DNA from: Coriolopsis trogii
Lineage: Eukaryota > Basidiomycota > Agaricomycetes > Polyporales > Polyporaceae
NCBI GenBank assembly: GCA_020543525.1
Contig: JAHYIO010000030.1
Coordinates: forward strand, 124,001-188,000
Length of the DNA: 64,000 nt
Direction of reading: 5' to 3'
This document shows positions 1-64,000 of this stretch, one piece after another; the stretch's first letter is position 1; the number at the start of each line of letters is the position of its first letter. The notes below the pieces were generated by a model that was not told the origin of the DNA, searched no databases, and saw only the letters and a program-made list of their open reading frames with translations. The translations under genes and the position numbers were made by a program.

Positions 1-284
1 CAGATATGCAGCTGAATATCCAAGTCTCACTATGGATGCGTGAGACTGGACTGTTGTGGCTAGTAACACTCACCATGTACATCCTGCAACAAGAGTACAA
101 AAGACGTCGTCAGCTCCACAGTGCCAGACGGCGTGCGCGATAGACGGGCGCAGACAATTCGCGAGCAAGCACGCCGATGGCTGAGGAGCACTTCGATCTG
201 CAAAAAGACAACACGAGGACAACGTCGACAATAGTATGGTATCGTTACACTTGAAACTACAGCTTCGCGTTCCATCCCACACGC

Positions 285-1054
285 TCACTGACTGAGGATC
301 GTGCGTACGAACGACTCGTAGTTCACGTTCCCGTCTCTGCCGGCAAGTCAGACTGTCAACGTCTACTCGAGATGATGAAGGTGGGAAAAGCAAGACGTAC
401 GGTCCGATCTGCGCGCCCTTGAGAAGCTCGTCCACCTCCTCGTCCGTCATCTTCTCCCCGAGCTGGGTGAGTACGTATCGGAGCTCTCCGGCACCGATGA
501 ACCCGTTACCCTCCTTGTCGAACACTTGGAAACCGCGGATGAACTCCTCTGCAAACAAGCGCCCGACATCATGATCAATTTGGTTGTATGATTTACAAGA
601 TTGAGTGCGACATTTGGGTGTACGAGATGATTCGTGTGGGATGAAGTAGGAGACGTACCAGGCGTGCCCGCGGGCTTGAAGCCATCTGGTCGGTTCAGGA
701 TGGTGAGGAAGGTCTTGTAGTCGACTGCACGCGTCCACATTCCACATTGCCCAAATCCGATGAACGACGCGTCCGCAGCCAGCAACGCAGAAAAACGCAC
801 AGTCAAGCAGAACCACACGCGATATCGAGATGGATGACAGTCCAGTTAGCGAGTATAGAAGAGCGTCAGGACGCGTTGCGCGCACCTTCACGAGGAGCCC
901 CCGCGACGATGTCCGCCACTTCAGCTTGTGTCGGGTTCTGACCCAGTGCCCGGAGCAGGTCGCCCAAAACCTCTCGCGGGACGGCACCCGTGCCCTTCTT
1001 GTCGAACAGCGCGAAAGCCTCCTTATACTCTGTCGGACCGTTTCCGTTAATCAT
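285..1054 (-). CDS. Myosin light chain, Cdc4/Mlc1-type EF-hand protein
   Basis: Small EF-hand protein of the essential myosin light chain family. These proteins bind IQ motifs of myosin heavy chains and act at the contractile ring. I read four exons: 886-1054, 659-724, 401-548 and 285-336, joined by canonical GT-AG introns. They total 435 bases, which is 144 residues plus stop and fits the family length of about 141-150. The start reads [15 protein letters not shown], the centre has [17 protein letters not shown] and then [21 protein letters not shown], and the end reads [16 protein letters not shown]. The first EF loop lacks several calcium ligands, as is usual in this family. Calmodulin is less likely because calmodulin is more acidic and has four intact loops. 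An ATG followed at once by a donor-like GTAAGAG lies at 1153-1160, but I found no in-frame acceptor, so I chose 1054 as the start. Confidence 0.9.
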
Positions 1055-1513
1055 CCTCGTTCAGGGTGGCAACTCGGGCGCACCTGCGTTATCACTCTGT
1101 TGCGCGCACATAAGCCCAGCCATTCTGTAGTCAACAGAAGCGGAAAAAGTCTCTTACCATGATGTGGTTTGATCGTGCAGCCGGGGGTCGTGAAGGTCAA
1201 GAGGAAAAGGTGAGTATCCTTGATTCAGTGCAATCCGGTCATGGCCAAGACGGCGGCTATCTATGGAACCCCATCTTAGGGCTTGCTGCTTTCGGAAGCG
1301 TCAGTGTTCGAACCTCGCATCCGCACTTTGAGAATCTCAATAAGCGTGTTAGCCACAGACGCGCCATTCCAGGCTACAGGTATAGAGTCATCCTATCAAC
1401 CAAATATGACTATAGTGATATACATCCACGCGAATTTCCAGTGCCGCGAACCATCTTCAAGGGGCCCAACGTCAACATGCCAACAAGGCGACAGTGAAGC
1501 CATGGGTAAAAGG

Positions 1514-3138
1514 TCATGAAGAGTCTTCTCGCCATAGCGTCTCCCACAGTTGAACTACACTCCCTATCAAGAATGCCCACGAGCCCCAGTACGTTGAGAG
1601 CACGCTCTGGTAATTGACCTGCCAGCAAGGGCCGAGTTAGCGATACGGTCACGTCAAGAGCATGTCCAGGAGAGCCATGGGCGTTCGGAACGTTCGCCTA
1701 CTCACTCCGGAAGAAGACAGAGAGCCATACCCCAGCGCACCGCAGAGGGTGAACCCGACCGCTCCGACGAGGTTCCAGAATCCGATGTGCCTGAGATAGT
1801 CATCGATGGAGTAAGATGACTGCACCGTGATGCCACAGAAGATAGCCCAATCAAGCTCACCATCCCATGCTACGTAGGTTCGGAAGCCACCACTTCTTCT
1901 GCACCTCAATCATCAGGAGAATAGAGGCGATAATGAAACCCGTGCCGCCCAGAACTTGCGGCGACCAATAGAAGACATCCGTGACAGCGGTCGGCGGATT
2001 TTCTGGCAGCCCTGGGATGACGCCGGGTATACCGGTTCTAGTTTCAGAAGTCGTAAGTGAAGTTCGGGACGGGAGCGAAAGGCATATTCTGACATTGTAG
2101 AGACCCAGAAGACCGTTGCGGCCCACATCTGGATAAAGCAAGCGAGAAAGCCGAGCTCGCGCCAGGAACCAAGGCCGCTGCGTCAAATCGACTAGAGGTG
2201 AGAATGTGAGAGGCTCTAAATGAAACAGCTCTTACATCCATCGGAACTTGACTGTTCGCCTCGCGTTCTGTCCGCCGTTGAGCCCCTTCTCAGCAACGTC
2301 GGTTTGAGAGCTCTGCAATGACGAGTCGGACACGTCTCGGCTCCCATGGGCGACAAGTTCCCATAGGGCCGGACCAAAGAGCTGTTCGTGGCCCGTGTTG
2401 AGGGCCTCGACGTACATCAAATAGCTGCCAATCTCGAACAGAGTACCGCCGACGAAAGCGCTCCACGCTGCCGCAGAGGTATTGTCTGTCCCGATGTGCA
2501 CAAGCGGCAAGAAGAGGAAGAAACCGTTGATGATCTGTACAGCAAGTACACACCAAGGACAGTTTAGCTCGCTATGGGGCACACAGAGCTACTGACGTAT
2601 TGAATGACGCACCCATACTGTCGATCCTAAGACGAACACGATTGCTACCCAGAAGGACAAGTCCCAGGCAAGGTGAACCTTGAGTTCACTGTTCAGTTGC
2701 CGAACTCGCTGTTCGACGAGCGTGAAGTTCTTGCTTGTGGACGAGGGCAAAGGGCCCTCCTCTCTCCCAATCCTCTTCTCTAGCGCATGTCGGGCTATAC
2801 GGATCGAGCGCGAGGAGTATCTATTCTTTCTGGATGCGCGGGAGGACCAACGGGTAGAGACCGATGAACCTCCCTCGATTTGATCCTCAGCTGTCGGATG
2901 GTGGGGAACAAAACTGGCCCGTGTAGGATGTACGAATGGTAAAGGGCGTGTGACGGTATGTGCGCGGTGAATGAGTTTCACGGACGGGTTCAAACCACTG
3001 GTAGTGGCTCCCGGCACTCTTTCCTGGGAATCGCTGGGCAAAGACATTACTTATCGTAGTATGAGCAAGGGCCTTGGCTATCTTGGCGGTGTAAGGACAG
3101 TCATGAGCGGCGAAAAGAGGATTAGTCTGAGTCGACAT
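1514..3138 (-). CDS. Conserved fungal integral membrane protein, about seven helices
   Basis: Multi-exon gene for a polytopic membrane protein of unknown function that is widespread in fungi. The proposed start (3138) reads MSTQTNPLFAAHDCPYTAKI and is followed by a basic Ser/Arg-rich stretch. Hydrophobic segments follow in order around WDLSFWVAIVFVLGSTVWV, INGFFLFLPLVHI, AAWSAFVGGTLFEIGSYLMYV, MWAATVFWVSTM, VLGGTGFIIASILLMIEV, HIGFWNLVGAVGFTLCGALGY and YWGSWAFLIGSVVQLWETL. The final exon follows a clear acceptor near 1625 and ends with TGA at 1514-1516. The reading frame changes several times between open stretches, each change with plausible GT-AG borders, so the exon map is approximate. The frame change near 2980 at the N-terminal end is the least certain. 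No catalytic motif is visible, and neither transport nor a sensory role can be asserted. Confidence 0.75.
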
Positions 3139-3183
3139 GGTGGGGCCTGGAGCCTGAGAGTTCAGTGGAGGAACATGTCATTG

Positions 3184-3654
3184 TCAGGGGTACCGGTACC
3201 ACCCGGGCCGCTCTGGGTCTTCATTTGGAAAGGCGCTCAAAGTCCTCGGGACTCGTGCGCAGGCTGCGCAGAGTTCAAACATTCTCACAATCTTCTCCTC
3301 CCGTCTTCGAGATGTCCTTCGCAAGGTCCTGAGATCCGCCAGAGAAGTCCTTCTATAACGTCGTACATTGGTGCCTATGCTCATCTTCATGCGCTTGCAC
3401 ATCCAGGCTTTTAAAACTTCAAGGTACAGTGGAACAGGCGGGAAGAGTCGAATCCGCAAATCCGCAGGGTATGCGGGAGCTTGAGAGTTTTCGACCCATC
3501 CAAGACTCACTCCACTGTTTCCGAAGAGCTCGACAAGTCTCGAGAGGTCCGGGAACAACGAGGCGGGTGGGCCAAATTCCTGGTCCTTACGTTCCAGCTT
3601 CGCCACAACGCATCGAAGGGACGGTAGCAGTCGTCTGTACTGCTCACCCAACAT
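3184..3654 (-). CDS. Possible hypothetical protein or gene remnant
   Basis: An uninterrupted frame of 156 codons between the membrane-protein gene and the GST gene. Its composition is not obviously random: it has a Leu/Pro-rich centre (LFGNSGVSLGWVENS), an Arg-rich stretch and a CAAC motif near the end. No family is recognised. Overlapping frames on both strands over 3150-4540 are also fairly long, so this may be a decayed gene or chance. It could be one exon of a longer gene extending toward 4000. Treat it as a placeholder. Confidence 0.2.
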   Translation of the reverse strand: MLGEQYRRLLPSLRCVVAKLERKDQEFGPPASLFPDLSRLVELFGNSGVSLGWVENSQAPAYPADLRIRLFPPVPLYLEVLKAWMCKRMKMSIGTNVRRYRRTSLADLRTLRRTSRRREEKIVRMFELCAACARVPRTLSAFPNEDPERPGWYRYP

Positions 3655-4793
3655 TGAGCCAAGTTCTTTCCCAGGTGTCCAAATATGCTAGAACGACGAT
3701 ACCAGCTCTGCTGTGACCCCGCCTTGCGCGAGGATCGAGCTCCCCGAGCTTGACAGGACTTAACGGCACCCCCACATCGCAAGACGACAATCTCTGACGG
3801 CATCGCTACCATGCTCCACAACGGCTCCCACTGCTTCTTGCAAAACAAGGGCAGAGGAGAGCCTTTGGTGGCTTACTACCCGGTGGCCGCGGGATTCGAA
3901 GGCTTCTGTGCACGTCGTCGCGTGCGAGATGGTGCACACTTGGACCCCAAGCCCTCGCAGAGTGCGCCAGAGGTAAGCTCACTTCCCGAACCGCGTCCAT
4001 GAGATCTTCTCGCTTACGGGCCTGCACACGTGCAGAAGGGGCTCGGAGTGAGCGTCTTCCGCCGGGTGGCTTGGGTTCGTCCTCTCAACACCCACCCCAG
4101 GGGCTTCGCTGGGCAGAGTTATCCGCGGAGCGAGCCTAGCATTTTGAGGTCCGAACCGTCACATCCCTGCGCCTGTATGGGCAGGCCCCGCATTATGCCC
4201 GCTGCGAACCATCCTCTCGGACGGTGCGTTACGACATGGAACTTCGCTTGGAAGGCTTTTGTGCGACCCTCGAGGTCGAAAGGAATGGGGTGGTTCGAAT
4301 CAACGTATCCCGCTCAACGTGGGCTCATCGAAGGGGCTCTATCGCACCGTTAGTTGAGCAGCAAACGAGAACTCATGTGTGTTGCGTGAATACGTCTCAC
4401 CTTGGCACCGTACTTTGCGGAGGAAATTCGCAGCAGTCAGCGAAAGCTGTGCATGAGAAAACACGTCCGGACGGATCTAGAACACCCCTCTCTCTCACTG
4501 GAAGAAGTGCCTGGGGAATGACCCGGATATATTAGAGTATGCATCGAGAACCAAGAATCGTATAATACCATACATGTACAATTACTACATCGATGAGAAG
4601 CTTCTCGGCTTAAGGAGCTAAACCGAACAATGACAATGCATCGAGAGCACCAAGGGGAGCTCTACACGAGGACAATACACCCGAGGAGACCAGAACGTAC
4701 AGTACAAGGAAGGACAGAACGGGCTAATGGCGCGACAGGGACAAAGGCATAGTGGGGAGGACGATCATAGCTTGCCGTCTGCAGCCGGTACTG
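3655..4793. other. Intergenic stretch without a supported gene
   Basis: Short overlapping frames occur on both strands, but none resembles a known protein and no exon chain with plausible splice sites could be built. The bases from about 4540 to 4790 probably include the 3' end of the GST gene transcript. Confidence 0.4.
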
Positions 4794-5733
4794 TCAATGC
4801 CCGGCCGCGGAAGAGCTGCGAGTAACGTTGGGGTGTATCCGCCACATCTTCACGTTCACAGCCTAGCACAGGAACGACATCCGGCGTCGGTCAGCACTTC
4901 ATAGCATAGAGTCAAAGTCTGTGGCTGGCACTCACTTCGTCCCAGCTCGCCTGCACGCTCGGTCGCTTCCAGAGCATCTCGTAGTACTGCATGAACCGCG
5001 CAAACTTGGGCTCCGAGAGGGCCTTCAGCAACTTCTTGCCCTCCCCTACCGGATACTTGCCAATCTCGTAGCGCGCCAGACGCATGAACCGGACCATCAT
5101 GGGCGCTACGACAATGTCGGCGATCGAAAACGGCCCGACAGCGTACCCACTGGGCGCGAGCAGTGCCTGAAACTCTTCGAGGGAGGGCAGGACGCTCTCC
5201 ATGCGCTCGCCGCGGAAGAAGAATCCTCTGAAGGCGTGATGAAGGGTATCATGGGAAAGGATGGTGAACAGGCGGGCCTTTGCGCGCACTTCGGGGTGGT
5301 AGGGTAAGATCCCGGCGCTTGGGCTGAGGTCGGCGATGAACTCGATCAGCACTAACGATTCTGAAATCTTCGCGGATTCAGCGGAGGGTTGATCAGGAGG
5401 TACATCTGGGCCGCCGTACGTGAAAGCCGGCACCTACGAGCGCGCACAGCAGCGCGCTGGCCTTAGCACTCCATAAGGGAATTTCGAGATACCGGACGTA
5501 CTAGTCCCAAGGGGTTCACCCGCTGCGTGAACCACGCCGGTTTGCATCCAGGTCGTAGGTCGATTTCATACTTGTTGACCTTCATTTTCGCCTCCTCGAG
5601 AGCGATATGTACTCGATGTGCATATGGGGAATACTAGCGACGTCAGTTGGAGCGTAAGCCAACAGTGTTACGTGGAGTCAGACCGACGTACAGGTGAAGT
5701 ATAGAAAGTAATCTGCTTGTCCTTGACGGGCAT
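4794..5733 (-). CDS. Glutathione S-transferase (cytosolic, Ure2p-like/omega-like fold)
   Basis: Two-domain GST that would conjugate glutathione to electrophiles or act in thiol transfer in the cytosol. Exon 1 (from ATG at 5733) gives MPVKDKQITFYTS. Exon 2 continues with PYAHRVHIALEEAKMKVN and ends at NPLG. Exon 3 starts VPAFTYGGPDVPPDQ and includes the glutathione-binding segment AESAKISESLVLIEFIAD, a cis-proline region (VPAF) and the helical C-terminal domain ending near KRPSVQASWDE. The position before PYAHR is Tyr-Ser-Pro rather than Cys, so a Cys-type omega enzyme is unlikely. The C-terminus is uncertain. Reading through the last donor gives a short tail ending at 4912. Splicing GTGAGT to TAG near 4866 gives a tail ending at 4794. 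A third frame there would end at 4765 and looks protein-like but is out of phase. Confidence 0.85.
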
Positions 5734-7065
5734 GACGATGAGGAGGAGTGGATGGACGAGAATGACGGGTCTGCGTTGAGGGATTTGCACAGAGAGAGCA
5801 CTCACCCTTTATAGCGGAATGGGCCAGAGCGCGCGGCGCCCACTCGTTCTTCAAAACTGGATATTGAGATAACGAGCAGTTCCGGGCGGCGCGCCTCCCA
5901 TTCGTCCAGCGCCTGAACCGTCACACGTCGCACCACCAGTGTGGTGGATACGACAAGCCATTGACCTCATCAGACGCGTTCTGTCGGGCCCGATGCACGG
6001 TCTGAGCACAAGGCCCGACGTGTATCTCGATCCTGGGCATGGTTTAGTAGCTCACAAAAGCCAGGAAGGTTGACAGACTCATGGGTAGGACATGACACAC
6101 ATATGGGTTAGTACCTAAATGAGAACCAGGTGAGCAAACAAACTCAGACGTGTTAGGCAAGGGCGCTAGACAGATAGTATGACACTCGCCATCGCGCCCG
6201 GGTCCAGTGGAGCCAGGGTGATAATTTCCCATTCCCACAATCCCAGGTTTCGGTGGCTGCAGTGACCAGGATACGATGCTCTCGTCCCGAATGACCAGTT
6301 ATCGTCAACCATCGCGGACATCTCGGACATCTGTCATTCGACGACGGTCTACTCTTTCCCCGCAACTCTATGAGTGGCAGTACGGTCCGAAACGAGAGAT
6401 TCGCCACGAAATTTGACGAGTTTCACTGATGCGGGGCAGCCGCGGACTCGCTACCCCTGATGGAAGACGGTAGGGTGCCTCGCCACAAGGGACCCAGGCG
6501 CACCCATCGTCTCTCGCTGCAATTCAGACCAAATATGCCATGCCAGGCAGTTTACGTGCAAGCGTCCCCCTCGAGGTGTGGCATGAGCACCAAGAATAGT
6601 GGCGCCCTACGCCGTAAGATCGCCTTGGTCCCTGATTCTACTGTCATCGTCAAACAGCGGATCGGACCCTAGGCCCTGCAAAGAGTTCTGTCAGTTAAGC
6701 TCGGGAATGCCACGAAACGGACCAGCTAGCGCACAACAACATGACGTACCGGAGGACCGGGTACCGGTAAGTAACCGCCCTTAGGCACAGGCGGAGAACC
6801 TCTCAGATGGTCACCGGGACCCCCGACCAGGGCAAAGAGAAACGCTCCCAGAATGTGGCCGAGTTACCTGGCTCCTTACATGCCGCTCCCACTGACGGTC
6901 GTTGCGATCGCAACGGATCCGCTTTGCACCGAGATCGCAGCGGCAGAGGTTACAGCGGATTGGACTGTTGGAGCAAGATGCATACGCGATATGGATGATT
7001 TTCACACAGCATTGAGATGTGGAGAGCAGATATAGCAAGCGAACATGCAGTCTAGTTGGACACCT
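5734..7065. other. Intergenic stretch without a supported gene
   Basis: About 1.3 kb between the GST start and the last exon of the gamma-tubulin complex gene. Only short frames of shadow type are present. The part next to 5733 must hold the GST promoter. I see no repeats or element termini. Confidence 0.4.
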
Positions 7066-10000
7066 TCAGTGCACGGCTTTGATGCTATTTAACCTCACCA
7101 CCAGAGGTAGCAGCGACACGTTTTCGCTTGACGCATAGAACTGCACGCAGTCAAGGTGTACCTGGGAGACGGCGTTAGCAATATATGTCATCGGAACGCT
7201 CGGGCGTGTTAGCTGACCTTGAACCTACGACGTGCGCGTTGATCAGACGACATAGGCTGTGAGACAGACATACATAGAAGACGTACCAATGGTTGAAGTT
7301 GGTCTCGAACTTGCCCAGGATGTCCCAGCGTTTGGCCATAGAGTGATCGCCCTCCGCCGTGTCCGCCGCGGCGATAGCGTTATTGGCGGACTTCGTGAAG
7401 GACGCCGTGTAGAGTGCGAACGTCGAACATGTGACGATTAGCCTCGAATAGGCCTGCGTTCCGGTCCAGTTAGCCGCGAAGCTTGCTCGAAGCGTACCAC
7501 TTACTCGGAGCAGCTTAGAGCTAGTCAACATGCATTCCTTGAGGCATGTATCGAGGAAGTCCACATGGTCGCGCAACAGTTGGTCGACCGTCTCAACCTT
7601 CCCGGCTTCCAGTTTACCCTCAAGCTTGCGCCAGTTCGGTTCCAGTACTTCAAAGGTCGTGAATGCGAGGATCTGCTGGACAAACGCCAGCATGCGAGCG
7701 CGCAGAAGGAACACCCGTTTCCTCCAGTTTTCGAACTCCGAATGCCAATCATTCCGAGGCGGCTGAGGAGTTTGACGACCGTCGGCGCTGGTGGCACGAG
7801 GGCGTGTATTACGGCGCCACGGCGCTGTCTTGTGTTCGATCCACATCGAGGACAGAGACTGCTCAACATGCTTGAGGTGGAGCAGGAAACGGAAGATGAG
7901 CTGATACCGAAGGATCGTCTTCCGTGAGATGACGAGTGAGAGGGGGAACTTGACGTGGTAGTCCAGGGTGAGTGCATCAATCGCTGCAATTCCGGCGTAA
8001 GTGTCAATCAATCGCACTTTCGATGACCTGAACAGGCTGACTCACCCAACATCTGTTTTTTATCATCTTTCTCCTTCTCCCGCTCCCTCTTCTGAGACTC
8101 GTGCGCCTGCGCATGGCCGTCAACTGCCTCGTTGTCTTCAAGGCCGCTCACGTTTACGACAGTCAGCAGCCATTCGTACAAGCCGCTCCCGGCCATCGTA
8201 ACCTTCACATCCTCGCGGAACATAGCATCTTCGCCCTGAGCATCTGTATTCAGCGCCAGGTCCAGGAGGCTCTGTAGTTTGACGAGAGACGCCGATTTAG
8301 CGGACTTCCTGAGCTCGGTGTGTGACAGATCCAGGAGGTGTGTGAGGAATGATGATTGGGAAAGGAAAAAGTAGCGCTTTAATGAACGGAGACGAGGGAT
8401 CAGCTGTTGATCTCGGAGAAGCAACTGAAGCAACGTCCGGTTGGCGTGGGTGTAGGCATCTTCGATGCACTTGTAAAACCTGTCCGGAGTGTGAGCGGAA
8501 GCGGCGTTCAAGCAATCAGAGGGCCGTACCTCTCGTCGTCCATTGATAGGTCTTCCCCGTCATCCTGCCCTGGATCTCGCCGGATTTCGATGCCGCACTC
8601 GCGAATGACATTGAGGTACTTTCCAGCCAAGAGGATCTTGTGCTTCCACCTCTCCAGCACCGCCGGGACGCACGCGCCTCCTGGCAGGCGGCCGCCGGCG
8701 GAACGGGGGGGAGGCACACCTGCCTGGTGCTGCTTCGACGATCCACCCAATGTCGACCCGTCCCTGAGCTAGGGCGGCACTGAGTCAGCAACCCGGTGTC
8801 ACAGTAAAGTTGAACTCCGCGCTCACCGTGTATCGGCGTTCCCAATATTCGTCAGTGTAGTCCATCTCGAGTGTCCCGCGGTTGATGAACTTGCTCTCCT
8901 TGACAAGCAGCTCTTCATACGGATCCACGAGTTTGCCTGTCCTGATCCACGCCTGCACCATCTCGACGTATGGCTTCCCAGCGTCTCGGAGGAGCGCACC
9001 GTAAAGCTCCCGAGCAGCTGGGTCCCCTGACATGTTCTGCATCCGATCGTGCAAGATTGCGAGCACCTCTCCGCCTTTGACCGCGATGCCGCTCGCGCCG
9101 CCATCGACTCCCAGGGTTGTCGTCTTAATCTCCGACAAGACAGCTTTGAGCGAAGCACCGCCGAGCCCGAGCGCTTCGTTACGTGCATCTTCTTCCGCAT
9201 CGGAACTGCTAGACGACGAAGAAGACAATTCGGCGGTCGGGTCATCTGCAGTCGCCAGATCGGTCGTGAGTAGGTACAGGAGAGAAAGCGTGTGCAGCGT
9301 GGGATGAACGTAAAACCACAATTTCTGCAGTGTGAACTGGGGGGAGGTGTTGAATGCGTGCTCAAGTTGCGAGAGGAGGGTTTGATAATCCTGTAAAGTT
9401 TTCAGCTTCATACTAGATATCATTTCACCATGACGCACCTTGAGCATGTCGCGCATAGAGGCACATAATGCGTGATTCACAAGTCCGAAGTCCAAATGAC
9501 TACGCAACTCGATGAAAGAACTAATAGCTGTGTAATAGGTGGCTAACGGCAATATCCGTTCGACCAAATCTCGAAGCGATGGATCTTATTACGCGATGAG
9601 TCATGACCACGAAGCTCGAACAAACTCCGCGCACCTAAGCTTGGTGACACAACGAACCTAACGCCGTTTAGGGGGTCGTCATCATCCAGTGAATAGTCCG
9701 GATGATAGGTGATGTAGATTCCTTCTATACCCTGCAGAGAGGCGAAATGGTAAGACACCATTGCTCCGGACGCCGCGCACATTCATCGATAGTCTGGGAA
9801 GCAGAGATGCCGCGGGAGGCTCGACCGCCTGAGCGCTCATGGACGAACGCTCAATAACGACCGGGTGGCCGTTTGTGGCTTCTGGTGAGGTCAACGGCGA
9901 CCAATGAAGCGCACGAAGTGGTGGTCAGCAACGAGCCTCGAGGTCAAATGACCCCGTCATTGTCTAATGAGGGCATCGGCGCCCGCAAAGACAAGATAAT

Positions 10001-10793
10001 TCAGTCATGGGTGGTGCGCCTAGGATGTCGGCCCAAGCCTCCACCCACGATGGAATACTGCCAACAGGCAGATAGCAGAAATGCCTCCCAAAGACCATGA
10101 AGCTAAGCATGCAAGTGTCTGCCTGCTCGGCCGTTGGGAACCTAGTGGCACCGGCCCTAGGGCTAACCAGAGACGACCCTTGATTGCGACCTCCACGCAA
10201 TCAGCGACATGGGCGCCGCGCACGTAGTTCATGATGTCGTGATGAAGCGTTGGTGCCAAAGAAGAATTGGGGTGGTCGGGGAAGAAGATCACATACCATG
10301 AGCACGAATAGGAGATCCTCCAAAACTAGTGCTTCCTGGATTTCGACTGGGACGCCGTACAGTGAGCTATCCTTGGCCTTCCCCTTGCCCTTATCTCTGA
10401 GAACACCGCCGGAGACAACGCGCGAGTTGAGCGGGGCGCGCACAAATGACCTTTCGGCCTCGAACGACGCCTCGTCTCGCCCTGCAGAGGGATTGTGAGA
10501 CTTTGCGGTCTGACTTGGGTCGGAAAGGCTGGAACTGACTTCTTCTCGCGCTGCTTTGGCTTTGTCGCGAGGCATGGACGCGTATATCGATATCTTCCAC
10601 AAGCTCATCGTTCACATATTGTCTGTTGCGTCTCACCGACGCGATAGTGTCTGTAATCTAACATTGGGTATGTTTGAGCTTCCGCAGCCACCCGGGATGA
10701 TTATACAAAGCGTACCTTGTGGTATTCCTTCGTTGAAAGAGTCAAGTTCTTCTTTCTCGATCCTGTTCGTACCCTCGGAGTGTAAGGATCCAT
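7066..10793 (-). CDS. Gamma-tubulin complex component 2 (GCP2/Spc97)
   Basis: Subunit of the gamma-tubulin small complex that nucleates microtubules at spindle pole bodies. The start at 10793 reads MDPYTPRVRTG. A disordered N-terminal part leads to VPVEIQEALVLEDLLFVLM and then GIEGIYITYHPDYSLDDDDP, the start of the Grip1 region. Next comes DLVERILPLATYYTAISSFIE, and further on IRTGKLVDPYEELLVKESKF with MDYTDEYWERRYT, a stretch diagnostic of GCP2. The C-terminal Grip2 domain includes LTLDYHVKFPLSLVISRKTI and FETNFNHW. The last exon encodes VHLDCVQFYASSENVSLLPL and stops at 7066-7068. There are about nine exons. The intron between LLFVLM and GIEG is about 560 bp, far longer than the others. The gene is divergent from uS4m. 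GCP3 is excluded by the YEELLVKESKF block. Confidence 0.93.
9738..10298 (-). other. Unusually long intron of the GCP2 gene
   Basis: The exon ending in LLFVLM is followed by a GTATGTGA donor near 10298. The next recognisable coding segment (GIEGIYITYHPDYS) begins after a CTGCAG acceptor near 9738. The conserved protein needs these two pieces joined directly. The intervening 560 bp carries no recognisable exon, against 50-70 bp for the other introns of this gene. Confidence 0.6.
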
Positions 10794-11087
10794 GATTGTG
10801 TTCCAGGCAGTAGATGATTTGAAGGCAGTTGAGAGTTGGGATCAAGTCGCGACGCGGGGCTAAGGCGGCTAAGGGCGACTGAACGCGATAGGCGAGGCGC
10901 CTATGGACTCATTACACCAACGCTTATCATCTGTTTACCGGCATTATTGCAATTACTTACTAGGTAAGCTCGCTAGTTCACTGATGTAAAGACTCGTTTT
11001 CACTCTATTGACATCGCGCGCCGCCTGCTACTTGTCCAGCGACCACGACCATCACTTCCACCTTCGCGTCCGTTGGCTAGCTCAGCC
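10794..11087. promoter_or_regulatory. Shared divergent promoter region, GCP2 / uS4m
   Basis: The 294 bases between two divergent start codons must contain both promoters. AT-rich tracts lie at about 10910-11010. No consensus TATA box can be assigned with confidence. Confidence 0.45.
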
Positions 11088-12245
11088 ATGCGAGATGCGC
11101 ATATTTACAGCTTTGCTAGGGGCTTGCCCCGTATGGTGCGCATGACACGTCTACGAACACGACCACGCTGCTCACAACTCTTTAGAGCTGGCATCCTCAC
11201 AACTTGTACAACCTCTGGCGGCGGTCTTTCGGTCCTCTCGAGAAGATCACAAACCGTGTGGAATACAAGGAGACTCTCAACTGGCGGCGGTGGACAGCGA
11301 AGACGCTACTACGTGCGTACCACGGCGACTTCATTAACGAGAAGATCTTCAAGCGGTGGTACCTCCCCGAGACGCTGCCAGACGTCCGTCCGACTGAGGT
11401 CTTGAAGTCAATCACAGGCCAGGTGGAGGATGGGGCCTGGGCCACGCGGACGGTCTTCACCCAAAAGGCCCAGCAGCGGTTGGAGGAATTGCAGCGGAAA
11501 GGGCTCGCTCCTGTTGGAAGTTTGATGTTCACGGAGGTCGAACGGAGGATTGACGTGGTCATCTTCCGTGCGTGCTTTGCGCACAGTGTCTATGAGGCTA
11601 GAAGAATGGTCATTCATGGAGATATTCGACTGAATGGCAAGAAGGTATGTTCGTTCGCCCTTCTCCTCACCCCTTCGACTCATCTCGGTCTAGCACACGA
11701 ATCCCAATACTCGTCTGGCTCCGGGAGACATGGTCTCAGTCAACCCAAAAGCCATTCGCTTCCTCCAAGCTAGTGCTGCCCCGAAAGAAGAAGTCGAGGC
11801 AGAGGCAGAGGCAGAGGCGGAGGCGGAGGAGGCTGCTGCCGACACAAATTCTGAAGCCGAAGTGTCAGCTGAAGTGGAGGCAGAAGCTGACGCCGAAGCT
11901 AACGAAGCCGAGGCTGCGAAAGCCACAGAAAAACCCAAGAAGCTGCCTACGGCATCTCGCTTCAGCAAGAAGTCGGATACATCAAAGGCGGGACTCACAC
12001 CCTTCCATCTGCCACCATATGCGTCGCCTTTCCTGTTTGTCCCTGCGTATCTGGAGCCCTCGTTCGCAACTTGCTCCGTCATCTACTTGCGACACCCGAC
12101 AGCACGCCCCGGTTACTCGGAAATCCCGACCCCTTGGGATGCCGATGGAGAGGTTGTTCGTTTGGCTTGGGAGTGGTACTCCAAGCGTCGCATGCGCATA
12201 CGAAGCAAGAGTCAGCTGGCTCGTATGCCAGAGAACAGGCAATAG
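11088..12245 (+). CDS. Mitochondrial small-subunit ribosomal protein uS4m (Nam9-like)
   Basis: Component of the mitochondrial ribosome small subunit. Exon 1 (11088 to about 11137) encodes MRDAHIYSFARGLPRM and is joined over a short GTGCGC...TTTAG intron to SWHPHNLYNLWRRSFGPLEK. The S4 RNA-binding domain follows: RRIDVVIFRACFAHSVYEAR, then MVIHGDIRLNGKK. A second intron (about 11646-11693) leads to HTNPNTRLAPGDMVSVNPKA. An acidic, repetitive Glu/Ala segment built from GAGGCA-type codons (about 11790-11930) is inserted before the C-terminal tail, which ends KSQLARMPENRQ. The tail segment FHLPPYASPFLFVPAYLEPS is typical of fungal Nam9 homologues. The start was chosen because the N-terminal block is conserved and in phase with exon 2. 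Confidence 0.9.
11790..11935 (+). repeat. Low-complexity GAGGCA-type coding repeat in uS4m
   Basis: Imperfect hexanucleotide-type repetition coding for alternating Glu and Ala. It lies inside the uS4m reading frame and expands the protein between the S4 domain and its conserved tail. Confidence 0.8.
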
Positions 12246-12769
12246 AGGTCGATGCTTTGGTATGGGTATATGTTAATACATGGCTTAATACGTTGCTTCT
12301 TGCTGGTTGGCAGGCAGACGTCCTCTCCTCTTACCATCGTTGTCTGCTATCTTTCTCCTGATGACTGCAGCCTTCCATTGGTCTGATCGAGCATTCGCAA
12401 GTCACGAGATGTGCTCGTCAAGGTTGCGTCGGCGTTGGGTCGAACCTACGCGCCTTCGAGGACGGCTGGGCGTTTGACTGCATTATAAGAGTATCGGCTA
12501 CGGAGTGCAACGTGGTGACGGTGTGACGCAATGGTTGAATTGGTTCAAGGCTCGTGATAATGAATTTCGTCCTTTCTTGTATCCTTCGTGCATCAACTTC
12601 GTGGAACGTAGACGCTATCCTCTTCGGGGATCGTCTCGTCTCTGAATGCAAGGCCAAACACCCGTGCGGCATGCAGTCATACGTTTCTTGACCCGGAGAT
12701 ACCCGACTTCGGGAGTCAACTCAAGACGCCATCTCTTCCGGGGACAAGGCACGAACGTCCAGGCTGAAG
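12246..12769. other. Intergenic stretch, uS4m to phospholipase gene
   Basis: This 524-base gap holds the uS4m 3' region and the phospholipase promoter. No gene is visible. The open frame of the phospholipase extends back to a TGA near 12690 but has no earlier ATG. Confidence 0.5.
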
Positions 12770-15700
12770 ATGGGATCAAGAAAACCACGACCAGTAAGCC
12801 CTGTAACATCCATGTTAGGCATGAGTGACTCATGTTGAAAAGGACGCATTTCAACTCCTGTATGGATCGCAATTGGAACCGCTTGCCTGGCAGCCCTGAG
12901 TGTGCCTTTCTGGTACAAGCTATCGGACGTTCTTGACAGCAGTCAGAGTGATCCTGAACAGCAGTCCGACTCATCGAAATCACCAGTAACAGCAGGCCCC
13001 GAGAAGGCGAGGAAATACCCTGGAAGTGGAGTATAGACAACTGATGTCAATCTGGCTCATCCAACAGCTCCAGGCTGCTGTGTTGGACATGTTCGATCAG
13101 GTGAGCGGCAGGTCTAGCTCTGAACTGGCTTTCGGCGGTGACCAATTCTTGCTCTAGGCTCCATCGAAGGTATTTCTTGTCCTCATTCGCCCGCGCCCAG
13201 GGTTCTCACAGACGCGCTCTCAAGACGGACTGGAACGGTTTATCGTTCCTTCGATTCTCCGCCCCAGCAGAAGCAATATCTAGCTCACTCGCTTCCTGGC
13301 ACTGGCCGACCTTGCCAGCACCGGACATTCCGTGGCCAACATCTCTTGCAATCTCCGATGTTCAAGCACGTCTCTCGGCCTTGTTGTTGGAACTCGGACG
13401 TGGTCCGGGCTCCCTCTATGACAATATCGTCAATGAGCCGCCAGACCCTGCAATATACCCTGAATGCGATTGGGATGCCGAAGTACGCCTCGGAGAAGAT
13501 GTCTGTATATCCGAAAAGGCATTCCTGGGCGAGCGCAAGCGGAAAATGAGAGTTGCCTTCGCGCGGCTAATGGGAGTCCCGGAGAGTGAGGTCGATGAGC
13601 AGGACCTGCCAATTGTCGCAATCGCGGGCTCTGGCGGTGGTGAGTGCCATGTATCGCTTAATCGTCCTCTCGACAGCATTGACCAAGCTTGCGGCTCAGG
13701 CTTCCGTGCGATGCTTAACACCCTCGGGTCACTATCTGCGGCGCAATCACTCGGTGTTCTGGACTGTGTGGCGTATACTGCTGGAGTATCGGGTAAGGCA
13801 TGCAAGCAATGGAAGTGTGAGGCTCCAATCACTCATGCTACTATAGGCAGCTGCTGGGCCTTTGGTATCCTGTATTCGGGTGTCGCGGGCTCATATACTC
13901 CACACGATGCTGCTGTTCACGCCAAAGATCGGATAGCTACCAGTTACCTCGATATGGAAACATTGGACGCGCTGATCACACCCCCAACAAACATGGTATC
14001 TGTGATTTCAATTGTCTCTGAAAACAGCCTCTGACGTAATTTCGCCGTAGTACTTATTGGTACGTCGTGCAATTCCGGCACAATCTCGTCTCCAGAACGG
14101 AGTTGACCAAGGGTTGCAGTCGGGAATTGTCCGCAAGGCCGCTGGGGAATCAGGGACTGTGTCGCTCGTTGATCTGTACGGGACACTGCTGTCTTCTCGA
14201 CTATACATTCCCTCCGATCTCTCGCGGCTGGACCCTAGACACCTCTCTCTTCATTACTTTCGCAGGAACGTGGACAGCGGCGACTTGCCGCTGCCTATTC
14301 TCAGCGCCATTCAGCATGGTATGTTCTCATCCACGTCGAAGTTGTCATGAGCTGAAATCCCGCTTCATAGTGACCCCGCCGGAGAACGCTGCAGCAGTAC
14401 TCGAGATTGAAGATCAGAAGGCCGCGTCCGTCGACCGCGAGCGCACAGAAACTCTTGAGCAGGAGCAACAACGTCTTGCGCAGGGTATAAGATGGCTTTG
14501 GTATGAGTTTACTCCTTACGAGGTTGGCTGTGACGAAATCGGCGGTAAGTCTCCGGTGCGGACTCACTGTGCTGAACATTTCACCTGAGGCGAACGGCAG
14601 CTTGGATACCATCTTGGTCTTTGGGCAGGCCGTTCATGAATGGAAGGAGTCTTGACCGTCGGGTGAGTAACGTCTCGGTTACCCCACAAAGACGTAACGT
14701 GCGAATGACGAGCAGCCAGAAATCAGCTTCGCGATCCTTACAGGGTATGTGGACTACTTTTGCTGATTCCAAAAATATGTCCGCATGCTCACGCGCTGTA
14801 GCATCTTTGGCTCTGCGTTCTGCGCGTCACTTAAGGTTGGTTATGCCGTCGTGGGATGTCTACACCTGTACGGGCTAACCACCAATGCCAGCACTACTTC
14901 AAGGAGATCGAGCCGGTCCTCCGGGTCCTGCCAGAGCAGCTGTACAATTGGCTCGAAGACATTGTCACCGAGAAATCGCGTGACCTAGGGGTGATACACC
15001 CCGTGCTCCCGAACCAGGTACGACTCGATACCACCTCACACCGCGAGCGACGGCGGAGACTGACCGTGTGTGGCAGCTGCCCAACTTCCTGAAAGGTATG
15101 GTGGGGCAACTCCGCTATGGGAGCCCACCAGACATCACTGAGCAAGAAACTTTGAGCTTCATGGTATGTTACGTTCCGCATGACGTACGCTTCCCTGCAT
15201 CTCTGAACCGATGCAATCGGTCCAGGATGCCGGCGGTGAGTAATCTCCGCACTGTACGCCTGTTTCCACGAGCTGAACTCGGGCTTGCAGCCGAATTGAA
15301 CATCCCATATTACCCCTTCCTGAGAAGGAATGTGGACTGCATCATCGCCCTCGATGCTAGTGCCGATTCCCAGGCGAGTCTCCTCCGCACTTGCCACTCC
15401 TCGCTCCGCTTTCTGACAGATCCATCCAGGACCTCTGGTTTACGAGAGCGGAAGGTGTGTAAACCACGAGCGTACTCACGCTGGGTAGGCGTAGGGGTGA
15501 CCGCTGATCTCTTACAGAACTCGCGGCTAAGCGGGGCCTGCGTACATGGCCGCGAGGCGCGAGGTGGCCGACTCGGGTTCATGCCGCAGGGGAGCGCGCC
15601 ACGGGAACATCGGGCGGCATTCCCCCGTACGAAGCCTCCACCCCCGACGCGGCGAACCTGAAACTCGCCCAGACGCAGGAATCCGCGCTCGCGAAACAGA

Positions 15701-16271
15701 CAGACAGGCAAGGCCTGACCGAACAGCGGGAGATGCGAGAAGGTCAGTCAGCGCATGGCGTGTTTCCGTGTCGCTTCTTGGGTGTCCTTCTGAGCGAGAG
15801 TCTCGTGCAGGTGGCGGTTCGGAGGGTGCAGCCCCGAGCTCGCAGCCGCTCAGTGCCTGTGAGGTGTGGATCGGGTCGTCGAGGTCCGAGGAGGGCGCGT
15901 CTGCGCGCATGGACGAGCTTGACGAGGCTGCCCTCCTCCGGCGCGATGGGATCGCTGTCGTCTATATTCCGCTCATGCCGAACGAGGCGCGAGTGCCCGG
16001 ATTCGACCCGTTCACGATCTCCACATGGAGGAGGGAGGTTTCGCCGGATGAGAGTCAGAAGCTGCTCGACGTTGCAGAGGTACGTGTCCTACGCCTGCTC
16101 CCGTTGAGATATGGTGCTGAGGAGTGCGTCAAGGGCAACTTCAACGACAGTAGGGCGAAGATCGTACAGCTTCTACGGGCGGTATGGATACGGAAGCGTG
16201 CAGAGAGACGAAATAGAGAGTGGGAAGCACGCTTGAAGCACCTCCGGAACTTGGGGGACCACTCGAGATGA
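12770..16271 (+). CDS. Membrane-anchored cytosolic PLA2-like phospholipase
   Basis: Fungal lysophospholipase/phospholipase of the cPLA2 catalytic fold, expected to hydrolyse acyl esters of phospholipids with a Ser-Asp dyad. The proposed start gives MGSRKPRP, spliced to GRISTPVW and a hydrophobic segment (WIAIGTACLAALSVPFWY) that would anchor the N-terminus. Then follow QLMSIWLIQQLQAAVLDMF and the catalytic domain. PIVAIAGSGGG (near 13630) is spliced to FRAMLNTLGSL, the oxyanion and Arg region. YTAGVSG is spliced to SCWAFGILYSG and holds the G-x-S-G-S nucleophile. The acidic residue lies in IIALDASADSQ (near 15350). Other family blocks are WLWYEFTPYEVGCDEI and AELNIPYYPFLRRN. The C-terminus has SPDESQKLLDVAE and stops at 16269-16271. 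About 15 exons are implied. The first intron and the exon following FIVPSI are the weakest parts. It is convergent with the zinc-finger gene. Confidence 0.88.
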
Positions 16272-16417
16272 AACCTTGGAGGACAACAATGACATTAGAT
16301 CTAGAATACGCATACAGGAGATACACAGAACCACATGCAGCTGATTTACAAAGTATGAGGATGAATGATACGACAGGTGGAGATGAAGGGAGGCGTGACG
16401 GGTATACTTGTCCAACA

Positions 16418-17711
16418 CTATGCCTGTGTCGCGTACAGACCCTCGTTCTCTTGGATGCACTGATAGAAATCGATCTCGTCGTCCGCCGCGGGCGGAACGA
16501 AGAGGCCTTCTCCCAAGTTCAAGAAGTCGAATGTAGGATCAACGTTGACATCGGGAGTCGGAGAAGGCAAATCTGGAGTTGTGCGTTGAGCACCACTCGC
16601 TGAGCTGGCTTCGGCAGGTTGCTCGGTCACGGGGGCGTCGGAGAGGGATGGGGCGGGCAGGGGGGCGGCTATCTCCTCGTTGAATGCCGCAGACGGTTCA
16701 GGTACAAAGTTCGGTATACTGGCGGGGACAGTGGGAACCGGGTTAGGGGGCATGCCCGCAACCCAGCTCTGTGGAGTCTGCGGTTGGAACCGGAAGTTCT
16801 GTAAGGCTTCATAAAAGGCATCCTGCTGAGTTGGCATCGCAGGAGGGTGTGCGAAATTATATCCGCTTGCCTGTGGAACGAAGGGGAGAGGTATGGAGCG
16901 CTGTATTGTGGGCAGGTTCGTGAACGCTGGCCTCGTTGTCGGAGTGCCCAAGCCACGAGACGGTTTAGAGATCGACGGTATTATAGCAGAGACGGAGGAC
17001 GACTGCGGCATAGACGGTGACGTCTGGCGAAGGGGAGAGGCAGTGACCGTGTACGGTGTATATCGAGGGGGGGCTTGGAACGAAGCCGCAGCGTTGACGA
17101 TGTGGGGTTTGCACTTCGAACGATTCCTCGCTGGTCCAGGATATCTCGAATGCTGGTCCTGGTCAGCATGTTGCTTGGGCTCATAGCGTTGCCTAGGAAT
17201 GCCGACGTGTGTTTCTTGGACATGTCTCCCCATGCTGCCCAACTTGAAGTCATAGCGCGGTTTCTTGCAGCCTATCCATCGGCACTTCATTCTGGGACCC
17301 AAATTCTCCGGATGATTGTCTTTGATGTGCTGCCACATTCCCGACGCCCGAACAATCATACCGCAAACCCGAGTGTCAGAGACCCACATGCAGGGAATGC
17401 CGTCTACGACGAGGGTCGGGTTCTGCGGTGGAACAGGATGTGGCATATCCTGGCGAACCTCCGTCCAGGTCAGCCCAGTTGTACCTTCAGTAGACGGTAA
17501 CATATTGTTGTCGACGACATGTTGAGGACTGGGCCGGCACACTTGAGATGGCATTGGTTGGGAATTTACGGTGGGACTCACCTAGCATACGGCCAGCCGC
17601 CATCAGCAGTCCATGCGGATTGGCCTGGAGCGGGTTGATGGGAATGAAACTGTCGCCATAAGAGGGTATCGTGCGATCCGGCAGGTGTCTGGTTATAGTA
17701 TGTCGGGGCAT
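16418..17711 (-). CDS. C2H2-like zinc-finger protein, Pro/Ser-rich
   Basis: Probable DNA-binding regulatory protein of unknown target. Two Cys/His clusters lie together: one has two cysteines followed by HIKDNH, and the next has CRWIGC followed by HVQETH, both with H-x4-H spacing. A long Pro/Ser/Thr-rich region of about 230 residues follows, with an acidic, aromatic C-terminus (FDFLNLGEGLFVPP, then EIDFYQCIQE) that resembles an activation segment. The main exon runs from 17541 down to 16418. Upstream, an open segment reads PSYGDSFIPINPLQANPHGL and joins it over a roughly 40-bp GTGAGT...CAAG intron. I placed the start at ATG 17711. If the short intron is not spliced, translation could start at 17581. 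A further upstream exon starting MNPVYGQDFEL (near 17819) could not be joined in phase. Confidence 0.65.
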
Positions 17712-19774
17712 CGCCAGGCTGCGAGCACCCGCTGGAGAGACGACGGGATGAGCCTGGAAGCAAGGTACACGCAACAAGGTGACTCACAGTTCAAAGTCTT
17801 GTCCATACACTGGGTTCATGTCGGTGGAGAGAGATCAATTGTCAACGGAGGCGGTGTTGTCAGAGCGATAGGGGTCGAGGGCAGCAGGCCAGTGCGACGA
17901 AGGGGTTGGTTGGAGGGATGGGTTGACATCCGGTCGTAGCCTACTTATACTCGATACAGACAGAGGACGACAAAGTCGGGGCGCTTTCGCATCTGCGACT
18001 TCTTTGTGTAACACAGGCTGCGCGCGTGCGGATACCAACTTGAACGTGCCATCACCAGAGCGGATCAATTCTGCAGGGACGGCAGAGCAAAGCGTCGCCG
18101 GGGGCGAGGCATTCAGTAACAAAGAGCGTATGTCTGATAGAGTTCGAGGTGACGTGCCTAGTGTTTTTCCAAAGCGTGGCCGAGCATAGCCGCTGGCTAC
18201 TCCCCTCCATATTCTGTCCGAGCGGCTTTGCCCCTGTTTCGCCTTGTGGTCACGCTACCTATTTCGTATGCTCACCACAATGCGGACAATCACCACCGTA
18301 GTGCTGGCTCTTTGTGTGCCTCCTCCACCTGGGCCAAAACTTCCTCCATGCTGAAGAATTTCGGACTAGATCGGACGCGGGTACTGACGGCTACTCGTCA
18401 TAGAGACGTACAACGTTAGCTCCTCATACACCACCATGGAATTTGGATCTCAGCGTGAGCAGTCAAAGCCCACCCGTCTACGAAGGATGCCAAAGTCCCG
18501 AGCGAAGTCGGACGTCCTATACGGCTGCCCAAAACTTTCTTCTGGGAGGTGTTTCAGCTGTATGAGTGCCTTAACCGTATGTCAGTAGAGTACTCTGCTC
18601 GCGTCAAGTAATGCTGACCTAGGAACTAAGGATGACTAGAGAGGCCCATACACAACGGACCCGAGGTCATCATACGCATATATGGAACAAATCGTCGATT
18701 ATAATGTGTTCGGTATACGTAAGCATGTGCGTCTTGTCTGCGCATATTGAGATGATGTTGATGTCGTAGGATAGGCCATGAGCGACGGTTGACCCAGGAG
18801 ACGGTAACCACTCGGAGTCAGACCTGAGCTGCAACCATTGAGCACATCTGACCTGCGCGTTGTGCCATGACGTACACCAGCATCTTGGCCTGATTCAAGA
18901 CTGTAGAACTCACGCGCAGGGGTCGCCATTTGTATGTGTCAGACTTGAGCTGGGACTTCGACCAGTCCGAGTCGCCGTCGAGGCGGGAGTCGAGACAGTC
19001 TGATTCTTTGGTCGTACGTTGGATTGGCTGAGTTTTATGTATAGTACATCCAGCTTGTGTACATGTATTCACGGATGCACAGGTACGAGCGAGAGCGAAC
19101 AGGAAGAGCAGAACCCATGGCTCAGTGTTTGCGACCACCAGCGAGTCAGTAGTCACGGCTATGACTCAGGTGGTCACGCTGGAGGAGCAGAGGACGCCTG
19201 CCTTTTCGGGCTGGTGACGTGGGTGGCGAGGACGCGGCCACGTGACGGACGCGTTGGCGCGAGACGCGGTTGTGTTCTCAGGGACGCCCACAGAACCAAA
19301 CGGCTGTGTTGATCCATGTTCGGCTTTCGGGCAGCAGACGCCTTGCAGCTTCTCTTGCTCCCGACGCGTTTGCATCCCTCAGTCCTTGGGCCTTTCCTCG
19401 GTCTCAGCTCTCTCGTCTTCTCGGGGTGCGGTGGAGGTGTCAGTTGGTCAAGCAAACTTGCATACACAGCAAGGTCAGTCTCCTCGCCCTCGTCGTTCTG
19501 CATATACTCAGCCTTCGCAGTGGTAAGTAGCCGACTCAGCAAGTTCTCAGCAAGTAACGATTCTACGAGTCAACGAACGTCTTGTTCACGACAAGTCAAG
19601 CATTCTCCCTCTCACGTACATATCACGACCGCACATAGCATCTCTCGACTCTCAACTTATACTAACGAAATAACGCGACGAACGCGACAAGCACAACTCT
19701 GTTGTACTCACGATTCTACACGCATCCCATTCCACTCACGAATCACATCTACGACGAGATACGAGCATTAGAAG
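17712..19774. other. Two-kilobase stretch without a supported gene
   Basis: Contains the promoter of the zinc-finger gene on the left. On the right is a pyrimidine-rich leader (about 19540-19774) that looks like the 5' untranslated region of the long Ser-rich gene. A minus-strand frame at 18818-19156 starts with a hydrophobic, signal-like stretch but shows no family likeness. I could not build any exon chain here. Confidence 0.45.
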
Positions 19775-22700
19775 ATGCGTAACACATTACCTCTCTTGTC
19801 TCGCCCCCCTGCTTCCGACTCGTCCTTTGCTCGTGCTCCATCTCCCATGCCGTCTTCAGAAACCCCCGCACACCACGTTCCGACCATTCGTCTCATCTCC
19901 GCAACACCCTCCGCGGCCGGTTCCGCAGGCGATGCCAGCATGTCCTTTGCCAGCTCCTCCTTCGTCTCCGTTGCTCCCTTGTCGTCCCCCCTAGCGCCAA
20001 AGGTCGAGGCCGAGTCCTCTCGCAAGCGCCTTGTTCCCAAGAAGTCCAAGCTTGGCCTTCTGGGCGCGGGCAAGTCCAAGGACAAGGCCAACAAGGACTT
20101 CTCTGATGTCGTTCGACGCGTTGGAGGTACTCCCTCGACCGGCCGTGGCGGCTTCGAGATCTATGTCGACCAAGGCGATGACCCCGAACTGGGGGAAATC
20201 GTAGTCGTCAAGAAGAAGAAGTCCCGCCTCGGGCTCGACGGCATGAAGTGGGGCGCGCTCGGCGAAGTTACCAACATCCCATCTGCCCCCAAGGAACAAA
20301 CCAAGGACAAGGGTGCCGCCTCCGAGAACCTTCTCAAGGTCAAGAGCGACGAGAACCAGAAGTGGTGGAGTATCGGCCGAGGGCGGAAAGACTCGAAGGG
20401 CAAGGAGAAGGAACAGAAAGCACCTGCCCGTTCGAAGAGTACGTGTCTCAAGCATTCAATTCTTGCGCACCGCCTGACTGTATTGTTGTTGCAGCCCCCG
20501 AGCCATTGAAACCCTTCGATGGACGCGCGCGATTCAACTCGCTCGATTCTGGCATCCTCTTGAACAGCCCGGTTGCACAGCCACATAAACAGAGCACGGT
20601 ATCCTCCATCAACACGCTGCTCGAGGTCCCAGTCGTCACCACTACTCCTATCGATGAGCAGTCCAACAACTTGCTCACCGCCGACGGACCGGCAACGGGC
20701 TCGATCGCTGTTCGCGCGATTCGTTCAATGCGATCTCTCGCGCGCATGGCCAGCTGGGCCCAACTCTCCAACGACAAGGAAGGCAACGCAGGCATGGCGG
20801 CTCCCGTGGAGACAGTGAAGACGAAGACCAAAGAGGAGAAGAAGACGAAGGACAAGGACGAGAAGAAGAGTAAAGACAAAGGCGAAATGAAGAAGAAAAA
20901 GAAAAAGGAGAAGGAAAAACCGAAGGAGAAGGAAAGTAAGGAGAAGGAGATGACTATCCGCTACTCTGGAAGTAGCTTCGAGGCCGGTGCGCTCAGCGCT
21001 CACGCAAGCCCGCTCAAGCCTCTCGACGGCTCTCGGACGCTTACGACGCACAAGAAGCAGAGCGTGCTCGGAGTGGGTTTGCCCTCGACAATGCGCCTGC
21101 CGTCTGTTCGCGATGTGTCCGGCTCGACAACGGGCTCTGCCACTGGCATCCCGCAAGCCCCACAGCGCTTGTCTGTTGACTCGGCTCACCTCATCATGAA
21201 CGCGCAAGGCCGTCCATCATCCATTCTATCCAGTGGCTCATCTCTCCGACCACCATCGACGGCATCTGGCATCTCTACCTACTCCGGTCGCTCTCCGCGC
21301 TCGTCGTCGAGTTCTGCAGCCTCCGTCCGCTGGGACGAGGCCGGACTCAAGACCGTTAAGGAGATGCAGCGCCAGGAGCGGCGGAAGCGCCGCGAGATTG
21401 AGGAAAAAGAGAAGGACAAGGATGGTGGCAAGACGACGCGCGAGAGCCGGAAATCCTCCGAGTCGCGCAGACGTACCCCGATTTCCGAGATCTTCCCCGA
21501 GACCCAACTGCAAGGGCAGCAACGCAACTCTACCGGTTCGCTCTCGCCCCCGGCGTCGATCAATAGCACGAACCGGCCCATTGTGTGGATCGAGGAAGCG
21601 ACAGCGGACGGCCACTCACCCCCGACGGATGATGAGGAGGTACCCGCAATGCCTCAGCAGGAAGTGAGCTTGAGCGAGACGCCTGTGAAGCGCGCCCGCC
21701 CTCGCCCGGTCTCTGAGCAGTTGCTCGGGCGCCCCCGTCCTCAGGCCGTCTGTGACGACAGTGAAGGTGACGGTCAGTGCATTTGATTCATATATCCAAT
21801 AGTATGATGTTCTCACTTTGCCCTACAGCTATGATCTCATTGCTTGATGCGGCGACGAATGACCTGGCCTCTCTCATCAACCGCCTGGACCTTGAAGCGA
21901 CTCCTGCGAGCACCAACAACACTCCGCTCCATTTGTCGCCTCTTCGGAGGGGCCCGGAGGAGAGTCCTCTCAAGTCGCGGGCTGCACGGAGTCCACTTGC
22001 CGGTGGCGAGCTTCGCGAGAGCACGGCGTCTATCGCATCTCTCAGGCCATATGCGAAGTCCCAATCCTCGGCCGTCTCACCCAAGCTGACTGCGCGTCCC
22101 TCTCAGACACTCTCTGGAGCCTCGGTGCTTGTTGGTCAGCAGATTGCGCCATGGAACGAGCTTGACTGGAAGGTCTCCCCCAGGAAGCCCCTCGTCAAGC
22201 CCAAAGCCGCGTCCCACCTCACCCATAAGCGCACGCTCACGCCGTCCCCCGCTGATCCCGTGCCCGTCTTCCAGCCCCTCCGTCCTGCGAACGCGAAGTC
22301 GAAGGCGGCAGTCTTGGCATCTAGCTCGCCAGCATCGCGCAGCGCGACCCCTCCTGTTACTACAGATAAGGTCACGCCTTCGTCGCGTACGTTCGGCTCG
22401 CGACCCTCAAAGGTCGGGCTCAGGTTGTCAAAGGGCGAAGACGAGGAGCCTCAGGCGTCTCCAACGCCAGTGTTTAGCCGAGTTGGCATGCACAAGCGCA
22501 AGAGCTCTTCGCTGGTGCCGATGAACAGCAAGGGAAGCATGGGCAGCCTCCGCAGGATGGGCGTGCAGATCACGCCGGAAGCGCGCAAGGGCCTCGGACT
22601 TTGTGGGACGCTTGGGGGATCGACCGAACCGGCTGTGGACCCCGAGGATCCGGACTCGGACATTCCGGACGAGCTGCAGGTGATCTTATCTGGCCAGAGC

Positions 22701-25700
22701 GATGGGGAGATGTCGCGTCCCTTGACGCCTTTCGACGACACGCTGTCCTTCAGGCCTCTGCGCTCGCCCGGCTCTCCTCCCAAGACTGCGTTGCCATATT
22801 TGCATACGGATAGCCAGGACGATGCACAAGAGCGAAAACCTTCTGATGTGCCAGTCTTCCAGGCGCAACTGTTTGACGAAGAGGCGAATGCTGCGGCACT
22901 CGACGATGGCGAGCACAGCCCGTCCGAGGACGACACGAAGAAGTCCTTTGACTTCACGGGTGAGCTGCGGAAGCTGCAAGAGTCTGGTGGGTCCGACCGA
23001 GCGAGCTTTGTTGAGCAACTCGAGAATGCGTTCAAGACACCCTCACGCATCGAACTCGGGTTCGACTTCGTTGCTGACAGCTTGCTCGTGCCGCCCGTAC
23101 CGGCGCTCCCCGTGAACCTGCGGTCAGCGCCTATGGAGGATGTCCCGAAGAGTTTCTCTGGCTTCGAGGACACTGCGTCCGTCGGGGAGTCTGAGGATGG
23201 GGGCAGCCGCGACTCAGGCTTCTCTCAGGACGAGAGCCATGACATCAGCTTCATGATGCGCGAGCTCGAGGACGAGTGCCGCGTGTATCCAAGACTGTCG
23301 CGCGCCTCGTCTATGCAGTCTAAGCCCTCGGATGGCCATCTCAAGCGGGACTTCAAGTTTGGCGGCAAGCCATCTCCGGTCGCGGATACGACGACGGAGT
23401 TGGACATGAAACCTCTTACGCTCTCTGACATCATTCCGCCTGTGTCGCATTCGAGGTCTCACTCTCACAGCTCTATCGTGGAAGAAGACAGTTCGGTGCT
23501 CAAGTCGATCTTGGCCAAGGCTGCGGATACTCTGCCAGGGGAGCCCGGGAGTCGCTCACGCGTCAACTCGAACGCGAGCCTCAACTCCAAACGGTGTATC
23601 CGCGGGTCACCACGTGCAGATGAGACTGCAGGTACGCATGGTCACTCTCGTGCAGAGTCGGGCGTCAGCTTCACCGGCTTCGATTCATTTGACGAGGTGC
23701 GGCGCGGGTTTGAGTTCCACCCGAACCGGCCTGCGTTCTACCCACCTCCCAACGCCGTCTCACGCTCTACGTATGGACACGGGAGAGATATGTCGGTGTT
23801 CAGCATCGCGTCTGTTTCTTCCTACGGCGCCACTGTCAACTCAGGCGTCCAGGATCCCTTTGGGTATGCGCGAGACGAACCGAGCCGGCCGCCTTCGATG
23901 GATGACATGTCGATCTCGATGTCAATGACGGTGGACGACACGTTCCAGTTCATCCGTCAGAACAGGCCTCGTCGCCGGGTCGACAGCGACGCATCAAGCT
24001 TCTACTTCCAGCCGTCCCAGATACACCCCTACCGCAATCGTGGACACCGCCGTGGACCATCCGCAATGTCCGTCACGTCAGGCGCGCCACCGGTGAGCTT
24101 GCACAACCGCAGCTTCGCTGCGCACGCGCATAGGCGGAACGACTCGAACACGAGCGCGAGCTCCGTCGCTCTGTCGTATGCGATGCATGGCGCGAATGGG
24201 GGACGGGCTGCCTGGGCGGCGCACAACCGGGATTACTCGGTGGACTCGATCATGAGCGACTACTCGGAGCGACCGGTCGCGAGGCCCGGGCTTGGCGACA
24301 AGATGTTCGACAATGCACACGGGGCGCCGTTGAGCGCGATTCCTGCTTCGCCGGAGAGTTCGTACAGCGACGATGAAGAGGCGAACCGGACGTCCTGGGA
24401 TTCGATCATGGATAACGACCGGTACACTGGCGCGTCTGTCGTTGAGGACTCGATTTTTGACAGGACCGGGAAGAGGACGTCGGTGTCATCGGAGTCTGTG
24501 TTTGGTTACGATGGGTCGTACGCGCAGTATGGGCGGTATGCGGGCAGGCAGCAGTTCCGGCCACTTTCGATCATGAGCGAGGCGAGCGTCCATAGTCCGG
24601 TCAAGGAGGACGACACCATGATTACGGTATGTGGACGAGGCTTTTTTGCATGGTCACGATCACTGATGTTTTATTTTATTTTATTTCATGCGCAGATGCT
24701 TGGTGGTGGACATGTTCGCCGGCGCTCCGTTGCCTCTGTGGTTGATGCGTCCCCTTGCGTTCGAGTGGAGAGGAATCGGCAGATGATGTTCCCTGGACGT
24801 GTCCTACAGTTCGAAGCCGAGCCTCCGGCGAAGGACTCACCTAAGCAGGCAAGGCTGGTTGCACAACCGTCGATCGCGTCGACCTCTTCGTTCCAGTTCG
24901 GCGGCGAGCGCATGATCAAGGCGCGTCAAGGCTTGCTGGAGCGTCAGAGCCTGGAGGAGAGTGCGCTGATGGCACAAGGCGAGGACCTCTTGGCTTCACG
25001 TACGTTCCTTGTCACGATTGTTTGAACGCTCGACTGATGGATCCGATGCAGTGCGTGAGCAGTCTATCTTCAACAGGCCTTCTCCTGCTGGACGTTCCCG
25101 CTCGAGCACGTGCACTTCGGCTTCTTCTGGTACGGACACACCCCCGCTTTCGGCCTCTGACGGCTCCTCTATCTCTGGCGGCTCTCAATCAAGCATCGAC
25201 CTTGGTCACCTCAGCGCGCTGCTCACGAATGCTAGCAACCCTAGCAGCGGCGTGGCAAGAGCTCGTGCCTCTCGGGCTCGGGCTCGCGGGACTGGCCATC
25301 GTCGCCGGATCGATCAGGCGCGCATGTCTCGCTCGTCTGTGTACGAGACCATCCAAGAGGAAGCGTCTGCATCTGGCTCGCCCGTGTCTAGTCACCACCC
25401 GACGCCTCAGGACATCGCCAAGCAGATGAACGGGACGATGATCAATGACTCGGTGTTCGTCGTGGAGGACGACCGGGACTCGGTATACAGTGTTGAGTGG
25501 GACGACGAGCACGGGATCACGACTCTGCGTCGGTACTACGCTCTTCGTGACGAGGCTCAGGTCACTGTGGACGAGAGCAAGCGCTTGTGGATGGACACTC
25601 CTTTCTCTGTCTTTGCGCTTCAATGTGAGTGACTCCACGTTCTGTGGTGGCCTGTTCCTGACTCGCGTTTCTTGCCTACAGCGTTCCAGCCTCCGCGTGA

Positions 25701-26326
25701 GCCCACGGCCATGCAAGCCATGCTCGAGCACTCCCAGAAGAACTATGGTCCTCTCCCGTCCGAACTCCGTCCTCACCGTGTCAGGTCGCGCACGTCCTCC
25801 CGAGCGTCACCGTACCCTCTTCGAGCCATGCGCTCGGCGCTCTCTCCCGAGAAACAACAGCGTTCGTCGCCGATGCAGGTGTACTCTGAGACTCAGAGCA
25901 GGCCGGCGTTCAGTGCGCCCCAGGAGCACTCGATCTTGCGTGAGGTGCAGCGCAACACGAACGTCAACGTCCCGACGCCGCCCCCTGCGCTCGGAGAGAT
26001 CAAGCCGTTCTCGCCGTTCAACGTGCAGCTTGAGACCTCGAAGCAGGGCAGAAATGCGATGGGCCTGCCTGCGCGTCCTCGCGTCACCTCGAGCACGCGG
26101 CGCGCGGCTCTTGGATGGGCCAAGCGCAGCACGGGCAAGTCGAGCACTCAGGACTGCAAGGAGAACTCGGTCATCATCCCTACGTAAGTCTTGATTTGCT
26201 GTATGCGTATTGTGTGCTAGTACTGACGTGATTCGCCGTTGCAGCCCTTCCGAGACCCTCAGGATCAACCGTCCACGCCCTCGTGGCCGACCCACTCCCG
26301 CACGAGTAGCAGTCCCGGCGGCATGA
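19775..26326 (+). CDS. Very long disordered Ser-rich protein with C-terminal AT-hook-like motif
   Basis: Basidiomycete protein of about 2,070 residues with no recognised catalytic domain. I read seven exons: about 19775-20440, 20495-21771, 21829-24626, 24696-25000, 25051-25625, 25681-26184 and 26245-26326, all with canonical borders. The N-terminal part contains FEIYVDQGDDPELGEIVVVK. A Lys/Glu-dense KEKE tract of about 45 residues lies at 20815-20955. Exon 3 opens with AMISLLDAATNDLASLINRL, a predicted amphipathic helix that is probably the best-conserved block. Most of the rest is Ser/Pro/Asp-rich with many phosphorylatable sites. Near the end come SVYSVEWDDEHGITTLRRYY and then FSVFALQSFQPPREP. 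The last exon ends RPRPRGRPTPAR, whose core PRGRP matches an AT-hook. Function is unknown. A cell-polarity or chromatin scaffold role would be a guess. Confidence 0.8.
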
Positions 26327-27426
26327 TTCTTCCCTTTTTCCGAACGACGACAACTCCAGATAAACCGTTACACATCTCCCGCCGTCTTCGTTCGTGCCGT
26401 CCACTTGCACACGATGTGGACGCGTCTTGCTCCCCGTCGGAACGGAGTGGTGGGTTCATTCTCTATGCTATGAACATATCTCTCGAAGATTCTATGCTCC
26501 GTATCTCTCTTCGTCATACTATCTTGTCTCGTTGCTATCGTGCATCTGCTATCCCCAAATCGAGTTGACACGCTGTACTACTCTGTTCGCTTTCCGGTAT
26601 TACGCTCACCACCCCCGCTCGCCACCCTGCTTTGCTTGCTGTTCCTGTGCACGTAGGCGCTCTCGCGCGTCGCGACGGCTCTGGGGTGGGACGTCCCAGG
26701 TTCTGCCCTGGTCCTCATCTCGGAGTTGTCTTGCGTTCGCACGAGAAGTGATTGTACATACTTTGGAGTTGTACTCGCTCATCTCGGATTTCCGTATGCG
26801 GCACGTTGGCTCATAGGTCTCTCTCACATATCTAGCACTGTGTCCTGTATATTCGTCGAACGAATGGAAACGATGCTTTGCTGCTCTCTGGCGTGTGATC
26901 ACGCGTCTGAGCACGCCGGTTTAGTGACTTGCTGTTTCTGGTGGACGCTTGGCAGGCGCCTACATCGTATTGCCACTTAGATCACGACTCCGACGTTGGA
27001 ACAGTGTGCTGCTACGTCTACGTGGTTATATGTTGCCGCGAACTGAAGACTTGCACGTGCGACCACAACATTCTCATATGCTCTGACGGTCGAGGCATTG
27101 CGCTCGAGTAACGTCGCATCCCTCTCGGAGGAATTTGCTTTCGTGGGGATACACACGCCCCACGTGCGGGCTCGTTGTCCATTCCGGGGGAGGTGGACTG
27201 GACAGCCTTGTGGTCCCGAGGCGCGAACACTGTCGTACGAGTCACCGCCCAGCGAAGGCCTGCGGTCGGCGCCGGAGTCGGCATCGTCGTCGAGGTCCGT
27301 CTCCCCGCGGGAGCGCTGACTGGCCTTATAAGCTTCCTTGGGCCCACTGCCGCCATTGCCACGCTTTCCAGATCCTGCCACCCACGCTCAGCCAGGCCTG
27401 CGTTCCCCTCGTGAAGCTCGGCGAAC
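26327..27426. other. Intergenic region, Ser-rich gene to metacaspase
   Basis: About 1.1 kb that holds the 3' untranslated region of the upstream gene (pyrimidine-rich to about 26560) and the metacaspase promoter. No coding exon is recognised. Confidence 0.5.
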
Positions 27427-29742
27427 ATGATGTGGGATTTCAGCGGAGGTGGCACGAACGGGCAGGGAGCCCCTCCATACTACGCCCAGCCCCAGCAGCA
27501 GCCCCGCGCGATCGCCCAAGCGCCCTCGGGCTCGTGAGTGTCGCGTCCTTGTTCGGGTCTGCTGGTCCGCTGACCGCTTGGTCTTATATAGCTACGCCCC
27601 GCCGCCGTGAGTGCCCTTGTACTACGCTGCCCGCCGATAGGCCTTGCTCATGTGTGCGCCGTACTTTTTCAGCCCCGCGGGTCCTCCGCCCATGCCTTTC
27701 ATGCCTATTGGTGCACCACGGAGCAGTTTTCACGAAAGCAGCTATCCTTCTCCGTGAGTGCTCCTGCCACTCGCTGTCGCTTCTATACTGATGATGGAGT
27801 TTAGCTACTTTGAAGAATCAGGGTATGTGCTGTTCAGTTCATGCGCACCGAGTATATGCGCTGACGATTCGCCACAGGCCATGGGTCGCACCGCCTAGCT
27901 CTGCGCCGGTCCCCCGTGGACCGATAGCGATGGGGCCTATCCATGCCGACACCCACTACAGCAGCCATCGCCGCCAGTCTCATTCGCATTCGCGTACTCA
28001 CTCTCCGCGACCGTCGGGACACCACACCACCAGCGCTCCCACAAGGATCACGAGTACGTCTCGCTCGCCGGCTAGGAACGCACCGAGCTGTCTATTGACT
28101 CGTGCGCAGAGCCTCATCGTCCACAGCCGGACCCTATACAGCACCTGCAGCCGGTGGCACCCTCAGGACCCGGCCACCAGCACTTCTTCCAGTATTCGAA
28201 ATGTACGGGTCAGAAGAAGGCGCTCTGCGTGAGTCACCCGATGTCCGTTTTGCAGTGGCACCCCGGACCACAACTGACGGCCTCGGACGGGTTTAGATCG
28301 GGATCAACTACAAGGGGCAGCCGAACGCGCTTTCGGGCTGCATCAACGACGCGCGCAATGTTAGGAGGTTCCTCCGCCACCGAGGGTACAAGGACGAGAA
28401 CATACGCCTCCTGACGGACGACGCTACCAGCTCGCGCGACCTTCCGACTCGGACAAACATCCTCGACGCTATGCACTGGCTCGTCCAAGGCGCACATCAG
28501 CACGACTCTCTCTTCTTCCACTGTGGGTGGTTCGCTCCGTCACCGAGTCGGCTGTCATCTGACCATCGGAGACCATAGACTCCGGACACGGCGGTCAAGT
28601 GAAGGATACAAACGGAGACGAGAAGGACGGGTACGACGAAGGTTGGTCGAACGAACGTGAAGTGTCGAACTCGGCACCTACTGACATGCCTTGCAGTCAT
28701 ATTCCCTCTCGACCACAAACGTGCGGGATATATCACGGATGATGTACGTGTCGCAATACTGGGTATCGTCGAGTGCGGGAGCTGATGACGACCCGTAGCT
28801 GATGCACACCGTCATGGTGCGTCCCTTGCGCCTCCGTCTCCGCTTCTACAGTCTACAGAGCCACTGACCGGACTACAGGTGAAGAGGCTTCCGACCGGCT
28901 GCCGTCTGACCGTGAGTACTCGCTGTCTCGTGGTGCATATAGCTTCTCACCACGGGTTGGTAGGCACTCTTCGACGTATGTACAACAGTCGTATCCCACC
29001 GTCCTCGCCGCTGATGTGCCTTTATGAAGTCATGCCACTCGGGTTCCGCGCTCGGTAAGTCCCTTCATCCTCGTCGTGCCATGTCCAGGACTGACGTTCG
29101 CGCGTGAAGACCTACCCTATCTAGTGCGTCCACTTTCTCAGACCGGACGCGTCCGCCGCGATCGTTGACCGCCCGGTGCACTCACTACGCAGTACTCCTC
29201 CAATGGCCGCGTGAAGGGGAGTCAAGTCAGGGACAAGTGGTTCGACTACAAGTCAACTTCTGCCGACGTCGTGCGTGTGTCTGTGGCGCGAGTGTCATTT
29301 GTGAGCTGGGCTGATAGAGAATCCCGCCGCGTGCGTAGATCTCGTGGTGCGGCTGCAAGGACTCGCAGACGAGCGCAGACACGTGGGAGGACGGTGCCGC
29401 GACCGGCGCGATGAGCTACGTGAGTGCTTGCCCTACGACCGCACGATCGTGGGTCTGACTCTCTCTTGTCCTGGATAGGCCTTTATGTCGTCTCTTCGTG
29501 CGTGGTTTTCCTCCCTCTCGCTCCGAGATTGCGCATGGCTGACGTGCCCCGGGCAGATACGACCCCGAACCAGACATACCAAGAGCTGTTGCGCTCCATC
29601 CGAGCGATCCTGAAGAAGAAGTACAGCCAGAAGCCGCAGCTCTCGAGCTCGCACCGGATCGTGAGTGATAGTCCCGGCGAGCCGGTTTCGGTACCGCTGA
29701 CGTGGCCGTTCCTAGGACACGAACTTGAAGTTCATATTCTGA
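27427..29742 (+). CDS. Type I metacaspase
   Basis: Cysteine peptidase of clan CD that cleaves after Arg/Lys and takes part in stress-related cell death and protein-aggregate clearance. The start reads MMWDFSGGGTNGQ, and the prodomain is rich in Pro, Gln, Tyr and His, spread over five small exons. The p20 domain begins KKALCVGINYKGQPNALSGC and continues with NDARNVRRFLRHRGY. The catalytic His lies in FFHYSGHGGQVKDTNGDEKD and the catalytic Cys in DSCHSGSALDLPY. The p10-like part has ISWCGCKDSQTSADTWEDGA, MSYAFM and NQTYQELLRSIRAILKKKYS. The last exon encodes DTNLKFIF and stops at 29740-29742. I count about 15 introns, mostly 50-70 bp, some flanking exons of only 12-20 bp. The region around the catalytic residues is split by introns within HYSGHGG and just before SCHSG. 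It is convergent with Chk1. Confidence 0.92.
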
Positions 29743-30015
29743 TTGGAGAACGAGGTCGCTCGACTCTCGAACGCTCGCGTGTGTTGTATGTGATGAGTAT
29801 GTATGTTTGGGCATGCGAGCAGAGTGTACGATTGTGCCGTGATGATATGTACCCTGTACCCTGTAATCTCTTCTTCCCGATTATGATAAGCAACGATCTA
29901 ATGCCAAGTCTGGCGCTACAATACAGATTGTACAAGACTGAGGTCTGCAGGAGACCCATCATGAGAATGCCCGGTCGGAGGGAACCAAAGTCTGAGTTTC
30001 CGCACACGGCCCACG

Positions 30016-32059
30016 TCAGTGTTTCTTGAAGACGTGCGGGTTGACGACAGGATGTTCCACCAGAGTCTTCCACATCGCCCTCCACTCGATCGGGTTGCCC
30101 TACACGACACGACACGCCACGCATGAGCACCGCAACAAAGAGCACACAAGGACGGCCAGCCAGCCAGCTGGGCGACGCACCGCATCCCTCTGGAGCTCGA
30201 CGTACGAGCCGGTGTACTCCCCGAGCTGGAACGCGTCGATGACGACGTATCCCTTCATGTGGATCTTGCGCCTGTCCTTGGTCCCGATCCGCATCCGGAT
30301 CGTCGGCTGGTCGTCCGGGTCGTCGGGGACGAGCTCCTTGGCCGGGTTCTGCTTCACGCCCATGGCGGTCAGCGCGTCCTGGACGAGCGCGAGCATCGCG
30401 TGCGGCAGGAGCGCGGCGAAGAAGCGCGTGAGATGCGGCGAGTAGCGGCACCGTCCGTTCCCGAGCTGCGTCTACGCGTATACACACACATGAATGTCAA
30501 GAGTCAGCGATCGCGCGCGGGAGGGAGGGACGAGGGACGAGAGAGAGAAACATAGAGAGGGAGAAACAAAGAGAGAGAGAAACAAAGAGAGAGAGATACG
30601 CACGAAGAGCATGAGCGACTGCGTGAACTGTGTGCGCACGCGCCGAGTGAAGCTCGCGTCTCCGTCGGTCTCCATGCGGTCCTCACCCACGTCCGGCTCT
30701 GCGATGCCCATGTGGCCGTTCTCGCGCAGGCCTTGGGTGAGGCTCTCCGCGATCGCCGCGATCCCGCGGGACGCCAGTTGACTCGGGCGGGACACCCACC
30801 GGTGCCCGCTGACGTCGGCGAGCGTCATCCGCTGCGAGGGACTGATGTCGAGCATCCCTGTGATCAGTGCTGGGCAGTGCGCATGCGCGTGAGAGGGCGT
30901 GGTGCGTGGTGCGTGGAGGCGAGGAGGGACGTACAGAGTGCGTCTTCGGAGAAGCGGTTCCATGGACGGTAGTTGAACGCCTCGCCGGTGATGTATTGCA
31001 TGAACTCGTGGCTGCCCCGCGTCGGCTCGTCCCATGGGGTATCTGAAGACAGAGTGACGATCAGATCTCGTCTAGAGAAGAGACGGACGGTGTTGCTTAC
31101 TCCCAGCGAGCATGGTGTAGAGGATGACACCAGTTCCCCATACGTCGATGGGTTCAGCCTCGTACGAGTCCGTGCCCTTCAGCTGCACAATCGAGCAACC
31201 TCAGTATCTCATCAGCCAGACCACACTGACACGCTACCCACCTCCGGCGCAATGTAGGGCAGACTTCCACATCGCTCGTTCAGCACGCGTGTCTTCCCAG
31301 TCTCTTTGATCTTGTACACCGCACAAAGGCCAAAGTCGCTGATTTTCAGTGTTCCTGCAGCGTCAAGCAGAAGGTTTTCTGGCTTGAGATCTCGATGACA
31401 AACACCCTCTGCGTGGAGGTATTGCTGGACACAGGTGTCAGTTCGCACCGACGTAGCAGGTGCACCCATGAACTTACGAGACCGGCAATCATCTGACAAA
31501 AGTACAGGTGTGCGACATCTTCGTTGATTCCAACGTCGGGTACTGAGATTGAGACATCAGCGAAGCGCTCGTTTCATTGTCCTAGGAAATCACTCACCTA
31601 TCTTGTCGAAGAGGTCGCCACCGGCAGCCATCTCCATAAGGAGATAGTATGCAGGAAGGTAGCCGCCCCGCTGCGCTTGCTCTATCGAGAGCTTCGCAGC
31701 GCCGAGCATCTCGAGAATGTGTTTGTGCTTCAGCGCGTGGTGGACGCGACACTCTTTGTCGATCGACTTCATTTGCCACTCGGAGAAATCGGGGGTGATG
31801 GCGACCACCTTGCACGCAGCGACACTATGAGTTTGTGGATGTACTGCCTGGTATACTCTGTGCGCGTAGCCGTAAGCGTCAGCTTCCGATGAGGTCCGCC
31901 ACGAGGGAGGTGTCGGTACGCACGTAGAAAAGCCACCACCACCAATTGGCTTGACAATTCTGTAACCTAAGGGATGCAACGTCTTAATCTTGCTATATAT
32001 ATCAGACTATAAATGTACACACCAGCCACAGTAGGCATACGAAGTTTTTGTTCAGTCAT
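30016..32059 (-). CDS. chk1: Serine/threonine checkpoint kinase Chk1
   Basis: DNA-damage checkpoint effector kinase acting in the nucleus downstream of Rad3/ATR. Exon 1 encodes [13 protein letters not shown], spliced to [20 protein letters not shown] (glycine-rich loop). It continues with [18 protein letters not shown], which carries the ATP-binding Lys. The hinge has [19 protein letters not shown], the catalytic loop [12 protein letters not shown], the Mg loop [11 protein letters not shown], and the activation segment ends [29 protein letters not shown] and [20 protein letters not shown] follow. The C-terminal regulatory domain has [20 protein letters not shown] and ends VNPHVFKKH. About ten exons are implied. 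An intron near 30535-30600 contains a GAGA-type microsatellite. The 3' two-thirds of the gene is duplicated in inverted orientation at 35662-37074. That copy lacks the N-lobe, so this is the functional gene. Confidence 0.93.
30533..30600. repeat. Purine-rich GAGA/AAACA microsatellite in a Chk1 intron
   Basis: Imperfect repeat of GAGA blocks separated by AAACA, inside an intron of the Chk1 gene. The same intron in the truncated copy at about 36476-36555 lacks this tract, so the tract expanded or was lost after the duplication. Confidence 0.8.
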
Positions 32060-32437
32060 TGTGAGCGCAGTGGACAGATGATGGTCGTGAGAGAGGTTCG
32101 AGGCGCGTAGACGCGTCGCGCTCATCAACACGCTTGAGTCACATACCACACGTCGGGTCACAATTCACGTGCACAGCGTCCATCACAAGCGTCTGTTCCA
32201 CCTATTGTATCAATGTATGGGGGGAAGACGGTCCTCAACCTGCCGTCTTTGTCACACAATAGCAACAACAGCGCCATCGGTTCATTGTCGCCGTCGTCGC
32301 TATGTTATATCACACAGCGAGGCGAGTTGCACACGAATTTGTTCACGTCAGGGATCTGGCACACCATCACTGATATTCATACCTAAACCTTCAGCCTGCC
32401 ACCTCCGATCGCTTCATTCGCCCCGGGCCTGCAATAC

Positions 32438-35367
32438 CTACACATCCCCGACCTGTCCGCCCTTCCGTATATTCTCGAGTGCCTCGGTGAGCCACCTCTC
32501 CATGTCGTCTGCCTTTGACTCCAGTAGTGTGGTATCGACTCCGCTTTGGCGCAACTTCTCCGCTTGTATGTCGAGTGGGCGGTAAGGTGTCATGGAGTTG
32601 GGTGGCATCTTTCCGATTATCACCCAGAGGTATTTGATAAATACTTCCTGGTACTTTGAGTCTTTACCCCCATATTGTCTTGCAAAGCTCGTCAAAGCCG
32701 CGATCCCAGACCACAACGGGCGATCCTGTCTTGTGACCTCCCTGTCTATAATGCTGATGCGTCTGTCGCCCAACTCCTGCGCACTTGACGCTGTGAACAA
32801 CTTGTTGAACTCTATCTTGAGTTCCTTTTGATACTTTTCCGCCACTGTCTTCACCAATCGAGCAGCGGCTATCTGATTTCTAGTCGCGTCTTCGTCTCTC
32901 ATGACCTTCTTCACTTCATTGGTACACCCGTTGATTATGCCTTTGATCTTCCGGTCAGCGCCCATGTACAAAGCCCAAAGGGCAACCCAGCACAAGGACT
33001 CGCGATCGTGGTTGAGCGTGCGCCGGATGATTCTGCGATCCTGTGCCGCGCTTAGAACCGGCAATGACATAAAGCTCAATGTCCCCTAGGTGTCATGCCA
33101 TCGAGCGATCTCAGTTGGTTGCTGGTGACAAAGGCGAGTCAACAACTCACCGTTAGGCCGTCTCCGGGCCGCTTCTCTTCGATCATCAATTTGGCGGTTT
33201 CTTCGTCCTCACTGGGGGCTGGCAGGAAGGACGCAAACTCGAAATCCGTTAGGAGTCCTCCCATCTGATCCGAACCTGGTCTCATGCGCTCGATCTCGAT
33301 CACCGTGTCCGTGACGGTTCTCTTTTGAGGCTTGTGGGTAGCTGATGCTCGAATGAGTACGTTGCCGGCGCTGATATCTCGGTGTAGAACACCCTGCTCA
33401 TGGAGTTGGTCAAGCGCTGTATGGCTCACCAGGTCAGAATATGGGCTTGAAAAGTGGGGGACGTTGATATACCTCCAGCTACGTCTCGAATCGCTGCTAC
33501 AAGTTCTTCCAGGCTTTCCCAGCACCAGACGGGCACCCCAATCGAGCTGAACAAGACACATTGGAGCCGCTTGTCGGCGTTGACCCTGGCTGGCTGGAGC
33601 GTTTCAGACCCTCGTAGTCTGCTGAAGGACTGATATTTCGCAGATTCAGCGTTGTCCGACTTCATATCACCCCCCGCAAGAAGTTGCCCAAGTGCGGTCG
33701 GGAGTGGACGTTGTGCCTCGGCAAATCGTCTCTTGATCTCACCGTAGGCATGGTATCCGTTCATACCGCCAGTGGTCCGCCAGGAAAGCTTCAGCATTGA
33801 GGCCGTCGGCGGAGCTCCAGCACGGCGGGTGTCTCGGGCCCACACGTGCCAAACCCATGTTCCGCAGCCGTAGAGCAGCTCAGAGTGCGGCGTCCACACG
33901 GGTGGTCCCACTGTGGTACATATGTACACCCCTTGGACGTCGCCCTGAGGTACCCTCACTTCGAAACGTGGGTAGTCGTCCAAAGTCAACGACTTCGTGC
34001 CATCTCCTTCCGGTTTCTCAGGCCGGCGCGGAGTATTACCGCCGGTCTGGGGCCCCTGCGCATTACTCGGTCGAGCATACAGGTCACCAGCGACCATCTT
34101 CACAGTCGGATCCTGGCCGAGGTCCACGGGCGTCATCTCGAAGGTGAGGCGGAGGACGATGCGGATGAAGGTGCGCAAGCCTTCGTCCGGATCAGAGTCG
34201 GCTTGGGCTACTTTCTTTTCTCTGATAGTGGTGAGCGGCATGTCCGGGGAGAGCACTATCCCACAACGGTCGAAGTACCCAACGCAGAAACGATGGCCGC
34301 TGACAAAAATCCCATACACAAAAAGCTGGAATGGTCGACGAGAGAGAATCATCTGGGCGTAGTCGGCTCCTTCGGCCAGCGTGTCCATAGGGTTGTATGA
34401 GATCATAGGCAGGTCCGATTCATCCGAGTAGTAATAGTAGTCGCTGTCGTCGAGGCTCGAGGTGTCCTCGGACTCAGACTCGGACACACTGGGCGATTCC
34501 GAGTCTGCATAGATACCCGCTTCGGCATTGTCAGACGGGTAGTTCGTGTACTCTTCATCACTGGCGAGCCACTCGGTCACTTCTTCGTCCAAATCTGAAG
34601 CGTCCACACCCGATCCAACTGACTCTAAGATGAAGCGATTATGAGAGGCTTGTCCCGGTACCGGCAGCCTAGCACTCACCATCAGACCCAGACCAGTCAT
34701 GGCGACCGTAAGCTGGCGAGGCTCTGTATCCCGCTTTGATTGTGATGAATGACGAGCAGTTTCTCAACCGCACGTCATTAGCTACATCATGAGGACCATA
34801 GAACTTGTTCTCCACGGGCTGGTCAGTAGCCCGGAGCCGCTGCGTGCCCAGGTGGTCGGGCATCTCCGTGGTCTCTCCTCGAGGAGGGACATCTATGAGG
34901 AGGAAGTCTGGCAATCTGTGAGGCGATGTGCTATGTATTGGGTCGTCGAGAGTGAGGACGTCGTCCTTTTCCTTTGGTAAAATCTGACGAATGTGAGGCT
35001 CCTGATTCACGCTGCATGCTTGCGATTGGATGGTCTCCATAATTCTGATCTGTATGTTTGTGCGATAGGGGACACCGACTCGGAGGCTCAATATAAAACT
35101 ACAACGACGCAAACCACAACGCACCAAAGGATCATGAAGTCTCTTCTCATTCCGATACTTCCTGTGAACAGAAGCTTTTGCCAGTCTTCGCAAGTCCTCC
35201 TCGCATTGAGATTTGACAGTGCTCAGGATCTGGTCGACGACCTCACGGTTGTGGGAGAGACATCGCACAATTTGTTCAGTCCCAAGAAACCGGTACAAAA
35301 TCTCCCTTTTATTACGGAGAACGGTTCCTTTGAGGTCGGATTCCGAATGCTGGCGGGGCCATGACAT
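32438..35367 (-). CDS. FunK1-type fungal protein kinase, copy 1
   Basis: Member of the FunK1 family, kinase-like proteins expanded in multicellular fungi with no assigned substrate. The start at 35367 reads MSWPRQHSESDLKGTVLRNK, then FLGT and a helical N-terminal region. The conserved FunK1 block TLAEGADYAQMILSRRPFQL leads to VYGIFVSGHRFCVGYFDRCG. The segment VWHVWARD precedes the kinase N-lobe, with MLKLSWR as the likely Lys strand. The catalytic loop is VLHRDISAGNVLI, and the metal-binding motif reads TDFEFA in place of DFG, as is usual for FunK1. The C-terminus has HDRESLCWVALWALYMGADR. A Ser/Asp/Glu-rich linker with a run of five Tyr lies in the middle. Frame changes between exons have plausible introns near 33060-33150 and 33425-33470. 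It lies in the loop between the two Chk1 copies. Confidence 0.82.
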
Positions 35368-35580
35368 GGCGAAGTTGGAGTACTAGTATACGCCGGCGAA
35401 GCGAAACTCCGATTAGATAGCTTTTAGAGTGAAATATGCGCCACGGGCTCCGAAGGGGGATGAGGCACAAGTCAAGATGTCGGATCAGATTATAGACTAC
35501 AAAGTCCATACAAGTCCGAGTCGTTCGTGCTGCGTCCTCTGCAGTACGCTCTAGCGCTCGCGGCGTCTAAGGACGTGTGA

Positions 35581-37001
<1,421 letters not shown>

Positions 37002-37367
37002 CGTGGGACGCAGTTGACGCATACTGCCTTTGTGCCGTGTGCTGAAACTCAGACTTTGATTCCCTTCGACCGGCCAACTGGGACTCAACTCGATGTTACA
37101 TAATGACTACGGCGAGGTGCGCGACACTCTTCTTGTTGGCGGGGCTAGGGCGATTACGACTGCTACTACAAGATTGTCAGACGTCGAAGCCTGGTGTGGT
37201 CGCAAACATATCTTCAAGCATCAATCCTAGATTCTCCCTTTACGACGTAAGTGACATATGGTACACACAGCTAGGCCGGACCTGCTTCAATGGCGTCAAA
37301 TTGTCACTGGCATCAGTATTCATACATGCTCGAACACTCCTTTCCGAAGCTTCTTGCTTCGGAGCGT

Positions 37368-40300
37368 CTAACTTCGCAGTACATCATCGTTCTGATCCTG
37401 TCCCAGCCCACGTATGCTCACGAGCAAGGTAGAAAGACATTTCTCCATGTTATACCCGTTTTCCTCTAGAATCGAGTCAATGGTCTCGCTCTTTGCCGCC
37501 GCGTCCGGTATATCTCTTTCACTTGACTGGTGTTTGTCGAAGGATTGCATGGCGTGCCTGTGGAGCATCTTCCAGAGATATTTGGCTAGGAGTTGCATGT
37601 GCGTTGTATTGTCGCCCCCATGTTTGGCCGCATAATTTAACAAGAACTTGATCCCGTAGAATTCCGGCTGGTCCCAAACTATCTCTGTCGTCAGTGCGAG
37701 GGAGCGTTTCCTGGACAGCTCCTGCGGGTCCGACCCCGCATACAGCTCGTAAAACTCTTCTTTGAGTTTCTGTCTCAGTCTGTCGACTCTCTTGTGGGCA
37801 TCTGGGTTTGCGGCTCCTTTCTTCTTGCCTAGTCGTTTGAGCGTGTCACTGATGTGTTGAAGTTTGTTGTCAGCGCCCCTGTACAAAGCCCAAAGTGCGA
37901 CCCAGCACAACGATTCACGGTCGTGATCGGGAGTGCGCGAGATTGCTTTACCAAATCTCAGCGCGTTCAACACCCTAACCGGCAGAAAACTCAATGTCCC
38001 CTAGATGTCGGGACCACGAAAGTCAGTCAATTGAAATCTACTCGGACTTGTTGCTGACTGACCGTAATGCCGTCACCGGGCCTTTTCTTCTCAATTTGTA
38101 ACCTGGCCATTTCCTCCTCCATATCAGGGGCCGGTAGTAAGGATGCGAACTCGAAGTCCGTTAGAAAGCCTCCCATGTCGTCCGAGCCCGGGCCGAAGTG
38201 CTCAATTTCGATGCCTTCTGCCTGACCTGCCCCTGTCCTCCCTTTCTGAGGAATGTAGGTAGCCAATGCCCGGATCAAAACATTGCCGGCGCTGACATCT
38301 CGATGTAAAGCACCCTGCGAATGGAGCTGGTCCAGTGCTGTACAAATAAGCGTATCAGAGTACAATCCCGGCACACAGGGATGGACTGGATGTCGTACCT
38401 CCAGCTACGTCCCGAAGTGTTGCTACGAGTTCTTCAAGACTCTCCCAATCCCAAATAGGTCTCCCGAATGTGCTGAGCAAAACGCATTGAAGCTGCCTGT
38501 CGATGACGTTGTTGACCACGATCGGTTTCAGAGATTCAAAGCCTCTCAGCCGGCTGACGGATTGATCCCTTCCAGGCTCTGGGTCCGCTTCGTCCGATTT
38601 CATATCGCCCCCTGCAAGAGCTTGCGCAAGTCCCTTTGGAGGAGGAAGGCGGGCAAATGCGAAACGCCTCGCAAATTCCTGATATATCTCGTATTCGGTG
38701 GCGCGACGACTGGTCCTCCAGGATAGCTTCAATATAGATGCAATCGGGGGTTTATTGGGGTCGCGGGGGTCCCGAGCCAACACATGCCAGACCCATGATC
38801 CATGACCGAGGAGAGCTGTGTGCGCCACCCACACGGGTCTCCCGATAGTGGTACAAATGTATGCTCCCTGGATATCCCCTTGAGGAATTTTCACCTCGAA
38901 GCGTGGGTAGTCGTCGCTGATCAACGACTTCTTGCCAGCTCCGACTCGGACTGTCGTCTCATTGTCTTTCCGAGTACTATAACGTGTCCGGGGAGCTTCC
39001 TGAATGCGCTGGGGCCAAGCGTACAGATCGTGGCCTGCGACGACTTTCACAGTAGGATTTTGACCAAGATCCACAGGCGTCATCTCGAAGGTGAGGCGAA
39101 GGATGATGCGAATGAAGGTGCGCAAGCCCGAGCCAGCATCTGAGTCTGCCTGTGCCACTTTGTCGTCGCTGACCGTGGTGATGGGAATGTCCGGAGAGAG
39201 GACTATCCCACAGGGGTCGAAGTATCCAATACAGACACGATGACCGCTGATGAAGATCCCGTACACGAACAGTTGGAACGGTCGCCCCGTGAAGATTAGC
39301 TGGGCGTAGTCGGCTCCTTGAGCTAGCGTCTTCATTGCGTCACCCTTGATCACGGCCTTGCGCTCATCCTCTTTCTCCGAGTCTATCTCAGGTTCCGATC
39401 CTTCGGAGTCATGCTCATTCTCCAAGTCTCCATCACTGATGTCTGAGTCGGACGACTCAAGGTCGAGGTCTCGCATACCAGCAGTAACTTCATCATCGGG
39501 ATCCGAGTCCTCTGCATCACTGGATGGCGCTGTCCCGGAAGCGTCGTTGTCTAACCCCCGCACATCACCCCCAGCTCCTGTACTGGGCACGGAGCCCTTC
39601 AAGTGAGATCTGGCTTTGCTTCGGGTTTCACGAGCCTGGATTTGGCTGCCCCCATGCCTGAGATAAGCTGGCGAGGATTTGTAGCTCGACTTCACTTCAA
39701 TGAATGATGAGCAACTTTTCAAGTGCAAATCCCTTGGAGCTATATCATACGGGCCGTACGGCTTGTTCTTAGCAGGATACTGTGCATGCTTGTTGCTTTT
39801 CCTGCCTGGAATCTCCATGGTCGGTGGCCGGGGAGGTACATCTGCAACGATGAAGTCGGGTTTTTTCCGAAGCGATGTGCCGTAGACCGGGTCGTCGAGA
39901 CTGAGGATTTCCTTGTCTTTCGGTACAATCTGCCGAGTGTGAGGATGCCTGAGTTCTTTGTATGCTTGAGCCTGTATGGTATCCATGATATTGGCCTTCA
40001 GTGTAGTGTGGTAGACGGTGTTTGATTATGAACTGTGTTATGCACTGAATAGTAATTACGCAACATACCAGCGGACCGTAGAGCTCCTGTTCGTTCTTTG
40101 TATCCTTACTGATAGAGATTCTAGCCACAGTCTCCAGCTCCTTGTCACATTCAGTTTTGACATATTTGAGGATCTTGTCGACAGACTTCTCATTGAACGA
40201 GAGAGGCCTCGTGCCAGCGTGATGCCCGCCCCTAGTAGCTGGGAAAGTACCGAGGAACTTGTCGAGGATCTCGGTTTTCTGAGCAAGGATAGTGTTGGCG

Positions 40301-40425
40301 ATGTCGGACCTCAAGTGCTTGCGGAAAGTCTTCGTGTCCACGACCTCTTGAGGGACGTAATTCTGTCCTGAAGCGGCTGATAGGACAACAGGGGAGGTTC
40401 AAGTTGAACCTGGGGCGTAAGACAT
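37368..40425 (-). CDS. FunK1-type fungal protein kinase, copy 2
   Basis: Paralogue of copy 1 and copy 3 with the same exon plan. The N-terminal exon reads NYVPQEVVDTKTFRKHL and then EILDKFLGTFPATRGG. The second large exon starts MDTIQAQAYKELRHPHTRQI and runs without interruption through the FunK1 block GADYAQLIFTGRPFQLFVYG and ISGHRVCIGYFDPCGIVLSP to AGGTTSSPS. The next exon has the catalytic loop ALHRDVSAGNVLI and TDFEFASLLPAP. The last exon starts in GTLSFLPVRVLNALRFGKAI and includes HDRESLCWVALWALYRGADN. An acidic Ser/Asp-rich linker is present. The conserved ATG at 40425 is followed in frame by a TGA at codon 9, before NYVPQ, and no other ATG is available, so the true start is unclear. 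Confidence 0.8.
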
Positions 40426-41939
40426 TGCGAAAGAGTATACGAACTGTTCAAATTATTGGTGCCCATTCTCAATAGCTCCGTCAGCTCTTATATCCTTCTT
40501 GATAGGGTGTGTGTGTACAAGAACGTAGAGACAGAAATCTGAACGTTTCATCGGTCAGTTGTTTGGTGGATACTACGCTATGGTGTTAGCAGCATCATTC
40601 CAAGAGCGACAAACCTTGAGATCCTGTCTAATATCGCGAGTGATCCGCTCACAACGAGCTCCACAAAGGCAGACGTGTTGGAGACGTGAGATGAGCGATT
40701 TACAAGCGCCGTATGCTCGCATCGTGCACCAGAGCTGGTGGTCATGAAGGCCAAACACAGCAAACGCGCATACCGGTGTAACAGTGCCGCAGTGCTTATA
40801 CCGCTGCCGTCTTCGGCCGGGCTGCCCGCGGACCCTAGACTTTCCTGGAACACACCATGTCACCCATGGTAAGCTCCGTGCTCTGTACTATGCGCCATTT
40901 TCATCATATGCTCAGTGAACTTCGAACAGGTTTCAGTTGTGCATACGCTCACCGCCTGTTGCATTTTGATGCCAGCCTGACGAAGTTGAAATTGAACGAA
41001 ACTTACGACTATCTCAGGGTACAAAAGGGGGCGTCACGCTCAGATGTTAAAGTAACAATTGGTTCAGCGCCCTTCGAGATTAGGGTCTCCATACAATCAC
41101 TCGGAAAATGATTCGGAGGGTTGTAGTATGAATCACATAGGGAGAGTCGGACTGGGCTCATACATCAGCCAGCCGGGATAATTGAAGGGCAACACGACCA
41201 CCGGATAGCAGGAAATGACGGATGTCATGCGCGACACAACTTCCGGCGGCCCCCCGGGCGCGATGCGGAGCTCGCCACGTCGAGTTTTCAAGGGTCCACA
41301 ACACCGCGCCCTGGCGGCGCACCGTGACAAAGGCTTCGTTCCAAGGTTACAGACAGCCTGCTGTCTCATTCTCCCCGTCGTGCTCGCTCCATACACTCAC
41401 CTCAGGATTTGTACCCATGAACAAACCATGATAGTACAGACCTTGACTGGCCCTTGGGCGGTGCAGTCGCAGAAAATAACACCCGTGCTCTTCTTGCCCT
41501 TGAGAGGATACGGCCTATTCATTGTGTCGTCAGAAATTCATTTTGACTTCAGGACAATAGATAACGTGTGGATGGGTCTGACGGCGTCGGCGTACATCTA
41601 CCCATAGGAGCTCCGTCATTAGCAAACACAATGTGGAAGTACATATCTCGGGCGCAGCATGCTTTCCGTCCCATGCCCGACGCCTTCTCTTCACTGAGAC
41701 TGTCCGTTTGGTGGCAACAGCGGTTTGCTCATAGGGCCATGGTGCGGCCCGACGAGCAGACTGGCACTGCCATGAGAGTTGAGCAAGAGACAAGCTTGTG
41801 CCGTGGCGCGACCCTGCCACAGGTCAACGCCATAGCTGTAAACGAGGAGGCTTGAGAAGAATGCACGACACCATGTATCCCCGTGCAAGCACTGATTGCG
41901 TGGCATGTCGTCCTCCCTTCCCAGGCGGGGTAGTCAGCG
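40426..41939. other. Accessory stretch without a supported gene
   Basis: About 1.5 kb between FunK1 copy 2 and the FunK1 fragment. Only shadow-type frames are present. A short element at 41721-41757 recurs near 47441 and 47525. Confidence 0.4.
41721..41757 (-). repeat. Short dispersed repeat, copy 1
   Basis: On the minus strand this reads a 30-odd-base segment with the core GGCCGCACCATGGCCCTAT, followed by GAGC. It closely matches 47441-47469 and 47525-47553 on the plus strand. It is probably a fragment of an unrecognised transposable element. Confidence 0.6.
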
Positions 41940-42497
41940 GTTGTGCGCTCTCGAATTGACCGAACGGGGCCGCGGTTGCTTGCCGAGGAGGGACATCTGC
42001 TATGAGGTAGTCTGGCATTTCACAAAGGGGTGTGTCATAGATGGGGTCGTCGAGAGCGAGGTCGTCCGACTCGTCCGAGTCGCGCGTCTCTTTTGGTACA
42101 ATCTGACGAATGTGAGGCTCTACGATCTCAATATACGCTTGCTTCTGGATGATATCCATGATCCTGCTCTATACGCGCGATAGGGAGCACCGAGGGTCAG
42201 CTTTGCACTGCGACGAGACCGAATGGGGACGTACCAGAGGGCCGCGAAGCCTCTTCTCGCTCCGAGCTTCTGTGAGGCCAGAATTCTTCGCTATTCTTCG
42301 CAGGTCGTCACCACAGTGAGCTATGACAATGCTTAGTATTTCGACCTCCTGATCGTGCGAGAGACACCGAGTACTGGCCTGATGTCTCTCTTTGTACCAT
42401 CCTGTGCGGTCCCAAAAAATCTGTCCAGAACCTCCCTTTTGTTGTAGAGAACGGTCCCTTTGAGGTCCGATCCCAGATGCTGGCGGATCCTTGGCAT
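41940..42497 (-). pseudogene. FunK1 N-terminal fragment, frameshifted
   Basis: The segment starts MPRIRQHLGSDLKGTVLYNK and VLDRFFGT, closely matching the start of FunK1 copy 1. The frame then shifts, and homology resumes in another frame at LSHDQEVEILSIVIAHCGDD and EKRLRGPL. After an intron-like gap comes MDIIQKQAYIEIVEPHIRQI and then DDPIYDTPLCEMPDYLIADV. Homology ends near 41970, and unrelated sequence follows. The kinase domain is missing altogether. A truncated, frameshifted pseudogene is the best reading. Confidence 0.8.
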
Positions 42498-42942
42498 GAC
42501 GCGAGATGAGTTCTCCAGGCGGTGTCAGTGCAGAACGTACGAAAGGGGGGAGGGGGGTAGGTCAAACCGAATGCAGGGTTAGAGTGCAGAGGACATACCG
42601 TTCGTTCTGCTGGCGCTGCGCAGCACGTTGACCGCGCCCGAAACACGAGTCCAGCTGCAGTACGCGGCGGCACATGTCACGTCAAACATATCGGCTCGTA
42701 CAGCGCCTGCTGGTATAATAGCACGCCAGCGACTGAGGACAAGGACGACCTCGAGTGGGTGTCAGACCTGTAGAAAGAGCACAGTACGGACCTCTCTTCT
42801 CCACCTGCGACTCTCCAAGTCTATGTACCTATTCCGCGCCCATTCCCTACCCTCTGGCCAGCTGACCTCACCAAACATCGGCGTTCACATCGAGCGTAAA
42901 TGCTTGTGGGCAACATGAAATTGCAGAAATGCGACGCGAGTG

Positions 42943-43045
42943 CAGCAACATGCAGCAACCAATGCAGCGACGTGCAGCGATTGGTGCAGCGACGTGCAGC
43001 ATCAGACGCAGACATGCACCAGAAGCAGACATGTGCAAGGTTGTG

Positions 43046-43050
<5 letters not shown>
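42943..43050. repeat. Short irregular GCAGC-type tandem repeats
   Basis: Several imperfect copies of TGCAGCGACGTGCAGC and related TGCAGCAA units occur in succession just before the AG microsatellite. Confidence 0.7.

Positions 43051-43080
<30 letters not shown>
43051..43080. repeat. AG dinucleotide microsatellite
   Basis: An uninterrupted AG run of about 30 bases, visible directly. It lies about 430 bp beyond the LINE stop codon and may be part of the LINE 3' terminus. Confidence 0.95.
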
Positions 43081-43085
<5 letters not shown>

Positions 43086-43509
43086 CATTTGGTATCGTGG
43101 CAGTGAGGCCGGTTTCGGCCGAAGGTGCCACGTCCGCTTCTACGCTACAGTATCCGAGACTATAGGTGTGTACAGTATGGGTCCGGGTGTGCACTATCGA
43201 TACAGGAACGAGATCGAACAGAAGAGAAGCGACATGCGAGAGACAAGAGGACAGAGCGAGAGGGCGTAAGAGCATGGTAGGCGAGAGGGACAGCGTGTCC
43301 GGGAGGTTGGTGGCAGAAGGGGGAAGGCCCTTCGAGTAGCGACGGGACGAACTAACGCAGCGGTAGTGCTGCGTAGTGTGTGAACTACAGTAGGTATCGT
43401 ACAGAGAGAGGGGAAACGAGATGACCAAAAGAGAGAAAAGTAAGAAGGGTGCAGGCCCAGAGCGAGCGGGGAAAGGAACCGGGATGGGAAAACGGGGGCA
43501 GTGAACCAG

Positions 43510-44322
43510 TCAGGAGGAAGAGGAGAGGTACGCGGTGAAGCGGCCGGTGGCGTCGACGTACTCCAGTACCGCTGCCCGCGCCTTCGGGTCGCCGATGGTG
43601 GTGCGCAGGGAGAGCGGGCCGTCGACTGCGGTGCGCAAGGTGTGGCGGGCGGCGATGAAGCGGCGGCATGTGAGGATGTAGTGGGCCACAGTCTCAGGGA
43701 CATTGCAGACTGGACATAGGGGAGAGTCGACGGCGCGGATGCGAGAGAGGAACCGGTTGAGCCCAACGTGGCCGCTGCGGAGCTGCGACAGGATGCTACA
43801 GTGACGGCGCGGAAGGCCGCGGTGAAGCTTGGTAGCACCGCGCCCCGGGGGCGCGCTGTCGACGACACGTTGAAACCGGCGGCCTTGCGGGGACTCCTCC
43901 CACAGGTGTGTCCACTGATGGTGTAGGTCCTCAGTGTAGCAGTTCCGGACGTTTTCCTGATGCGGCGCGCTGTCGACGACACGTTGAAACCGGCGGCCTT
44001 GCGGGGACTCCTCCCACAGGTGTGTCCACTGATGGTGTAGGTCCTCAGTGTAGCACTTCTGGAGAACGGAGCGGTGGGCACCCAGGGTGTGGAGCGTGGT
44101 GAGGACGGACTTCGGGAGCGTTTGGGAGACCGAGGACTCGTGGCCGTCGGCGGCGAGTTCCGCGTCGTCGTGAGCCTGACAGCGAACGTGCTCGAGTGCG
44201 CCGCAGCCCCGGCCGGGAGCCCAAATGACGCGAAGTCGGAGGGCTGAGGCCGGGTGATGGCGTTGAGCCTCGTCATGAAGAGCCGGACGAGTGGGTCGTC
44301 GGGTTGGGTGGAGAGGGCAGTA
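43510..44322 (-). mobile_element. LINE remnant, C-terminal part of ORF2 (RNase H-like end and Cys/His domain)
   Basis: The minus-strand frame ends in a domain typical of the C-terminus of fungal non-LTR retrotransposon ORF2 proteins. It reads HCSILSQLRSGHVGLNRFLS, then the Cys/His cluster SPLCPVCNVPETVAHYILTC, then RRFIAARHTLRTAV, and stops at 43510. Upstream lies LRLRVIWAPGRGCGALEHVR and AHDDAELAADGHE, which resembles the end of an RNase H domain. The segment is broken at 44322 by a CACTA-like element and continues at 46656. An in-frame 114-bp tandem duplication repeats YTEDLHHQWTHLWEESPQGR. A frameshift between the RNase H halves near 44240 marks it as decayed. Reverse transcriptase is not in the window. 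Confidence 0.78.
43851..44063 (-). repeat. 114-bp in-frame tandem duplication within the LINE
   Basis: The sequence starting at 43851 (GCGCGCTGTCGACGACACG) recurs at 43965, giving a period of 114 bp or exactly 38 codons. About 95 bases of each unit match almost perfectly. The duplicated peptide begins YTEDLHHQWTHLW on the minus strand. Confidence 0.93.
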
Positions 44323-45460
44323 CACTATGGCGCCGGAAACCCTTAATATCTCGCGGTTGTACCCCGAGAATTGTCGGTTCTCCGGTACCACCTTCGTTTT
44401 TTTGCAAACTGTTGATTGTGTGGTCACGTCTCTACCCTGCATTTACGCAGCAAATCCCTTCCCGGCTATTTCCGGGCCTTTGAAGCTCCGCTTCGTTGGA
44501 CTTCACGTCGCAATTTGCGTCCTCTCTCCAACAGGCGTGCGCGTCGTCCCCCCCTGTAAACGTCCTCCTCCCTCGCGGCTTCAAGCTTCGTTGATGTCAT
44601 CACTGGGCCGCAGCGGTGCCTCTGTATTGCGGCGGCATCGCCTCATTGCTTGGAGCTGGTTATATTCTCTGGGCATACTCTGGTACTTGCCCGGCTACAG
44701 ATATCTGGGACTATATCTGGTGGCTCTGTGGTGTCCCTTCTTGTCATGCTTAGTCTTGGGCTGGGTTCTCTGCCGCTTCTAGTATCTTGGAACTTGTAGC
44801 TCTCTGCCTCTGCTGGGTCTCAGTTTGCATCCCGCCATTCTAGTCCCTAAGTCCCTGTGATGAGTTGGTCGCCATACCGATGTTAGTGCTGGCGGCAAAC
44901 GGTACGCACACAAAGCCTGGTATGATATGTTCTTGATCCTGACCAGTGCCAACAGCGGGGGAGCGCTGTGGATGAACTCAGGGTGGCAGCGCTAGTCAGC
45001 ATTTACCATGCGCATCATTGACTGTTGCGCAAGAGGGCAGGGATCTCAATGATGAAGGAGATGTCAATGCTGAGAAGGATGAGGTCATAGTGTCGGGTAC
45101 GGTTCACACTGACAATTGCAAGTAGTGAATGTCTCATTGTTACATGTACTGTACATATGCTCTGTTGTGTCCGATATGTTCCTTACGATGTTCACATACA
45201 CTCTGTGTCTCTATCATATGATATATACTGCCATGTGTTGCCAAATGGTGTGTTAGAATGCCTGATCTTGAGGTGGAACACTGAAATGCCCGCAGAAAGC
45301 AGTCACGGAATCACCTGTTCCGAGTGTCTCATTTCGCTGTGGATTTTGCAGGGTACACGAACATATGCTAACCTTCTATTTTCAGCGGTTTTCGGTGAAT
45401 ATCCTGGGTTACACAGGGGATATGTACAGTGGAAAATCACCGGTACTCACGTCCATAGTG
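44323..45460 (+). mobile_element. CACTA-like non-autonomous element, copy A
   Basis: A 1138-bp element that begins CACTATGGCGCCGG and ends with CCATAGTG, so the termini share an 8-bp perfect inverted repeat starting with CACTA. No transposase domain is visible. The longest frames (163 and 105 codons) have no family likeness. The flanks are GTA on the left and TTG on the right, which is not a duplication as it stands. It is the left arm of a palindrome with copy B. The CACTA/EnSpm assignment rests on the terminal motif and the inferred 3-bp target duplication. Confidence 0.85.
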
Positions 45461-45514
45461 TTGCCCCCGGGTGACCCGCGCCAGCCTCTTAGTCCCGGAC
45501 CGCGCAGCAGCTAC
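45461..45514. other. 54-bp palindrome spacer, apparently inverted LINE sequence
   Basis: This lies between the two CACTA-like copies. It begins TTGCCCCC and ends CAGCTAC. Flipping it gives copy A flanks GTA/GTA and copy B flanks CAA/CAA. It also supplies 18 codons (including the two target sites) that join the LINE frame on either side in phase. Confidence 0.8.
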
Positions 45515-46652
45515 CACTATGGACGTGAGTACCGGTGATTTTCCACTGTACATATCCCCTGTGTAACCCAGGATATTCACCGAAAACCGCTGAAAATAGA
45601 AGGTTAGCATATGTTCGTGTACCCTGCAAAATCCACAGCGAAATGAGACACTCGGAACAGGTGATTCCGTGACTGCTTTCTGCGGGCATTTCAGTGTTCC
45701 ACCTCAAGATCAGGCATTCTAACACACCATTTGGCAACACATGGCAGTATATATCATATGATAGAGACACAGAGTGTATGTGAACATCGTAAGGAACATA
45801 TCGGACACAACAGAGCATATGTACAGTACATGTAACAATGAGACATTCACTACTTGCAATTGTCAGTGTGAACCGTACCCGACACTATGACCTCATCCTT
45901 CTCAGCATTGACATCTCCTTCATCATTGAGATCCCTGCCCTCTTGCGCAACAGTCAATGATGCGCATGGTAAATGCTGACTAGCGCTGCCACCCTGAGTT
46001 CATCCACAGCGCTCCCCCGCTGTTGGCACTGGTCAGGATCAAGAACATATCATACCAGGCTTTGTGTGCGTACCGTTTGCCGCCAGCACTAACATCGGTA
46101 TGGCGACCAACTCATCACAGGGACTTAGGAACTAGAATGGCGGGATGCAAACTGAGACCCAGCAGAGGCAGAGAGCTACAAGTTCCAAGATACTAGAAGC
46201 GGCAGAGAACCCAGCCCAAGACTAAGCATGACAAGAAGGGACACCACAGAGCCACCAGATATAGTCCCAGATATCTGTAGCCGGGCAAGTACCAGAGTAT
46301 GCCCAGAGAATATAACCAGCTCCAAGCAATGAGGCGATGCCGCCGCAATACAGAGGCACCGCTGCGGCCCAGTGATGACATCAACGAAGCTTGAAGCCGC
46401 GAGGGAGGAGGACGTTTACAGGGGGGGACGACACGCACGCCTGTTGGAGAGAGGACGCAAATTGCGACGTGAAGTCCAACGAAGCGGAGCTTCAAAGGCC
46501 CGGAAATAGCCGGGAAGGGATTTGCTGCGTAAATGCAGGGTAGAGACGTGACCACACAATCAACAGTTTGCAAAAAAACGAAGGTGGTACCGGAGAACCG
46601 ACAATTCTCGGGGTACAACCGCAAGATATTAAGGGTTTCCGGCGCCATAGTG
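45515..46652 (-). mobile_element. CACTA-like non-autonomous element, copy B (inverted)
   Basis: The same 1138-bp element as copy A in opposite orientation, with exactly the same length. Only isolated differences are seen, for example C/T in TAATATCTCGCGG versus TAATATCTTGCGG near the outer end. It begins CACTATGGACG at the inner side and ends GGCGCCATAGTG at the outer side. The flanks are TAC (inner) and CAA (outer). The near identity of both copies suggests a recent insertion or homogenisation by gene conversion. Confidence 0.85.
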
Positions 46653-46655
46653 CAA

Positions 46656-46942
46656 GCCAGGAGTGCGCTCAGCCCCAAGGTCATCGCTGCGAGCACGCCA
46701 TCGCGTGCCTGCCGATGGGTGTTGTGCAGCGATGTGTACAACTGGTTGTTTCGTAGTGCAGGCAGTACATGTGCGGTTTGCAGCGACCGGTCATGGGAGT
46801 GCAGCAGTAGGCCACTTAGCCGACGCTCAGACGCTCTGTTTTGCTGGCACTGGCAGGGACCTTCAGCTACTGCTCCTCCATTCTCCAGCCTTCGCGTTAC
46901 TCCCGTGACCACCCCTTTCTCCCCATCCATTACTGCAACCAC
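46656..46942 (-). mobile_element. LINE remnant, continuation beyond the CACTA-like pair
   Basis: On the minus strand the frame is open from 46942 down to the element border and reads NNQLYTSLHNTHRQARDG and then AAMTLGLSALLA. With the spacer flipped and single target sites, it continues in phase through the spacer into TALSTQPDDPLVRL. That layout fits the middle of an RNase H domain. The upstream limit is unclear. Confidence 0.6.
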
Positions 46943-47111
46943 AGAGCTGAAACTCGGTACAAGTGGACAAGCTGCTCAGACTCCAGGTATGTCATGAATC
47001 ATATTTGCCTCCAATCCTGTTGTCCCCTCCACTTTGCCCGCAAGCCTGGTCTTGCGTATGGAGCCAGTGTCCTCGGATTCCTTCACGCATACAACGCACC
47101 CTCCTGTTAGG

Positions 47112-47330
47112 CCCGCCATGGGGCGGCGGCCGCAGTTCAATGGAGCATGGGCTCCAGAGGCTGGCGGCAGCCTGACTGTTGCACTTCTGTGGGCGCGACA
47201 CACATAGGGTGTGCTGGGAGTCATGCGGATGAGTCTACCATGGGGTAGCAGCCGAAGTCCGACGAGGCATGGGCCTCTGAGGCTGGCGGCGACTTGTCCA
47301 TAGTGCATGAAGAGAAAGCCCTCGTTGTAA
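47112..47330. repeat. Imperfect two-unit tandem repeat, about 120 bp period
   Basis: The unit around CCATGGGGCGGCGGCCGCAG with GAGGCTGGCGGCAGC recurs as CCATGGGGTAGCAGCCGAAG with GAGGCTGGCGGCGAC about 120 bp later. The similarity is partial. Confidence 0.6.
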
Positions 47331-47440
47331 GCGGCTGGCAGTGCGTTCCGGGGGTCACTGTCTCTTTACGTGAGCCTATTCATCTTCGCAACCCACACCA
47401 CAAGAGTATGCCTGTCATATAGACACAATGTGGTCGCGTT

Positions 47441-47469
47441 CGCTGGGTCGCACCATGGCCCTATGAGCA
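47441..47469 (+). repeat. Short dispersed repeat, copy 2
   Basis: Reads CGCTGGGTCGCACCATGGCC followed by CTATGAGCA. It matches copy 3 about 84 bp downstream and copy 1 at 41721-41757 in inverse orientation. Confidence 0.7.
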
Positions 47470-47524
47470 ATTTCCGCAGTTGTGTCACTGACCTACAAGC
47501 AGTTGTTATCGCAGTGCACGATCA

Positions 47525-47553
47525 CTCGCTGGGCCGCACCATGGCTCTATGAG
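47525..47553 (+). repeat. Short dispersed repeat, copy 3
   Basis: Reads TCGCTGGGCCGCACCATGGC followed by TCTATGAGC, with single-base differences from copy 2. Confidence 0.7.
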
Positions 47554-48229
47554 CGAATCTCCATTGCATCAGGCAGACAGCTGTGTTGAGGACATGGCAC
47601 GAGCTTCGTTGGTCGTGGACGTCACTAGTTTATTTCTCTGAATCTTTAAGTCTCTTCCGTCAACTTCGCCATTTTAGCCTCCTATGTCCCCGCCTAACGC
47701 TGACGTCCTCCGCATCCCTCGGTGTAAATTTATCACAGTGCATACCGCGGATTATGAAAGGTGTGCATTGTCTGTATACTCTATTGTCATTTTTGCTTCC
47801 GCATTCACTAATGTTGTCGCCCGCTACAAGGCGAGTATTGAGGAACAGCTCTAGCGCATGGGCCTAATCTGTGACCAGCCCTGACAGCCCTGGCACGCTA
47901 CCGGCCTTGCAAGCTCCCAACCCCCAATGCCAGGTGTCGCAGGCCCCAGAGCGCGGACAATCCTCCGCCGGAGCATGGGTGCGCGTCAGACGTACAGCGC
48001 GCACCGGCGTAACGTTGGACACATGTCTGCCGCACCCCAATCACGTTCACAACATGATGAACTTAACGCCAGGTAAGCATCTTTCCCCTTCCCCCTATGC
48101 CCGATGTTCCTCCTTGACGCTTGCTGGGCCAGGATGAGGCGCGCGACGGTGAACGAGCATTCACCCCTTCCTGGACATGCATGGCCCTCTCATGAAGAAC
48201 AGTCACTGACCTCTCGTTTCTTTTCACAG

Positions 48230-48946
48230 TTCGTCCAATTCAAGCCTGACAGCGCTGTCGCCCTCTCGCTCTGAGGCCTCGCAGTGCTCCACCACACTTA
48301 TGCGTGGATGGCGCAGGGCTCAGACCCGGACGCGGAGATGTCCGCCGCACGTTACTAATACAACCGCGAGCTCTCCCTGCATGGTCTGCAGATGAAAGGG
48401 CGCCGGCAGTACTGGGATGCGGATGCTGTCGCCACCGTGCAGCTCTGCAATATCGACTGGCCATCTGTCCGCCATCTGGACCTTATCCAGGACCCGTCGA
48501 CAGTGCTCTATCACCGCTTCCCCGGCACGGTAGTTGCGCAGACCGCCCTCGCGATCCTGCCGCAGCAACTCTTCGACCGACGCAGGCCGCTGGACTCGGA
48601 GCTCTGGCCAGAGGCGTACTACCGTTGTGGGTTCATGGTCCACAACCCGGCCACTCGTGAGGTGCTCTTCGATCCTACGTCCCAGTGCGGAGAAGGGGAG
48701 CAAGACATGCCGGGGAGCGACGTAGCTGACGACGACTCAGACAAAGAGCATGACGATGGTAAAGAGCACGGGGCCGACGAAGACACATCCGATGAAGAGT
48801 CTGACATAGACTACGAGACGGACAGCGATGCAGATGACGCACTCACGAATGACGACAACGCGGAGATTGCAGGAACGTCGTTCGATAGAGATACCGTCCT
48901 TGACGCCTTCGCCCAAAGTACGGAAGCCAGACTCTGGGACTTCTAG
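48230..48946 (+). pseudogene. Acidic-tailed hypothetical protein gene with two in-frame stops
   Basis: After an acceptor at about 48229 a long frame reads FVQFKPDSAVALSL, a TGA, GLAVLHHTYAWMAQGSDPD, then SAARY, a TAA, and YNRELSLHGLQMKGRRQYWD. It then runs on without interruption to a very acidic Asp/Glu tail and ends EARLWDF. The same frame before and after both stops looks protein-coding, so this is probably a decayed gene. Translation could still start at ATG 48392 and give 184 residues. Both stops could come from single C-to-T changes (CGA to TGA, CAA to TAA). No family is recognised. An alternative frame joined to an upstream exon (MSAAPQSRSQHDELN) is also open for about 70 codons. Confidence 0.5.
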
Positions 48947-49048
48947 AGAACTTGAGTGTTCACATCGATTTCATTCATGTTCATTTGACCGGTATCACGA
49001 TACAGTGCTGTTATCCTCTCCGCAGAGGCCCGGGGTCAGAATACGCTA

Positions 49049-50273
49049 TCAGACGGGGGGAACGGCGGTGGTGTACGCCCACAACGACCCAGGATTCCTC
49101 CTGATCTCAGTCATCTTCCATCCCGTGGAGAGCGCTAACGCTGATATCTCGTCCACCGTGCGCTCCTTTGCATTGAAAATACCCACCATCTAGACACACG
49201 AACTGAGGTCAGTGTGTCTTGACAGGCAGCGCGACATACGTAGTCGACGAACTCTGATATCAATGAGATATCCGTACACGTTTGCCTTCCCGAGATTCGG
49301 GAGCAGCAGGGAGTCCTTTGGCACAAACGGGAACGTCGACTTCGTAGGGCTGTCAGCCACAGCTTCCTCCGCCGACGTGCTCTCGCGTACAGTAAGAGCA
49401 TGTCTCCAATGACAAGCTTCGTGTGCTCGCCTGCGGACGCGCGCAGCTGGCTCAGAATCCTGACGTTGTCATTCGAGTCAGTCTAACTATATATGTGGTA
49501 AGGAGGAAGCGGGGCTGTGCGTACTTGCGCGCATCGTCGCCCTGCCATTGTGCAGGATGAGACAGACCATGAATACAGCCGGGGACTCGATAATATCGAG
49601 ATCACGGAGTGTGAGCAGGTCCCAAGACTTGAAGAAGTCGTGCGGATGGTATGACATGCACGCGGATTTGAAGAGGTGCGAGTACTGGGGTCCCCAGGTC
49701 TAGCGACATGACAGTAAAGTCAGCGACTGCATCGATACCCATGAGATGTAGAAGTGAGCGTGTACAGCGACGGCCGTGGACACGACTTGTGGTCGGTCCT
49801 CGACAACCACGTGCAAGTGTGGGTGCGCTTCCGCGACCCGGATCGACTGCGCTCCAATGCCACCACCGACGTCGATGACAACGGACCCTTGCGGGAGGTC
49901 TCCCCAAGAGAAGCCTGGGAATGAGTCCAGTTAGTGGGTGGGAGCGATGTCGGCCAACCCAACTCGATCTTGCACTTGCCTTGGAGGATGTCTTCCTTGG
50001 TCTCCCACTCCCGCGTTCCCATTATGGCGTGCCTGAACCAGTACAACCGATCTGCGTTCTCCGGGAGCTGGAGCCACTCAAAGTAGCCGAGCTTTTTGTT
50101 GAACGCAAGGTTGAAGGGCGCGTCCCACTTCGTGACGTTTGAGCTCTTGGTTCGTATAACCTCTACATGGTGCATGTGGCTGGCTGCAGCATTAGCATCG
50201 AAGCCATTGAAGTCCGGCATCACTGACTGGGTGACGACACGGCCGTACTTGTCACTGCTACCGTGCTCTTTTT
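49049..50273 (-). pseudogene. O-methyltransferase, N-terminally truncated and frameshifted
   Basis: Class I SAM-dependent O-methyltransferase of the COMT type, which methylates hydroxyl groups of small aromatic or polyketide molecules. Recognisable parts in order are WDAPFNLAFNKKLGYFEWLQ, WFRHAIMGTREWETKEDILQ, and SAM motif I VVIDVGGGIGAQSIRVAEAH with VVVEDRPQV. Then come SHLFKSACMSYHPHDFFKSW, LTLRDLDIIESPAVFMVCLI, THTKLVIGDM-type residues, LLLPNLGKANVYGYLIDI and MVGIFNAKERTVDEISALAL, with the stop at 49049-49051. One intron after KEDILQ appears to use a GC-AG donor (GCAAGT). A one-base frame disagreement lies near 49388, with no room for an intron. The usual N-terminal dimerisation region of roughly 100-200 residues is absent: an in-frame TAA lies at about 50274, and FunK1 copy 3 begins soon after. 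Confidence 0.72.
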
Positions 50274-50407
50274 ATCACTCAGGCTCCGTACTGCGAATCA
50301 CAGGTTTACATCGATAGAATGATTGCCTGCATACACTGCAACGCTTATGGTACTATACCGTTACTATTCATACATGCGCAGGCACTCCTTCCTGTCCTCT
50401 ACCGGCA

Positions 50408-53228
50408 TCAAGGCTGAACCTCAGCCTCCCGTATCTTTTCGAGGAGTTCGGTAAGCCACTTCACCATGTCCTTCTTCGGGTCTAGCGAGGGATGATGGAA
50501 CTGATCGGAGAGCTTGCCAATCGTCATCCAGAGATATTCTGCCAAATTTGCTAAGTGCGTCCCGGCTGGATCCCCATCAATACGTGCTTGATTAGCATAT
50601 TCCAACAATGCTTTGATCCCTTCGAACGACCCATCTTTGCTCTTTGTTAGTACGTCGAGGCGGTGCAGGTACAGTTCCCCCGCATCTTGGTAAGAAAAGA
50701 TAACCTTGAACTCGTTAGTGAGTTCATTGAGATGATCGTTGATTTGTTCTTTTGCCCTGGACAATTTGGTTGATGTCGAGGAAGGGCACTCTGGCTTGTT
50801 CATGATTTTGGTATACTCTTTGACGACATGCTTGAGCTCCCGTTGAGTGCCCTCGTACAGCGCCCAAAGGGTGACCCAGCACAGGGATTCAAGGTCATGA
50901 GCAAGAGTGCGCGAGATCACTTTGCGATCCCTGATTGCACATAAGAGAGACAGCGCCATGCAGGTGATTGTCCCCTAATAGCAGATTAACGTCAGTTTGT
51001 CAATGTTAAGAGCGCCAAGTCAAATCCACTAACCGTGATACCGTCTCCAGGCTGCTTTTGCTCAATTTGCAACTTGGCCACTTGTTCATCTTCACTCCGG
51101 TCAGGCAGAAATGACGCGTACTCAAAATCCGCCAGGAATCCTCCGACGTTGTCCGATTTTGGGGGAAAGTGCCCAACGAGGATCCCTTCCTCTTGATATT
51201 TGGCACTGCCAGGCCTCCCCATAGCAGGACTGTAGGTGGCCGACGCTCGTATCAGGATATTGCCCGGGCTGATATCTCGATGGAGAAACCCCTGCTCATG
51301 GAGCTGGTCAAGTGCTGTATGGCTCATTAGGTCAGAATTGGAGTGTGCTCTAAAACGATGGTGCTGACATACCTCCAGCCACATCCCGAATGGTTGCTAC
51401 GAGTTCTTCGAGAGTTTCGTACTTCCAGATCGGTCTCCCAAATGAGCTGAGCAAGACGCAGTGAAGCTGTCTGTCTACGACGCGGTTGTACTCGGCTGGT
51501 TGGAGTGTAGCCCCTCTCAATTGGCAGACGGACTGAGGCTCGCCGTTATCGGACTTCATGTCACCCCCCGCGAGAACCTGCGCAACTCCTGTCGGGAACG
51601 GACACTGTGCCTGTGCAGAACGTTTCTCAAGCGTCCGATATATCTGGTACTCGTTCATGCGGCGGCTCGATCGCCAGGCAACCTTCAATATGGATGCAGT
51701 TGGCTGACTCGGAGCATCGGCTTCGGGATGCCTATGTCGAGCGATCACGTGCCAGACCCATGATCCTCGGCCATGGAGGACGGAGTACGACCTCCACACA
51801 GGTTTTCCCACTGTGGTGCATGTGTACGTCCTCTGATCATCCCCTTCGACGGGGACCTCCAACTGGAATCGTGGGAAGTCGTCGGGTATTAATTCCGGTA
51901 TCTTGCGAGTAACGTCTCCAAGCGGCGCCGAGTTGTCCTTGCTCCCAGTCTTCCGGGCAGCCGTCGCGCTGGGCCTAGCATTCAAGTCGCCTGAGACTAT
52001 CTTCACCGTGGGATTTGCACCGAGCTCTACATCCTCCATCTCGAAGGTGAGGCGAATGATGATGCGGATGAAGGTGCGTAAGCCCGAGTCAGCGTCCTCC
52101 AAGTCCTTCGATGATCCCTGATCTTCGACCATGGTAAGTGGAAAATCTGGGGATAGCACAATTCCGCAAGTGTCGAAGTATCCCACGCAAACACGATGGC
52201 CGCAAATGAAGATGCCGTACACAAATAGATGGAACGGTCGCGCGGTGAGGATCATTTGGGCATAGTCGGCTCCTTGAGTCAGTGTGTTCAACGACTCCCC
52301 TGTGATTACGGCGGGTACACCCTTCTTCTTGGAAGGATTGTTGAGGTGATGGGTTAAGTAGCGTAAGCGGCCGAATATCATTCTCTGCTTCAGACCTTGA
52401 AGAAGATTATCTTCAATAGAGGCATCTGCACCTCCAGGTCCCGTTCCATCCCTTGCTTTGCTCTGCTGTTTGGTTTCGGCTGTCCCCTCAGATTTCAGGT
52501 AGGCCGGAGAGGCCTTGTAACTCGATTTCACCTCAATGAACGAAGGACAACTGTGCAAATCCAGGTCACGTGGGGCTATATCACAAGGGCCGTATGAAGG
52601 GTTGCCCTTGGGATACTGAGGAGCATCCCGCTTTGTTCCCGTACTAGCCGTCTTTGGGATAGCGACGTCTGCAAAGAGGTAGTCTGGTTTTTTGCCGAGT
52701 GTTTTCTCATAGATGGAATGATCGATGGAAATTTGTGTGCTGTCCTTCGGTATGATCTGACGGCGGTGATATTTGTTCGTATGTGTAAATGCTTGTGACT
52801 GTATGGTGTCCATAATCTTGGTCTTGGGAGAATTAGGGTGAGCACATGACTGCAACGTAGCAGGGGCGGTTCATGACATACCAGATGCTCGGAGAGACCC
52901 TGTTTATTCTGAGTCGTTGCGACAGATATCTTAGCCATCTCCTCCAGGTTGGTGGAACAGGTCGTCTTGACCTGTGTGAGAATAGCATCAAGGGCCGATT
53001 CGTTGTGAGAGAGAGGCCTTGGGAGACGCCTGCCACCGGTGGCGTCAGGAGGAGTCCCAAGAAACTTGTCCAAAATCTCCTGTTTGTTCATGATGACGGC
53101 CTCAGCAATGCTTGGCCTCATGTTCTTGCGGTAATCCTTGGTTTGCACGATGTGGCTCGGGGGAATATAGTTGTGACTTGAGCCAGACTGTGTGGAGATA
53201 GGGCGGTTTGAGTTGCAGGGTAAGACAT
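50408..53228 (-). CDS. FunK1-type fungal protein kinase, copy 3
   Basis: Third FunK1 paralogue. The N-terminal exon reads NYIPPSHIVQTKDYRKNMRP and then EILDKFLGTPPDATGGRR. The second large exon has MDTIQSQAFTHTNKYHRRQI, the FunK1 block GADYAQMILTARPFHLFVYG and ICGHRVCVGYFDTCGIVLSP, and ends AGGMSAPSF. The catalytic loop is FLHRDISPGNILI and the metal motif is ADFEYASFLPD, with Tyr where the others have Phe. The C-terminal exon has ALSLLCAIRDRKVISRTLAH and LESLCWVTLWALYEGTQREL, with the stop at 50408. The conserved ATG at 53228 is out of phase by one base with NYIPP, so either a short intron or a frameshift lies at the N-terminus. Its 3' flank (ATTCATACATGC with CACTCCTT) resembles that of copy 2. 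Confidence 0.8.
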
Positions 53229-55935
53229 TGTGAGAGAATCGTTAGACGGATGTTTTCAGTACTGCACATCCTGGGGTAACGGGCACCTTTTATAGCCTGG
53301 GTATTTTGCGTATGTATGAAGTGAACGGATGGAGAGATGCCTCTAAAATGTTTCACCGTTGCGCCTGGATTATTTGGTAAGTCTGCGATATGGTGTGTTG
53401 GTATGTGCACCATTCGCTGAACACACCTTCAAGATTTCAATTCGAGATCAAAAATGCACGGCGTGAAGCAGGCAGATGTGAAGCACTGAGATGATGTTAT
53501 CGATGTTCACGACCCCAAGCGCCGCATGCAACGCTCGACACGCGGTCTGGTAGTCACGATCGCCAAACGTGATGCAGTGCAACACCTGTTACTATTAAGT
53601 ATGCATACAATTGAAGGACCCTTGCTCGGATTGGCATATACCACCATACTGCACAATTAGCTTACGCGAAGGCGTTTGACTTCGATTCTGAGAACCTGAG
53701 GACACTGACGGGCCCGAAAAATTGTGCGGCTAAATTCGTCATGTGCGATGGGCTCGAAAAAGGCAGTGACTCGCACCGCCGGCAGGGTCCTGTTGCACAT
53801 CAGAGGAACACAGCCCTGGCTCGATTGCTGCTCAACAATAGTGGCTGAAAGTTGGTAACAAGTCAGGCAAGTCACGAATAAGAATGTGATGTCACATCTA
53901 CATATCGAGATACGATTCCTGTCGAGAATAGAATCTGATCATAGCAACTGAAAAATTAGCCACATGCACGACGCTGAGAGAATGCAGCGGATTATGAGCA
54001 TCATCGACGTGACCTCAGAATGATGAAAGACTGTTATGGTGTGCGGGCCTGTGTGACGTGTTCGAGAATGTTTACACGGAGACGAGTTCCGGTTGTGCAC
54101 GCAGCGAGGAATGATGAGGATAGGGATTATGACATACGACATCGTGGAGGGCTTCAGCCAAGGTGCCGCAGAGACATCCAGTCGACCTCGAAAGAACGAA
54201 GGTCGCGCATGTTGCGACACAACAGTCATTCATATTGTCTCGCAAGGCAAACGTAGTCAACAGTCCGGTCGATATTGTCAATATAACTTGCGTGACGCGC
54301 AGAAAAACAAGGGTATTATTTAGCAACGGCACCTGCGATAGTGAGTCCGGGTCGAGCTTATGAGATAGCGTCGGAGGGAAGGACGATCTATGCTACTTTG
54401 GTACTGTCACATTCGAAATGAGGGCATCGCGCGACGCTCCAGACCTCGCGAAGCTGAAAGAGCGCCGACTGCAGTGTAGGTGAACGACGCGTGACAGTTG
54501 AGGTCGTCAAGCCGTCAAGTCCTATCGCAGTGTTCGTAAACCGTCTCGCGTCACATGTCCAAAAGTTCAACGCTTGCGCCAATCGTTAGATACGTCAATC
54601 CGTTTGCGTTATATCCATAGACCCCAGCACTCGTGCGGAGCACTCTTCAAAAACCCCAGAGATTATCGGCTGCGTGCTCCACCCAGCGTTCATATGGTGG
54701 ACTACGAACGAAGCGCCGGACGGGCACGTTGGAGCTGCGGTGGCCAGGTGACGGAGGGTGGGACGATGCTCTCCCCGGGCTTCTGTCGTACGGTGACGTC
54801 CAGAGAGAGCACCGTGCGTCGTACCACGCACGTAACATAGGATGCCGACGAATAAATGCAGATCTCCCATCACCCGCACTAGCTGAGTGCGAGCTCGCAG
54901 GGCGGATGATCTCATGAGGATGCGATGGAGCGATGCCCGATAGACATACACGGATGAGTCGAGGACACACCTCGCTAAACGTGCGAGCATGTCCACCTGC
55001 TGCCTGAAGACATCTGTGCGCAGCTACAATTGATAACTCGCTGATCGCACGTCAGGCCTTGACAGACAGAGAGCTCTATTCTTTCTGCCCGCAGACGCGA
55101 GGTGGCACCTACACATTCTGGGGGAGTATGCGTTGTGATTGGGAGGACGATAGGAAGCAATTGGCGTTTGCATGCCTATATCCGTCGAGATGATCTATCA
55201 CGCTCGAGATCGAGGGCACGCACCATCTGCAATCACAAGCCCCTACGGGAGCTTCGCATGTATTGGTGGACGGGGTGTCCTGAGAGGAGCTCGAGGACTT
55301 TGCCGAATCGAAGCATGACGGTCGGCTGTGCGATAAAGAACACACGAGCATCTCGCGAGGCATCCAGCAAGATATGAGCCGCACTGCGCGGAGAGTCACC
55401 GGATGGTCAGAATGCTGTGAACGTATACAGGCCTCCACGATCGTTCAGAAAGTTTGACAAGAGAAGAGGGCGGATGGAGGAGTTTGGGCGGATGTGGTTG
55501 GACTGGAGGGATCTGGAGGTGTGGAGCATTCTAGATCTTGGCGCGAGGCTCTGCGGTCGAGAAGGCCTTGGGTGTCGCGACCGCTTGGCATGCGTTGGAG
55601 GTTAGAGTCGAGTTCAAAGCTGTGGTTTGCGAGCTGAAGCATTGTTTGAACGCGAGTCAATACCGGCAGCTGAGATCAAAGCCAATTTTAAAACATGAGC
55701 GGAGGGCGGGATCGGGCGGGAGCAGGAGGTGTGCTTACATAATCCACGTGGCACGGGGCTCGTACCGGCGTTGCTGGGACAAGAGGCTGTCTGCTCTTTC
55801 TTCTCTTCCTCGTCGTCCCTCGTATATAGCCGAGCTGGTTCACGACTCTTACGACCCCCACGACCCCACGATCGCGCCCAGCCGCCCGCACACGCCGTCT
55901 TCATACCTCACGCAACGCATACAACATCCAACACC
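53229..55935. other. Intergenic stretch of 2.7 kb without a supported gene
   Basis: Only short shadow-type frames are visible on either strand. The part nearest 53229 is the FunK1 copy 3 promoter, and the last 200 bases form a pyrimidine-rich phosphatase leader. No element termini were seen. Confidence 0.45.
55823..55828 (+). promoter_or_regulatory. TATA-like box of the phosphatase gene
   Basis: TATATA within CGTATATAGC, 108 bp before the ATG at 55936. A pyrimidine-rich stretch precedes it. The position is suitable, but this is not proven. Confidence 0.4.
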
Positions 55936-56661
55936 ATGTCTGTCGCCACTTGGGAGATGTCCCACCCCACAGGCATGACGGCCTCCAATCGTCGACACGA
56001 CCGCGACATCGTCGTCCTCGCCCCCACCCGCCCCCAAGGCACTACCCCGCCATCGCCGACCGTCAGGGCATCCCGCCACCGCCCACGACCCATCCCCAAC
56101 TCTTATTGGGCCACTCCCTATCTCGTCGCGTGCGAGTTCCCGTACTGCCCGCTGACGCCCGCACAAATGGCGCGCGCACACACCAAGCAGAAACTCGACG
56201 CCCTTCTGCTCGCCGGGGTGCGCACATTCATCGACCTCACAGAGCCACACGAGCTCTTCCCATACTCCCCTCACCTCACCGAGCGCTGCACGATCGTGGG
56301 CATCGACCCCCGCGAGGTCGAGTACCACAACTTTCCTATTCGGGACCGTTCTCTTCCCGACTCTGTCGACCTTGTTCGCCGTATCATGCAGGTCCTCCGT
56401 GACAACGAGGAACGGGGACGCATCACTGCCGTGCACTGTCGAGGGGGCATTGGTCGTACCGGTCTCATCGTTGGCTGCTGGCTCGTCGAACGCGGTATCG
56501 CACGCGACGGGGACGATGCCCTCCGGATGATCGCCGAGGAGTGGAAGTCGGTCGAGAAATGCAAGCGTTTCCCGTTCAGCCCCGAGACTGGTCCGCAACA
56601 TGAGTACGTGCGCACGTTTGAGCGGGCGGCGTGGATCGATGAGAAGCAAGAGGAGCTTTGA
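55936..56661 (+). CDS. Dual-specificity / tyrosine-type protein phosphatase
   Basis: Single-exon gene of 241 residues. The start MSVATWEMSHPTG follows a pyrimidine-rich leader. The first 55 residues are disordered and basic. The phosphatase fold begins at NSYWATPYLVACEFPYCPLT. The central part has LDALLLAGVRTFIDLTEPHE and VEYHNFPIRDRSLPDSVDLV, which carries the probable general-acid Asp in the IRDRS loop. The P-loop HCRGGIGRTG has the full HC-x5-R signature with catalytic Cys and Arg. The C-terminus is helical and ends IDEKQEEL. The enzyme should remove phosphate from Tyr, Ser/Thr or possibly a non-protein substrate. This compact layout is also found in small cyclin-phosphatase-like and RNA-triphosphatase-like members, so the substrate is open. 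No membrane segment is present. Confidence 0.85.
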   Translation: MSVATWEMSHPTGMTASNRRHDRDIVVLAPTRPQGTTPPSPTVRASRHRPRPIPNSYWATPYLVACEFPYCPLTPAQMARAHTKQKLDALLLAGVRTFIDLTEPHELFPYSPHLTERCTIVGIDPREVEYHNFPIRDRSLPDSVDLVRRIMQVLRDNEERGRITAVHCRGGIGRTGLIVGCWLVERGIARDGDDALRMIAEEWKSVEKCKRFPFSPETGPQHEYVRTFERAAWIDEKQEEL

Positions 56662-57548
56662 ATGGGCGGATCGTCGGTGCCGGTGAGTCTATAGCCTGCT
56701 TGTCTTTAGTCAGGACTCAAGGCGTGTTCTATCCTGTAGACACCAGTCCGGCATCGATATCCATGATATCTGCGAGTAGTTGCCCAAGCGGCACATCGTC
56801 GGCGTCGTGTAAGTCCCCAGTTCTGCTCTCTCGCTGTCTGTTGTATCATGCTAACCTCGGATTCTCAGCAGACCAAGCTCACGTATCCGTCGTTCCATCC
56901 TGCATTCGCTCCGTGTTCCGTACTCGCTGTTCTGATGCCCTCTGAGTGATCCCCTAACTTATGCCAGTTCTCATCCTGTCTCGTGCCGTCTCCTCTTGGT
57001 ACGGAAGCTAGGACATGCAGCTCGTCTCATGCTCGCATAGACTCGGCTGGACGGACCGCTCCCCACGTCTCCTTGTACATACAAGACCTTCTCTCTTATC
57101 TGCTCGTTTCCCTCATCTACCTCTTCCTCTGTAGCACATTGTCCTTTTCCTTTCCTCGTTCCGTCTCTATCGCTGCTTCGTCGCACATCATCCTCTCCGT
57201 CTGTTCCCTGCATAGGCACATAGACGTATGGTACACATTCACGTACTTCCGCATGCATTGGCACGTTACATCAGTATAGTCTCCCTGTACTGGTCTAATC
57301 CAGAAATTTTGCTAGCCTGATGCGACCATCTCTACCTTTTCGCAACCCAATTGGGAAGTGACTCGGTATAATTGAAGGCGGTGCTTGGGCGTCTCGTTTT
57401 CCATATGCAGGGTGTCACGATCGCGAACTTCGAAACGCTGCACGCACATTCGTCACAGCGGACTGGAGAGATACTCACTAGACGGTAGGACACGCAAATC
57501 CATTCAATAGGCTCCCTGACTTCTTGCTAACAATGATTAGGAAAGTAG
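56662..57548. other. Intergenic region, phosphatase to DUF6535 gene
   Basis: Nearly 0.9 kb with the phosphatase 3' region and a pyrimidine-rich segment at 57060-57190. No gene is recognised. Confidence 0.45.
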
Positions 57549-59086
57549 ATGGCCTCGAATTCAATCCACGATATCGACTCGCGGGCCACGCGTCCGTCTT
57601 CCCATCTGGCAGATGCATCGCAGCAAGCCTCCAAGGCTTGGACAGAGTGTGCCAACGTAGTCAAAGTACATCATGACGAGACAATAAAGCGGTGGAAGGA
57701 CGAGATTGACACGCTCCTGGTATACGTCAGTAAATCACCACAACGGACGTCCATCATGATCGTGCAGTGTTCTCAATGTGCCTTTACACCGTACAGGCTG
57801 GCTTGTTCTCCGGGGTAATCACCGGTTTCAACGTCCAATCCTACGGCTTGTTGCAACCGTCCTCGGACGATATGGCCCTAGCGCTCCTCGCCCAAATTTC
57901 GGGCCAGCTCAGCAGCTTCTCGATTCATCCCCCTTTCGTGAACTCCACGCTTCCGCTCGTCGTGCCGTCGTCACTCACTAACCATGTGCCCACTTCATTT
58001 GTATGGATTAACACGCTCTGGTTCTCAAGTCTCATATGCAGTCTGTCAGCTGCGTCCATCGGCATCCTAGTGAAGCAGTGGCTGCACGAAGCTCTCGTAG
58101 GACTTTCATCAGACTCGCACGAAACCGCACGTCTCCGTCAGCACCGCTACGACGGCCTCAGACGATGGCACGTAGGGACCATCGTTGCAGCGCTCCCGGT
58201 CCTCTTGCAGGCGGCCGCCATCCTCTTCTTTGCCGGGCTGCTCGTCCTGCTCTGGACGTTGCACCCCATGGTCGCGACGGCCGCATCCGTGCTCGTCGGG
58301 ACGCTCTTCCTCTTCCTCATCTCGACCACTGTGTTTCCGGCGTTCTCGGACAACTGCTCCTACAGGTCCCCCCAGTCCCTCGGGTTCTTCCTCATGGTAC
58401 AAAGCTTTGGCCGCCTCTGCCGTCCCGCTTTTAGCCTCACGGGCCATCTCACCAGACCACGATGGCAGCGCAGCGCGAGCAGTCGATGGCTCGCAGCCCT
58501 GCACCGCTCCGCGCTCTCCATCGTGCACAGCGACTGGGGCGCGTTCCGCGGATGGGCCGGTCGGGACCGCGTCTCGCTCTCTCTAGCTGTGAACGAGCTC
58601 GACGAGAACGTCATCCGCACGGCCGACACGCTCCTCCTCGATAACCGCTTCCTAGAGCAGACCATCCGCCCGTGCGTGCGCTCGTTGCCGTCGTGGAGCG
58701 CGGCGAGCTGCTTCAGGAAGATCTCCCGGGGACGGGTGCAGCACTTGGGGCCGCTGTGGGGGCGGCATGGCTCGCTTGGGTATGGCGGCGACGCTGTCGT
58801 GGCGCTGAGCTTGGACGTTGTTGAGCGGTGCGTTGCGGACCCGGTCCGACTATACTCTGGAGCGGACCTGCGGCTCGTTGCGAGGGAACTTCTTGGATGC
58901 GTTCAGTACCCTGTCTCGGAAGGGCAGCGATGTGGGAAGGTTGTTGCTGGTGTTATAGGTTTGGGAGGACAGTTTCATGAGGACGTGGTGGAGGCGCTGG
59001 GTATGAGAGGTTGCCTGGCTGACGAGTGTTTCCTCGAGGGGGAAATCGGGGATGGTGCGTGTTTCGCGTGCGCACGTCCCGTCTGA
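57549..59086 (+). CDS. DUF6535-family membrane protein
   Basis: Basidiomycete-specific membrane protein of unknown function. Exon 1 encodes MASNSIHDIDSRATRPSSHL and ends WKDEIDTLLVY. A GTCAGT...TACAG intron (about 57726-57796) joins it to AGLFSGVITGFNVQSYGLLQ. That junction, ending in a pre-transmembrane helix, is the hallmark of DUF6535. Hydrophobic segments follow around FVWINTLWFSSLICSLSAAS, IVAALPVLLQAAAILFFAGL and ASVLVGTLFLFLISTTVF. The cytosolic C-terminal half, of about 250 residues, is Arg-rich with no known domain and ends CFACARPV. The total is about 488 residues, short for the family, whose members often carry long helical C-terminal regions. The family is expanded in Agaricomycetes. 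The 3' end lies opposite the partial gene at 59087-59511. Confidence 0.85.
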
Positions 59087-59511
59087 GTTAACGAACTGGA
59101 ACGGACCACAACTCAGGCTCACGATCAATTGAGTCGGGGTCAAGTATGCATTCACATACATCCGAATACTGATCTTATCACCCGGCTTCCTCGTCCAGCA
59201 GGTTCTCGATCCGACCGTCAGCAGCTGCACCAATGTTGCACCCGTTGAAATCGATGTAGTACTCCGTCAATCTGTTCGCATGGACGCCACCTAGGTATCT
59301 CTCTTGCGGAAGAAGCTAGAGCACATTACGTGTCGATACTTGCAATAAAGTGTACTTGGACGTGGGTACTCACAGTGATGCCATACGGTACTGTAGGAGG
59401 GGTCGTTGTGGCAGCGGTGTGCGCGTGAAGAAGGGTAGGCGTGTAGTCAGGAATCGACAGAGGTTCCCCTCTCGGCCGGAGGTCTCTTTCCGTGCTCGGT
59501 GCGTCACCCAC
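59087..59511 (-). CDS. Partial tandem copy of the adjacent unknown gene
   Basis: Exon 1 starts MGDAPSTERDLRPRGEPLSI and ends PPTVPYGIT before a GTGAGT donor. The next exon, after ...CAAGAG near 59297, reads YLGGVHANRLTEYYIDFNGC and then NIGAAADGRIENLLDEEAG. Both exons match the last exons of the gene at 60220-61785, where the same blocks read LLPDGVT and TECYIDFNGYNIGAAADGR. A further GT-AG intron of about 70 bp follows at the same place in both copies. Beyond it the downstream frame runs into the antisense of the DUF6535 gene, so the C-terminus is unknown. No function is recognised. Confidence 0.5.
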
Positions 59512-60219
59512 ATCTCGACAATCATCAGACCCTAGAGGAGCGCAGAAGCTGGAACCCAGTGAGGTTCGCAGAGAAGCAAGGACTGAAGCTCGTCGGTGCG
59601 AATTATATCATTGTCCGAACTGCCGAAGTCGATACTACTGCACATTGAGCTGCGAAAATTACCGTATGCGATACGCAAAAGGACCGCTATGATATACTGT
59701 TTCCTGTCATAGTGACGACTGATAAATGCTTCTTTGTGTTCTGTCTTCACTGTCAGTTACATCATTGTTTGCCTCAGATGTCGTCATGACGGTCCTGAAT
59801 ATATCACATCATTACATATGCACAGGCTAGTACGCGCGTGCAAGGCGGGATTAGACTTCCAGGAAGTGCTCAGGAAAAATCATTGCCATTGCAACATCTC
59901 CGGATACATCATGATTAGCATACATTGCATCGAAGCAAATATTCGGTAATACGAGAAGCATGTATAGGACAAGCGTAGCCAACTGAGATTGCTCTAGATT
60001 AGATTTGAATTAGCGACCGGCGGACTGGACCTTCGAACAATTGCAAGCTGGACAACCTCAATGGTGTATGATGCCAATCCCCGGTTGCCATGACCCCTGC
60101 CCGACGCGCCTGAGCCACAAGAGAGTCAAGTCGTAAGGCGTGACTCGAACTCCTTGTAAGTAGTAACACGTGTTCTTCTTCTGCGTTGTAAGGTGTGATT
60201 AGTTCATGCTACTGAGTGT
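59512..60219. other. Spacer between the two related unknown genes
   Basis: AT-richer than its surroundings, with no coding exon I can support. Confidence 0.4.
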
Positions 60220-61785
60220 CAAGTGCCTATCGGCAAAGACTACATACCACGTAGTCGGCGATCTGAACTGCGATCTTCTTGAGCAACGTGCTTCGATTTG
60301 GACCGGGCCTGATCTGACCGTATTTGAATTCAGGCCATGCCAGCGTCTGGCCCGGGATCTTGACCTGGGACAGAACACATCTCAGGCTCGTTATCGTGGG
60401 GGTCAAGAATATACCCACAAGCAACCGGATGCTAATCTTGTCACCTCGCCTCTGGTCCTCAGGGCATCCCGCGAAGGCGTCCTTGTCATGGTCCGGCAAG
60501 TTTACAACCCGACCATCTGCAGCCGCACCGATATTGTATCCGTTGAAGTCAATGTAGCATTCCGTTATTTCCTCAGCATAAGCGCCGCGGTAATTGTCCT
60601 GGAAAAGAAGCTAGCGCACATTCCGTGTCAACAAAAGGTAGTCTGGTTGAGTATGAGTACTCACCGTGACGCCGTCAGGGAGTAGAGGACAAGTCGTTGT
60701 GGTGTGCTGGTCAGAAAGAGTGGGCGTTACGCCGGGAGGCTGATGCAGATAGAGTCGTCAGTGCGGTTACATTGAGTCATACAATGGTCAAAAACACACC
60801 ATCGACGTGCCAGCAGGGAGCGAAACCTGAGAGCCCGGAGTATTTCCTTGGGGGACCGTGGACCACACATCAAGGATTGGCTGTGGCGAGGTCGGTTGAA
60901 GCGGGGGCGTTGGCCCACCCTGTTGGTTGCCGGTGGGCATGAGCGGGTGATGGTGTTCCAATCGACGCCGCGGCACTACAACGAGGACTTACATTACCGT
61001 AGCCTGAGCCGAAATCTATTTGGCCTGCATATGTTTTGGGAGCAATCATCTCCGGCTGATGCCCCGAAGCGGACATGGTGTAAATCTGGGGACTCTGAAA
61101 TGCATATTGTTGGCGTTGAACCATTCGAGGTGATGAAACTAATGGAGAACTCGATAACTCACCTCACCGGTGCCAACAAACCGTGACTGCTCGTACGCTA
61201 CAAGAGGATATCCTGATGTGTATGTTAGGATCGCACTTGAGCTCGAGGTTGGCATATTAAACGAATTTCCGTATGCCGACAATTGCTGCGGACAGTGCAT
61301 TTGAATATTATCGTTTCAACAAATTGAAGAATTGGAGCATACACACCTGCGATTGCGGTACCTCGGAGACTTCCTGTATGGCTGGCTGTACCACGTGTGC
61401 ACCGGCCATCGGCGGTCCTCCTGGCAATGCGGTCATCTTTTGGGGGCTTGCCATTAAGCTTCCGGGCTGAGGCAATTTCATGTCTTCTTCGCTATCGAAG
61501 AGGTTCACCTAATCAGGGAGACCAGTGAGCATGCTTTCGGAAACATACAAGTGAGGTACTACGTACAAGCGACTCCGCATCGCTAGCCTGAAACCAAATG
61601 TTTGACCCAGCCTCGCTGTCGGAATTTGAAGCCCCTTGTGTTACCGGTGTTGCGTCCGGCGTCCCTGCGTAATCGTTGTCGCAGTTGCGCTTGCCTCCGG
61701 CCATAGTTTGATCATTGTCGTAGCCTCCACTGCTGAAGATATCTCCCATCGAAGAATAGGTGAAGGGGAGGGAATGGTCAGGCAT
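60220..61785 (-). CDS. Unrecognised multi-exon protein, full-length member of a tandem pair
   Basis: The start MPDHSLPFTYSSMGDIFSSG opens an exon ending WFQASDAESL, followed by a GTACGT...TTAG intron. It continues with VNLFDSEEDMKLPQPGSLMA and EVSEVPQSQ. Later open segments read YEQSRFVGTGE, MVQRQQYAFQSPQIYTMSAS, and HHPLMPTGNQQGGPTPPLQP. The end has TPTLSDQHTTTTCPLLPDGV, spliced to NYRGAYAEEITECYIDFNGY and AAADGRVVNLPD. The protein is rich in Pro, Gln and Ser, with a compact C-terminal block around YIDFNGYNIGAAADGR. That block is repeated in the partial copy at 59087-59511. Exon phases between 61270 and 60700 are uncertain. No family could be named. Confidence 0.5.
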
Positions 61786-64000
61786 AGCTGTTGAGAATAT
61801 GAAGAGCGAACAGAAAGGAGTATGAGCGATGGCAATGGGACCAAAAGTCCAGAGTCTTTTGTAGGGATACCAGCGACTTGATCACTTGTGCGTGCATCTA
61901 CGCTTGCAGTGGTGAGAGGGGATATCCAACCCATGGTGCTGACTCCTCCTTAGCCTCCTCGACGAGGATGAACGCGGTCAGCAACACGCACATGAGGGCT
62001 TTACTCCTCGCTCACCGTGAGTCGGATATCCCTTGAGCGTCTCCTCGCGAGCATATATCCGGGTGCTGCATGTCATTCGCAAGTGTCCTGCACGACTTTC
62101 ACTTTGAGCTCAGTTGGTGTACACATTTGGTGGTGCATGACACTACTAAGGAAGTAAAGCACTGGCAAAGATTGAACCTCGTAGAAGCGCGTACCTCTCG
62201 TCTCTGATTAAGGGTATCCTGGCACGATTGACCATTTAGTCGGACCTTCGCAAGCCACGTTGAGAAGGCGAAGGTCAAGCGTGATGACATGTGCACGTAG
62301 ACGAAACAAATGAGTGGGTAGTCGTCGAATCGCTCTCGAGCTTGAGCTCAGGATATCCGCGCGTGAGTGGCGCTAATTTCCGACGTTGCGAAGAGCGGGC
62401 GGTTGGGCGGTTATCCCAGTGGGCAGAGTGTGTCAAGCAGTTCTCATCAAGTCAAGGCAGGGCTGTGTTGTGTGGTGGATATGCTTCGTGGCCGGCTGAG
62501 ATGCCATTGATACACGAGACGATGGCCACTCGAAGGTCAGAGCAGAGTCCTCTCCGCGACGATGCGGGGAGCAGTCAACAGGGAGGAGTTTGCGCGGCGG
62601 GTGTGGGGTTCAAGATAGAACATCCCTCTCGCAATTCCTGCTAGGGTAACCAGGCTCTCAGGATTGTCAGATTTGAGCGCGCTCTTGTCAATGGGAAGCA
62701 AGCGCACCTTGCATGCAACCAACGATTTCCTAGACTACTCGTAGAGTGAAGAGAGAAAGCGAGGAATACTACGAGTCGTGGATAGTGGAGCAGTGTCAGT
62801 GAGCCGGAGGCTCTGTGACAATCGGACAAAAAAGTCCCAGGTTTAATCAACCTTGGGGACTTCGTTGTCCGCTCCCCCGACAGGCTGTTGTAGCACGCTG
62901 ATGCCCCCAACCACTTTTCCTACCATCACATTGTGTTGAGTGGATTGATTAGGGACCGTCTTGAAGACCCTGAAGACCGCTGCGATGGCACAGGAGACGG
63001 ACAACGGCGGGGCGGGATGATTCTTGATATGGAAACGGTGGGATGATACGGGCGCGTATGACTTCCCGCCGGTCGCGATTGCCTTAAGTTTTACTATCTG
63101 AGTCTCCATCTCCTGTCATCGTTCCCTCGCTCATACTCGTCCCTCACGCCTTCCGACACGCGCGCTGATGCGCCCGATGCTATGGTACACTGCGCCTAGC
63201 GAGTTCTGAGCCTCCAAAATGAGGTGAATGGTACTAGGGGGCAGTATATATGATTTGCGTAGCATTGGAATCCATTGGGTTCCCCAGCTACGAATGCGAC
63301 CACTAGTACTCTTGCTTCAAGCTTTTGCTCCCTGTCCTGTCTGTGCTCACCGGATGCTCACCCGGCGTGGTTTACGCTCAGCCTAAGCTAGGACAAGCCT
63401 GACGGTATGTATATTTGATTGGTCGCAAGTATACTCCCTGCTAGCCTCGTGCCGACCACAGAAGCGGTGCAAGTGCATAAGAAGAAGTATGTAGTCGGAC
63501 TTAAGGAGTATAAGGATGACTTTGATCCTGACTGTTACCCTCGTTACGCGGGCCTTATCCGTCACTATTGACTGTTTGATTTCATTCCCTGCCATCAGCG
63601 CGCGCTCAACGTCGGCGGTTTCAATCAACTGAGGGGCCGCTGGTACTCCTTGACCTCCACCCTGATGTACACTTACCCAACATCGGTATGGACCCTTCTC
63701 GCGAACACAACACTTATGAGCTGATCCACCGCAATGGTGCCGGGTTGTCGCGTATGTCATGATTTGCGAGGACACTGATCGCCTCGGAATGCCCCCACAG
63801 TCGGGCTCGTGGACGAGGAGACTGCCCGTTGACTGGCTGGATCAGTGATGGTGATGGCGATGGCAGGAACGCAAACCTATGCGCCCAAGACCCGGTTGTT
63901 GGAAACGTACGTCCGATCGTTGCGAAGCCTTGCGACGAATGCCCCACATGCAAGCGTCGAAGCGAGAGGTATAAACCCCGCGCGGTGCGTGTTCGCCCTT
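61786..64000. other. Right-hand stretch without a supported gene
   Basis: Shadow-type frames only, apart from an 88-codon minus-strand frame at 62843-63109 that reads QHNVMVGKVVGGISVLQQPV. It is too short and isolated to call. The start of a plus-strand gene may lie beyond the window edge, as suggested by the TATA-like box at 63970. Confidence 0.4.
63970..63975 (+). promoter_or_regulatory. TATA-like box near the window edge
   Basis: TATAAA in a GC-rich setting (GAGAGGTATAAACCCCGCGC), 30 bp from the end of the window. It may belong to a gene that starts outside. Confidence 0.25.

Follow-up and report, generated by a model that had tools for sequence, protein, structure and literature searches.

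Hybrid-element insertion, also called sister-chromatid transposition, is named for P elements and Ac/Ds in the parts of PMC8225341 drawn on here. According to sections of PMC2775673, hybrid-element insertion results in an inversion that is flanked by two inverted identical copies of the element, with no loss of sequence. Delprat et al. state in these sections that hybrid-element insertion and ectopic recombination have similar outcomes, except that the copies are identical after the former and chimeric after the latter (PMC2775673). The Galileo copies at inversion 2z3, an ectopic recombination product in Drosophila buzzatii, were reported there to be chimeric over 53 variable sites (PMC2775673). 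In maize, reversed-ends transposition of Ac is described, in the passages cited, as requiring two pre-existing elements and losing the segment between them (PMC8225341). The same passages mention non-standard transposition of impala in Fusarium (PMC8225341). Fungal EnSpm (CACTA) elements of the CMC/CMCT clade have CAC...GTG ends and 3-bp duplications, as summarised in one part of PMC12730594. Within the literature reached by our search, much of it in excerpt, there was no report of hybrid-element insertion by a fungal CACTA element.

We analyzed a window of 64,000 nucleotides from Coriolopsis trogii in which two CACTA elements of 1138 bp, designated A and B, lie in opposite orientation around a short spacer. 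The pair resembles the products of P element and Ac/Ds hybrid-element insertion, as far as the excerpts describe them, in having inverted identical copies and no loss of sequence. It differs from them in involving a fungal CACTA element, in the very short inverted segment of 54 bp, and in being a historical rather than an experimental event. Galileo inversion 2z3 shares with A and B the opposite copies at the breakpoints, the exchanged duplications and the lack of a deletion; in contrast to the chimeric copies reported in the sections cited, A and B show no chimerism, with just 3 differences by which to judge. In reversed-ends transposition of maize Ac, too, a transposon mediates the inversion, elements lie at the breakpoints and new duplications arise, but the process is described in the excerpts as losing sequence, whereas the alignment across the A/B junctions has no missing codon and no loss was seen. 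The impala element, although different, is also a fungal cut-and-paste element that causes rearrangements by non-standard transposition, according to the passages cited.

The mechanism is known, and the A/B pair would be a clean fungal example of it, showing how a cut-and-paste element can generate a long palindrome together with an inversion in a single step. This type of rearrangement is known but rarely caught. The present case is small and fully readable, with protein homology giving the ancestral orientation independently. Such palindromes are expected to be fragile, and isolates of the species could show the frequency at which they are flipped or lost.

Structure of the element pair

Copy A occupies positions 44323-45460 on the plus strand and copy B, inverted, positions 45515-46652 on the minus strand. 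The 54-bp spacer between them (45461-45514) is an inverted piece of a LINE. A preliminary description of the locus had reported these coordinates, the element ends and their opposite orientation correctly to the base. It had also reported mismatched flanks, and these were observed: A is preceded by GTA (44320-44322, plus strand) and followed by TTG (45461-45463), and B lies between TAC (45512-45514) and CAA (46653-46655, plus strand). TAC is the reverse complement of GTA and represents, on the minus strand, the inner copy of the target duplication at the site of A, GTA being the outer copy. TTG is likewise the reverse complement of CAA and the minus-strand inner copy of the second target duplication, of which CAA is the outer copy. 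The reverse complement of the spacer starts with GTA and ends with CAA, so that flipping the spacer alone restores GTA/GTA around A and CAA/CAA around B. The chance of this had been put at about 1 in 4,000, which agrees with the value for two 3-bp matches under uniform base composition (4^-6 = 1/4096). The distances given, 48 bp between the insertions and 54 bp between the elements, are both right, the latter counting one 3-bp copy per end. Each of the four junctions was exact: the 3-bp copies were complete and there was no footprint.

Alignment of A with B revealed 3 mismatches, at element positions 30, 220 and 523, each with C in A and T in B; the inner 615 bp are identical between the two copies. 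Position 30 is C in all 9 other complete copies found in the genome, and two of these, L009 and L010, have C at all three positions. The more distant copies are gapped at position 220, and at position 523 they are either gapped or, in six of them, carry adenine. Since L009 and L010 share the base of copy A at each of the 3 differences, a comparison of the copies indicates that the changes most likely arose in B. All 3 of the B-private changes are C to T, and 2 are at CpG; this fits cytosine methylation followed by deamination, at a small number of sites.

Together the two elements form a near-perfect palindrome of 2.3 kb. When treated as single-stranded DNA, the central 254 nt were predicted to form a strong hairpin (z -32).

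Orientation of the spacer within the LINE

The preliminary description placed the pair in a LINE fragment, and protein relatives support this placement. The left flank (43513-44322, minus strand) contains a C-terminal LINE part with an open frame of 270 codons, and the right flank (46653-46714, minus strand) contains the roughly 20 codons that precede this part of the LINE. One relative in the same genome, 32% identical over query residues 171-264, possesses endonuclease, reverse transcriptase and RNase H domains, and RNase H was also seen in another same-genome relative of the left flank. No Pfam family was matched by the window's own frames or by the relatives P0003 and P0004.

Nine LINE relatives were obtained by protein search and six of them were aligned. 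Four proteins (P0002, P0003, P0004 and P0007) were compared with window positions 42001-49000 by tblastn. P0003 matched the right flank on the minus strand with residues 139-162, the spacer on the plus strand with residues 159-186 (E 7e-4), and the left flank on the minus strand, in two frames, with residues 176-401. The match of P0003 next to the element (44321-44250) is in a frame other than that of the 270 open codons, so that the fragment carries a frame change near 44250-44313. P0004 matched the left flank on the minus strand and the spacer on the plus strand (E 2e-6), and gave no tblastn match in the right flank. Neither P0002, which is without most of the stretch, nor P0007 gave a tblastn match in the spacer; the alignment row of P0007 at the spacer reads IPRVTKATILLDNQAAI despite this.

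Flipping the spacer and deleting a single copy of either duplication gives a frame that reads ALLACPRVTRASLLVPDRAAATALSTQPDDPLVRLF. This sequence aligned without gaps with P0003 and P0004 through the right flank, the flipped spacer and the left flank. The flipped spacer scored 79 against P0004 and 59 against P0003. Shuffled controls, scored against P0004 only, gave a mean of 18.9 and a maximum of 32 (300 shuffles). The reading of the spacer in its present orientation was rejected: its scores of 31 (P0003) and 21 (P0004) fall inside the P0004-scored shuffle range, and it is out of register with the flanks. Because LINE proteins match the flipped spacer, the ancestral orientation is known independently of the duplications. 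The flanks code on the minus strand and the spacer on the plus strand, as expected if the spacer has been turned around with respect to the LINE, and the proposed inversion is thus confirmed at the level of the assembled sequence.

An intact LINE copy matching the spacer as it now lies would have spoken against an inversion. At the DNA level no intact LINE copy was found in the genome, and the left flank had no other DNA match there. DNA relatives of the right flank were considered as a possible LINE copy and rejected: the best is about 79% identical, and their similarity starts 71 bp into the flank, in what is a different repeat. This dispersed repeat begins by about position 46724, is about 79% identical to places on contigs C8 and C6, and includes motifs of 28-29 bp that match more than once. 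Within the LINE fragment, positions 43850-44063 contain a tandem duplication of 114 bp, with 100-nt copies that are 98% alike; it repeats about 38 codons of the reading frame and is absent from the six aligned LINE relatives.

Other copies and CACTA/EnSpm assignment

At the DNA level, the genome (38.8 Mb in 39 contigs) gave at least 20 matches. By place, these correspond to A, B, 9 further complete copies, an end of a larger element that lies on contig C2, and a partial match (L018). Copies beyond those found may exist, and the results of the genome search are lower bounds. A, B and each of the 9 further complete copies found carry the ends CACTATGG...CCATAGTG, which form short terminal inverted repeats. 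In A, one end agrees with the other at 8/8 bases, beyond which they diverge. Each of the 9 copies is flanked by a 3-bp duplication (CCC, TCG, CCC, CGA, AAA, CCA, CCA, ACG and CCC). The two CCA copies have common flanks (99.97% over 3.1 kb), and the 9 copies therefore represent 8 distinct sites. A duplication length other than 3 bp, which the preliminary description had regarded as contrary evidence, was sought, and none of the 9 further complete copies found had one; nor did the flanks of any of these agree over 4 bp. Among the complete copies found, mismatched flanks were seen only in A and B, and no further copy of the 1138-bp type was among the matches listed.

The larger relative (C2:14716-20443, 5728 bp) is flanked by a CCT/CCT duplication and encodes a protein with a Transposase_21 domain (PF02992, E 2.9e-23). 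Its right end, CCACGGTG, has two changes compared to CCATAGTG. The earlier assignment to CACTA/EnSpm is upheld by the 3-bp duplications in 9/9 other complete copies found and by the Transposase_21 protein of the larger relative, whose ends are similar. A and B agree with the fungal EnSpm elements, as these are described in the part of the source cited above, in ends and duplication length. In contrast to such elements, the 1138-bp copies overlap no Transposase_21 match, and the end sequences that they have in common with the larger relative extend over only about 94 and 120 bp (69% and 74% identical).

Transposase_21 matches were found at 12 places in the genome, none of them on the contig that carries A and B, and 9 of the 12 were examined in longer stretches. 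The C2 element was the one locus of these 9 with ends like those of A and B. Paired CACTA-like ends with candidate 3-bp duplications were seen at 3 of the remaining 8 loci, and CACTATGG ends were absent from these 3 candidates within 10-kb stretches, a span that longer elements would escape. Subterminal repeats in A were limited to short two-copy ones. From its sequence, the 1138-bp element is best called a CACTA/EnSpm element that is presumably non-autonomous, and a relative of the C2 type was probably the source of transposase for A and B.

A possible second CACTA-like element was observed at the Transposase_21 match at C3:2512015 (L033), with ends CACTGTGTGCCCCA / CACTGTGCGCCCCG (12/14), an AGT duplication and a length of 6031 bp. 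On contig C2, a segment at least 6 kb long is directly duplicated (G000 C2:333597-339703 and 349545-355652; L014, L015, L079, L080), its copies at least 99.9% identical and about 16 kb apart. Each copy holds an element of a related type of 1107-1108 bp.

Relationship between A and B

Ten sites (positions 138 to 880) separate A and B from their nearest copies, L009 and L010, and no site supports another grouping. At 5 of the 10 sites, the base shared by A and B occurs in none of the 9 other copies. Deletions of 13 bp and 25 bp in A and B are present at full length in none of the 9, which show shorter gaps there. L011 agrees with A and B at 4 of the 10 sites (138, 721, 726 and 867), and six more distant copies agree with them at position 880. 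By this comparison of copies, A and B are a sister pair. With 11 copies in 38.8 Mb and random placement, independent insertions within 54 bp would be expected 1.5e-4 times; independent insertions so close together are improbable.

A search for chimerism, which had little power, found 0 sites that pair A or B singly with L009 or L010; at all 3 positions where A and B differ, the change is confined to B. Gene conversion of the inner part was also considered, given that the 3 differences all fall within 523 bp of the outer end of either element. This pattern has a probability of about 10% by chance and the limit was chosen after the fact, and it was therefore not used.

Origin of the pair

The preliminary description had taken two independent insertions followed by a crossover as the simplest history. 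As the simplest history it was not supported: truly independent donors would leave the sister relation of A and B (10 versus 0 sites, and two deletions) unexplained, and would also require the improbable proximity calculated above. We lean towards the view that one hybrid-element (sister-chromatid) transposition made the pair. Copy A, a short, presumably non-autonomous CACTA/EnSpm element, would first have gone into GTA within the LINE fragment. Once replication had yielded two sister copies, a transposase, which probably came from a relative like the C2 element of 5.7 kb, would bring together the left end of one of them and the right end of its sister. The hybrid end pair would then insert into CAA, 48 bp away. 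In one step this would create a second, identical, inverted copy, invert 54 bp and split both 3-bp duplications.

A string model of hybrid-element insertion that started from A alone gave the observed length, with 3 differences from the observed 3000-bp string; this is the number by which A and B differ. A crossover string model, given A and B, matched the observed string exactly because both copies were its input. The string models do not choose between hybrid-element insertion and crossover. The locus shows the inverted identical copies, exchanged duplications and lack of sequence loss associated with hybrid-element insertion, and the copies now differ at 3 sites. Our preference for a hybrid-element event is based on the near-identity of the copies and the lack of visible chimerism, the latter with little power.

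The near-identity of A and B is also compatible with a crossover, since an earlier local duplicative transposition would leave the same sequence. In this alternative, the second insertion arose by local duplicative transposition of the first, and crossover between the inverted copies (NAHR) then turned the spacer around, perhaps more than once. Long inverted repeats that are nearly perfect and closely spaced are recombinogenic, the center of the palindrome is predicted to form a strong hairpin as described above, and in a freely flipping pair the flipped state comes at no extra cost. We place this history second, as possible though rather unlikely, because inversion may come easily to a near-perfect palindrome after it has arisen; this history needs two events, however, and the chimerism expected of it is not visible, although 3 differences leave little to see. 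Sequence cannot firmly separate hybrid-element insertion from local duplication with crossover. Mismatched flanks could also result from an assembly artefact, in which the spacer was joined the wrong way between the 1138-bp arms and the real chromosome carries two ordinary insertions. Over their inner 615 bp the two arms do not differ, so that short reads could mis-orient the spacer, and a random choice would be wrong half the time. The assembly itself suggests long reads, however: at least 3 telomere hexamers were present at 9 of 18 sampled contig ends (both ends of C3 and C4, and neither end of C27, the contig studied here), N bases were absent from the window and from 81 loci, and the two copies of the C2 direct duplication were kept apart. 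The orientation of the spacer is not proven by these features, and we consider its mis-orientation unlikely.

Less probable still is an origin in which the two inner ends were cut by transposase and the spacer, once excised, was joined back in reverse, or in which a replication template switch took place. Either route would be topologically possible. End-joining after excision usually leaves changes, whereas the junctions of A and B retain full 3-bp copies and are free of such changes.

If hybrid-element insertion did produce the pair, the locus might, tentatively, be read as a base-exact natural record of sister-chromatid transposition by a fungal CACTA element. The element would have been doubled, and the palindrome may keep inverting its 54-bp core; it is plausible that the pair flips back and forth.

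Other features of the window

Scans of the window for tRNAs and for Rfam families gave no matches. Two related Pkinase_fungal frames were observed on the minus strand, one on each side of the element pair (38355-39986 and 51350-52855), with common DNA stretches that are 78% and 71% identical. Positions 57767-59086 encode a DUF6535 protein. Among the best 120 of its 341 database relatives, the closest is 61% identical, and these relatives include proteins from Lentinus, Trametes and Ganoderma.
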